From the NCBI GenBank assembly GCA_023511625.1, contig JAIMBD010000019.1:1-42562 (forward strand): DNA of 42,562 nt, given 5' to 3'. This stretch comes from Bacillota bacterium. GTDB lineage: Bacteria > Bacillota > Sulfobacillia > Sulfobacillales > Sulfobacillaceae. Shown here in pieces: positions 1 through 42,562 of this stretch. The notes beneath the pieces are model-generated. The model was not told where the DNA came from and ran no database searches. It saw only the letters and a program-made list of their open reading frames with translations. Numbering within the stretch: position 1 is the stretch's first letter; each line of letters begins with the position of its first letter. Made by a program: the position numbers and the translations under genes.

Positions 1-917
<917 letters not shown>

Positions 918-1442
918 CTAGTCGGTCCCCCAATCAGTGCTCCACAACGATTGGCAGAGGTCGCGGTAATGCGCGATGGCGCCGCGGATCACGGTGTCGA
1001 TCTCTTCGTCGCGCACCGACCGCACCACGCGCGCGGGGACGCCCACCACCACACTGCGCTCGGGCACTGCCATCCCTTCCGGGAGCAGGGCCCCAGCTCC
1101 GATGATGGAGTGGCGGCCGACCTTCACCCCTGTCATGAGGATGGCACCCATCCCGATGAAGACTTCGTCAGCCACGTCGGCCCCGTGAACGATGCTGCGG
1201 TGGCCTACCGTCACGCCCCGACCGAGGATGGTCGGCGTGGAGCCGTCAACGTGCAGGACACACCCGTCTTGAATGTTGGTCTCGGCTCCCACCCGGATCT
1301 CGGCGGTGTCGGCGCGCAACACCGCGTTGTACCAGACCGAAACCCTGGGACCCAAATAGACTTGGCCTACGAGGTAACTACCGGGGGCTAGATACACCGG
1401 TCCTTCAACCACCGGCCGGTAGTCGCCAAACGGTACCATCAT
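918..1442 (-). CDS. Gamma-carbonic-anhydrase-like hexapeptide-repeat protein
   Basis: The 174-residue protein is a left-handed beta-helix of the gamma-carbonic anhydrase family (Cam/CaiE/PaaY-like). It has the expected RAD motif near residue 45, then NIQDGCVLHVD and GHRSIVHG around residues 57-86. These supply the three zinc-ligand histidines of the family, so a zinc hydratase or related trimeric enzyme is plausible. Hexapeptide-type turns such as VGRHSIIGAGALL follow, and the C-terminal helix (IAHYRDLCQSL) is also typical. The start is the first of two adjacent ATG codons, behind a G-rich segment. It lies 210 bp downstream of the hydrolase gene on the same strand, with a hairpin between, so it may be transcribed separately. 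Family members often accompany catabolic genes; the substrate is unknown. Confidence 0.88.
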   Translation of the reverse strand: MMVPFGDYRPVVEGPVYLAPGSYLVGQVYLGPRVSVWYNAVLRADTAEIRVGAETNIQDGCVLHVDGSTPTILGRGVTVGHRSIVHGADVADEVFIGMGAILMTGVKVGRHSIIGAGALLPEGMAVPERSVVVGVPARVVRSVRDEEIDTVIRGAIAHYRDLCQSLWSTDWGTD

Positions 1443-1606
1443 ACGCCCTGCGTCCCCCCATGGAAAGCAAGATCCGGTTTCCGGCGCCGCAGCGGGCCCC
1501 GTTCCCTTTGCAGGGTTCCTTGAGCTTGCCGAGTGGAGCCGGCCGATTCCTTCTCGTTTTACGCGATCCGCTTGCGGCTAGACAAGGGTGGCGCAGGGGC
1601 GAAAGC

Positions 1607-1644
1607 GGGGAGGGCCCCCATCGTAGCGGCCGCGGGCCCTCCCC
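1607..1644 (-). terminator. Hairpin downstream of the hydrolase gene
   Basis: An 11-bp perfect stem (1607-1617 with 1634-1644, GGGGAGGGCCC and its complement) lies just after the hydrolase stop codon. On the minus strand it is followed only by GCTTTCG, a weak U tract. It may end the three-gene transcript before the gamma-carbonic-anhydrase-like gene. Confidence 0.45.
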
Positions 1645-1652
1645 CGAGGGCG

Positions 1653-2447
1653 TTACTCCGCCGTTAAAAAGTCGCAAACGAGGCGGTTGAACGTTTCGGG
1701 TTGTTCAATGGGTAGCCCGTGACCCCCTTCAAGCACCACCAACCGCGCATGGGGTAGCAACCGGGCTTCTTCCTCTCCGAGCTCCAGCGCGTTGACCGAG
1801 TCTTGCCGACCCCAGAGGATTAGCGTAGGTGCCTGAATATGAGGGAGTCGACGGAACAGGAGGTAGCGTTCGCGGTGGGCCGGATCGTTCATATGGCGAA
1901 GAATCTTCTCATAGGCCGCTACGGCCTGCGGCGTGACTTTAGCCAAGTCGCGGATGGCCAAGCGCCTCGGGTCTCCGCGTCCTTGGGGTAGCCGCCGCGC
2001 CCATAGCGTCTCGAGGTCGTCCAGAGAAGGGGGGCGGAAATGGGCCAAGCCCGGCAACGTCCGGGCCGCCATCCCGCCATTGGCCACCAGCACCAGTTTT
2101 TCGACCCGATTTGGGCTCTCGTAGGCGAATAGCGCAGCGACCCAACCTCCCATGGAGTGGCCGATTACGTGGCTTTTGGAGATGCCTAAGGCATCCTGCA
2201 GTTCGCGGACAAAATCGGTGAGATAGGCGAAGGAGTACTCGCGGTCAAACCGGTCTCCGGGTCCCCAACCCAGAAAATCGGGCGCGATAACCCTACCGAC
2301 CTTTCCGATCGCGTCCCAGTTCCACGCCCAACTGTCTCCGCCTTCCGTGATGCCGGCTCCATGCAACAGGAGAACGGGCGGCCCGTCGCCGCTTTCGAAG
2401 TACCGCGTGCGTCCGTGACTGAGGTCGACCCAGCATTCGCGTGCCAT
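1653..2447 (-). CDS. Alpha/beta hydrolase (meta-cleavage-product hydrolase type)
   Basis: The 264-residue protein has a complete alpha/beta-hydrolase layout: LLLHGAG oxyanion loop (about residues 26-32), nucleophile elbow GHSMGG (about 96-101), acid residue in LILWGRQD (about 210-217) and catalytic His in GGHGLPIEQP (about 242-251). The length and the order of motifs fit BphD/MhpC-type C-C hydrolases or related esterases. It starts 18 bp after the Rieske oxygenase stop, with an AAAGGGGA-type ribosome binding site, so the two are very probably co-transcribed. It could act on the product of the oxygenase, but no ring-cleavage dioxygenase is present in the window, so the carbon-carbon hydrolase assignment is inference. 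Confidence 0.9.
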   Translation of the reverse strand: MARECWVDLSHGRTRYFESGDGPPVLLLHGAGITEGGDSWAWNWDAIGKVGRVIAPDFLGWGPGDRFDREYSFAYLTDFVRELQDALGISKSHVIGHSMGGWVAALFAYESPNRVEKLVLVANGGMAARTLPGLAHFRPPSLDDLETLWARRLPQGRGDPRRLAIRDLAKVTPQAVAAYEKILRHMNDPAHRERYLLFRRLPHIQAPTLILWGRQDSVNALELGEEEARLLPHARLVVLEGGHGLPIEQPETFNRLVCDFLTAE

Positions 2448-2465
2448 CCCCCATCTCCCCTTTAA

Positions 2466-3779
2466 TTACGTCTGCCCAGCGCGCTGGGCTTCCGTAGCTT
2501 GAAGCCAGTCCGCGTCCTCTGGCAGGATCACGCCGCCGGAGCGGGTGCGATAGACCCAGGGCTCGTCGACTCCTGGGGGCGTAGTCCCTTCCTCGACGAG
2601 GTGTCTTACCGCTCCGAGTAGCCGACGCCGGACCCGGATCACCATCACATCGGAACTACCAAGGTGCTCCGAAGTCCGGTCGTAAATCGGGCCCATGCTC
2701 TCGGTCATGGCTTGGTCTTGGGTGTGGATACCGAAGATACCGCTGTAATCGGTCGTGCGCTGGCGCTCCCGGTTAAGACCGTAATCGTTGTCGGTATGCG
2801 CAGCGGTGCGAAACCGCCCTAACCAATCGCTGGTGTTGGGCAAGGCTGGAAGAAGCGGAGGACCGTCGCGGTTGTCCATCTTCCGACTCATGACATATCC
2901 TTCTTGGACCAAGGTCTTCTCGCGGTTCGGGTCCTGACTGCGATCCTCTTCCATGGAGAAGAACAAGGTATGGTGGTCGTCCATTGGCACCCAAGCTCGC
3001 GTCTCCACCTTTTTGCCCAGAACCCCCGTCGGGATGTGGGTGAAGCAAGGAAACAGAAATTGCGCGATGCGCCAGTAACGGTGGCCGGGTGTAGCCGGGC
3101 GCCACGCCCCGTACATGCAGCCGTATTCGGTGTCGACGACGGCGTAGCGCGGGGCTCGGTCTCTCAACGTATATTCGAGAAATGAGCCGGGAGTCACCTC
3201 CTCGGGCGTGACGGATCCCAGATGCAGAAAGCTGAAATGGGAGGTGTCGATATCCCCCTCCAGGGCCTGTAACCAGTTGCAATCGCGGATAAAGGCGCTG
3301 ACTCTAGCGCGCGCAGGGGGGAGTTGATTGGCTTCCAGATCGGGCAGCGGCGGCGGCGTGGCCCGAGGCCCAAGGTACGCCCAGACGATGCCTCCGCGCT
3401 CCGCGCAGGGGTACGCTCGCGCCTTGAGCTTATGCTTGAAGTCGCTCTCGGGGGGCTCGTTCGGCATGTCCAGGCAGCGACCGGCGACGTCGAATTTCCA
3501 CCCGTGGTAGACGCAACGTAAACCTCCGGCTTCATTGCGCCCGTAAAAGAGACTTGCCCCCCGGTGAGGGCAGTGGTTCTGGATGAGTCCCACTCGCCCG
3601 GACGTGTCGCGAAAAGCGATGAGGCGTTCTCCGAGGAGGAGCACGCGGACGGGGTTGCAGTCGGGGGCGGGCAGTTCGCTCGAAAGCAGGGCCGGCAACC
3701 AGTATTGGCGGAAAAGTTTCCCCATCGGGGTATCGGGTCCGACGTGGGTCAAAATTGCGTTATCTTGGGGAGAGAGCAT
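2466..3779 (-). CDS. Rieske non-heme iron oxygenase, alpha subunit (phthalate dioxygenase type)
   Basis: The protein (437 residues from the chosen ATG) begins MLSPQDNAILTHVGPDTPMG, the typical N-terminus of phthalate 4,5-dioxygenase-type oxygenases. The start at 3779 has AAGGAGGG about 10 bp upstream; an upstream in-frame extension to 3875 lacks family similarity. The Rieske [2Fe-2S] ligands are visible as CPHRG followed by CVYHGWKFD (about residues 66-90). The mononuclear iron site is seen in GDIDTSHFSFLHLG. Such enzymes need a separate reductase, which is not encoded nearby. Placement between an MFS transporter and a hydrolase suggests oxidation or demethylation of an imported aromatic or heterocyclic acid; the true substrate cannot be read from the sequence. 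Confidence 0.92.
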   Translation of the reverse strand: MLSPQDNAILTHVGPDTPMGKLFRQYWLPALLSSELPAPDCNPVRVLLLGERLIAFRDTSGRVGLIQNHCPHRGASLFYGRNEAGGLRCVYHGWKFDVAGRCLDMPNEPPESDFKHKLKARAYPCAERGGIVWAYLGPRATPPPLPDLEANQLPPARARVSAFIRDCNWLQALEGDIDTSHFSFLHLGSVTPEEVTPGSFLEYTLRDRAPRYAVVDTEYGCMYGAWRPATPGHRYWRIAQFLFPCFTHIPTGVLGKKVETRAWVPMDDHHTLFFSMEEDRSQDPNREKTLVQEGYVMSRKMDNRDGPPLLPALPNTSDWLGRFRTAAHTDNDYGLNRERQRTTDYSGIFGIHTQDQAMTESMGPIYDRTSEHLGSSDVMVIRVRRRLLGAVRHLVEEGTTPPGVDEPWVYRTRSGGVILPEDADWLQATEAQRAGQT

Positions 3780-3865
3780 CGTCTGGTTATCCCTCCTTGG
3801 GAAGCTTAGGAAGAAATCCAGGATGCACCATCCAGGAGAAGAAGCCCGGGAGAACCGTTCGGGCA

Positions 3866-5155
3866 TTAGGACCAAGTGGCCGGATGGCGCGGTTCTTCAG
3901 CCGTGAGAGCGCCTTCCTCCAGCCGCGCCCGTGCGGGAATGCTCCGCCCCAGCAGGAGCAACAGTCCACCCACCAAGCCCACCGCCATGGCAATCAGAGG
4001 CGCCAGGGCTTCGTGGCCGCTCCCCATCAGGGCACCGAAGGCAGCAGTGGTGACGATCGAGGCGATGAAGGCACCGCCGAAGAGGATGCCGAACGCGCGT
4101 CCGCGAATCTCGGTCGGGTACGATTCGGCGATGTATCGCGACTGAGCGCCGCCGATGCCACCCAGGGTGAAGAAGGACCAGCCGGCCACCAGAACGAAGA
4201 CCCAGGTGGCGCCGCCCGGCCGGGATAGCAAGGCCATGGCCGCCGATCCCAAAAGCAGGGAGAGGAAAGCCACGTTGCGGCTCGGGAGGTGGTCGGTGAT
4301 GCGGCCGAGGACGATTCCCCCCAATACCGAAAAGAGGCCTTCCAGGGTTACGGCCAAGGAGGCGGTCCCGATGGCCAAGTGTTGATAGGTGGTGAGAAAC
4401 GTCACGCCGAGGGCTAAAAAGAACACCGACTGGAGGTTGCCGGCGAACCCGTACGCTAAGAGTGCCACCGTGGTCCGCCGAAATCGCGGCTGGAAAAAGA
4501 GCCGCCACTCGTCGCGAAAGGCGCGGGCGGTACTCCGGCGCTCCTGGGCGGCGGTGAAATACGGGGTTTCCCGAAGAAGTCCCCCGGCGAGCGCGACGAT
4601 GGGGAGGGCAGCGAAGCAATAAAGGTACATCCAGCGCCAATGTCCGCTCGGCAATACCGCGTGGGCGACCAATCCTACGATGATGGAGCCGAAGGTAAAC
4701 CCGACGCCGGCGATGCCCATCAAAAGGCCGCGCACGTCGTCAGGTGCTTCTTCGCTGACCAGGGCAGGACCCGTGATCTGCGGGGCGAGAGAGACCCCGG
4801 CCGCGATTCCCACCACGGCGTACGCACCGGCACTGCTCACCAGGGCCGTCATTCCCGTGATCACCCCTGCTGCCAACACGGCGCCCTGAAAGCCGCGTTT
4901 TCGGCCAACGCGGTCGAGGATGGGACCCAGGGCGAAGTTGGTCAACACCGTGAGCACAAAGGAGCCGCTGAAGATCAGTCCAGCCTGCGCCACCCCGAGG
5001 TGCAGGGATTTTAGGATCAAGGGGAGCGTCACATCACGGGTCACGGAGGCAAAGCCAGACAGGATCTCCCCCAACACCACCACGGCACAGAGGACCGCCA
5101 CATACCCGCGTCGGCGGTAGACCAAACGCCCCACCCGAATGGTTTCCTGCTCCAT
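3866..5155 (-). CDS. MFS transporter, aromatic acid/metabolite symporter type
   Basis: The protein (429 residues from ATG 5155) has about twelve hydrophobic segments. It carries the major facilitator loop motif GPILDRVGRKRG after the second segment and a related RITDHLPSR stretch in the second half. The start at 5155 is chosen because AGGAGG stands 6 bp upstream; a longer frame begins at 5197 without a good site. It is the first gene of a minus-strand run, 86 bp before the Rieske oxygenase. By context it imports the oxygenase substrate, like members of the aromatic acid:H+ symporter or metabolite:H+ symporter families. The family is certain, the cargo is inference. Confidence 0.9.
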   Translation of the reverse strand: MEQETIRVGRLVYRRRGYVAVLCAVVVLGEILSGFASVTRDVTLPLILKSLHLGVAQAGLIFSGSFVLTVLTNFALGPILDRVGRKRGFQGAVLAAGVITGMTALVSSAGAYAVVGIAAGVSLAPQITGPALVSEEAPDDVRGLLMGIAGVGFTFGSIIVGLVAHAVLPSGHWRWMYLYCFAALPIVALAGGLLRETPYFTAAQERRSTARAFRDEWRLFFQPRFRRTTVALLAYGFAGNLQSVFFLALGVTFLTTYQHLAIGTASLAVTLEGLFSVLGGIVLGRITDHLPSRNVAFLSLLLGSAAMALLSRPGGATWVFVLVAGWSFFTLGGIGGAQSRYIAESYPTEIRGRAFGILFGGAFIASIVTTAAFGALMGSGHEALAPLIAMAVGLVGGLLLLLGRSIPARARLEEGALTAEEPRHPATWS

Positions 5156-5500
5156 CCCTCGCCTCCTCCTGTCCCTTGCCGGATTTTGTAAGAACATTCC
5201 CTCTAGAGCGCGAAGACGATTCGATTATCGCGCGGCGGGATCCCGGCACGCATCCCTCGAACGAGGGGAAGGCGGGGAGAGGACGGCGGCGGTCAAAGAT
5301 ACTGCTCCCCTGGGTCCGAGATTTCCCCAACCCTGCCTCCTCCGGGCAAGAGAGCCTTGGGATAGCGGGAATGAAAGCACAAAAATCCGGTTGACGATAG
5401 AGAAGGCGCTTTCATACCATGATTCACGTAGAAATTTTCAGGATAGTGATGGAGCTGGGTGCCGCCCCCGAGTGTCCTGGGCGGGGAAAGGAGGGGCCCA
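5156..5500. other. Divergent intergenic region between MFS and LuxR-type genes
   Basis: This 345-bp stretch separates two divergently oriented genes. It contains a plausible promoter for the rightward regulator gene (5391-5419) and, for the leftward operon, only a GATAAT-like element near 5237 without a clear -35 partner. I see no coding frame. As the shared upstream region it is the natural place for the small LuxR-type protein to bind, which is inference. Confidence 0.5.
5391..5419 (+). promoter_or_regulatory. Candidate sigma-A promoter for the LuxR-type regulator
   Basis: TTGACG (5391-5396) is followed after 17 bp by ATACCA (5414-5419), or after 16 bp by CATACC. It lies about 80 bp upstream of the regulator start and in its orientation. 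The -35 is strong and the -10 is mediocre. Confidence 0.4.
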
Positions 5501-5764
5501 ATGTCGGGAGCAGTCGATGGAACCCGCGAGGGGGCGTCGCCCGTGGTGGAACGCCTGACCCCGCGCGAGGCCGAAGTGTTGCGGCTGGTCGCGCAGGGGC
5601 TGCGCGACCAGGATATCGCCGACGTGCTTCACATCAGCCTCTATACAGTGAAGGACCATCTCAAGCGGGTCTACAGCAAACTCGGCGTACCTTGCCGGGT
5701 CCAGGCCGTCAACAAATTTATGGGCCGGGAACCAAAAGAGTCGGTGGGTGCTCGGACCTCTTGA
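5501..5764 (+). CDS. Small LuxR/GerE-type helix-turn-helix regulator
   Basis: The 87-residue protein is almost entirely one GerE-like DNA-binding domain. It opens with [16 protein letters not shown], and the recognition part is [20 protein letters not shown]. No receiver, PAS or ligand-binding domain precedes it, so it is a stand-alone HTH protein. ATG 5501 is preferred over GTG 5459 because AAAGGAGGGG precedes it at good spacing. It is divergent from the MFS-Rieske-hydrolase operon, so it is a candidate local regulator of that operon. How it would sense a signal without a sensory domain is not evident. Confidence 0.82.
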
Positions 5765-5794
5765 AGATGGACGTGGTGGCCGGGGAAAACGCAA

Positions 5795-5824
5795 GGCCCC
5801 TGGCCCCTTTATCGGCCAGGGGCC
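5795..5824 (-). terminator. Terminator between convergent genes
   Basis: A perfect 11-bp stem (5795-5805 GGCCCCTGGCC with 5814-5824) has an 8-nt loop. On the minus strand it is followed by TTGCGTTTT, so it best serves the FAD oxidoreductase gene ending at 5872. It may also stop the rightward regulator transcript. Confidence 0.65.
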
Positions 5825-5871
5825 GGGGTTCTGCGTCCATGCGGGTTCCCCCCTCCCCCGCAAAAACCGGA

Positions 5872-6444
5872 TCAGCTGCGCGGCGCTTGATAGACGTCGT
5901 GGTCGACGTAGCGCTCGCCCTTGCGCGCGCTCAAGAGGTTGATGGCCACTTTCGCCCCGTCGCCAGCGGTGATGATGGTGTGCATGCTGACGCCGGCAAC
6001 GGTGCCCGCCGCCCAGATGCCGTCGATGGAGGTGCGGCCTTCTGCGGTCACCTCGATGATGGTCTTGATGCGCGGCTCGGTGCCTGGCTTGGTGCGAAGG
6101 CCGATGCGCTCGGCGAGGTCGGTGTATAGGCCGGTGGCAAAGATGACCTCGCGGGCTGCATACGCCCCCTGGTTGGTGGCGAGGGTGAAGTGGTCTTCCT
6201 CGCGCCGGACGTCTTCGACCGAAGCCGAGACCATCTCCGCCCCAAGCGCGGCAGCCTGTTCCTTGCCGCGGTCCACAAGGTCTGGCCCGATGATGTCGGG
6301 CGCCCCGTAATGGTTTTTGATGAGCGCCCGTCGGGTGACGCTGAGCCCGTTGTCGAACACCACCGTCTTCAGCCCCGCCTTGGCCAGGAAGATGGCCGCG
6401 CTGGCTCCGGCCGGACCGGCACCGATCACCGCCACGTCGTACAT
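5872..6444 (-). CDS. Short FAD-dependent thioredoxin-reductase-like protein
   Basis: The 190-residue protein starts MYDVAVIGAGPAGASAAIF, a dinucleotide-binding GxGxxG motif for FAD. It ends with GIWAAGTVAGVSMHTI and DGAKVAINLL, the second FAD-contact region of thioredoxin reductases. ATG 6444 is chosen because the FAD motif must lie at the N-terminus and AAGGCGGG precedes it; the longer frame to 6510 adds unrelated residues. It is much shorter than classical TrxB (about 310). The NADPH-binding domain and its CxxC active site are absent, and I see no cysteine in the protein. It may be half of a two-component reductase, or a partner of another electron carrier. Confidence 0.82.
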   Translation of the reverse strand: MYDVAVIGAGPAGASAAIFLAKAGLKTVVFDNGLSVTRRALIKNHYGAPDIIGPDLVDRGKEQAAALGAEMVSASVEDVRREEDHFTLATNQGAYAAREVIFATGLYTDLAERIGLRTKPGTEPRIKTIIEVTAEGRTSIDGIWAAGTVAGVSMHTIITAGDGAKVAINLLSARKGERYVDHDVYQAPRS

Positions 6445-6570
6445 CGCATTCCCGCCTTTCTCATCCACGCGGAGGATTTCCGCTCCCCATCCCTGTCCAC
6501 GGCACGCCACGGAAGGGCCCTGATCTGGTTCCGGCGGCCGTGGCGCACGCTCTCACCCTACCACCGCCGC

Positions 6571-6630
6571 CTGACCTCTCCTGACCTCTCCTGACCTCTC
6601 CTGACCTCTCCTGACCTCTCCTGACCTCTC
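6571..6630. repeat. Six perfect tandem copies of a 10-bp unit
   Basis: The unit CTGACCTCTC occurs six times head to tail without a mismatch. On the minus strand the unit reads GAGAGGTCAG. The array begins at the stop codon of the P450 gene (the TGA overlaps the last unit on the plus strand) and lies in its 3' untranslated region. It is too short and spacerless for CRISPR. Slippage would change copy number without harming the reading frame of the P450. Confidence 0.95.
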
Positions 6631-7999
6631 ATGGTAGGGCTTCGGCCACCGTTCGGGGGTCGGCACGGGCCGGCAGGGGTTCGAGCCGAAGCGAAAGCCC
6701 GTACTTCGGGCGCAGGGTGATGAGCGGCTCCGGCACCACCGGAGGCTTGGGCCACGGGGAGAGCCACGCCACCTGTCCCAAGATGGGCAAGAGGAGCGCC
6801 ATCTCCAAGAGGGCGAAGGGCCGCCCGATGCAAAGGCGGGGGCCGGCACCGAACGGGAAATAGGTGAGACCCGGCCCCGGGGGATAGCTGCGGTCAAGCC
6901 AGCGGTCGGGCCAGAAGCGCTCGGGCTCGGGGTGATAACGGGGATGGCGGTGCATCACCCACTGGCTCATCACCACTTGGGTTCCGGCGGGGAATTCGTA
7001 TCCCCGCAAGGTGAAGGGCGCCACGGCCTGCCGCGCCATCATCCACGCCGGGGGATACAGCCGAAGCCCCTCCTGAATCACGGCCTGGGTGTAAGGCAGG
7101 CGCTCCACCGTTCCGGGGTCGGGGGAGCGACCGTGCAGAACTTCCTCCCACTCCTGGTGCAGCCGCTCTTGCACCTCGGGGTGTTGGGCGATGAGGTAGA
7201 AGGTCCAGGCCAGTCCGTTGGCGGTGGTTTCGTGGCCGGCCAAGAACAAGGTCATGACCTCGTCCCGCAGTTGGGCGTGGCTCATGTGACCGCCGGCCTC
7301 ATCGGTGGCCGCCATCAGGCGGTCGAGGACATCGCCTGCGGTCTTGCCCGTCGCTTCGCGCTGGCGGATGATGTCGTAAATCACCGCATCCAGCCGGCTC
7401 AACGCGTGGCGGAAGCGGCGGCTGGCCGGCGTGGGAAGCCAGGTGGGCAGCGGCACGAAGGCTCGGATGCGCCGATTGGTGTAGCGCATCAAGGTGCCGA
7501 GGTCGGCGTGGACCTGGTCGGCCAAGGGGCCGACCTCGACGTTGAACAGGGTTTTGCCGGCAATGGCCAGCGCCAGGCGCGTGGTGTCGCGGGCCACGTC
7601 GCGCACTCCCCCGGCCCGCCACTCCTCGGCTAGGGCTTCACCCACCCGCACCATGTCGCGGGCGTAACTTGCGAGGCGGTCGCGGTGAAAGGCGGGCTGG
7701 GCCAAGCGGCGTTGCCGCTGCCAGAACTCGCCTTCGCTGGTGAGAAGCCCGTTGCCGAGCACTGGGCGCGTGAACTGCAACCCGCGCCCTTTGATGAACT
7801 TCTTATGCTGGGTGATGAGGATGGCGGCGATATCCTCGGGATGGCTCACCAAAAGGAAGCGGCGCGGGCCCACCTGGATATCGGCGAGGTCGGTCTTGCG
7901 CGCCACGTCGGTGAAAAAGGCGAGCGGGTCGCGGCGCAGCGCCCAAAAGGTGCGAAATCCGGGTCCTCCTACCGATGTTGGCACCGGGCGATCCTCCAT
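6629..7999 (-). CDS. Cytochrome P450 monooxygenase
   Basis: The 456-residue protein shows all P450 hallmarks. These are the I-helix oxygen-activation motif AGHETTANG (about residues 252-260), the K-helix ExxR in QEGLRLYPP (about 310), and the heme loop FPFGAGPRLCIG with the axial Cys at residue 390. It resembles soluble bacterial fatty-acid or terpene-type P450s related to CYP102-like heme domains, but lacks a fused reductase. No ferredoxin or ferredoxin reductase gene is adjacent except the short FAD protein downstream on the same strand (185 bp beyond the stop). An extended -10 element lies upstream. The substrate is unknown. Confidence 0.95.
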   Translation of the reverse strand: MEDRPVPTSVGGPGFRTFWALRRDPLAFFTDVARKTDLADIQVGPRRFLLVSHPEDIAAILITQHKKFIKGRGLQFTRPVLGNGLLTSEGEFWQRQRRLAQPAFHRDRLASYARDMVRVGEALAEEWRAGGVRDVARDTTRLALAIAGKTLFNVEVGPLADQVHADLGTLMRYTNRRIRAFVPLPTWLPTPASRRFRHALSRLDAVIYDIIRQREATGKTAGDVLDRLMAATDEAGGHMSHAQLRDEVMTLFLAGHETTANGLAWTFYLIAQHPEVQERLHQEWEEVLHGRSPDPGTVERLPYTQAVIQEGLRLYPPAWMMARQAVAPFTLRGYEFPAGTQVVMSQWVMHRHPRYHPEPERFWPDRWLDRSYPPGPGLTYFPFGAGPRLCIGRPFALLEMALLLPILGQVAWLSPWPKPPVVPEPLITLRPKYGLSLRLEPLPARADPRTVAEALP

Positions 8000-8053
8000 G
8001 CGCGTCTCCCCCCTTGCTGGTGGTCTCGGCGTTTTCGTCGGGGCTTTCTAGGT

Positions 8054-8062
8054 ATTGTACCA
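8054..8062 (-). promoter_or_regulatory. Candidate extended -10 promoter of the P450 gene
   Basis: On the minus strand TGGTACAAT (TG, one base, then TACAAT) stands 55 bp before the P450 start. No good -35 hexamer is at 17 bp, consistent with an extended -10 promoter. Confidence 0.35.
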
Positions 8063-8256
8063 CCCACGGAGATGGCCGGCGGTGCAGTGCGCCTCCTCCT
8101 TTTGGGGGATGCAAATGGGGCGGAATGGCCCAATGGGCCCCCGGCTTTTCGGAGGTTTTGGCGGGCCCTTGGGGCCATTAGGGTGAAGGTGACGCCCTCG
8201 GGGCGCGGTCGCTCTCCGGAGGGCGGCAATCGCGCGAGCCAAAAGGGGGTTTCTCG

Positions 8257-10137
8257 GTGGCGGTCACAACGGTTCCCGAGGCGCATCCCGCCGCTCGTCC
8301 GGCCGTCGCGCACAGCGGCCTGTGGGAATGGTTGGCGGTGGTCGACCACAAGCGCATCGGACTCATCTACCTCGCCGGCGGCTTGGTCTTCTTCGTGTTG
8401 GGCGGCGTCGAGGCGCTCCTCATGCGTCTGCAGCTTGCACGCCCGGACAATCATCTCGTCAGCGCCGCCTTCTTCAACCAACTCTTTACCATGCACGGCG
8501 TCACCATGATCTTCTTTGCCGCCATGCCCATCATCTTCGGGTTGGCCAACCTCATCGTCCCGCTGCAGATCGGTGCGCGCGACGTCGCTTTTCCGCGGCT
8601 TAACGCGCTGAGCGTCTGGCTGTTTTTGGCCGGCGGGATCCTGTTTTACACCAGCTGGTTCTTCGGCGCGCCCAACGCGGGGTGGTTCAACTACGTGCCC
8701 ATCTCCGGGCCCCAGTACGACCCCGGACTCGGGATTACCTTCTACGACGTGGGACTGCAGATCTCGGGGCTCGGGACCATCATCACCGGCATCAACTTCT
8801 TGGTCACCATCATCAACCTGCGCGCACCGGGCCTCACCTGGATGCGGCTGCCGATGTTTGTGTGGGGCAACTTGGTGACCATGGTGTTGATCGTCGTAGC
8901 CATGCCGCCCCTGTCGGTCGACCTCTTCCTGCAGACCTTCGAGCGCATCGCCGGCGCCCAGTTCTTCCACGTCGCCGCCGGCGGTACGCCGCTTTTGTGG
9001 ACCAATCTTTTCTGGATCTTCGGGCACCCTGAGGTCTACATCGTCATTTTGCCCGTCTTTGGCATCATGTCGGAGATCATCCCGGTGTTTGCGCGCAAGC
9101 CCTTATTCGGGTACCCGAGCATGGTGCTGGCCATGCTGGCCATCTGTTTCTTGGCCTTCATGGTCTGGATCCATCATATGTACGACCTTGGCCTTGGGCC
9201 CTGGGTCAACGCGCTGTTTGCCCTGACCACCATGACCATTGCCGTGCCCACCGGGATCAAGGTGTTTAACTGGTTGGCGACCCTGTGGGGCGGGCAGCTG
9301 CGCATCAACACCGCCGTCCTCTGGGTCTTCGGCTTTCTCATCTGCTTTGTGGTGGGGGGCATGAGCGGCGTGATGCTGGCCATGGCCCCGGCGGATCTGC
9401 AGTACAACAATACCTACTTCGTGGTGGCGCACTTCCACTACACCCTCATCGGCGGGACCGTGTTCGGCCTGTTTGCCGGGCTCTATTACTGGTTTCCCAA
9501 GTTCAGCGGACGGCTTTTGAATGAGCGGATCGGGCGCTGGAACTTCTGGCTGACCTTCATCGGGTTCAACCTCACCTTCTTCCCCATGCACTTTCTCGGG
9601 CTAGAAGGCATGCCGCGCCGCATCTTCACCTATGCGCCCAATCTCGGCCTGACCTTCTGGAACGAGGTCTCGACGGTGGGCGCCTTCGTCCTGGCCCTCG
9701 GGGTGGGGGCCCTGGCCGTCAATTTGGTGTGGTCGTGGCGCCACGGAGCGCTCGCGGGGGCCGACCCGTGGGACGGCCGCACCTTGGAGTGGTCGATTCC
9801 GTCCCCGCCTCCCGTCTACAACTTCGCCGAAATCCCGCTGGTTAGGGGTCGCGACCCCCTGTGGGTGGAAAAACGGTGGGGCGATGGCCGCATGAAGCCG
9901 GCGGCGGTGGAGACAGGGCCGCTGCACATGCCCGCTCCCACCATCGGTCCCCTGCTTTTGGCCTTGGCCATTCTGCTTTTGGGCTATGGACTGGTGTTTG
10001 CCTCCTGGCCGGTGATCGCGGCAGGTGTGCTGGCGCTCGGGGTGACGTTGCACCACGCCATGTTCACCCGCGACCCCGGCGTCCACGTCCACCGAAGTCC
10101 CGGGGAGTCGGCGGCCTTGGAGTCGCACGAGGCCTAA
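8257..10137 (+). CDS. ctaD: Heme-copper oxidase subunit I (CtaD type)
   Basis: The 626-residue membrane protein is a type A heme-copper oxidase catalytic subunit. Visible are the MHGVTMIFF heme-ligand segment, the D-channel segment GARDVAFPRLN, the active-site motif GHPEVY (His-Tyr copper site with the D-channel glutamate), the HH copper ligands in VWIHHMYDLG, the K-channel PTGIKVFNW, and VVAHFHYTL carrying the remaining heme ligands. Two extra C-terminal hydrophobic segments (about residues 555-600) match Bacillus-type CtaD with 14 helices. The start is GTG, behind AAAAGGGGG. Genes for subunits II, III and IV are absent on both sides, so the partners must be encoded elsewhere. Whether it takes electrons from cytochrome c or quinol cannot be judged without subunit II. 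Confidence 0.95.
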   Translation: MAVTTVPEAHPAARPAVAHSGLWEWLAVVDHKRIGLIYLAGGLVFFVLGGVEALLMRLQLARPDNHLVSAAFFNQLFTMHGVTMIFFAAMPIIFGLANLIVPLQIGARDVAFPRLNALSVWLFLAGGILFYTSWFFGAPNAGWFNYVPISGPQYDPGLGITFYDVGLQISGLGTIITGINFLVTIINLRAPGLTWMRLPMFVWGNLVTMVLIVVAMPPLSVDLFLQTFERIAGAQFFHVAAGGTPLLWTNLFWIFGHPEVYIVILPVFGIMSEIIPVFARKPLFGYPSMVLAMLAICFLAFMVWIHHMYDLGLGPWVNALFALTTMTIAVPTGIKVFNWLATLWGGQLRINTAVLWVFGFLICFVVGGMSGVMLAMAPADLQYNNTYFVVAHFHYTLIGGTVFGLFAGLYYWFPKFSGRLLNERIGRWNFWLTFIGFNLTFFPMHFLGLEGMPRRIFTYAPNLGLTFWNEVSTVGAFVLALGVGALAVNLVWSWRHGALAGADPWDGRTLEWSIPSPPPVYNFAEIPLVRGRDPLWVEKRWGDGRMKPAAVETGPLHMPAPTIGPLLLALAILLLGYGLVFASWPVIAAGVLALGVTLHHAMFTRDPGVHVHRSPGESAALESHEA

Positions 10138-10164
10138 GGGCATTCGCCGAAGGCCCAGGCTTAC

Positions 10165-10219
10165 CGCCCGCCGCTCCGGATCCTCGCCACTGCAGTCGGG
10201 ACGGCGGGCGCCCCTTTTT
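10165..10219 (+). terminator. Terminator after the oxidase subunit I gene
   Basis: A 9-bp stem CGCCCGCCG (10165-10173) pairs with 10202-10210 across a long loop. It is followed by CCCC and five T residues (10215-10219). It lies 27 bp past the stop codon, between convergent genes. Confidence 0.6.
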
Positions 10220-10322
10220 CGTTCGCTCTTCTCTTTCTCTTGCTTATGGCCAAACGGCCATGACCCGTCGCCGGAGAAAGGGGGAGCCTGGCGACGTGGC
10301 GTCACGCCAGAGGCGGCCCAGG

Positions 10323-10628
10323 TCAGTCGAATCCGAAATAGGCCTTGGCCTCGTCAGACATCATGGAGGGGTCCCAGGGCGGTGACCACACCACCTCCAC
10401 GTTGACCGCTTCGACCCCGTCGAGGGCCGAAAGGCGCTCCACAGCTCCCTCGCGGATGTACTCGGTGGCCGGGCAGCCCGGTGTGGTCATGGTCATCACC
10501 ACCTCGACGGTGGACCCCTCTACCGTCACGCCGTAGACCAGTCCGAGGTCGACGATATTGTAGCCGAGCTCGGGATCGATGACGTCGCGGAGCGCCTCCA
10601 ACACGGCTTCTTCGGTAACCGCTGCCAT
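10323..10628 (-). CDS. DUF59/MIP18 metal-sulfur cluster assembly protein (SufT/PaaD-like)
   Basis: The 101-residue protein is a complete MIP18 (DUF59) domain. It has the hallmark DPELGYNIVDLGLVYGV near residues 20-36 and the conserved cysteine motif TTPGCPATEYI near 50-60. Family members help mature iron-sulfur proteins, and the PaaD branch serves phenylacetyl-CoA oxygenase. ATG 10628 is chosen because AAAGGAG stands upstream and the family begins here; the frame running back to 10724 is not conserved. It is divergent from cydA with an FNR-like palindrome between them. That suggests joint redox control, which is inference. Confidence 0.9.
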   Translation of the reverse strand: MAAVTEEAVLEALRDVIDPELGYNIVDLGLVYGVTVEGSTVEVVMTMTTPGCPATEYIREGAVERLSALDGVEAVNVEVVWSPPWDPSMMSDEAKAYFGFD

Positions 10629-10690
10629 CGCCTCTTGCTCCTTTCGGCGTTGGTCTGGCTTGCAGCGTACGCCTGTGGGGATCGGGCCAC

Positions 10691-10706
10691 CGTGATCGGG
10701 ATCACG
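10691..10706. promoter_or_regulatory. FNR/CRP-like palindrome between the MIP18 gene and cydA
   Basis: The sequence CGTGATCGGGATCACG is a perfect 7+7 inverted repeat with a 2-base centre. Read as TGAT-N4-ATCA it matches the half-site spacing of FNR family operators (TTGAT-N4-ATCAA), with G for the first T on each side. It is 84 bp before the cydA start and 62 bp before the divergent MIP18 start. No FNR-type regulator is encoded in the window. Confidence 0.5.
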
Positions 10707-10790
10707 CTCGGCTCCCCGCCGCATGGATTTTCCCGCGGCGGTACATGCTACCGGTCAAGATCTGGAAGACGCCGTGGGGGGAGGGCGCGC

Positions 10791-12164
10791 ATGACCCTGG
10801 TGGGGCTCGACCGGCTGCAATTTGGGGTAACCACCATCTACCATTTTCTTTTTGTGCCGCTCACCATCGGCCTTGCCTTTCTCCTGGCAGTGCTGGAGTC
10901 CTGGTACTGGCGCCGCCCCGAGCCGGGGCACCGTAAGGTGCTCGACTTCTTCGGCCGCCTGTTTTTGATCAACTTCGCGGTGGGAGTGGTGACCGGCATC
11001 CTGCAAGAGTTTCAGTTCGGGATGAACTGGGCCAACTACTCTCGCTTCGTGGGCGACGTCTTCGGAGCCCCCTTGGCGGTGGAGGCCTTGGCCGCCTTCT
11101 TTCTGGAATCCACCTTCTTAGGCGTCTGGATCTTCGGGTGGGATCGGCTCTCTCCTCGGCTGCACGCCTGGTCGATGTGGCTGACGGCGCTCGGCACCAC
11201 CATCTCGGCCTTTTGGATCCTGGCTGCCAACTCCTTTATGCAGGAGCCGGTCGGCTACCGCCTGGTCCACGGGCGGGCCGAGATGGTGAGCTTCGGGGCG
11301 CTCGTGACCAACCCCCAGCTGTGGGTGGAGTTTCCCCACGTGGAGCTCGGCGCGCTGGCCACCGGCGCCTTCTTCATGATGGGTGTCAGCGCCTACTTTC
11401 TGGCCCGCGGGCGCGATGTGCGGTGGTTCTTGCGCCCCTTCCGACTGGCCCTGGCAGTGGGCGTGGTGACGAGCGTGCTGGTGGTGGTGTTAGGCCACGA
11501 CCAGGCGCAGCACCTCATGGCTGCCCAGCCCATGAAGATGGCGGCCTCCGAAGCCCTGTGGCACACCAGTGCCCTCCATGCCCCATGGACGGTGGTGGCC
11601 CTCATCCATCCTCACCAGCAGCGCAACACCGCCGTCTTGGCCATTCCCGACCTTTTGAGCATCCTGGCTTACAACCGCTTGTCGGGGCGGGTGCCGGGCA
11701 TCGATACCCTCCAGCACCTCTACGTCAGGCGGTATGGGCCTGGCTGGTACGTCCCCCCGGTGGTCGTCACCTTCTGGAGCTTTCGGCTGATGATCCTGGC
11801 CGGCTTTCTCATGATGGCTCTGACGGCGTACGGCGTCTTGGCCGATCACCAGGGGCACCTCTTGGAGCGCCGCCGCTACCTGCGGCTCATGGTTTGGGCC
11901 ATCGGGCTTCCGCTCTTTGCCAACATCATGGGCTGGGTGATGACCGAGGTGGGGCGCCAGCCCTGGATCGTGTTCGGGCTTGAGAAGACCCAAGACGCCA
12001 TCTCGCCGGCCGTGGGCCCGGGGGCCGTGTGGGGCACTCTCATCGGCTTTGGCCTGGGCTATGGGGTGATGACGGCCTTCGAGGCCTACCTCATGCTGAA
12101 GTACATCCGGCTTGGGCTCGGGGCTGAAGAGCCCGAGGCGCCGCTTCACCCGGCACCGGCCTAA
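10791..12164 (+). CDS. cydA: Cytochrome bd ubiquinol/menaquinol oxidase subunit I
   Basis: The 457-residue membrane protein matches CydA. It starts MTLVGLDRLQFGVTTIYHFL, which carries the N-terminal His ligand of high-spin heme. INFAVGVVTGILQEFQFG contains the conserved glutamates of the proton path. Near residue 245 stands MKMAASEALW, preceding the quinol-binding loop. GRQPWIVFG follows near residue 385. The Q loop is of the short type, without the long insertion seen in Escherichia coli CydA. ATG 10791 sits behind GGGGGGAGGG; the frame to 10635 crosses the promoter region. cydB follows after 83 bp. The bd oxidase gives high-affinity, NO- and sulfide-resistant oxygen reduction without proton pumping. 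Confidence 0.95.
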   Translation: MTLVGLDRLQFGVTTIYHFLFVPLTIGLAFLLAVLESWYWRRPEPGHRKVLDFFGRLFLINFAVGVVTGILQEFQFGMNWANYSRFVGDVFGAPLAVEALAAFFLESTFLGVWIFGWDRLSPRLHAWSMWLTALGTTISAFWILAANSFMQEPVGYRLVHGRAEMVSFGALVTNPQLWVEFPHVELGALATGAFFMMGVSAYFLARGRDVRWFLRPFRLALAVGVVTSVLVVVLGHDQAQHLMAAQPMKMAASEALWHTSALHAPWTVVALIHPHQQRNTAVLAIPDLLSILAYNRLSGRVPGIDTLQHLYVRRYGPGWYVPPVVVTFWSFRLMILAGFLMMALTAYGVLADHQGHLLERRRYLRLMVWAIGLPLFANIMGWVMTEVGRQPWIVFGLEKTQDAISPAVGPGAVWGTLIGFGLGYGVMTAFEAYLMLKYIRLGLGAEEPEAPLHPAPA

Positions 12165-12247
12165 ACCGCCGGGGTGAGGCGTTTTTGGAGAGCCGCCTTC
12201 CCGCTTGGGGCCGAGGGCGGGCACGAGGAGGAGGGAGGCAGCGAGGC

Positions 12248-13258
12248 ATGTTGCCGACGGTCTGGTTTGTGCTCATTGCGGTGTTGTTCGTGGGCTACTT
12301 TTTCCTCGAGGGCTTTGACTACGGCGTCGGGGTTTGGATGCCCGTCCTCGGGCGCACCGACGGCGAGCGGCGCGCCATCCTCGCCACCATCGGCCCGGTG
12401 TGGGACGCCAACGAGGTCTGGCTCATCACCGCCGCCGGCGCGCTCTTTGCCGCCTTTCCGGCCTGGTACGCCAGCCTCTTCAGCGGGTTTTACCCCCTTT
12501 TGGCGCTGATCTTGGGCGCCTTGATCGTGCGCGGGGTGGGGCTGGAATTTCGCAGCAAGGGCGACGAGGGCCGATGGCGCCGCACCTGGGACGCGGCCAT
12601 TGCCACCGCCTCGGGGTTTTTGGCGGCGGCCTGGGGGTTTCTCATGGGGGCCCTACTCCATGGCGTGCCCATCGACCGGGCCGGAGACCTCGTGGGGGGG
12701 ATCGGCGCAGTGGTGACGCCCTACGCGCTTGAGGGCGCCTTGGCCTCTCTGTTGCTGTTCTCCCTCCACGGTGCGCTCTACCTGACCTTGAAGGCGCCGC
12801 CTCCCTTGGCCGAGCGCGCCCGGCGGGCGGCGTTTCGGGTGGGGGGTGCCGCCACGGCGGCCTATTTCCTCTTTGTGGTCATGAGCTACTTTTACAGCGA
12901 CTTTGCCCGCAAGCTCGGCGTAGACCCCGGGGCCATCCCCATCTTGGCGGGGCTTTCCATGGTGGCGGTGCGCTTTGCCCTCTTGCGCCGAACCTTGCTG
13001 CTTGCCTTCTTTCTCAACGGCGTCACCATCATCTTGTCGACTGTCAGCGTCTTTTTGACCCTGTGGCCCCGGGTGATGATAAGCTCGCTCAACCCTGCCT
13101 GGAGCCTGACGGTGGCCGGGGCGGCGGCCAATCCTTACAGCCTCTCGGTGATGTCCATCACGGCCGTGGTCATTCTTCCGGTGGTGCTGGCCTACCAGGC
13201 GTGGACCTATTGGGTCTTTCGCCAGCGGGTAGGGGCCGGGGACACCTTTCACTACTGA
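12248..13258 (+). CDS. cydB: Cytochrome bd oxidase subunit II
   Basis: The 336-residue membrane protein has the CydB signature. FLEGFDYGVGVWMP lies near the N-terminus and GPVWDANEVWLITAAGALFAAFP near residues 50-72. About eight to nine hydrophobic segments follow. ATG 12248 follows a GGAGGGAGG stretch at slightly long spacing; the frame back to 12185 overlaps the cydA-cydB gap. It forms the heterodimer with CydA. I looked for a CydX-like small subunit in the 118 bp downstream and found none. Confidence 0.95.
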   Translation: MLPTVWFVLIAVLFVGYFFLEGFDYGVGVWMPVLGRTDGERRAILATIGPVWDANEVWLITAAGALFAAFPAWYASLFSGFYPLLALILGALIVRGVGLEFRSKGDEGRWRRTWDAAIATASGFLAAAWGFLMGALLHGVPIDRAGDLVGGIGAVVTPYALEGALASLLLFSLHGALYLTLKAPPPLAERARRAAFRVGGAATAAYFLFVVMSYFYSDFARKLGVDPGAIPILAGLSMVAVRFALLRRTLLLAFFLNGVTIILSTVSVFLTLWPRVMISSLNPAWSLTVAGAAANPYSLSVMSITAVVILPVVLAYQAWTYWVFRQRVGAGDTFHY

Positions 13259-13266
13259 AGGCGCGC

Positions 13267-13296
13267 TTGGCCTTGGGGCCATGGCTGGGTGATAAT
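13267..13296 (+). promoter_or_regulatory. Candidate promoter before the zinc-finger gene
   Basis: TTGGCC (13267-13272) and GATAAT (13291-13296) are 18 bp apart, 81 bp upstream of the small gene at 13377. Confidence 0.4.
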
Positions 13297-13376
13297 AGAA
13301 AGGCGAATGGCGGCGGTTTTAGGGGAGGAGGGTCGAATCGAGCTCCCTTAGGACCGCGCGGAGAGGTGAGAGGGCG

Positions 13377-13580
13377 ATGGCAAACGCACGGCGGTGTCCT
13401 CGGTGCCGCAAGGGGCAACTTCTGCTTCGGCACTTTGCGGTGACGGGCGATCCCTACTGGATTTGCGACCGCTTTCCGGAGTGCTCCTACTGGACCGAGG
13501 AGGACCTGGAGGCGGAAGAAGGCACCGGGCCCGACCGCCGGGTGCGGTCGGCCTTCCGGGGAGCGGAGCCTCCTCGTTAG
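13377..13580 (+). CDS. Small topoisomerase-type C4 zinc-finger protein
   Basis: The 67-residue protein contains one four-cysteine zinc-binding unit: CPRC at residues 7-10, then a single Cys at 30 and another at 36, in WICDRFPEC. This is the layout of the zf-C4 modules at the C-terminus of bacterial topoisomerase I, here alone without a catalytic domain. The acidic tail follows directly. The start has GAGGTGAGAGG upstream. Its stop overlaps that of the convergent response regulator in the sequence TTAG. A nucleic-acid-binding role is likely by family; the specific function is unknown. Confidence 0.75.
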   Translation: MANARRCPRCRKGQLLLRHFAVTGDPYWICDRFPECSYWTEEDLEAEEGTGPDRRVRSAFRGAEPPR

Positions 13581-14233
13581 GAGGCCCCGCTCCGGCTCTT
13601 GCGCCGGGTGAGGTAGGCGGCGGCTTCTGCCCGGCGGCTTAACCCCAGTTTGGAGAGGATGTTGCTGACGTAGTGCTTGACGGTGGCCTCGCTGAGGTAG
13701 ACCTGCGCTCCGATCTCGCGGTTGGTGAGCCCCTCGGCGATGAGTTCCAGGATGCGCCGTTCCTGGGGCGTCAGCTCTTCATAGGGATCAGTGACTTGGG
13801 CAGGATGGCGGATGCGCTGCATGACCTTGTCGGCCACGGCCGGGTCGAGGATGGACCCGCCGCCTGCGGCGGTGCGGATCGCCTCCACGATGGTGTGGCC
13901 GCGGGCGGTCTTGAGGAGGTAGCCGGCGGCGCCCGCCTCCAGGGATCGGAACAGGAGGTCGTCGTCTCCAAACGAGGTCAGCATCACCACGTGCATCTCT
14001 GGAAAGCGCTGCGTCAGTTGCCGGCAGAGGTCGATGCCGGAGCCGTCCGGCAGGCGGATGTCGAGCAGCACCACATCCGGGCGCAGCTCGGGAATCCGGC
14101 GCTCGGCCTCGCCTAAGGTGCCCGCTTCTCCCACCAGCTGGATGTCGGGGTGCGAGTCAAAAAGCCCGCTCAACCCCGCCCGCACCACCTCGTGGTCCTC
14201 CACGATAAAGACCCGAATCGGACTTTCCTCCAC
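13577..14233 (-). CDS. NarL/DevR-type response regulator A
   Basis: The 218-residue protein has an N-terminal receiver domain (residues 5-120) with acidic pair ED at 12-13, phospho-acceptor Asp58 in VVLLDIRLPDGSG, and a conserved Lys in GYLLK. A C-terminal LuxR-type HTH (about 150-210) reads LTPQERRILELIAEGLTN and LSEATVKHYVSNILSKLGL. The HTH wording is close to DevR/DosR. It starts with GTG. It is a close paralogue of the divergent regulator at 14676-15332, sharing long identical stretches in both domains. The kinase downstream of that paralogue is the obvious candidate partner for both, as no second kinase is nearby. Confidence 0.92.
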   Translation of the reverse strand: MEESPIRVFIVEDHEVVRAGLSGLFDSHPDIQLVGEAGTLGEAERRIPELRPDVVLLDIRLPDGSGIDLCRQLTQRFPEMHVVMLTSFGDDDLLFRSLEAGAAGYLLKTARGHTIVEAIRTAAGGGSILDPAVADKVMQRIRHPAQVTDPYEELTPQERRILELIAEGLTNREIGAQVYLSEATVKHYVSNILSKLGLSRRAEAAAYLTRRKSRSGAS

Positions 14234-14675
14234 CTTGACCGTCCCTTTCCTGCAAAACCTCCGCGCGCGACGAAAACCCCAATCCTATGCCATTACTTCG
14301 CTAGTATAACCGATTTCGAGCAAGTTGGGGATTGTTTCGAAATCCTCCGACCATTTCTTCAGACCTGGCCATCCGCGCGGGCAAACCCAGACCGACCGGA
14401 CCGTCTTTCGGGGGCCGGTTGGGCGTGGTAGCGGCCGTGTCCGGGGACGATAATCCAGGCAGGACGACGGGCTTTTGAGCCAGGTCCCATCGCGGCGCAG
14501 AAGGGGCGGGCCTCGGGAGAAAAGCGCCGAATGGACCATGGCGAAGGGAACGAGTGACCCTGGCCGAGTGGGTCTGGAGGGCTACCATGAGGAATAGTTC
14601 GCCGGGAGGGCGGGGAGGCACGCTCTGCCGATGCTCGACGAGGCGCGCGGTGTGCAGAAGATAGGGGTGCGAGCG
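14234..14675. other. Divergent intergenic region between the two response regulators
   Basis: About 440 bp without a supported gene. It contains an imperfect inverted repeat GGATT...AATCC around 14329-14345 and a TATACT-like element on the minus strand near 14300. No complete promoter is convincing. If the regulators are autoregulated, their binding sites should lie here. Confidence 0.45.
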
Positions 14676-15332
14676 ATGAACGAGCGCGAAGAGAGCCAAA
14701 AGATTCGAGTCGCCATCGTGGACGACCACGAAATGGTGCGGACCGGCGTGGCCAATTTGCTCTCAAGCCATCCGGACCTCGAGCTCGTGGGGGGAGCGGG
14801 GTCGGTCAATGAGGCGCTGAGCCTTTTGGAGCGCACCCCCGTGGATGTGCTCCTCCTCGACATCCGCCTGCCGGATGGGTCGGGGATAGACCTGTGCCGC
14901 ACCATCCAGCAGCGGGGCCTGCCGACGCACGTCATCATCTTGACCTCGTTCGGCGACGAAGCCCTGTTGTTTCAAGCGCTAGAGGCCGGAGCCAGCGGCT
15001 ATCTCTTGAAAAATGCGCGCGGGCGGACCATGATTGAGGCGATTCGGACGGTGGCCAAAAACGGGTCGATTCTCGATCCGGCCGTAGCAGGTCGCGCCAT
15101 GCAGCGCCTGCGCCAGCCCCAGTCGGAGGCCGACCCCTTCGATGAGCTGACGCCGCAAGAGCGCCGCATCCTGCGGCTGATCGCCGAAGGCAAGACCAAT
15201 CGCGAGATCGGGGCGGCCATCTATCTCAGCGAGGCCACCGTCAAGCACTATGTGAGCAACATCTTCTCGAAGCTCAACATCTCGCGGCGGGCCGAGGCGG
15301 CGGCGATTGTGGCCAAGCGGCAGGGAGGGTAA
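14676..15332 (+). CDS. NarL/DevR-type response regulator B
   Basis: The 218-residue protein has a receiver domain with acidic pair DD at 16-17, phospho-acceptor Asp62 in VLLLDIRLPDGSG and the switch segment ILTSFGDEALLF. The C-terminal LuxR-type HTH carries LTPQERRILRLIAEGKTN and LSEATVKHYVSNIFSKLNI. ATG 14676 follows an AGGGGTG-like site; an in-frame ATG at 14631 is possible but lacks one. The stop is 1 bp before the GTG of the histidine kinase, so the pair is translationally coupled and certainly functions together. It is divergent from its paralogue at 13577-14233. Confidence 0.92.
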   Translation: MNEREESQKIRVAIVDDHEMVRTGVANLLSSHPDLELVGGAGSVNEALSLLERTPVDVLLLDIRLPDGSGIDLCRTIQQRGLPTHVIILTSFGDEALLFQALEAGASGYLLKNARGRTMIEAIRTVAKNGSILDPAVAGRAMQRLRQPQSEADPFDELTPQERRILRLIAEGKTNREIGAAIYLSEATVKHYVSNIFSKLNISRRAEAAAIVAKRQGG

Positions 15333-15333
15333 G

Positions 15334-16749
15334 GTGGACAAACGCCCCAGTGGCTTGAGCCGGACCAACTATTGGCTGGCCAGTTCGGTGCCCTTGGTGA
15401 CGTTGGCCGTCCTGGTGGTGATCGACCGCTGGGGCTTGGCCGGCGTCTTGGGGCGAAATCTCTCCGATCTTCTCACGGTGGCCATCGCCGCCGTGTTGGT
15501 CTTGGCCTACACGCTGTTTATCGTGCGGGTGATGTACCCCCGCTATTTGGAGATGGGGGCGCTGCTCAAACAGGTCGAGGAGCAGCGCGACCGGATGAAG
15601 CTCTTGCAGGAAGGGATGACGGCCATCGCCTCCAACCGGGACGTGGAGTCCATCTTGGTGCGGGTGGTGGACCTAAGCCGGGAGCTGACCGGGGCTGCGT
15701 ACGGGGCCCTGGCCGTGCTCAATCCCGACGAGAGCATCGCCCGCTTCGTGACTTCGGGCATTAAGGCCGAAGACATCCAGAAGATCGGATCGCTGCCGCG
15801 CGGACGGGGGCTCTTGGGCGAGGTGATCCGCACCAAGCGGCCCTTGCGGGTGGACGAGATCAGCCGCCATCCGGCCTCGGTGGGTTGGCCGCCGAACCAC
15901 CCCCCCATGCACTCCTTCCTCGGGGTGCCCCTGATCCACCAGAATCAGGTGGTGGGCCACCTGTATCTCACCAACAAGGCCGGCGGGCCCTTCACGCAAG
16001 TCGACGAGGAACTCGTGGGCATGCTGGCCACCCAGGCCGCGGTCCTCATCACCAACGCCCGGCTCAACCGCGAACTAGAGGCCTTGGCAGTGGTGCAGGA
16101 GCGGCAGCGGATCGGGATGGACCTGCATGACGGCACCATCCAGGCCATCTACGCCGTAATGTTGGGCATCGACGGGCTGTTGGACAAGATTCCCGAGGAG
16201 ATGCGCGACATCCGCGACCAGCTCGACGCCTTCGGCGACCGCTTAAGCCGCATCACCCAGGACATCCGCCACTACATCTTTGACCTCAAGCCCGACCACC
16301 TCGACCTGCGCCAAGGGATTGGAGAGATCGCGGCGGAACTGGCCATGACCCACCAGATCCGGATCCACACCACCGACCTCGACTACCGCGAGCTCAGCCG
16401 CAAGCAGGTGGAGAGTCTTCTGGCCTGGGTGCGGGAGGCCTTGACCAACGTCAACCGGCACGCCCACGCCTCGCAGGTCGAGGTTACGTGGCGGCGCGCG
16501 GGAGCCCAGTACCAGCTGACGGTGGAGGACAACGGGGTGGGCTTTGACCCTGCCGTGCCTCCCGGTCCGGGCCATTACGGGCTGCGCAACCTGCGAAAGC
16601 GGGCGGCCGAGCTCGGCGGCTCGGTGGTGATTCAAAGCCGCCCGGGCCAGGGCACGCGGGTGGAGCTCACGGCACCCTTCCACTACGACCTCGAGCCGCA
16701 CGACGAGGAGGAGGGGGAGGTCAACCCCATCCTCTCGAGCGAGTCCTGA
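15334..16749 (+). CDS. DevS/DosS-like GAF sensor histidine kinase
   Basis: The 471-residue protein has two N-terminal membrane segments (about 13-31 and 45-67), a GAF domain (about 92-245), a HisKA_3 dimerisation region with phospho-acceptor His265 in GMDLHDGT, and a HATPase domain with EALTNVNRHA and DNGVGFD motifs. The GAF segment contains LPRGRGLLGEVI, ISRHPASVGWPP and HPPMHSFLGVP, wording very close to mycobacterial DevS/DosS, which sense oxygen, NO, CO or redox state through heme. There is one GAF domain rather than two. The GTG start at 15334 has GGGAGGG upstream and lies 1 bp after regulator B. With cydAB and an oxidase subunit alongside, a role in respiratory switching is likely but unproved. 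Confidence 0.92.
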   Translation: MDKRPSGLSRTNYWLASSVPLVTLAVLVVIDRWGLAGVLGRNLSDLLTVAIAAVLVLAYTLFIVRVMYPRYLEMGALLKQVEEQRDRMKLLQEGMTAIASNRDVESILVRVVDLSRELTGAAYGALAVLNPDESIARFVTSGIKAEDIQKIGSLPRGRGLLGEVIRTKRPLRVDEISRHPASVGWPPNHPPMHSFLGVPLIHQNQVVGHLYLTNKAGGPFTQVDEELVGMLATQAAVLITNARLNRELEALAVVQERQRIGMDLHDGTIQAIYAVMLGIDGLLDKIPEEMRDIRDQLDAFGDRLSRITQDIRHYIFDLKPDHLDLRQGIGEIAAELAMTHQIRIHTTDLDYRELSRKQVESLLAWVREALTNVNRHAHASQVEVTWRRAGAQYQLTVEDNGVGFDPAVPPGPGHYGLRNLRKRAAELGGSVVIQSRPGQGTRVELTAPFHYDLEPHDEEEGEVNPILSSES

Positions 16750-16925
16750 CCCCCATATCCGCATCCCATTCTCAAAGCCTTTTCATGCCGGCTTCAGGCC
16801 AATTTTAGGCGGTTGTAGCAGGATTTAGGCCAAGGGGGGCGAAGTGCCTACGTCGAAGCGAGTTCCGGCCGGCGCGGAAGGGGGCCCACCGAGGGCCCTT
16901 TTCGGCCGAGAGAGGGTGTGGGCGC

Positions 16926-19900
16926 ATGCTGCGGAAGTGGGGCATCTTGGTCAGCGCCGCGGCCCTGGTTCTAGTTACGGTGGCCTTTGCCTGGCCGAAG
17001 ACGCCGGAGCGGTCGGTGTGGATGCATCCGGCGGCCTTGGAGGGGCCATGGCGGCCGGCAGCGGCCGGCACTCCCTGGCAAGGCACGGTGTATCTTACGG
17101 ATCCGCACCTTGCGGCGCTGTTGGCGTATGCCACTGCCGTCTGCACCCCCGGATCGCCGCTCTACCGGCACTTTCTTTCGCCGGCGGAGCTCGCTGCGCG
17201 GTTTGGCCCGGCCCCGGCCGTGGTGCAATCGGTGCGCCAAGAGCTGACCCAAGAAGGGTTCCGGGTGGAAGGTGCCACGGCGGCCGGTTTCGGGCTGCGG
17301 GTGGCGGCGACGGTGGGGACGGTCAACCGGGTCTGGCAGGCCGGCCTGGTCCTCGACGCTCAGGGGCATTGGACCGAGACCCGGCCGGTGGTCTTGCGGG
17401 GACCGGAAGCCGAGGCCGTGGGCTACATCAGCAACCTCGGCACGGCGCCGCGGGCCATGGCTCCGTTGGTGAAGCGGTTTCCGACCGCCCTCCGAAGGCC
17501 TGCCCAGGTGGCCCTTTTGGCGGGAAACGTGACGGTGTCGGTCGAGGGACCGGCCAGCGTGCCCACTGGCCAACCGATCCGGGTGGCCGTGCAGGCCACC
17601 GATCCCTTGAGCGGGTTGCCGCTGGCGGGCTGGCAGGTGACGGCGACCCCCACCGGCAACACCGGAAACCTTTCTAGTTATGCGCTGAGCGATCTCAACG
17701 GCAACCTCGAGCTCGACCAGAGCGGACGGGACGTCTTGGTCCTGGTGCTCAACCAGTCCTACACGGGGCCCTGGCAGGTCGAGGTCACGAACGGCATCGT
17801 GGCCTACGCCGCTACGCTGCCCGCCTTGACCTGGAGCGGACCTGAGGTCTTAGACCAGCCCTTAACGCCGAACCAGGTCAACGGCGCCTATCAGGCCCAA
17901 AACCTGGTGGCGGCGGCGCGGGCTAAAGGCGGGATGCGCATCGGCATCTTCGCCTCCTCGGCTCCCACCCTCTCTGACCTTGAGGCCTTTGAAAACGCTT
18001 ACGGGCTTCCGGCCTCGGCGGTTCACATCATCCCCATCGACGGAGGGGAAAACCAGGTGGTCTCCGGGTGGCACGGCGAGCTCATGCTGGACATGGAGCG
18101 CGCCGTCTCCTCGGCCCCTGGGGCGACGTTGGACCTCTACACCCTGCCGGCCGACTCCGGCTCTCCCCTCGACGTGCTCGCCCAGGCCATCCAGAACGAC
18201 CAGGACCAGGTCTTCTCCATGAGCGTGGTGATGCCCGAAGACCAGCTGTCGGCGGCCGAGGCGGCGCAGTGGAACGCGCTGATGGCCGAGGCGGCGAGCG
18301 AGGGGATGACGCTCGTGGCGGGGTCGGGCGACTCTGGCCCCTATGCCGACCCCAATACCAACCAGCCGGTGGTCAACTGGCCGGCGGCGAGCCGGTGGGT
18401 GACCGGCGTGGGCGGGACCGAGCTTGGGCTGACGCCGAACCTCAAGATCGCAAGCCAGTGGGCCTGGGGTCCCGACGGGCTTTGGCAGGGGCAGATCGAT
18501 GGCTCGGGAGGCGGCTACAGCAGCCTTGAGCCGGCGCCGGCCTGGCAAAAGCCGGTCCTGCCGCCGGGCGAGCTCTACCGCGGGGTGCCGGACATCAGCT
18601 TTCTCGCCACCTATCCCTACTACCAGGTCTACGACAACGGGCAGTGGACCTCCATGGGCGGCACCTCCGCCGCCACGCCGACCTTCGCCGGCTGGGTGGC
18701 GGACATGGCCGTGCTGTCCGGTCGGCTTGGGTTTCTCAATCCGACCCTCTATCAGCTCTACACTGCGCACCCCAGCCTTTTTGACCCCGTCACGGAGGGC
18801 GGTAACGCCGTCTACCAGGCCGGCCCGGGCTGGAACCCGGTCACCGGCTTGGGGTCGGTGTGGATCGACGCCTTCTTCGCGGCACTGGCTCCGGCCAAGC
18901 TCGCCTTGACTGCCTCGGCCACCGAGGCGCCGGTGGGCGAGGCCATCACCATCCAAGCCTCCCTGGAAAACCCCGCCGGTCAGCCCCTGACCGAGGCCGG
19001 AGCCACGGTAAAGCTTTTGGTGTCGGCTCCCATGCCGGTGGTCGTCAACGGCGCCGCAGCCACTTCCGCCACGGCCACCACCGACAGCGAGGGCGTGGCC
19101 CAATTTACCCTCCGGGCGACGGCGCCCGGCACGGCGACCGTCACGGCCGAGGCCACCATGGGCGCGACGACGCTGACGGCGGGTCCGTTGACGGTCCGTT
19201 GGGCCGCGAGCACCCTGCCGGTCGAGCGGTTGGCAGGACCCACCCGGACCGCCACCGCCGTGGCCATTGCCGAAGCCGACTTTCCTTCCGGGGTGCCAAG
19301 CCACACCGCCATCTTGGCCTCCGGCCAAGACGCCAACCTGGTCGACGCGCTCACCGCCGCGCCGCTGGCTCATCTCTTAAACGTGCCCATCCTGCTTACC
19401 GACTCGCCGTCTGCGGTGGGGACCACCACGGCGGCGGCGCTGGCCAAACTCGGCGTCACCCGCGTCATCTTGGTGGGAGCCGACACCCATCTCGCCGACC
19501 ACCTGCCGGCCGGGGTCTCGGTGGCGGCCCTGCTCGGCGGCGCCACCCGTTACGACACGGCGGCGGCCGTCGCCCAGGCCGTCGCGGCCCTAGACCCCAC
19601 CGGCATCACCACGGTGTTTGTGGCATCGGGCGAGGACGGCCATCTCGTGGATGCGCTCACGGCGGACCCCGCTGCGGCCCTGTTGGGCGCGCCCATCCTC
19701 CTGGTGCCCCAAACCGGCGCCGTTCCTTCGGCCGAGGCGCCGTTCTTGGACGCGGCCGACACCGTCTATGTCGTGGGGGCCGCAGCCGGCTATCCCTTGG
19801 CCTTGCCGGCGGGGGCCACGCGGCTTTCCGGGGATTCCCGCTATGCCACGGCTGCCGTCATCGACCGCACCTTCTTTCCCCACCCGACGGCCCTGGTGGT

Positions 19901-20129
19901 GGCCAACGGCGAGACGACGCACTTGGTCGACGCCTTGACCGGTGGGCCGCTTGCCGCCGCCTTAAAGGCGCCCCTGGTGCTGACCCAAGGCGGCCTACTG
20001 CCTCCTGCGACGGCCCAGTACCTCAATGCCGTCAACGCCTCGGCCCTGACCGATCTCATCATCTTGGGGGGACCGGCCTCGATTCCGAGCGGTACGGGAT
20101 CGCTGGTGACGGCCGCCTTGGCACCGTAA
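16926..20129 (+). CDS. Secreted sedolisin (S53) protease with CWB2 cell-wall-binding repeats
   Basis: The 1067-residue protein has a signal segment (residues 1-23), a pro-kumamolisin activation domain (about 40-190, with LYRHFLSPAELAARFGP), an Ig-like insert (about 200-300), and an S53 catalytic domain (about 310-660). Sedolisin catalytic residues are visible: Glu385 and Asp389 in GELMLDMERA, oxyanion Asp469 in GSGDSGPY, and Ser581 in GGTSAATPTFAG. A calcium-site segment (AGPGWNPVTGLGS) closes the domain. An Ig-like (Big) domain follows (about 660-755), then three CWB2 repeats (about 760-1067) beginning VERLAGPTRTATA, LLGGATRYDTAA and RLSGDSRYATAA. Sedolisins usually work at acidic pH. The CWB2 repeats predict non-covalent attachment to a wall polymer, keeping the protease on the cell surface. 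Confidence 0.93.
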   Translation: MLRKWGILVSAAALVLVTVAFAWPKTPERSVWMHPAALEGPWRPAAAGTPWQGTVYLTDPHLAALLAYATAVCTPGSPLYRHFLSPAELAARFGPAPAVVQSVRQELTQEGFRVEGATAAGFGLRVAATVGTVNRVWQAGLVLDAQGHWTETRPVVLRGPEAEAVGYISNLGTAPRAMAPLVKRFPTALRRPAQVALLAGNVTVSVEGPASVPTGQPIRVAVQATDPLSGLPLAGWQVTATPTGNTGNLSSYALSDLNGNLELDQSGRDVLVLVLNQSYTGPWQVEVTNGIVAYAATLPALTWSGPEVLDQPLTPNQVNGAYQAQNLVAAARAKGGMRIGIFASSAPTLSDLEAFENAYGLPASAVHIIPIDGGENQVVSGWHGELMLDMERAVSSAPGATLDLYTLPADSGSPLDVLAQAIQNDQDQVFSMSVVMPEDQLSAAEAAQWNALMAEAASEGMTLVAGSGDSGPYADPNTNQPVVNWPAASRWVTGVGGTELGLTPNLKIASQWAWGPDGLWQGQIDGSGGGYSSLEPAPAWQKPVLPPGELYRGVPDISFLATYPYYQVYDNGQWTSMGGTSAATPTFAGWVADMAVLSGRLGFLNPTLYQLYTAHPSLFDPVTEGGNAVYQAGPGWNPVTGLGSVWIDAFFAALAPAKLALTASATEAPVGEAITIQASLENPAGQPLTEAGATVKLLVSAPMPVVVNGAAATSATATTDSEGVAQFTLRATAPGTATVTAEATMGATTLTAGPLTVRWAASTLPVERLAGPTRTATAVAIAEADFPSGVPSHTAILASGQDANLVDALTAAPLAHLLNVPILLTDSPSAVGTTTAAALAKLGVTRVILVGADTHLADHLPAGVSVAALLGGATRYDTAAAVAQAVAALDPTGITTVFVASGEDGHLVDALTADPAAALLGAPILLVPQTGAVPSAEAPFLDAADTVYVVGAAAGYPLALPAGATRLSGDSRYATAAVIDRTFFPHPTALVVANGETTHLVDALTGGPLAAALKAPLVLTQGGLLPPATAQYLNAVNASALTDLIILGGPASIPSGTGSLVTAALAP

Positions 20130-20366
20130 GCCAACGCGGCAGCGACTTTGGGCGGCTACAAAGCGCCCCGCGGTGGGTCTTGGGAACCGCGCGGCGATGA
20201 CGGCCGCGCTGCAGGATGTGAAGGGAGGGAACGCTTCCGCCTTCTCGCCGGCGTGGGCACAAAGGCCCAAGGACTGCCCATGTAGGTCCTTCCGGCGTAA
20301 AGTCGCAGGTCAGGGCCAACGACACGATCCCTGGACGCGATCCCCCAGGGGTCCTCCGGTTCTTCT

Positions 20367-20975
20367 GTGAGAGAGGAGCTAGCTGGTGCCATGCCGGCCA
20401 TCGGCGGTCCAAAGGCAGGGCCGCTACCCTCCACGAGGGGGGAGACAACCGGGGTCTTTCGGGGGGATCGGGGGAGGACCACAAAAGCTCTTCGCAAGAT
20501 TGTGGCTTATTGCCGGGTTAGCAGTCGCAGCCAACGCCCCGATTTGGTAAACCAGCGATTGGCGTGGGAGCAGTTTGGTGTGTCCCGTGGGTTGGCCCCG
20601 GTTGAGTTTATCGAAGAGATTGGCGGGGGCCTGAACTTTCGCCGCAAAACGTTTTTAGCGCGAATGGATGCAGTGGAACGCGGTGAGATCCAGATACTGC
20701 TTGTTGCCCATAAAGATCGCCTGACGCGGTTTGGTTACGAGTGGTTCGAACGGTTTTGCCAACGACACGACTGTGAACGGTTGGTGCTGAACCAAGACCC
20801 TTTATCGCCTGAGCAAGCAAGAACTGGTTCAAGACTTGCTGACGATCACCCATGGCTTTTCGCGCGCTTGTACGGTCTGCGTCACTATCGAAAAAAACTC
20901 CGGGAGGCGCTGGATGCCGACGTTGGCCCACAAGATCCGGCTCGATCCGACGCCGGATCAGATCCCGGACTTTAA
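20367..20975 (+). pseudogene. tnpA: IS607-type serine resolvase TnpA, damaged
   Basis: The open frame (202 codons) contains the serine-recombinase core: KIVAYCRVSSRSQ with the catalytic Ser, VAHKDRLTRFGYEWFE, and the C-terminal FARLYGLRHYRKKLREAL. Two defects are visible. First, the usual N-terminal MerR-like HTH domain is missing; the first 45 residues resemble nothing in the family. Second, between LSPEQ and ARLYG the family expects ELVQDLLTITHGFS, which is encoded in the +1 frame. A 4-bp duplication (CAAG twice, 20814-20821) shifts the frame, and a 1-bp loss near 20855-20865 restores it. The open frame therefore survives with a nonsense segment of about 14 residues. It is probably inactive. 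Confidence 0.75.
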
Positions 20976-22232
20976 GCAAGCAGCCGGGACTGCCCGTGTT
21001 GTCTGGAACTGGGCGCCGGCGGAATGGCACCGGCAATCCGCAGCCGGACAAAAACCCACGACCGCTGCGTTGAAGAAGCCGTTCAACGCCCTCAAGTATC
21101 GGGAGTTTCCGTGGTTGCGGCAGATCCACCGGGATGCCCATGCCCAGCCGTTTGCCGATTTGGCGGAGGCGAGGCGGCGGTATTTTTCTGGGCAGAACCG
21201 TCGTCCTCAGTTCAAGAAGAAGCGGGATGCCCGAGACAGTTTCTATGTGGCGAATGACAAATTCCGGCCCGTCGGTCGCCGGGTCCGGTTGCCCAAACTC
21301 GGCTGGGTGCGCCTGCGGGAATCGCTGCGGTTCTCTGGGAAAATTCTAGGGGCCCGCGTGGTGCGAGAGGCGGATCAATGGTTTTGGACGGTCCAGGTGT
21401 CGGTTCCGGATGCCCTCTACTTGCGACCGCGTACCGGCTCCGGCGTGGTGGGCGTCGATGTGGGCGTCGCCACCTTTGCCACGCTGTCGACGGGGGAGAA
21501 AATCCCAGGGCCACAAGCGTACCGCCGGGCGTTGCGCCGGTTGCGTATCCGCCAGCGGGCCGTGACCCGTAAGAGGCAGACCGCCAAAGGGCGCATCGGG
21601 CTGGCGCCCGCGATCCCCTGCCCAAAGGCCCGCGGTTGCCACGCAGCCGGAATTGGGACAAAGCGAAGGGGCGGGTGGCCCGCACCCACTGGCGCGTCGC
21701 CAACACCCGCCGCGATTTCTTGCACAAGCTCTCGACCCGGCTGTGCCGCGAGAACCAAACGGTGGGGATCGAGAATTTATCGGTGCAGGGACTGCTGAAG
21801 AACCGGCGGCTGGCGCGGAGTGTGGCGGATCAAGGCTTCGGCCAATTCTTCGCCCTGCTGCGCTACAAGGCCCGGCGGTATGGCACGCGGTTGGTCGCCG
21901 CCGACCGGTGGTTCCCCAGCAGCAAGCGCTGTTCGACGCCGGGTTGTGGGTATGTCCACGCAGATCTCACGCTCCGGGATCGCACGTGGCGCTGTCCGCG
22001 GTGTGGCGTCGTCCATGACCGGGACGTGAACGCGGCGATCAACCTGCGAGGGCTGGCAACCCCAACTGCCCTACCTGTGGCGACGTCCTCCGTGAGGGGG
22101 GCGACGGTGTCGGATCCCTCCGACATCGGCGGGAAAGTCACGCCTGTCAGAGACGAAGCGCAACCCGTCGGCTTGCCGACGGCTTCGGGGCACGAAGAAG
22201 CCGGTGATCACCGTGACACACCGACTTTATAG
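20914..22232 (+). pseudogene. tnpB: TnpB RNA-guided nuclease gene, frameshifted
   Basis: The first part (ATG 20914, behind CGGGAGGC and overlapping tnpA) encodes MPTLAHKIRLDPTPDQ and reaches the RuvC-I motif VVGVDVGVATFATL with Asp182. Around 21575-21636 the frame is lost: after AVTRKRQTAK the homologous text resumes in another frame as SRNWDKAKGRVAR, apparently with extra bases as well. The second part carries RuvC-II VGIENLSVQGLL, the zinc finger CSTPGCGY with CPRCGVVHD, and RuvC-III RDVNAAINL. All catalytic residues are therefore intact, but split over two frames. The C-terminal extension past about 22050 probably overlaps the guide RNA region. A single polypeptide cannot be made without frameshifting. 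Confidence 0.85.
22165..22202 (+). ncRNA. Candidate omega-RNA hairpins at the tnpB 3' end
   Basis: A perfect 8-bp stem with TT loop (CCGTCGGC 22165-22172, GCCGACGG 22175-22182) is followed by a GGCTTC...GAAGCC stem (22181-22202) enclosing GGGGCACGAA. The text GGGCACGAAGAAGCC is typical of the 3' ends of tnpB elements, where the omega RNA scaffold ends and the guide begins. The RNA itself would start further upstream within tnpB, and the guide would be the bases just after the element end. Transcript ends are not known. Confidence 0.45.
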
Positions 22233-22256
22233 CAGAGTACCTTCGGCCCGCGAAGT

Positions 22257-23546
22257 TTGATAACATCGGGACGAGACAGCGCATCCGGCTTGCGCGACAA
22301 GCCGGGAAAGGGGGCACCCCAGGCGGCCGAAAGGCGGCTTACCTTCATCTTCTTGACCCAATACTATCCACCCGAACCCGGAGCTGCCTCCTTGCGCCTT
22401 CAGGCCATGGCGCAAGAGCTGGTGCGCCTTGGGCACGCCGTGCGGGTGGTGACGGCGCTGCCGCACCACCTCGGGGCCGGTGCCGGTCGCCCCTTCCGGC
22501 TGTGGCAGGAAGAGCGGGACGGCGCGGTGTGGGTCCTCCGCACCTGGATCTGGCGGGTCAAGCCGGGGCGGTTCTGGCGGCGCCTCCTCAACTACTTTTC
22601 GTTTGTCGTGACCAGCTTTTTTGGGCTGTGGCGGGCAGGGCGGGCCGACTACCTGGTGGTGGAATCCCCGCCGCTCTTCTTGGGCCTGACGGCGTGGGCT
22701 TACGGGCGCTTGCGCCGCATCCCCTACATCCTGTCGGTCTCGGACCTCTGGCCGGACTCGGCCGTGGCCTTGGGGTTGGTGACCAATCCCCAGTTGATCG
22801 GCCTTGCGCGCAGGCTCGAGCACTTTCTCTATCGCAACGCCGCCTACGTGTCGGCCGTGACCGAGGGCATCCGAGCAGCAGTGGCGGCCTCGGGGACCAT
22901 CCCGGCTTCGCGGGTGCTGTTCTTTCCGAACGGGGTCGATCCCGCCGCGTTTACCGGCGGAGACCCGGAGCGGATCCGCCGGCGGCTCGGCCTTGAGGGC
23001 CGGCACGTCTTCCTCTACCCCGGCACGCTCGGCTACGCTCAAGGGCTGGAGATTATCTTGGAGGCGGCCGACCTTCTGCGCGAGGGTTTGCCGGAAGTGC
23101 TCTTCTTGTTGGTGGGGGAAGGGCCGGTGAAGGCGGCGATGATGGCCGAGGCCGAGCGCCGGGGGCTTTCCAACGTGCGCTTTGAGCCCCTGCGGCCGGT
23201 CGGGGAGATGCGCCACTACTTTGCGCTGTCCCGAGGGGTGGTGGTGCCGCTGCGGCGCCACCCGTTGTTTGCGGGGGCGCGGCCGAGCAAGGTGTTTCCC
23301 GCCTGGGCGGCGGGCGTGCCGGTGATCTTCGCCGGCGAGGGCGAGATGGCGCGGCTCGTGGAAGAGTCCGGGGCCGGCGTGGTGGTGCCGCCTGAGGACG
23401 GCCCCGCCTTGGCCATGGCGGTCGAGTTCTTGACCCGCATCGCCGACTGGGAGTGGCGGGCGATGGGCGAGGCCGGACGCCGGTTCGTGGCCGAGCGCTA
23501 CCGCTGGGACGCCATCGCCCGGGCCTGGGTGGAGGGGCTCGGGTAG
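22257..23546 (+). CDS. Family 4 glycosyltransferase (WcaI-like)
   Basis: The protein (429 residues from the assigned TTG) is a GT-B fold retaining glycosyltransferase. The N-terminal domain starts FIFLTQYYPPEPGAASLRLQ. The linker is SVSDLWPDSAVALGL, and the nucleotide-sugar domain has FFPNGVDP, FLYPGTLGYAQGLE and ARPSKVFPAWAAGVPVIF. It resembles WcaI and other capsule or exopolysaccharide glycosyltransferases. The start is uncertain: TTG 22257 has no clear ribosome binding site, and no better start lies before the first beta strand. It begins only 25 bp after the tnpB frame, so the mobile element may have replaced its native leader. Its stop overlaps the GTG of the flippase gene by one base. 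Confidence 0.88.
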   Translation: MITSGRDSASGLRDKPGKGAPQAAERRLTFIFLTQYYPPEPGAASLRLQAMAQELVRLGHAVRVVTALPHHLGAGAGRPFRLWQEERDGAVWVLRTWIWRVKPGRFWRRLLNYFSFVVTSFFGLWRAGRADYLVVESPPLFLGLTAWAYGRLRRIPYILSVSDLWPDSAVALGLVTNPQLIGLARRLEHFLYRNAAYVSAVTEGIRAAVAASGTIPASRVLFFPNGVDPAAFTGGDPERIRRRLGLEGRHVFLYPGTLGYAQGLEIILEAADLLREGLPEVLFLLVGEGPVKAAMMAEAERRGLSNVRFEPLRPVGEMRHYFALSRGVVVPLRRHPLFAGARPSKVFPAWAAGVPVIFAGEGEMARLVEESGAGVVVPPEDGPALAMAVEFLTRIADWEWRAMGEAGRRFVAERYRWDAIARAWVEGLG

Positions 23547-24793
23547 TGCGGGGTTCGGGTTGGGTCTTAGCGGCGCAGGTAGCCAATCTGGGGCTGGGGC
23601 TCGGATTCGGGGTGGCCGTGGCCCGGACCCTTGGCCCTCGGGGCCAAGGGCTTTTGGCGCTGGCCCTTTTGCCGTTGCAGGCCTGGGTGCTGGTGGCGGC
23701 CATCGGGGGAAGCGCCGCCATCACCTTTCTCTTGCGCCGGGGACGGCCGCCGGGGGCCGTGCTGGGTTGGGCCGCCGCGCTCGGCTTGGCAGTGGGCGGG
23801 GGGGCCGTGCTGCTCTTGGCGCTCTGGCCCGGGGCCGAGGCCTCCCTGAAAGGTACGGGCATCGTGCACCCGTGGGCGCTTGCCTTATGGGTGCCGGCCT
23901 CGGTGTGGAGCGGGGCACTGGGGAGTTACTGGTTGGCCCGGGGGGCCGTGCGCCGGTACTTTCTCGTCGCGGCCGCTCCGCGCGCGGCGCAGCTTGGGGG
24001 CCTCGGCCTGTTGTGGGCGGTCCATCGGCTGTCGGTCGGGCATCTTTTGGCAGTGGCCGTGACGGCGCCGTGGACGGCCGTGGCGGTCGGGATTCCGGCG
24101 GCCGCGCGCGCCATCACATGGTCGTCGCCGGTAGCGGGCGAGGCGCTCGCCTACGGCATGCGCGGCCACTGGGGCAACGTCTCGCAGTTTCTCAACTACC
24201 GGCTGAACCTTTATCTTGTGGGGCGCTGGGATTCGGCCGCCGACGCCGGGCGCTTTTGGCTGGTGCTGAACCTGGCCGAACTCTTGTGGTATCTTCCTGC
24301 GGCCACGGCCGCGCTCTGGTTTCCGGCCGTGGCCGGCGCCGAGAAGGTTCCTCGCGAGACGGCCGCCGAGGCGCGGCGGCTCGGGTGGCTCGGGGTGGGC
24401 ATGGCGGCGGCCATGGCGGCCTTGGCGCCGGCCGTCATTCCCCGGGTGTGGGGCCCGGGGTATCGGCCGGCCGTCGCCCTCCTGTGGGCGGTGTTGCCCG
24501 GCGCGGCGCTCTTTGCCTGGAGCAAGATCTGGGCGGCGGACTTGGCCGGCCGCGGCCATCCCCAATGGGGGACCTGGTCGTCCCTTGCGGGGTTGGCGGT
24601 GGTGGTGATCGTGGCCGTGGGGGGCGGCGCCAAGAGTCCCCTCGCCTTGGCCGCCGGGCAGTCAATCTCCTACGCCGTCTCGACGGGAGTGCTGGGGGTC
24701 GGGTTTCGGCGGCTTCATCCCGAGGTGAGCTGGCGGGCGCTCTGGTGGAGCCGAGGGCCTTCCGCCTCGTCTGAGGAGGTGCGGACGCCGTGA
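23546..24793 (+). CDS. Polysaccharide flippase-like membrane protein (Wzx/MATE-type)
   Basis: The 415-residue protein has about twelve hydrophobic segments. The N-terminus GSGWVLAAQVANLGLGL and then VARTLGPRGQG are typical of lipid-linked oligosaccharide flippases. GTG 23546 is chosen because it overlaps the upstream TAG in the string TAGTG and begins just before the first membrane segment; a frame back to 23453 runs inside the glycosyltransferase gene. It overlaps the next gene by four bases. By context it moves a lipid-linked sugar unit, assembled by the flanking glycosyltransferases, across the membrane. No polymerase gene is visible. Confidence 0.82.
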   Translation: MRGSGWVLAAQVANLGLGLGFGVAVARTLGPRGQGLLALALLPLQAWVLVAAIGGSAAITFLLRRGRPPGAVLGWAAALGLAVGGGAVLLLALWPGAEASLKGTGIVHPWALALWVPASVWSGALGSYWLARGAVRRYFLVAAAPRAAQLGGLGLLWAVHRLSVGHLLAVAVTAPWTAVAVGIPAAARAITWSSPVAGEALAYGMRGHWGNVSQFLNYRLNLYLVGRWDSAADAGRFWLVLNLAELLWYLPAATAALWFPAVAGAEKVPRETAAEARRLGWLGVGMAAAMAALAPAVIPRVWGPGYRPAVALLWAVLPGAALFAWSKIWAADLAGRGHPQWGTWSSLAGLAVVVIVAVGGGAKSPLALAAGQSISYAVSTGVLGVGFRRLHPEVSWRALWWSRGPSASSEEVRTP

Positions 24794-25830
24794 GGCCGCA
24801 CATCCTGGTGGTGGGCCACTACCCCGTGGATCCGGCCGATCGGGCACCGGCGGTGCGCATCCGCGCCCTGACGGCGGCGCTTGGGGCCCACGCGGCCGTC
24901 ACCCTCATCGCCGACCGCCGAGGTCCACGGGCCGAACGCCTTCGGGCGTGGATGCGAAAGCGCCCCGGGCCACAGGTCGATGCGGTCTACGTGGAGAGTG
25001 CAAGCTCCACCGCCACTCCGGCCGACCTCGTCTTTCTGTCTTGGGTCCGCGCCCGGCGCATCCCCCTGGGCATCTTCGTGCGCGACTACTACCAGCGCTT
25101 TCCCGACCTCTACCCGCCCCGGGGGGCGCGGGAGCGCCTGATGGCGGCGGCGTACGCGGCGACGCTCAGCGCCTACCGCCGTATGGCCGACGTCCTCTTC
25201 TTTCCCACGGGTGGGCTGGCCGCGCTCGTGGGTGGCCGGCGCATCCACCTCCTGCCACCGGGAGGGGCTGTGCTGGAGCCGCCGGCGGAGGGGCACCGGC
25301 TGGCCCGGGTGGTCTACGTGGGGGCGGCGCATCCGCGCGATGGGGTGCCCCTGTTGCTCGAGGCCTGGCCCCATGTGCGCCGCCGCCATCCGGGAGCTGA
25401 GCTCGTGGTGGTGGTGCGGCCGGAGGAGTGGCCCGGCTGGGCTTTGCCCGAGGGGGCCGTGCGGGTGGCGGCGCATGGAGAGGCGCTGGCGCCGTGGCTG
25501 TGGTCGGCGAGCTTGGCCGTCATCCCTCGGCTTGACACGGCGTACCACCGCATCGCCTTGCCGGTCAAGCTCTTCGATTACTGGGCGCACGGGCTCGGGG
25601 TGTTGGTCACCGGGCGGTGCGAGGCGGCCGAGTGGGTGGCGCGCGAGGGGGCAGGGGCGCCGGTGTGGCCGCCGACCCCCTCGGCGTGGGCCGAGGCCCT
25701 GACTTGGGCCCTGGATGACCCCGCGCGCCTGCAAGGGTGGTCGTGGGCCGCCTTGTCTGCCATCCGCGCCCGCCACTCCTGGGACAAGCGGGCACTGGAG
25801 CTTTTGCAGGTCTTGTTGGGCCGGCAATGA
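24790..25830 (+). CDS. Glycosyltransferase (GT-B fold)
   Basis: The 346-residue protein starts with GTG in GTGA, overlapping the flippase stop. It begins HILVVGHYPVDPADRAPAVR. Later LARVVYVGAAHPRDGVPLLLEAW and LPVKLFDYWAHGLGVLVTG mark the nucleotide-sugar domain of family 4-like enzymes. The acceptor-binding half is short. It completes the coupled trio glycosyltransferase, flippase, glycosyltransferase. Donor and acceptor sugars cannot be inferred. The product may be exopolysaccharide or a wall polymer. Confidence 0.8.
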   Translation: MRPHILVVGHYPVDPADRAPAVRIRALTAALGAHAAVTLIADRRGPRAERLRAWMRKRPGPQVDAVYVESASSTATPADLVFLSWVRARRIPLGIFVRDYYQRFPDLYPPRGARERLMAAAYAATLSAYRRMADVLFFPTGGLAALVGGRRIHLLPPGGAVLEPPAEGHRLARVVYVGAAHPRDGVPLLLEAWPHVRRRHPGAELVVVVRPEEWPGWALPEGAVRVAAHGEALAPWLWSASLAVIPRLDTAYHRIALPVKLFDYWAHGLGVLVTGRCEAAEWVAREGAGAPVWPPTPSAWAEALTWALDDPARLQGWSWAALSAIRARHSWDKRALELLQVLLGRQ

Positions 25831-26005
25831 CCAAGGGCGGTCCATTTAGGGCTTTGGTCGCGCGGAAGCGGGAGGTGTGCGGGTCCCAAGGGCCTAAAAG
25901 AGGTCCGGTCGAACCTGCGCTCAGGTACCCTTGCGGGCGCTTGGCTGCTCCCGCCCGCTTTCGCTTGTGGTGGCCCGGCCGGGCGTCGGCCCTCCGGTAC
26001 CAGAC

Positions 26006-26051
26006 CACGGGAGACCCTGGACCTGGAAGGCGCCGTCCAGGGGCTACCGTG
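26006..26051 (+). promoter_or_regulatory. Nested RNA stem, possible attenuator sensor
   Basis: CACGG (26006-26010) pairs with CCGTG (26047-26051). An internal loop GAGA/GCTA follows, then CCCTGGAC (26015-26022) pairs with GTCCAGGG (26035-26042) around a 12-nt loop. The segment GCCGTC (26032-26037) can alternatively pair with GACGGC (26072-26077) in the left arm of the following terminator. That would be a six-base antiterminator. In such GC-rich DNA this could be chance. Confidence 0.35.
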
Positions 26052-26064
26052 AATGTTATCGACT

Positions 26065-26108
26065 CTTGTCCGACGGCCCGGATGCCGCCGTCGGCTCAAG
26101 ACTTTTTT
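26065..26108 (+). terminator. Intrinsic terminator in the amidohydrolase leader
   Basis: CTTG (26065-26068) and CCGACGGC (26070-26077) pair with GCCGTCGG (26087-26094) and CAAG (26097-26100), followed by AC and six T residues (26103-26108). It is the best Rho-independent terminator in the window. It stands 235 bp past the glycosyltransferase operon and 118 bp before the amidohydrolase start. Confidence 0.8.
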
Positions 26109-26226
26109 CGCGGCGGGGCGAGGCGTACAGTGGAAAGTGGAACGCGCACGAAGATTCTGGGGTTTTCCGGCCGGCGCGGCCCTTCGGGGATCGGCCTGCC
26201 GGTGGACCAAGAAAGGGGTGCATGCC

Positions 26227-27135
26227 GTGGTCATCGACGTCCACGCCCACTACTACCCGCGCCCGTACCTCGACCGCCTGGGACGGCCGGACCTTCCGCC
26301 TCGTCAGTCGGCGACGTTGGGCGAGCAGGGGATCGAGGACCGGATTCGGCTGATGGATCGGGTCGGGGTCACCTGCCAGGTGCTCTCGGTCTCTCAGGCC
26401 CAGCCCTACCTGCCGAACCTCGCCCAGGCGGTCTCGGCGGCGGGGTTGGCCAACGACCTTTACATCGAGCTGGCCCGCCGCCACCGTGGGCGCTTTTACG
26501 TCTTCGCCGCCCTGCCGCTACCCCACGTGGAGGCGGCCTTGGGGGAGGTGGAGCGGGTGTTTCGCCACCGCGAGGTGGTAGGGGTGACGATCGGGTGCAG
26601 CGTCGCCGACCACCAGATCGACGACCCCCTGTTTGAGCCGCTCTGGCAGGCGTTGAACGCGCGCCGCACCACCGTCTTCCTTCACCCGGTGGGCCACGAA
26701 ACCTTACCGTGGCTCGCCCAGCACAACCTGGCTTGGCAGGTGGGGGCGCCGTTCGAGGACACCGTGGCGGCGATTCGCCTCGTGGCCTCGGGCATCGTCC
26801 GGCGCTATCCCGACATTCGCTTCATCGTGCCGCACCTCGGCGGGACCATCCCCTTCTTGTGGGAGCGCATCCTGCGCCAAGGCCAGGCGGCGGAGCTCGA
26901 AGCCGGATTAAAGCGCTTGTACTACGATACCGTCAGCGGCTCGCTGCGGGCGTCAAGCTTAGCCTTGGAGGTCTTGGGAGCGGAACGGCTGCTTTTCGGC
27001 ACCGACTACCCGTATTGCACCGAGGCTCTGTTCGCCTACCACTTGCAGTTTCTCGACCAACTGCCCCTCGACGCAGCCGCTCGCGCCGCCATCCGCGGCC
27101 GGACGGCCCAAGAACTTCTGGGCATTGGGGAGTAA
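26227..27135 (+). CDS. Amidohydrolase family 2 protein (ACMSD-like)
   Basis: The 302-residue protein is a metal-dependent amidohydrolase of the ACMSD / gamma-resorcylate decarboxylase group. The N-terminal HxH metal motif is His6-Ala-His8 in VIDVHAHYYP. A further metal His lies in TVFLHPVG, then IVPHLGGTIPF, and the catalytic Asp in LLFGTDYPY. GTG 26227 is chosen because the HxH motif must be near the N-terminus and GAAAGGGG stands about 9 bp upstream; a longer frame to 26053 runs through the leader terminator. Members decarboxylate or hydrolyse aromatic or muconate-type acids. An MFS transporter follows on the same strand, so import plus decarboxylation of an aromatic acid is a fair guess. 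Confidence 0.9.
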   Translation: MVIDVHAHYYPRPYLDRLGRPDLPPRQSATLGEQGIEDRIRLMDRVGVTCQVLSVSQAQPYLPNLAQAVSAAGLANDLYIELARRHRGRFYVFAALPLPHVEAALGEVERVFRHREVVGVTIGCSVADHQIDDPLFEPLWQALNARRTTVFLHPVGHETLPWLAQHNLAWQVGAPFEDTVAAIRLVASGIVRRYPDIRFIVPHLGGTIPFLWERILRQGQAAELEAGLKRLYYDTVSGSLRASSLALEVLGAERLLFGTDYPYCTEALFAYHLQFLDQLPLDAAARAAIRGRTAQELLGIGE

Positions 27136-27143
27136 GACCAAAC

Positions 27144-27172
27144 CCTCGGGCGAAGTCGGGCTTCGCCCGAGG
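27144..27172 (+). terminator. Terminator after the amidohydrolase gene
   Basis: A perfect 12-bp stem (CCTCGGGCGAAG, 27144-27155, with 27161-27172) has a 5-nt loop and is followed by AAAATCTTTTCTT. The flanking GACCAA (27136-27141) can extend the pairing with a downstream TTGGTC. It separates the amidohydrolase from the MFS gene. Confidence 0.7.
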
Positions 27173-27210
27173 AAAATCTTTTCTTGGTCCTAAGTCCAGA
27201 AAATTCCCAG

Positions 27211-27238
27211 TAGAACCGGTACACAAAACAGGTAAAAT
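27211..27238 (+). promoter_or_regulatory. Weak candidate promoter before the second MFS gene
   Basis: TAGAAC (27211-27216) and TAAAAT (27233-27238) are 16 bp apart, in a locally AT-richer stretch after the terminator. The -35 matches the consensus at only three positions. Confidence 0.3.
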
Positions 27239-27367
27239 CGAGAAAGAACGCGGAGTCGGATCCCCGGGGGTTGAGGGGTTCGCCGCGGCTAAGACGGACC
27301 GGCTGCCCTGACCCGGAGGCGGGACGGGGACGGTCGGGCAGGCAAGGGCCAAGAAAGGAAGTGGATC

Positions 27368-28603
27368 ATGGAGGACTCCCGCCAAGTGGCCTACGGGTGG
27401 ATGGTGACCATCCTTCTCGCCTTGATGTGGGGCGGCGTGGGGCTAAACCGCCTCGGCATCGCCTACCTTATGCCGAAAATCGTGCCCCAGTTTCATTTCG
27501 CGCTCTGGCAGGTGGGGATCATCATCTCCGGCCTGTCTATGACGTGGGCCATCTCCTCGTACGTGGGCGGGTATTTCGCCGACCGCGTCGGGCGCAAGAA
27601 GGTGATGGTGCCCGCGTTTCTCCTCACCTCGGTCTTCACCATGCTGACCGGATTGGCCGGCGGCTTCTGGTCGCTGTTGCTCATCCGCGAGCTGACCGGC
27701 CTCGGAGACGGTGTGGGCTGGCAGGCCGGGGAGTCGATCATCAGCGACAACCTGCCATACCGCTACTGGGGAATCGCCCAGACCATCTTCTCGGGGGGTT
27801 ACACCCTAGTCGGTGCCGGCGTGGGCGCGTTTGTGATGACCCGTCTTGCGGAGGCTTGGAGCTGGCAGGGCGCGTTCGTGGTGATCGGGATCTACGGGCT
27901 CGTGGTCGGCCTCATCCTTCTCTTCGTCCTCGATCCCAAGCGCGAGCGCGTGCGCCCCGAACAAATGACGGCTCGTGAACACCTTCAAGGCTATGTGGAG
28001 ATGTTCCGCCAGGGGAAGTTTTGGCTGGCCACGGCCATCCAGATGCTGGGGGTGGCGTGGCTGACGGGGTTCAGCGGATTTGCGGCCCTGTTTCTGACCA
28101 AGGTGCAGCACGTCTCCCTGGTGCAGGTGGGATCGCTCCTGTCGGTGTGGGGCCTCGTGGGATTCGGCGGCATGCTGCTCCTGGGCTGGGTGTCGGACCG
28201 CATCGGGCGGCGGCCGGTGCTGGCAGGGGCCGGGCTCATCAACGGCGTGCTCTTGTTGCTCCTAAGCCACACCGTGATGCCGCTCGGAGCGCTGTTTGTG
28301 CTCTTGGCCATCTCCGGCATCTGCGGCTACTCGGTCATCCCCATCTCGGCGGCCACCGTGCTGAACGAGCTCGTCAACCCGCGCGACAAGGCCAAGGCCA
28401 TGGGGGTGGCAAACGGCACCAGCGTCATCATCGGCACCTTCGTCTTTCCCATCGTCGAGGGGTTTGTGGCCAGTGCCGGAGGCCTTCCGAGCGCGATTGC
28501 GCTCGTGGGCGTCATCTTCCTCCTCATCTTCCCCCTGGCCCTGATCCTGGGCGAAAGCCGGCGTCAAGCCCCTTTGGCGACGGGAGCGGCAGTCAGCGAG
28601 TAA
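27368..28603 (+). CDS. MFS transporter, aromatic acid:H+ symporter type
   Basis: The 411-residue protein has twelve predicted membrane segments. The loop motif GGYFADRVGRKK follows segment two, with GWVSDRIGRRP as its repeat in the second half. A long basic central loop (about residues 188-220) separates the halves. The ATG has AAAGGAAG upstream. It resembles carboxylate and aromatic-acid symporters. It lies 232 bp after the amidohydrolase with a terminator between, so it may have its own promoter. It is not closely similar to the MFS protein at 3866-5155. Confidence 0.9.
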   Translation: MEDSRQVAYGWMVTILLALMWGGVGLNRLGIAYLMPKIVPQFHFALWQVGIIISGLSMTWAISSYVGGYFADRVGRKKVMVPAFLLTSVFTMLTGLAGGFWSLLLIRELTGLGDGVGWQAGESIISDNLPYRYWGIAQTIFSGGYTLVGAGVGAFVMTRLAEAWSWQGAFVVIGIYGLVVGLILLFVLDPKRERVRPEQMTAREHLQGYVEMFRQGKFWLATAIQMLGVAWLTGFSGFAALFLTKVQHVSLVQVGSLLSVWGLVGFGGMLLLGWVSDRIGRRPVLAGAGLINGVLLLLLSHTVMPLGALFVLLAISGICGYSVIPISAATVLNELVNPRDKAKAMGVANGTSVIIGTFVFPIVEGFVASAGGLPSAIALVGVIFLLIFPLALILGESRRQAPLATGAAVSE

Positions 28604-28621
28604 GGGGTGTGGGAAAGGACG

Positions 28622-28651
28622 GGGGGACCGGCCGGAGCGCGGCGGTCCCCC
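28622..28651. terminator. Hairpin between convergent genes
   Basis: GGGGGACCG (28622-28630) pairs with CGGTCCCCC (28643-28651). Neither side has a good T run, so its strength is uncertain. It sits between the MFS stop and the stop of the small convergent gene. Confidence 0.5.
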
Positions 28652-28667
28652 GCTGGTCCTGGTATGG

Positions 28668-28847
28668 TCAGCCGGCGTCGGAGACAGGCGTGCTGGCCAT
28701 CCAAGCCACGGCGGCCGCGCCGAGGGCAAAAAGCCCGGCCCCTTGGAACTCGGCCCGCAGCACGAGGTCGATGCCGCCTGCCATGCACTCGAGCGCCATA
28801 AGCCACACGATGCCCCGGCGCCACACGCGCTCCCACCGCTTGACCAC
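28668..28847 (-). CDS. Small two-helix membrane protein
   Basis: The 59-residue frame starts with GTG 28847 behind AAGGAGGAG at ideal spacing, which is the main reason to call it a gene. It begins with a basic stretch (KRWERVWRR). Two hydrophobic segments follow: IVWLMALECMAGGIDLVL, and a second one around GAGLFALGAAAVAWMAS. I recognise no family. It lies 32 bp downstream of the secreted fibronectin-III protein gene on the same strand and could be co-transcribed with it. Confidence 0.6.
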   Translation of the reverse strand: MVKRWERVWRRGIVWLMALECMAGGIDLVLRAEFQGAGLFALGAAAVAWMASTPVSDAG

Positions 28848-28879
28848 CTGTCTCCTCCTTCCCTTTCTTTCCCTTCCCG

Positions 28880-30025
28880 TCACAACGTGGCCCCGAGGTT
28901 CACCGGGGCGGCCACTCCGGCGCTGTCTTGCGCCACAGGGCTGCCGTTTGACGTCACTGCGATCTGGTCTTCGGCCGACACGGCGCTTTCGGCCGGCAGC
29001 GACACCGTAAGGACAAGCGCGTTGCCGCTCGTCGACACCCCAGTCACGGGCAAGGCCAAGTTGCCTTGGCTTTGGTCGGTCACGGTCAGGGCGCTGAGGT
29101 TCTCAAAGGAAACGCTCTCTCCGCCCATGACGGCAAACGGTATCGTCAGCACGGCACTGCCGGCTTCGCCGTCCGACGGCAAGCTAAGGGCGCTGACCGC
29201 TGCCGGGCCCGCCACCGGGCCGAAGTCGACCGCCACTTGGGCCGGGGCCAAGGTCTGCCCTGAGCTGGAAACGGCCTCTACTGCGAACTGATACGCCGTC
29301 CCCGGCACAAGGTTACTCACCGTGACCGAAGTGGTGGCAGCCGGGACGGTCTCGATGGGAGCGAGGGCCGCCGCGTGGCCTTGCGCCTCCAAGATGGTGT
29401 AGCCGGTCGGGCTTAGGGTTGCCGGGGCCGACCAGGTGAGGGTGACGCCGCTCGGGCTTTCGCTGGCGGTGAGGTTTTGCGGTGCGGTGGCCGAGTTCTC
29501 GAGGCTTTGGCCGAAGAGGCGGGCCACCGCCGCGCCGATCTGGGCCTCGATGGCCCTGGCCGCCGTCTGGCTCAAGCGGCCGGATGACCGCGCCTGTTGC
29601 ACGGGTTTTTCGAGGGTGGCGACCACTGCCTGCGCGACCGCAGCCAGCGAGCGGTTTTGGGCTTGGGCCACGTCGGAAAGCGTCATCCCTTGAGCAAGGT
29701 CAGAACGCAGCGCACTGTCCGAAATCCCCAAGGCTTGCGCCACGGCAGACCAAAGCCGGTTCGGGTTTCCGTTCGCCCAAGGCCCAAGGTGCGGCGTGGC
29801 CGGCGGCCAACCCCAGGGCGCAGGACCGCCCCGCAGGGGCACCGGAGGGCCCGTATGTCCGCGCGCCGGCCCGGCCAGCCGTCCGCGGTGGCCGGGAGCG
29901 GGGCTGCCCGCCGAGCCGTGGGCGGCGTGGGCTGGCGGGGCCCACGTGAACCCGACCAGGCCCAAGCCCATCGGGGCCAAGAGGGTGACGGCGGCACCGA
30001 GCCGCACCAACCGGGAAGACCGCAT
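28880..30025 (-). CDS. Secreted fibronectin type III protein
   Basis: The 381-residue protein has a signal peptide (about residues 1-34, ending AHA). A Gly/Pro-rich linker follows (35-85), then a helical region (about 88-175) with TLSDVAQAQNRSLAAVAQAV. Next is a fibronectin type III domain (about 183-265: PQNLTASESPSGVTLTWSAP, then NLVPGTAYQFAVEAV). A C-terminal Ig-like beta domain completes it (about 275-381). GGGAGGAG precedes the ATG. No catalytic motif is visible. An extracellular adhesive or structural role is inference. It is divergent from the phosphoesterase gene across 211 bp. Confidence 0.82.
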   Translation of the reverse strand: MRSSRLVRLGAAVTLLAPMGLGLVGFTWAPPAHAAHGSAGSPAPGHRGRLAGPARGHTGPPVPLRGGPAPWGWPPATPHLGPWANGNPNRLWSAVAQALGISDSALRSDLAQGMTLSDVAQAQNRSLAAVAQAVVATLEKPVQQARSSGRLSQTAARAIEAQIGAAVARLFGQSLENSATAPQNLTASESPSGVTLTWSAPATLSPTGYTILEAQGHAAALAPIETVPAATTSVTVSNLVPGTAYQFAVEAVSSSGQTLAPAQVAVDFGPVAGPAAVSALSLPSDGEAGSAVLTIPFAVMGGESVSFENLSALTVTDQSQGNLALPVTGVSTSGNALVLTVSLPAESAVSAEDQIAVTSNGSPVAQDSAGVAAPVNLGATL

Positions 30026-30236
30026 CGAGAATCTCCTCCCTTAGCGGTGGTAGATGGGGACTTGAGGCCAGGGGCGCCTCCCTTGGCCCCGAGGTTATCG
30101 AGACGCTGTTTCGAACCGGTTGCGGCCCGCTCAAGGAAGGCTTACGGCTGGCTGAGGCGGGGCTGAACTTTGAGGGCGAGGACAGACGCCAGAAGGCCGG
30201 CGGCCCATATCCTGAAACGAGAGGGGGGAGGGTTCG

Positions 30237-31292
30237 GTGTCGGCCATCGACGCCATCGACCACTTCGTGGTGCTGACCCACGAAAACCACACCTTTGACC
30301 AGTATTTCGGAACCTTTCCGGGCGCGGACGGCATCCCGCCGAGGGTGGCTCTTCCCGACCGCGCAGGGCACCTCGTGCGCCCTTGGCCCATCCGTTCTCC
30401 CTGGTTTAACCTCCTGCACGACCCCGACCACTCGTGGAACGCCATCCACGCCGCATGGAACCAAGGCGCCATGGATGGGTTTGCCCGCGTCAACGGCCGC
30501 GAGGCACTTGGCTACTATCCGGAGGCGATGGTCTTGGGCTACTGGGCCTTGGCCCGCCGCGGGGTGCTGCTCGACCGCTACTTCTGCGCCGTGCTCGGCC
30601 CCACCATGCCGAACCGTCTCTTTCTCGTTTCGGGCACCTCGGCTGGCGTGCGCGACGACCCGCCGCTTTTGCCGAACGGGCGGCGGTGGCGCTTTCATCA
30701 GGCCACGTTGTTCGACCAGTTGGAGGCGGCGGGGGTTTCCTGGGCCTACTACGTGCGCGACTGGCGCCCCGGGCTTTACGAGTGGGCCAAAAGCCTCATC
30801 ATGTGTCCCCTTTTGTGGTTTCCTCGCTTCTGGGACCGGCCTGCCCTGCGCCGCCGCATCCGCCCGGCTGCGGCATTCTTTGCCGATCTCCGCCGCGGAC
30901 GCCTGCCCCAGGTGGCCTATCTCGCTCCCGGCTGGTGGGACTCGGAGCACCCGGGGGCCTTTTTGGGCCCCGGGTTTCGGGCCGTCTCCCAGGTGGTAGC
31001 CGCGCTCGAACAAAGCCGGTATTGGTCGCGCACCCTCGTGGTGCTGAACTTCGACGAGGGGGGCGGGTTTTACGACCACGTCCCGCCGCCGGTGGTGGAC
31101 GCGTATGGGCTCGGGATGCGGGTGCCGGCCATCGTCCTCTCGCCGCGCTTAAGCCATCCGGGACGGGTGGACCACACGGTGCTCGAGCACACCTCGGTGT
31201 TAAAGACCATCCAACGGCGGTTTGGCCTGCCGCCGCTTACGGTGCGCAACCGCGAGGCAGCCACCTTGGAAGCGGTCCTCGAGGGGGGTTAG
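30237..31292 (+). CDS. Phospholipase C / acid phosphatase family phosphoesterase
   Basis: The 351-residue protein belongs to the phosphoesterase family (AcpA and bacterial phospholipase C). The N-terminus carries [20 protein letters not shown], the ENxxFD metal motif. Later [17 protein letters not shown] matches the family's PN-R segment, and [15 protein letters not shown] supplies the C-terminal Asp and His metal ligands. GTG 30237 follows GGGGGGAGGG. There is no signal peptide, which is unusual because most relatives are exported. A cytoplasmic role or loss of the leader are both possible. Its stop overlaps that of the convergent gene in TTAG. Confidence 0.88.
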
Positions 31293-31984
31293 GCGCTGGC
31301 CGGCGGCGGGGGAAAACCGAGACGGTGCAGGCGCTCGAGGGACTGGTTGGCCTTTTGCCGGGCCGGGCGAAGGTTGGGGCTCAAGGTCTGGGCCAAGTCG
31401 GCCAGGGCCCGCCACACGGCCGCCGCCTGGTCGGGGTCGAGGGGGTGCAGGGCGCCGCCCTCGTCTTGCCAGAGGAGCCAAAGCCGCCCGCGCAACACCG
31501 CTGCCCACCCCGCCACCCATTCGCCCGCCGCGCCCACGGCCTTGGCCGGTATGGTGATGGCCACCGTCACCGCCGCCGGTTCGCCGGCGCACGTGGCCAC
31601 CGGCGCCCCCTCGGGATCGGTGGCGACGCTCCATGCCGCCATCTGGTCGAGGGCGTCGAACGCCCCGGCCGCGTACAAGGTGTCAAACGCCTCCTCCGCC
31701 TCCAAAAGCGGCGTGGCAACGAGGTGGTCCCAGAGCTCGCGCAGTTCGGCAAGGTCCAAAAGGCGCGGTGCGGCATGCGGTTGGCCGGCAGGCTTGATGG
31801 CCACCCGGGGCCGCGGTTGGGAGGGCAGGCGCACCACCCAGGCCTCCATGAATAGCGCCCCTGCCCCGAACGGAATTCGGCAGCGGGCGAGGATGGGACA
31901 GGTCTCTCCCTCCAAGAAGAGGTGATGTTCGTGGACTTCGGGCTTTAACCGAAGGCGTGGCCGCGGTCTTCCTGGTCCAAACAC
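31289..31984 (-). CDS. Hypothetical protein
   Basis: The 231-residue frame begins with GTG 31984 behind a weak GAGGCGA site, so the start is uncertain. The protein has no signal or membrane segment. It alternates beta-like stretches ([20 protein letters not shown]) with helical ones ([12 protein letters not shown], and [16 protein letters not shown] near the C-terminus). No family is recognised. Codon pattern and length support a real gene. Its end overlaps the phosphoesterase gene by 4 bp. Confidence 0.6.
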
Positions 31985-32091
31985 CGAAATGAGTCGCCTC
32001 GCTTTGGCGTTTTCGCCGAAGTTCGACGCCCCCGCCGCGCTCTCCTGTCGGGGCGGGGGCGGGAGTTGCTGGCAGGATTGGCAAAGAAAAG

Positions 32092-32113
32092 GGGGCCGGA
32101 TGTTTCCGGCCCC
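32092..32113 (-). terminator. Terminator of the GH18/CWB2 gene
   Basis: GGGGCCGGA (32092-32100) pairs with TCCGGCCCC (32105-32113). On the minus strand it is followed by CTTTTCTTTGCC. It lies 24 bp after the stop codon of the large gene. Confidence 0.75.
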
Positions 32114-32137
32114 TTCCGAGGCTTTGCCGATTTCGGG

Positions 32138-35100
32138 TTAGGGGAGGAGCGACGCGAGGGCCGCGGCGATGCCCGGGGAGACCGCCGCCGGCCCGCCGGC
32201 CACGATGGGGTTGCCGATATTCGCGGCGTGCGCAGCGAGGAAGGCCGACTGGGCGGCCGGGAGGGTCGACGCCGAGCCCGGCACCAAGAGGATGGCAGTG
32301 CCGAGGGCCGCTGCTGCGGGTCCGGCCGTCAGCGCGTCGGGGAAGTTCTCGCCGGTGGCCACCATCAGGTGCGTAAAGTCGAGCCGGCTGGCAAAGGCGT
32401 TTAAGACGGCGAGGTTGGTGCCGTAAAAGTCGGTCCCCCCACTTAGGCGCTCGACCGTCACCCCCATGCCTGAAAGCGCCGTGGCGACGCTCTGGGGGAT
32501 GGAGTTCACCGATCCGATGAGGTAGATGGTGTGGATGTTCAGCGCTGTGATGGCGGCGGTGGTGGCCGGAGAGAGCGTGCCGGGTCCGGCCGCCGAGCCC
32601 GCGAGCAAAAGCGGCCAGTGGTTCTCCGCCGCGATGGGAGCGATGGTGAGGCTATCCGGGTAGCTTTGGCCGGAGGCCATCACGGCCACCCCGCTGGGAT
32701 CCCCGAGCGCCTCGGCGATGGCGGCTGCCGTGCCGAAACGGTCTTGGCCGGCGTAGCGCGTGACCTGGATCCCGGCCGCCTCGAGCGCCTGGGCCACGTT
32801 GTCGGAGATGGCGTCCGGCCCGCCGAGGAGGATGGCGCGCTTGGCCCCGAGCCGCTCAATCTCCGCCAACGTAGAGGGGGTGAGGACATTGGGGTCCGTC
32901 AACAGGATGGGGGCGTTTTGGGCAAAGGCCAGGGGGGCGCCGGCCAAGGCGTCGGGGTAGTTATCGGCCGTGGCCAGGACCACCGTTTGGGATTGGCCCA
33001 CCCACAGGTTTGACAAAAGCTCGGCGGTGCCGAAGCGGTCTTGGCCGCCAAGCCGCGCGACGGAAGGGGCGGCCACCGTCACGGTGGTCGTAGCCACCGT
33101 CTCCCCGGCCGGGTCGGTGACGGTGGCGGTCGCGCCGCCTGTCGCCGTGGGCGTGACGGTGAAGGCGGCGACGCCGTTGCCGTCGGTGGTGGCGGTCTCG
33201 CCCAGGAAGGAGACGGTGAGGTTGGCGATGGGAAAGCCGTGCCCTTGGGTGACGGTGAAGCGGACGGTCTCTGTCACCCCTTGATACAAGGTGGCGGGAT
33301 CGGCCGTGACGGTGACCTCGCCGTTGGCGGCAAGGTGGACCCCCTCGGCCAGGGTGGAAAAGTAGTTGGGGTCGGCTTCGCCCATCGACCAGAGCGCGAT
33401 GCCAGACAGTCCCGACGACTGGATCTGCTGCGCGTGCGCCAGGTTGCCGCGGGCGTCCTCATACCAGGTCACGGCCGGGATGCCGCCGCTGGAAAAGGCA
33501 TCGGTGTTGCTGGCGATCCATTGCAACTTGCTCTGCGTGTTCGGCCCGTACACCCCGGCCGGGTCGCCCTGGACCCCCCAGTCGATCTGAAACGCATAGA
33601 CCGCCTGGACCGTGGAAGGGCCGTAGTCCCCGTCGAGCGTCAGGGGGAAGTTGGACGGCAAGGAGCCGGCGGTCGAGCTCGCTCGGTACTGGCTGGGATT
33701 GGCCAAGAGCGTGTTGAGGGCGTACTGCAAGGCCACCACGCCGGTACCGGTGGAGCCCGACTGTAGGGTGGCTTGGGGCACCGTAAACGGCACCGTGTAC
33801 TGGGCTTCGGTCTCCCCGTAGGTGGGGTTGTACTGGGGCGACACCCCTTGTTGCGCGAGGGTTTGGGTGATGGCAGGCACGGTGGTGCTGGGCAGCGAGC
33901 CGTACCCGCTTACCCCCTCCCAGGCCTTGGCGTAGCCGGGGACGCCAAAGAAGACGTGGTCGGGATTGGCCACGGGACCGGATCCGTTGACGCCGTGCAG
34001 GATGTAGTCGATGATGGCCGAGTCCTTCACCAAGGACGACAGCGGTCCGGGGTCCCAGGACATGGGGTAGGCCATCACCACGAGGTAGCCGACTTGGGAC
34101 AGGAAGTGGTAGTCGTACTCGGTGTCGACGTAGGCCGGCTCGGGGTTGCCGTGGGAGTCCGTGTACGCCGCCCAGTCGGGATAGACGTCGATGGCCAGCA
34201 TGCGGTTGGGCCCCAAAGCCGCCTTGAGCTTTTGGGCGAAGGCGTCGAGGTATCCCGCGGATTGGCTCGGCAGCCCTTCAAAGTCGATGTTGACGCCGTT
34301 TAAGTGGTACTGGTTGACGTCGGCCAGGATCCCCTGCACGATGGTCTCCTGCCCCTGGGGGGTCGCGAGTGGGCCCAACGATCCGTCGAAGCTGCGCCCG
34401 AACATCGGTACCACCTTGAGGCCATGGGCCTGCATCTCGGCTACGAGGGGCGTAATGTCCTGGGTCGGGCCGCCCACCGTCCCGTCGCCGTTGACCCAAA
34501 ACCAATGGGGGGAGATGATGTTGAGCGCTTGGCCCATGGTCGACTGGTACTGGAGGTACTGATTTAAGTCCCCCGTCGGATACCAGTAGACGAAGTCGTT
34601 AAGCCCGTAGGGGTGATACGGGCCGACGACGGCAAGCGCCACCGAAGCCGGAGCATTATTGGGGAGCGGCGGCAGGGGATTTGGCACCACGGCGTCGCCG
34701 AAGCCGTAAAGATACCCCTGCGCGGTCAGGATGTAGTAGCCCTGGCCGTCGGGCGCCGGGGCGATAGCGGCGGGCTGAAGGCTTGCCGCCGACACCGCTG
34801 CGGTAAGGTTGCCGAAGGTGGGAGCACCGTCGAGCCCCACCACGCTGCCGTCGGCGTTCAAGACCCAAAGTCCCCCTTGGGGATCGGCGGCGAGCGCCAC
34901 CGGGTTCGGGCCGGCTTCTCCGCCCCCTTCGGCACTGCCAAAGCCCACCACGGTGCCGTTTTGCTCGAGCACCCAGTAGCCTTGGCCGTTTGGCGCGGCG
35001 GCGATGGCCACGGCCGGCCCCGGGGCATTGCCGAGGGCGGGGGCTTGTCCCACCGGCGTCACGGTGCCGTTCTGGCTCAAGATCCAGCCGCCTTGGCCGT

Positions 35101-35680
35101 TGGGCTCTACGGCCAGTCCCACGGCCGGGGCGGGCACCGTCCCCTGGGGGCTAAGCGGCAGCGCATCCCCGTAGGCGAGAAGCTGGCCTGAGCTTTCGAG
35201 TACCCAGTACCCCATGCCGTCGGGCGTCGCGGCGATGGCCACGGCCGGGCCGGACGGGGTGGGCCCGGCGTAAGGCGCGGCGCCGAAAAGGGGGTGCACG
35301 CCGCCCGCGGCGTTCAGGACGTACAGGCCGCGGGGGCCGACGGCCACCGGCACGGGGTTGGAGCTGCCGTTGTCTGCCGTCACCACGAGGTTTCCTGAGG
35401 TGGCGTCTTTGGGCACTGCCACCGTGATCTGGGTAGTGGACCAGCTCAAGATGGGACAAGCGACGTTGCCCAAAAGGACGACGTCGTTGATGTCCGGCGC
35501 GCTGATCTGCCAGTCGAAGCCCTGGCCGGTGATGGTCAGCGTCTGGCCGGGCAGGGCCACGCTGGGGGTGACGGCGGTGATCTGCGGTGGGGATTGGGCC
35601 CGGGCCGCGGCCGGGATCCCGATTCCGGCTACGACGAGCAGGCAGGCACAAATCCAGGCGAAAACACGCGGTCGCAGCAT
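32138..35680 (-). CDS. Secreted GH18-type wall hydrolase with internal peptidoglycan-binding domain and CWB2 repeats
   Basis: The protein (1180 residues from ATG 35680, chosen for GGGAG 8 bp upstream; GTG 35710 is in frame) has a signal peptide to about residue 29. An IPT/TIG domain follows (about 32-125), then propeller-like repeats of the GYWVLESSGQLLAYGDA type (about 125-350). A GH18 domain (about 360-780) has catalytic motif NIDFEGLP with Asp466 and Glu468, and FFGVPGYAKAW. A peptidoglycan-binding-1 domain (about 635-725: GTGVVALQYAL, LDGDYGPSTVQAVYAFQ) interrupts the GH18 fold, which resumes at VTWYEDARGNLA and GIALWSMGEADP. An Ig-like domain (about 785-875) and three CWB2 repeats (about 880-1180) end it. 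Relatives such as spore-cortex lytic YaaH/SleL hydrolyse N-acetylglucosaminyl bonds. The likely job is wall-anchored peptidoglycan remodelling. Confidence 0.9.
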   Translation of the reverse strand: MLRPRVFAWICACLLVVAGIGIPAAARAQSPPQITAVTPSVALPGQTLTITGQGFDWQISAPDINDVVLLGNVACPILSWSTTQITVAVPKDATSGNLVVTADNGSSNPVPVAVGPRGLYVLNAAGGVHPLFGAAPYAGPTPSGPAVAIAATPDGMGYWVLESSGQLLAYGDALPLSPQGTVPAPAVGLAVEPNGQGGWILSQNGTVTPVGQAPALGNAPGPAVAIAAAPNGQGYWVLEQNGTVVGFGSAEGGGEAGPNPVALAADPQGGLWVLNADGSVVGLDGAPTFGNLTAAVSAASLQPAAIAPAPDGQGYYILTAQGYLYGFGDAVVPNPLPPLPNNAPASVALAVVGPYHPYGLNDFVYWYPTGDLNQYLQYQSTMGQALNIISPHWFWVNGDGTVGGPTQDITPLVAEMQAHGLKVVPMFGRSFDGSLGPLATPQGQETIVQGILADVNQYHLNGVNIDFEGLPSQSAGYLDAFAQKLKAALGPNRMLAIDVYPDWAAYTDSHGNPEPAYVDTEYDYHFLSQVGYLVVMAYPMSWDPGPLSSLVKDSAIIDYILHGVNGSGPVANPDHVFFGVPGYAKAWEGVSGYGSLPSTTVPAITQTLAQQGVSPQYNPTYGETEAQYTVPFTVPQATLQSGSTGTGVVALQYALNTLLANPSQYRASSTAGSLPSNFPLTLDGDYGPSTVQAVYAFQIDWGVQGDPAGVYGPNTQSKLQWIASNTDAFSSGGIPAVTWYEDARGNLAHAQQIQSSGLSGIALWSMGEADPNYFSTLAEGVHLAANGEVTVTADPATLYQGVTETVRFTVTQGHGFPIANLTVSFLGETATTDGNGVAAFTVTPTATGGATATVTDPAGETVATTTVTVAAPSVARLGGQDRFGTAELLSNLWVGQSQTVVLATADNYPDALAGAPLAFAQNAPILLTDPNVLTPSTLAEIERLGAKRAILLGGPDAISDNVAQALEAAGIQVTRYAGQDRFGTAAAIAEALGDPSGVAVMASGQSYPDSLTIAPIAAENHWPLLLAGSAAGPGTLSPATTAAITALNIHTIYLIGSVNSIPQSVATALSGMGVTVERLSGGTDFYGTNLAVLNAFASRLDFTHLMVATGENFPDALTAGPAAAALGTAILLVPGSASTLPAAQSAFLAAHAANIGNPIVAGGPAAVSPGIAAALASLLP

Positions 35681-35925
35681 GTAGAACGCTCCCGTCTTCG
35701 AGGTCTTCACTCGCCCCAGCGTGCGCGCTCTGGCCCTCGGTTGACAAGGGTCGACGGAGCGGGCCCACGCCGGGAAATGCCGGTGAAGGCCGAATTCGCC
35801 TCGGGAGATGGGATCCCTCTTTGCCGGGGACGGGAATTGCGGAAGAAGGGTCGGGCGACGGTGCCGAAAAGGCGTCGGGACAGGGATTTCGGGGGGATCT
35901 AAAGTTTTCCTAAAAAACGCGGAAA

Positions 35926-35950
35926 GGGGCTCGGGACAACCCCGAGCCCC
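35926..35950 (-). terminator. Terminator of the peroxiredoxin gene
   Basis: GGGGCTCGGG (35926-35935) pairs with CCCGAGCCCC (35941-35950) around a 5-nt loop. On the minus strand TTTCCGCGTTTTTTAGG follows. It lies 13 bp past the stop codon. Confidence 0.8.
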
Positions 35951-35963
35951 GGACGGGGAGTGC

Positions 35964-36503
35964 TTACACCGGCTCCAGGAGCGCTTGGCCGGGGTGCCAA
36001 TTGACGGGGCAAAGCCCGCCGGCCTTCAGCGCCTTCAGCACCCGCAACACCTCGTCGACTGAGCGGCCCACGTTGAGGTTGTGGACCACCTCGTACTCTA
36101 CCACCCCGTCGGGGTTGATGAGGAAAAGGCCGCGGTACGCCGCCCCTTCGTCGGGGTAGTAGACCTGGTAGTCGCGCGAGACCCGGTGGGTCCAGTCGCT
36201 GGCCAAGGGGTAGCGCAGCGGGCCCAATCCCCCGTGCGCCCGATCGGTCTTGATCCAGGCGCGATGGACGTGGGGGCTGTCGGTGGACACGCCCACGATG
36301 TCGGCGCCTTCGGCCTGAAAGTCGCGCCAAGCGTCGGAGAAGGCGGTGATCTCGGTGGGACAGACAAAGGTGAAGTCGTGGGGATAGAAGAAGAACACGA
36401 GCCAGCGGCCGCGATAGTCGCGGCAGCGCACTGTGCCCATCTCGCCCGAGGGCAAGATGGCCGGCATCTCAAACTCGGGCGCTTTTTGACCCACCAAAGC
36501 CAT
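35964..36503 (-). CDS. 2-Cys peroxiredoxin (AhpC/Prx1 type)
   Basis: The 179-residue protein is a typical 2-Cys peroxiredoxin. The peroxidatic Cys48 is in DFTFVCPTE, the catalytic Thr/Arg region in GVSTDSPHVHRAW, and the resolving Cys165 in GGLCPVNWHPG. ATG 36503 is preferred: AAAGGAGG stands 10 bp upstream, whereas the longer frame (GTG 36527) would start inside that site. It reduces peroxides using a thioredoxin-like or AhpF-like donor. The short FAD protein at 5872-6444 is a distant candidate donor only. It is flanked by terminators on both sides, so it is monocistronic. Confidence 0.95.
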   Translation of the reverse strand: MALVGQKAPEFEMPAILPSGEMGTVRCRDYRGRWLVFFFYPHDFTFVCPTEITAFSDAWRDFQAEGADIVGVSTDSPHVHRAWIKTDRAHGGLGPLRYPLASDWTHRVSRDYQVYYPDEGAAYRGLFLINPDGVVEYEVVHNLNVGRSVDEVLRVLKALKAGGLCPVNWHPGQALLEPV

Positions 36504-36585
36504 GGGTGTTTTTGCCTCCTTTGGCACCCGCCGGTTACGGGATTCTCCGTCGCGCTTAGTGTGCGGTGCCGCAAAGGAGGCTATT

Positions 36586-36606
36586 CCCGCCCCGGGCCGG
36601 GGCGGG
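36586..36606 (-). terminator. Hairpin after the TPR lipoprotein gene
   Basis: CCCGCCCCG (36586-36594) pairs with CGGGGCGGG (36598-36606) with a 3-nt loop, 3 bp beyond the TPR gene stop. The following minus-strand bases, AATAGCCTCCTTT, are only moderately T-rich. Confidence 0.6.
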
Positions 36607-36609
36607 GGT

Positions 36610-37170
36610 TCAATAACCTTGTTGGAGGTACTTATAGAGCTTGTCCGAAGGTGGCACCGCCTTTAAGGCTTCGGCCTGGTACTGTTTGACGGCGGCGGTG
36701 TTGCCGAGGTTCTTTTCGAGCAGGATGAGGTTGTACCAGCCGTAGTCATAGCTCGGGCTCTTCTTTACGGCTTCCTGGTAGTAGGGCAGGGCCTTTTGGG
36801 GCTCCTTGAAGGTGTAGTTGTAGAGGTTTCCGATGTCATTGTCGAGGATGCCGTCCTTGGGATCTAATTGCGCCGCCTTCAGGTAGGCCTGAAGGGCCTG
36901 GGCGGGGTTGTTGTTGACGAACTCCGAGTGCGCCAGGTTAGACCAGGCGGTAGCGCTGTTGGGGTTGGCCTTGACCGCCGCTTGGAATTTCGGCAAGTCT
37001 TTCCATTGGGCCGCCCCCACGATGACCGGGGGCTCACTGATGGCGGCGGTGTGGGGGGCGGCTTTGGCCGGCGCTGGCGTTTTCACAGCCGGGTGGCTTG
37101 GGGACGCCGCCGAGCCACAGCCCACTGCTCCGGCCAACAGCGCGCCCAATACCATCCAACGCAGTCGCAT
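36610..37170 (-). CDS. TPR-repeat lipoprotein
   Basis: The 186-residue protein starts at ATG 37170 behind GAGGAGGAATTCC. A lipoprotein signal peptide ends in the lipobox GAVGC with Cys18 as lipid-attachment site. An Ala/Pro-rich linker follows (20-45), then about three tetratricopeptide units (about 58-175): SATAWSNLAHSEFVNNNPAQ, LDNDIGNLYNYTFKEPQKAL, and YDYGWYNLILLEKNLGNTAA. A membrane-tethered TPR protein outside the cell usually scaffolds a protein complex. The partner is unknown. The frame extends to 37488 upstream but that part lacks family features. Confidence 0.85.
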   Translation of the reverse strand: MRLRWMVLGALLAGAVGCGSAASPSHPAVKTPAPAKAAPHTAAISEPPVIVGAAQWKDLPKFQAAVKANPNSATAWSNLAHSEFVNNNPAQALQAYLKAAQLDPKDGILDNDIGNLYNYTFKEPQKALPYYQEAVKKSPSYDYGWYNLILLEKNLGNTAAVKQYQAEALKAVPPSDKLYKYLQQGY

Positions 37171-37597
37171 GGAATTCCTCCTCTGTGCCGAATGTGGCAA
37201 ACGGATTGCATGGTGTGAACACAGATTACATATCGATGATGATACACGCTCCAAGGTGCTCCGTCCATGGCAACGGTTAGGGACCGTTGAACTAAGGTTA
37301 GGGCCTGAAATGTATCTGAACCGCCATAGAATCTGGATCGGGCCGGACGAATTGATATAATGGGTCGCCGGGAGCGCCTCCCTCGGTTGGAGCAACGTTC
37401 CTTCACCCCTCAGCGGACCGGCAAATAAATTTTCCCTGAAGCGGCAGGAAATTGTCGGTCCGGCACGAATAGGTATGGCAGGTATCAACCCGCCGCACAG
37501 TCGTGATGTCAGACCGTACGGCCGGCACCTCTCTCCAAGACTTGGGCGGGGATACCTCTTCGGTGGATGTCTTGTGGGGGGTGAGAGGTGATCCGCA
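37171..37597. other. Divergent intergenic region with a structured segment
   Basis: About 430 bp between the TPR lipoprotein gene and the ribbon-helix-helix pair, locally richer in A+T than the genes around it. It holds a TATAAT hexamer at 37356-37361 reading rightwards (no clear -35) and a large imperfect hairpin at 37415-37461. I see no coding frame. Confidence 0.5.
37415..37461 (+). promoter_or_regulatory. Hairpin in the leader of the ribbon-helix-helix genes
   Basis: GGACCGGCAA (37415-37424) pairs with TTGTCGGTCC (37452-37461), nine Watson-Crick pairs and one G-U. A one-sided bulge (37425-37430) follows, then TTTCC (37431-37435) with GGAAA (37447-37451) and an 11-nt loop. It lies about 135 bp before the first start codon, downstream of the TATAAT. 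No T run follows, so it is not a terminator. Confidence 0.4.
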
Positions 37598-37822
37598 ATG
37601 GCCGATTACTACGGGCGTCCGCGCACCAAGGCGTATGTGGCCTTCCAGGTCCGGTTGTCGCCCGAATTGAAGGAAAAGCTGGTGCGACGCGCATTCGCCA
37701 CCGGCAAGAGTCAAGTGGCCATCGTCAAGGAAGCGTTGGAGCAGTACTTTGACCATCTCGCCCGCGAGCATCCCGAGGAACGGGCGCGGATCGAGGAGGG
37801 ATTGGACAAGGAGGACGACTAG
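37598..37822 (+). CDS. Ribbon-helix-helix-like DNA-binding protein 1
   Basis: The 74-residue protein contains a ribbon-helix-helix-like core: a beta strand (YVAFQVRLS), helix A (PELKEKLVRRAFATG), a turn, and helix B (SQVAIVKEALEQYFDHL). An acidic tail follows. GTGAGAGG precedes the ATG. A second gene of the same layout follows after 1 bp. The pair could form a hetero- or homodimeric repressor, or be an antitoxin-like pair, though no toxin gene is seen. Its position before the S-layer-like gene makes that gene a candidate target, which is inference. Confidence 0.75.
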   Translation: MADYYGRPRTKAYVAFQVRLSPELKEKLVRRAFATGKSQVAIVKEALEQYFDHLAREHPEERARIEEGLDKEDD

Positions 37823-37823
37823 G

Positions 37824-38003
37824 ATGGGGCAGCCCGTTTGCCGACTGGAAGTGGCGATGGAGCCTCACTGGAAGGAGCGCATCGAGCGGTACGCGTGGCT
37901 CCACGGGATGCGCCAGAACGCGGTGGTGGTGGAGGCGATCCGCCGCTACTTCGAGCGCCTCGAGGAGAGCGGGGAGACCGCAGAAACGATGCCGGCGGTA
38001 TGA
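37824..38003 (+). CDS. Ribbon-helix-helix-like DNA-binding protein 2
   Basis: The 59-residue protein aligns with its upstream neighbour: strand CRLEVAM, helix A PHWKERIERYAWLHG, helix B RQNAVVVEAIRRYFERL, then an acidic tail. ATG 37824 has AAGGAGG upstream, within the end of the previous gene, and starts one base after its stop, so the two are translationally coupled. The tandem looks like an old duplication. The S-layer-like gene begins 96 bp downstream on the same strand. Confidence 0.75.
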   Translation: MGQPVCRLEVAMEPHWKERIERYAWLHGMRQNAVVVEAIRRYFERLEESGETAETMPAV

Positions 38004-38099
38004 AGGCGCCCGCCATCGTCGCCTCACAGTCTCGAAATGAACCCGAGCGTTACTTTACGCAAGTGAAGTACGTAGGTTAAGGAGGGCTAAGGCACTTAG

Positions 38100-41000
38100 A
38101 TGTCTAAACAGCGACTGAAAGCGCGGTCGAAGTTGGGCATCCTTGCGGCGGCCGGCTTGATGGCTTGGACGCTGGCCCCGATGGGGTCGGTGTTTGCAGC
38201 CAACGCCCCGCAGGAGACCACGCTGGGCGGCGCCGACCGGATGGCGACGGCGATCCAGATCGCGAACGCCGAGTATCCGAACGGCCCGACCAACGGCTCC
38301 GTCATTCTTGCCTCCGGCGCCGACGCCAACCTGATTGACTCGGTCACGGCCGCTCCGTTGGCCAAGGCGTTGGGCGCCCCGATCTTGTTGACGCAAGACG
38401 CCAACACGATCGGGTCGGAGACCATGAGCTACCTCACCTCGCACGCTATCAGCAAGGTCTACCTGATCGGCGCGGCGGCCAACAGCAACATCGAGAGCCA
38501 GCTGCCGACCGGCGTGACCACGGTCACCTTGACCGGCGCAGACCGCTACGCGACGGCGGCGGCCATCGCGAACCAGCTGGCGCAGGTGGAGAACAAGTCC
38601 TCGTTCAGCACCGTGTACGTGGCGTCGGGCGATGACGCCGACTTGAGCGACGCCTTGGCGATCGCGCCGTGGGCGGCGGCCAACGGCGACCCGGTGCTCT
38701 TGGCGGCGCCGGGCCAGACCTCGCTGCCGTCGTCGGAGGCCTCGCTCATCACCGGCCAGTCGAGCCAGACCCCGGTGGTGGTGGGGGCGGCCACGGGTTA
38801 CAACCTCACCTTCCCGGGTGACGCGACGCCCGAGACCATCGGCAGCAGCAGCAACAGCAACTACGCCAACGCGGTGGCCATTGCCCAGAAGATGGCGCCC
38901 TCGAGTGGCTACACCACGATTGACATCGCCAACGACAGCAGCACCGAGCTCGACACCGAGGCCAACGGGACGGTCTCCTACCACTTGGTGGATGCCATCA
39001 CCGGCGGGCCTTTGGCGGCGATGCAGGGTGCCCCGATCCTCTTCACCAACGGCGCCACTGTCACCCCGAGCCTGCAGTCGTTCCTGTCGAGCAGCCTCGT
39101 GAAGGGCGTCACCCAGGTGAACGTCTTCGGCGGCACCGCGTCGATTCCCTCGAGCACGGTGACGCAGATCGTCAACACCATCGCGGGCGTGGTGACGCCG
39201 ACGCCGACCACGACTAGCGGCAATCTGAGTCTTATCCAGATTAGCGGGCAGTCGTTTGGGCAGGGCACAGCCGCCAATCCCGCCGTGGCGGTAGGCGGCA
39301 CGCCGATGACGTTGTCGACGACCCTGACCGATGCCAACGGCAACCCGGTGCCGGGCGTGGACGTGGATTTGTACTTTATCCTGAACACCACGCCGCCTAC
39401 GTCCGTGACATCGAACGGGCAAGCACTGGCTGAAGGCTCGGATCAAAACGGCACTTACTTTGCGGTGCCGACCAACGCAGAAGGGGTTGCGGCCGCGCAG
39501 TTGTCCGAATCTGCGGGCTCCTCACTGGCAGACGTGGCTCATTATGTGGGGCCCTACACTGCCAATGGTGTCCAGATCAACACGCCACCGGTCTATCTGG
39601 AGTTCGTAGGTTCGAACCAAGCGGCACTTTCGCCAGAACAGACCACTCCCCCGCAGTCCTTTGCTGCAGGGAGCCCGGGCAACTCGGCCGGAGGAGTTGT
39701 GCCGCTGGTCTTCACTTTGCCACCCTTAAACGGCCAGGCGCCCGTAAATGTTTCGGCGACGTTCACGGTTAGTGGGTACGGTAACAGCGCGTCTGCGGCT
39801 CAAGAGGCGTATTTCGCCAATGCGGACGGCTCGACGCTTGCAACGTTAAGTAACTGCAACACCACGGCAGCCACGTACCAGCCCGTGCCCAACGGGCCTA
39901 TCTATTCCTTCGAATGCACAGGAAGCGAGACGGTCAACACAAACTCCAATGGTCAGGCGGTCGCCTATGTGGCGAGTACCAGCAGTGGGGCATTCGTTAC
40001 CGTGTCCGCTTCGGCGACTGACGGTGGCGGAACGTTCAGTGGTACAACCTGGTTTGGCTGGGGGACGGCCGGGATTCCCAATCACACGATCAACTATGGT
40101 GTGTCCGGAGTGACGGGTACCTATAACCCCAATTCGAGCGTACAAAACGGGGTAATCGGGTCGGAAGAGGTCTACACCGCCCAGGTAGGCACGGACGTTA
40201 CTTTCTACGGGCAGGCGTTTGATGCCAACAACAATCCCGTGCCGAACGCGCAGCTCTTCGTCGTGGCAGGGGGTAACGACAACAACACGGATGCCATGGT
40301 GGTAAACGGGCAATCCAAGCCGTTCCCCTACGTTCTGAGCGCGCCGCAAATTCTACAGAGCGACGGACAACCTTACAGTTCGCTCCCCCCAGTGAATGGC
40401 CTTAACAACCAGGTGGCTGCGAGCCCCAGCTATGGGTTCACCATCGCGGCCAACGGGGCGGGGCAGTTCAACTTCACGGTCACCAACACCACGGCGACGC
40501 TAACGACAAATCCCAACACCAACATCCTCAGCCAGCCGAACGACTACTTGGTGTATGCGGTAGAGAACGGCACCATCCAAAGCGGGCCGGGGCCGGGCGG
40601 CACGATGTTCACCAATAATGGTGACGTACCGGCAATTGACTGGCAGGTGTCCGGCAACGTGACGTCGATCGGCGTGGCGGGGGTGCCCAGCATCAAGTCT
40701 ACCGACACATCCGTGAGTGGCATCGAGGCGCCGGCTACTCCGTCGAGCTATATCGGAACCGACCAGACGCCGAGCCTGGCTACGCTGTACATTGAGGGCT
40801 TCTCCGGCGGAGCGGCTTATCCGACGTCCAGCACTGCGAGCAGCACGGGGGCGACTGAGACGTTTACGGTCCAGGCCAGCGGCAACGCCAGCGTCTACAG
40901 CGTTGACGGCGTACCGATTTCCTCCACGTTTGAGGTGAACAAGTCCGTCCAAATCGGGGTCACCTTCAGCGGAGGTAGCTCGGGCACCTACACCGTGACG

Positions 41001-41867
41001 GTTAACGGCTCTACGACCGGTGCGAATGGCGCCAGTTACAGCACGTGGCTGCAGCAAAATGTGGGGACGTACGGTCCTGTGCTTGAGATCGGGGTGGCCG
41101 ACACCACCAGCGAGTCGCCGACGGTGACGATTACGAGCGGGTCGGTGAGTGCCACGGCGAACCTTACGTTTGGCGCCACCAGTGCTACCCAGCTCGGTGC
41201 CGCATCGCCGTCGTCGGTGAATCTGAGTGCCGGTCAAACTTCGGCTCCGATCACGATTACGGTGCAGGACGCCAACGGGAATCCGGTGCCGAACACCACG
41301 GTCAACTTCACGTATTCCAACATGCCCGACCTGTGGATCACGGCCATCAATGGGGTGACGCTGCAACTCGAGGAGCCGAACGGGTCCACGACCCAGGAGG
41401 AGCCGACTCCGTTGCCGCTGTTCAACCCGGCTGAAATTCCAACAACCACGACGGGCGTTTACAAGAGTATTCCACCCCTCGGCTACAACAGCGTGGTCAT
41501 CCCCGGGGTGGTCGACGCGGCCAACGGCGTGATCTCCGTGCAGACCAACAGCAACGGGCAGGTGCAGCTGACGCTGTCGGACGGCGTGTCGGCGTACTAC
41601 ACCGGGTCTCCGGTGGTTCCGAACACCAACACGCCTGGTCCTGCACAGTTCGGATCGGACCTCAGCGTGTTGAATTCTGCCGACTCCGGCACTGCGGTGT
41701 TCTGGTTCTTGCCTGTCGGAACATCCAACGCGCCTAGCAACCTTGTGAATGGCTCACCCGGCACGAACGGGGCCATCGTGCTCAGTATGAACCCACCTGC
41801 GACACTCACGGTGAACGGTCAGCAGATTACCGTGACCCAAGAAGGGACCGTGACCTGGCAGGGCTAG
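38100..41867 (+). CDS. S-layer-like surface protein with N-terminal CWB2 repeats
   Basis: The 1255-residue protein has a signal peptide (about 1-33, ending SVFA). Three CWB2 repeats follow (about 38-360, starting with TTLGGADRMATA, TLTGADRYATAA and a degenerate third SSNSNYANAV). A long Ser/Thr/Asn/Gly-rich beta region contains at least three Ig-like (Big_1/invasin) units marked by DANGNPVPGVDV, DANNNPVPNAQL and DANGNPVPNTTV. Only two cysteines are visible (586 and 606), close enough for a disulfide. AAGGAGG lies 14 bp before the ATG, unusually far. Size, low charge and wall-anchor repeats suggest a major surface-layer protein, by analogy with CWB2-anchored S-layer proteins of Clostridioides. 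A strong terminator follows. Confidence 0.88.
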   Translation: MSKQRLKARSKLGILAAAGLMAWTLAPMGSVFAANAPQETTLGGADRMATAIQIANAEYPNGPTNGSVILASGADANLIDSVTAAPLAKALGAPILLTQDANTIGSETMSYLTSHAISKVYLIGAAANSNIESQLPTGVTTVTLTGADRYATAAAIANQLAQVENKSSFSTVYVASGDDADLSDALAIAPWAAANGDPVLLAAPGQTSLPSSEASLITGQSSQTPVVVGAATGYNLTFPGDATPETIGSSSNSNYANAVAIAQKMAPSSGYTTIDIANDSSTELDTEANGTVSYHLVDAITGGPLAAMQGAPILFTNGATVTPSLQSFLSSSLVKGVTQVNVFGGTASIPSSTVTQIVNTIAGVVTPTPTTTSGNLSLIQISGQSFGQGTAANPAVAVGGTPMTLSTTLTDANGNPVPGVDVDLYFILNTTPPTSVTSNGQALAEGSDQNGTYFAVPTNAEGVAAAQLSESAGSSLADVAHYVGPYTANGVQINTPPVYLEFVGSNQAALSPEQTTPPQSFAAGSPGNSAGGVVPLVFTLPPLNGQAPVNVSATFTVSGYGNSASAAQEAYFANADGSTLATLSNCNTTAATYQPVPNGPIYSFECTGSETVNTNSNGQAVAYVASTSSGAFVTVSASATDGGGTFSGTTWFGWGTAGIPNHTINYGVSGVTGTYNPNSSVQNGVIGSEEVYTAQVGTDVTFYGQAFDANNNPVPNAQLFVVAGGNDNNTDAMVVNGQSKPFPYVLSAPQILQSDGQPYSSLPPVNGLNNQVAASPSYGFTIAANGAGQFNFTVTNTTATLTTNPNTNILSQPNDYLVYAVENGTIQSGPGPGGTMFTNNGDVPAIDWQVSGNVTSIGVAGVPSIKSTDTSVSGIEAPATPSSYIGTDQTPSLATLYIEGFSGGAAYPTSSTASSTGATETFTVQASGNASVYSVDGVPISSTFEVNKSVQIGVTFSGGSSGTYTVTVNGSTTGANGASYSTWLQQNVGTYGPVLEIGVADTTSESPTVTITSGSVSATANLTFGATSATQLGAASPSSVNLSAGQTSAPITITVQDANGNPVPNTTVNFTYSNMPDLWITAINGVTLQLEEPNGSTTQEEPTPLPLFNPAEIPTTTTGVYKSIPPLGYNSVVIPGVVDAANGVISVQTNSNGQVQLTLSDGVSAYYTGSPVVPNTNTPGPAQFGSDLSVLNSADSGTAVFWFLPVGTSNAPSNLVNGSPGTNGAIVLSMNPPATLTVNGQQITVTQEGTVTWQG

Positions 41868-41918
41868 GGGTGTCCGGGCTCTGGCGATGAACCCGAAGTG
41901 ACGGCGTGAAACAGCGTG

Positions 41919-41943
41919 GGCTGGGCCTTTGAAAGGCCCAGCC
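41919..41943 (+). terminator. Terminator of the S-layer-like gene
   Basis: GGCTGGGCC (41919-41927) pairs with GGCCCAGCC (41935-41943). The loop TTTGAAA can extend the stem by three pairs. ATTTTAT follows. It lies 51 bp past the stop codon. Confidence 0.75.
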
Positions 41944-42094
41944 ATTTTATGTGGGCGTGGTGGTGGGTGATGGCTTAGACGGATGCAGCATTATTTGACG
42001 AAAGAGGACGAAAAAGGAATTATGGTGTGGGAGACAAAAGTTACTTTCGTGAACCGAACCTCGGAATCGCGTTGCGCCCGGACCGCCGCGTACC

Positions 42095-42562
42095 TGGCTG
42101 GTCCTGGGCACCGGCCCGCAGGTCTGGGTGCCTCCGGCGGAGATCTGCACTCTCCGGACGTTGATTGCCCATGTGACGGCCTGCCAGGAAACGGCGGCCG
42201 CGGGGAAAACCCGGGCCTAGAATGCCGTGCTGCTGGCGGGCTGGGCGGTTCGGGCTGGCACCGATCTAGGCCGATGGCTCTCCGAACACGGGACCGAGTG
42301 GGACCAGGATACGCAGTTGCTGGTCACGAGTGCGTTGACCCTTGCGGGTAGCTCGAGGCCGAGGCTGATCGGATTCGGGCCGAGATTCTCCGCCGGGTCC
42401 ACGATCGGCCGGTCTTGCAATGGCTGTGGGGTATCCCGGGCATCGGCCCCTGGACAGGCGTCGTGATCAGGGCCTGGCTCGAGTTTGACACCAAACGGTT
42501 GGCTTTGGGCGTCTTTGGCTGGGCCCGTCACGGTGTGATGCGCCTTTCCGGGCCAGTGACCG
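42095..42562 (+). pseudogene. IS110-type transposase remnant, running off the window
   Basis: Pieces of an IS110 family transposase are readable in successive frames. WVPPAEICTLRTLIAHVTAC matches the segment after the DEDD domain, but ends in an in-frame TAG at 42218-42220. The same frame continues as LLVTSALTLAG. After a shift near 42350, LEAEADRIRAEILRRV and LQWLWGIPGIGPWTGVVI match the helical region and the helix-hairpin-helix-like motif of the Tnp_20 domain. With a stop and a frameshift it cannot encode an active enzyme. It continues beyond the window. Confidence 0.65.

Follow-up and report, generated by a model that had tools for sequence, protein, structure and literature searches.

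A PG_binding_1 domain nested within the GH18 barrel of a putatively wall-anchored protein of the Sulfobacillus family

Can a peptidoglycan-binding domain be accommodated inside a GH18 catalytic barrel and, if so, what would it do there? This question is raised by a minus-strand gene in the 42,562-nucleotide stretch of DNA that was analyzed here (contig JAIMBD010000019.1 of assembly GCA_023511625.1; referred to as the window), the product of which had been proposed, in a preliminary description, to carry such a domain at an internal position that breaks the barrel. Sulfobacillus thermotolerans Kr1 (PMC6803676) and Sulfobacillus acidophilus NAL (PMC3558970) fall in the window's family, and the window therefore belongs to the Sulfobacillus family. 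The gene and its encoded domains, in the order of the protein, are as follows.

32138..35680, minus strand: whole gene, 1180 amino acids, with an ATG start at 35680 that is conserved in the orthologue L005
35597..35680, minus strand: putative N-terminal signal peptide, residues 1-28, ending in ...AARAQS, read by eye from the sequence
35351..35587, minus strand: IPT/TIG domain, residues 32-110 (Pfam PF01833, 41.8 bits)
34646..35329, minus strand: six propeller-like repeats, residues 118-345, with a G-Y-W-V-L...G motif and without a Pfam family
33794..34618, minus strand: first part of the GH18 barrel, strands 1-7 and the first hairpin arm, residues 355-629 (Pfam, alignment, and AF2)
34277..34285, minus strand: catalytic D466-F-E468 (DxE motif; aligned homologues)
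34064..34069, minus strand: Y538-P539 of the strand-6 MxYD motif, where Pro takes the place of Asp (aligned homologues)
33473..33793, minus strand: inserted stretch, residues 630-736, 107 amino acids, where insert-less relatives have 6-9 amino acids (alignment)
33524..33748, minus strand: PG_binding_1 core of the insert, residues 645-719 (Pfam)
33326..33472, minus strand: GH18 barrel resumed, residues 737-785 (alignment and AF2)
33071..33325, minus strand: Ig-like stretch, residues 786-870 (weak Big_1 match, better in the orthologue L005)
32141..33070, minus strand: three CWB2 cell-wall-binding repeats, residues 871-1180 (Pfam PF04122, 157.5 bits; PDB matches to cwp6 and cwp8)
32092..32113, minus strand: terminator-like hairpin directly 3' of the stop codon, recognized by pattern only

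A GTG at 35710, which would give a longer open reading frame, is considered a less likely start than the ATG at 35680, because the latter is conserved in L005. The propeller-like repeats begin at residues 118, 157, 197, 234, 270, and 314 and are 36-44 amino acids long; similar repeats were also observed elsewhere among the order's insert-bearing proteins. The coordinates and residue numbers of the preliminary description are borne out: the DxE motif was located at D466 and E468, the insert at about 630-736, and the WYEDA and IALWSMG segments at residues 739-743 and 761-767. Its TIG domain, its propeller-like part (six repeats), and its CWB2 part (three repeats) are likewise present, while its Ig-like part is weakly backed, the Big_1 match having an E value of 0.97 in the window protein and being weak also in an orthologue.

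The nested arrangement is apparent from the Pfam matches themselves, since the GH18 profile (positions 31-316 of 317) aligns with residues 394-768, scoring 42.1 bits against a cut-off of 29.6, and the PG_binding_1 match lies inside this interval. In the whole window protein, PG_binding_1 scores 21.2 bits, below its gathering score of 23, a shortfall which would favor the view that the apparent insertion is an artefact of alignment or assembly, with the barrel complete before residue 630. The same profile, however, passes that cut-off in the 431-residue barrel segment (23.7 bits) and in the insert alone (27.7 bits), and it reaches 42.8 bits in the insert of an orthologue; both GH18 and PG_binding_1 are matched by all of the 21 aligned homologues. 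The artefact reading is further contradicted by the recurrence of the arrangement across 36 genomes (56 genes), two complete chromosomes included, and by the position of strand 8, which follows the insert both in the alignment and in the structural model. It is thus considered exceedingly improbable and was rejected. By homology, the insert is assigned to PG_binding_1, and it would accordingly be predicted to bind peptidoglycan.

The exact site of the insertion was evident from comparison with 38 insert-less GH18 proteins taken from the same genomes and from the same phylum. In these, a PYFxYxDxxGxxHxVWFED-type hairpin comes after the strand-7 motif and connects it to helix 7 and strand 8. The turn of this hairpin spans 6-9 amino acids in the alignment, versus 97-115 amino acids in 28 insert-bearing proteins, where the same two hairpin arms flank the insert. 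When a profile of 21 insert-bearing proteins was compared with the solved GH18 structures 5jh8, 4q6t, and 4wiw, the match fell into two blocks that were separated by the insert. The resumed barrel of the window protein comprises the second hairpin arm (VTWYED), helix 7, strand 8 (GIALWSMG, containing W764), and helix 8, and strand 8 with its Trp lies after the insert in 28/28 insert-bearing proteins on the tree. The insert therefore occupies the beta-hairpin turn between strand 7 and helix 7, which is the position of the chitinase insertion domain (CID) of subfamily-A chitinases, and extends the hairpin loop without interrupting any barrel strand or helix. The internal position that had been proposed is confirmed, with the correction that it is a hairpin loop of the barrel that has been lengthened.

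Structure prediction is in agreement with this assignment. AF2 was first supplied with two sequences, those of the window protein and L005, and the resulting model (mean pLDDT 43.6) was set aside; with a 21-row alignment that included GH18 proteins of IMG/VR phages, the mean pLDDT was 53.7, an improvement gained by the barrel and not by the insert. The alignment that includes the phage rows, A6, contains some misplaced columns, and the alternatives A7 and A8 were misaligned and dropped. Within the 431-residue segment, strands 1-7 are predicted at 9-13, 32-37, 72-77, 108-112, 140-145, 178-182, and 222-228, followed by a low-confidence stretch at 230-387 and then by helix 7 (389-401), strand 8 (406-411), and helix 8 (417-428); a barrel complete before residue 630 was looked for in this model and was not seen. 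Matches to GH18 structures run end to end, the best neighbors including 4q6t (Z 23.1, rmsd 3.7, 286 residues aligned), 5jh8 (Z 23.1, rmsd 3.5, 275 aligned), and SleL, 4s3j (Z 22.9, rmsd 3.9, 278 aligned), such that the model, although weak overall and only moderately confident, is that of a (beta/alpha)8 barrel (Z about 23). The pLDDT of the insert is about 28-45, and the model thus gives no orientation of this domain relative to the cleft.

The site at which the insert resides is known from the subfamily-A chitinases, where the CID follows strand 7, precedes helix 7, and makes up one wall of the cleft (PMC2805709; PMC5827449). The window protein resembles such enzymes, among them Serratia ChiA and human chitotriosidase, in possessing an extra domain at this point, but differs in its nature, the CID being FKBP-like, whereas the insert, taken alone, matches PG_binding_1. 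It differs, furthermore, in the replacement of the MxYD Asp and in its C-terminal CWB2 wall anchor. Because the insert extends a hairpin at the established CID site, the proposition that terminal attachment is the norm for binding domains overstates the case for GH18, where the CID itself is internal (PMC2805709).

A different comparison is offered by the IMG/VR phage GH18 proteins (L066-L093), which likewise carry a large inserted domain at the strand 7-helix 7 position, although theirs is roughly 430 amino acids long and contains no PG_binding_1 or other Pfam match. In these phage proteins, for example, L067:1198-3753, the GH18 match stops before the insert, and the GFALWSLGQED end is found after it. 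That the site tolerates such unrelated cargo, and that three CWB2 repeats already supply anchoring in the window protein, would be expected if the insert were a wall-targeting domain housed in a permissive surface loop, where it adds affinity in the manner of a terminal domain and has no role in the cleft. This explanation is regarded as rather doubtful, if far from negligible, given that the insert is retained in 56 genes whose N- and C-terminal partners differ and that the CID at the same site contacts substrate (PMC2805709).

Homologues with the same insertion were found throughout the order to which the window belongs and which includes S. acidophilus and S. thermotolerans. Insert-bearing genes (matches running through the insert, counted by hand from the list) number 56 and occur in 36 of the 42 genomes of the order, with up to three per genome and all three families of the order represented; in one further genome (G032), an insert-bearing gene is apparently split over contig ends. 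Among the matches listed in a 398-genome sample of the phylum, no insert-bearing gene was found outside the order, and the three full-length matches among them all belonged to the family of the window. When viral sequences were scanned with the insert-bearing profile, with the insert, and with an insert-less GH18, no relative of the insert-bearing form was found, and plasmid and phage collections yielded only distant GH18 proteins, at most 66% of the query being covered. A tree computed without the insert columns places a single change of state between insert-bearing and insert-less proteins, on a branch with moderate support (81/90) for a single origin, long branches meeting at this point. 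Within that tree, the window's clade comprises six orthologous members with the same layout, and GH18, PG_binding_1, TIG, and CWB2 were all matched in the four members scanned in full with Pfam; other insert-bearing proteins have different N-termini and end shortly past the barrel. The domain combination, which had been termed very rare, is so only outside the order, and it is not rare within it.

In the active site, four residues are kept in 28/28 insert-bearing proteins on the tree, namely, the catalytic Glu of the DxDxE motif on strand 4, the Asp that precedes it, the Tyr of strand 6, and the Trp of strand 8 (E468, D466, Y538, and W764 in the window protein). The MxYD Asp, in contrast, has given way to Pro, Ser, or Gly in every one of the 28, whereas it is Asp in 38/38 insert-less proteins, and the corresponding motif of the window protein is MAYP, in which the Tyr is kept and the Asp lost. 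The MxYD motif on strand 6 is common, but not universal, in GH18. As acidic GH18 enzymes with Asn at the Asp position are known (PMC3701571), its loss does not disqualify the window protein from the family. The substitution in the 28 proteins may, moreover, count as one evolutionary event and not as 28.

Since an Asp beside the Tyr of strand 6 makes contact with the -1 sugar in OfChtII-C2 (PMC5827449), the uniform loss of the MxYD Asp might be taken to indicate an inactive GH18 relative, that is, a lectin-like surface protein which binds glycan and does not cut it. This interpretation is distinctly unlikely in view of the conserved catalytic residues and of the ChiB D215N variant, which is still active at acidic pH (PMC3701571); a same-genome paralogue that does look inactive, L002, has instead lost the catalytic Glu itself. 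L002 (G000:C14:179028-179819), an insert-less and apparently lipoprotein-type paralogue, carries Gln in place of this residue (GVNIDFQ) and is probably inactive, and the same Glu-to-Gln change was observed in L049, which belongs to another family. That the loss of the MxYD Asp reflects adaptation to acid is an attractive reading, because Sulfobacillus species are acidophiles, but one which is weakened by the insert-less GH18 proteins of the window's own genome (L001-L003), since these retain the Asp; all three look membrane or lipid anchored.

With regard to cellular location, the CWB2 repeats of the window protein are shared, as an anchor, with clostridial wall proteins such as Cwp6, Cwp8, and SlpA, from which it differs in its GH18 catalytic module, Cwp6 being an amidase according to its PDB entry name. 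Two further genes of the window specify CWB2 repeats. That at 16926-20129 on the plus strand encodes a secreted kumamolisin-type protease (Pro-kuma_activ and S8) that has three CWB2 repeats in addition to an Ig-like part, its C-terminal anchor being 35% identical to that of the GH18 protein; kumamolisins are acid proteases. The other, at 38100-41867 on the plus strand, encodes a surface protein of 1255 amino acids, in which Big_1 domains and three CWB2 repeats, the best of them close to the N-terminus, but no catalytic family, were found. Elsewhere in the window, genes for a Rieske oxygenase of the LigXa/vanillate demethylase type (2466-3875, minus strand) and a cytochrome P450 (6629-7999, minus strand), with an MFS transporter gene in between, possibly constitute an aromatic-degradation locus.

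The same barrel type is found in the SleL/YaaH-type GH18 spore cortex-lytic enzymes (PDB 4s3j and 4s3k), of which SleL is a peptidoglycan glucosaminidase (PMC10653849). Unlike the window protein, these have no internal binding domain. Wall-binding LysM domains are located at their N-terminus. Because SleL is a close structural neighbor, the best guess at the bond cleaved is the same one, the window protein then being most likely an N-acetylglucosaminidase-type peptidoglycan hydrolase. Chitinases are also among the best structural neighbors, and PG_binding_1 is a name given by homology, both of which are compatible with a chitinase or other beta-N-acetylglucosaminidase directed at foreign polymers, such as fungal or biofilm glycans, with the insert binding chitin-like chains and not peptidoglycan. 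Such a specificity is deemed unlikely, as CWB2 anchoring and PG_binding_1 both indicate the wall and as the spore-lytic SleL and YaaH are also close neighbors.

From this anatomy, we infer that the window protein binds and cuts peptidoglycan, and we propose, with a probability of about one half, that it is a secreted, CWB2-anchored peptidoglycan glycosidase, the insert of which helps to wall the cleft and keeps glycan strands in place at the active site. Its evolution would have begun with the insertion of a PG_binding_1 domain into the hairpin turn between barrel strand 7 and helix 7 in an ancestor of the order. After secretion, the enzyme would be retained in the wall of its own cell by its three CWB2 repeats, and the insert, in the place of a CID, would form or extend one wall of the cleft, gripping a glycan strand beside the active site while the barrel cuts that strand. 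Loss of the MxYD Asp may alter the substrate or shift the pH profile, perhaps to suit the acid environment in which these acidophiles live. A more far-reaching version, which we put forward as a tentative possibility, holds that the insert-bearing proteins represent a GH18 subfamily spanning the order, with a peptidoglycan-binding domain in place of the CID as cleft wall and with the MxYD Asp lost, such that a wall hydrolase would bind and cut one glycan strand in a single composite site and work in acid.

GH18, PG_binding_1, CWB2, and domain insertion at the strand 7-helix 7 site are each already known. In the open-access literature, no peptidoglycan-binding domain inserted in a GH18 enzyme, or in any hydrolase, was found described, and the order-wide presence of PG_binding_1 at the CID site, with a linked active-site change, thus appears to be undescribed. 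In most peptidoglycan hydrolases, the wall-binding domains are terminal and joined through linkers, and the coupling of binding to cutting is consequently difficult to investigate. In the present proteins, by contrast, the catalytic domain itself houses the binding domain, and the 56 genes represent a natural set for studies of such coupling, with insert-less paralogues as controls and with the cultured species S. thermotolerans and S. acidophilus to work with. For the family as a whole, the presence of the CID in chitinases, of PG_binding_1 in the proteins described here, and of another domain in phage enzymes suggests that the GH18 hairpin that joins strand 7 to helix 7 is a place where domains have been inserted repeatedly.
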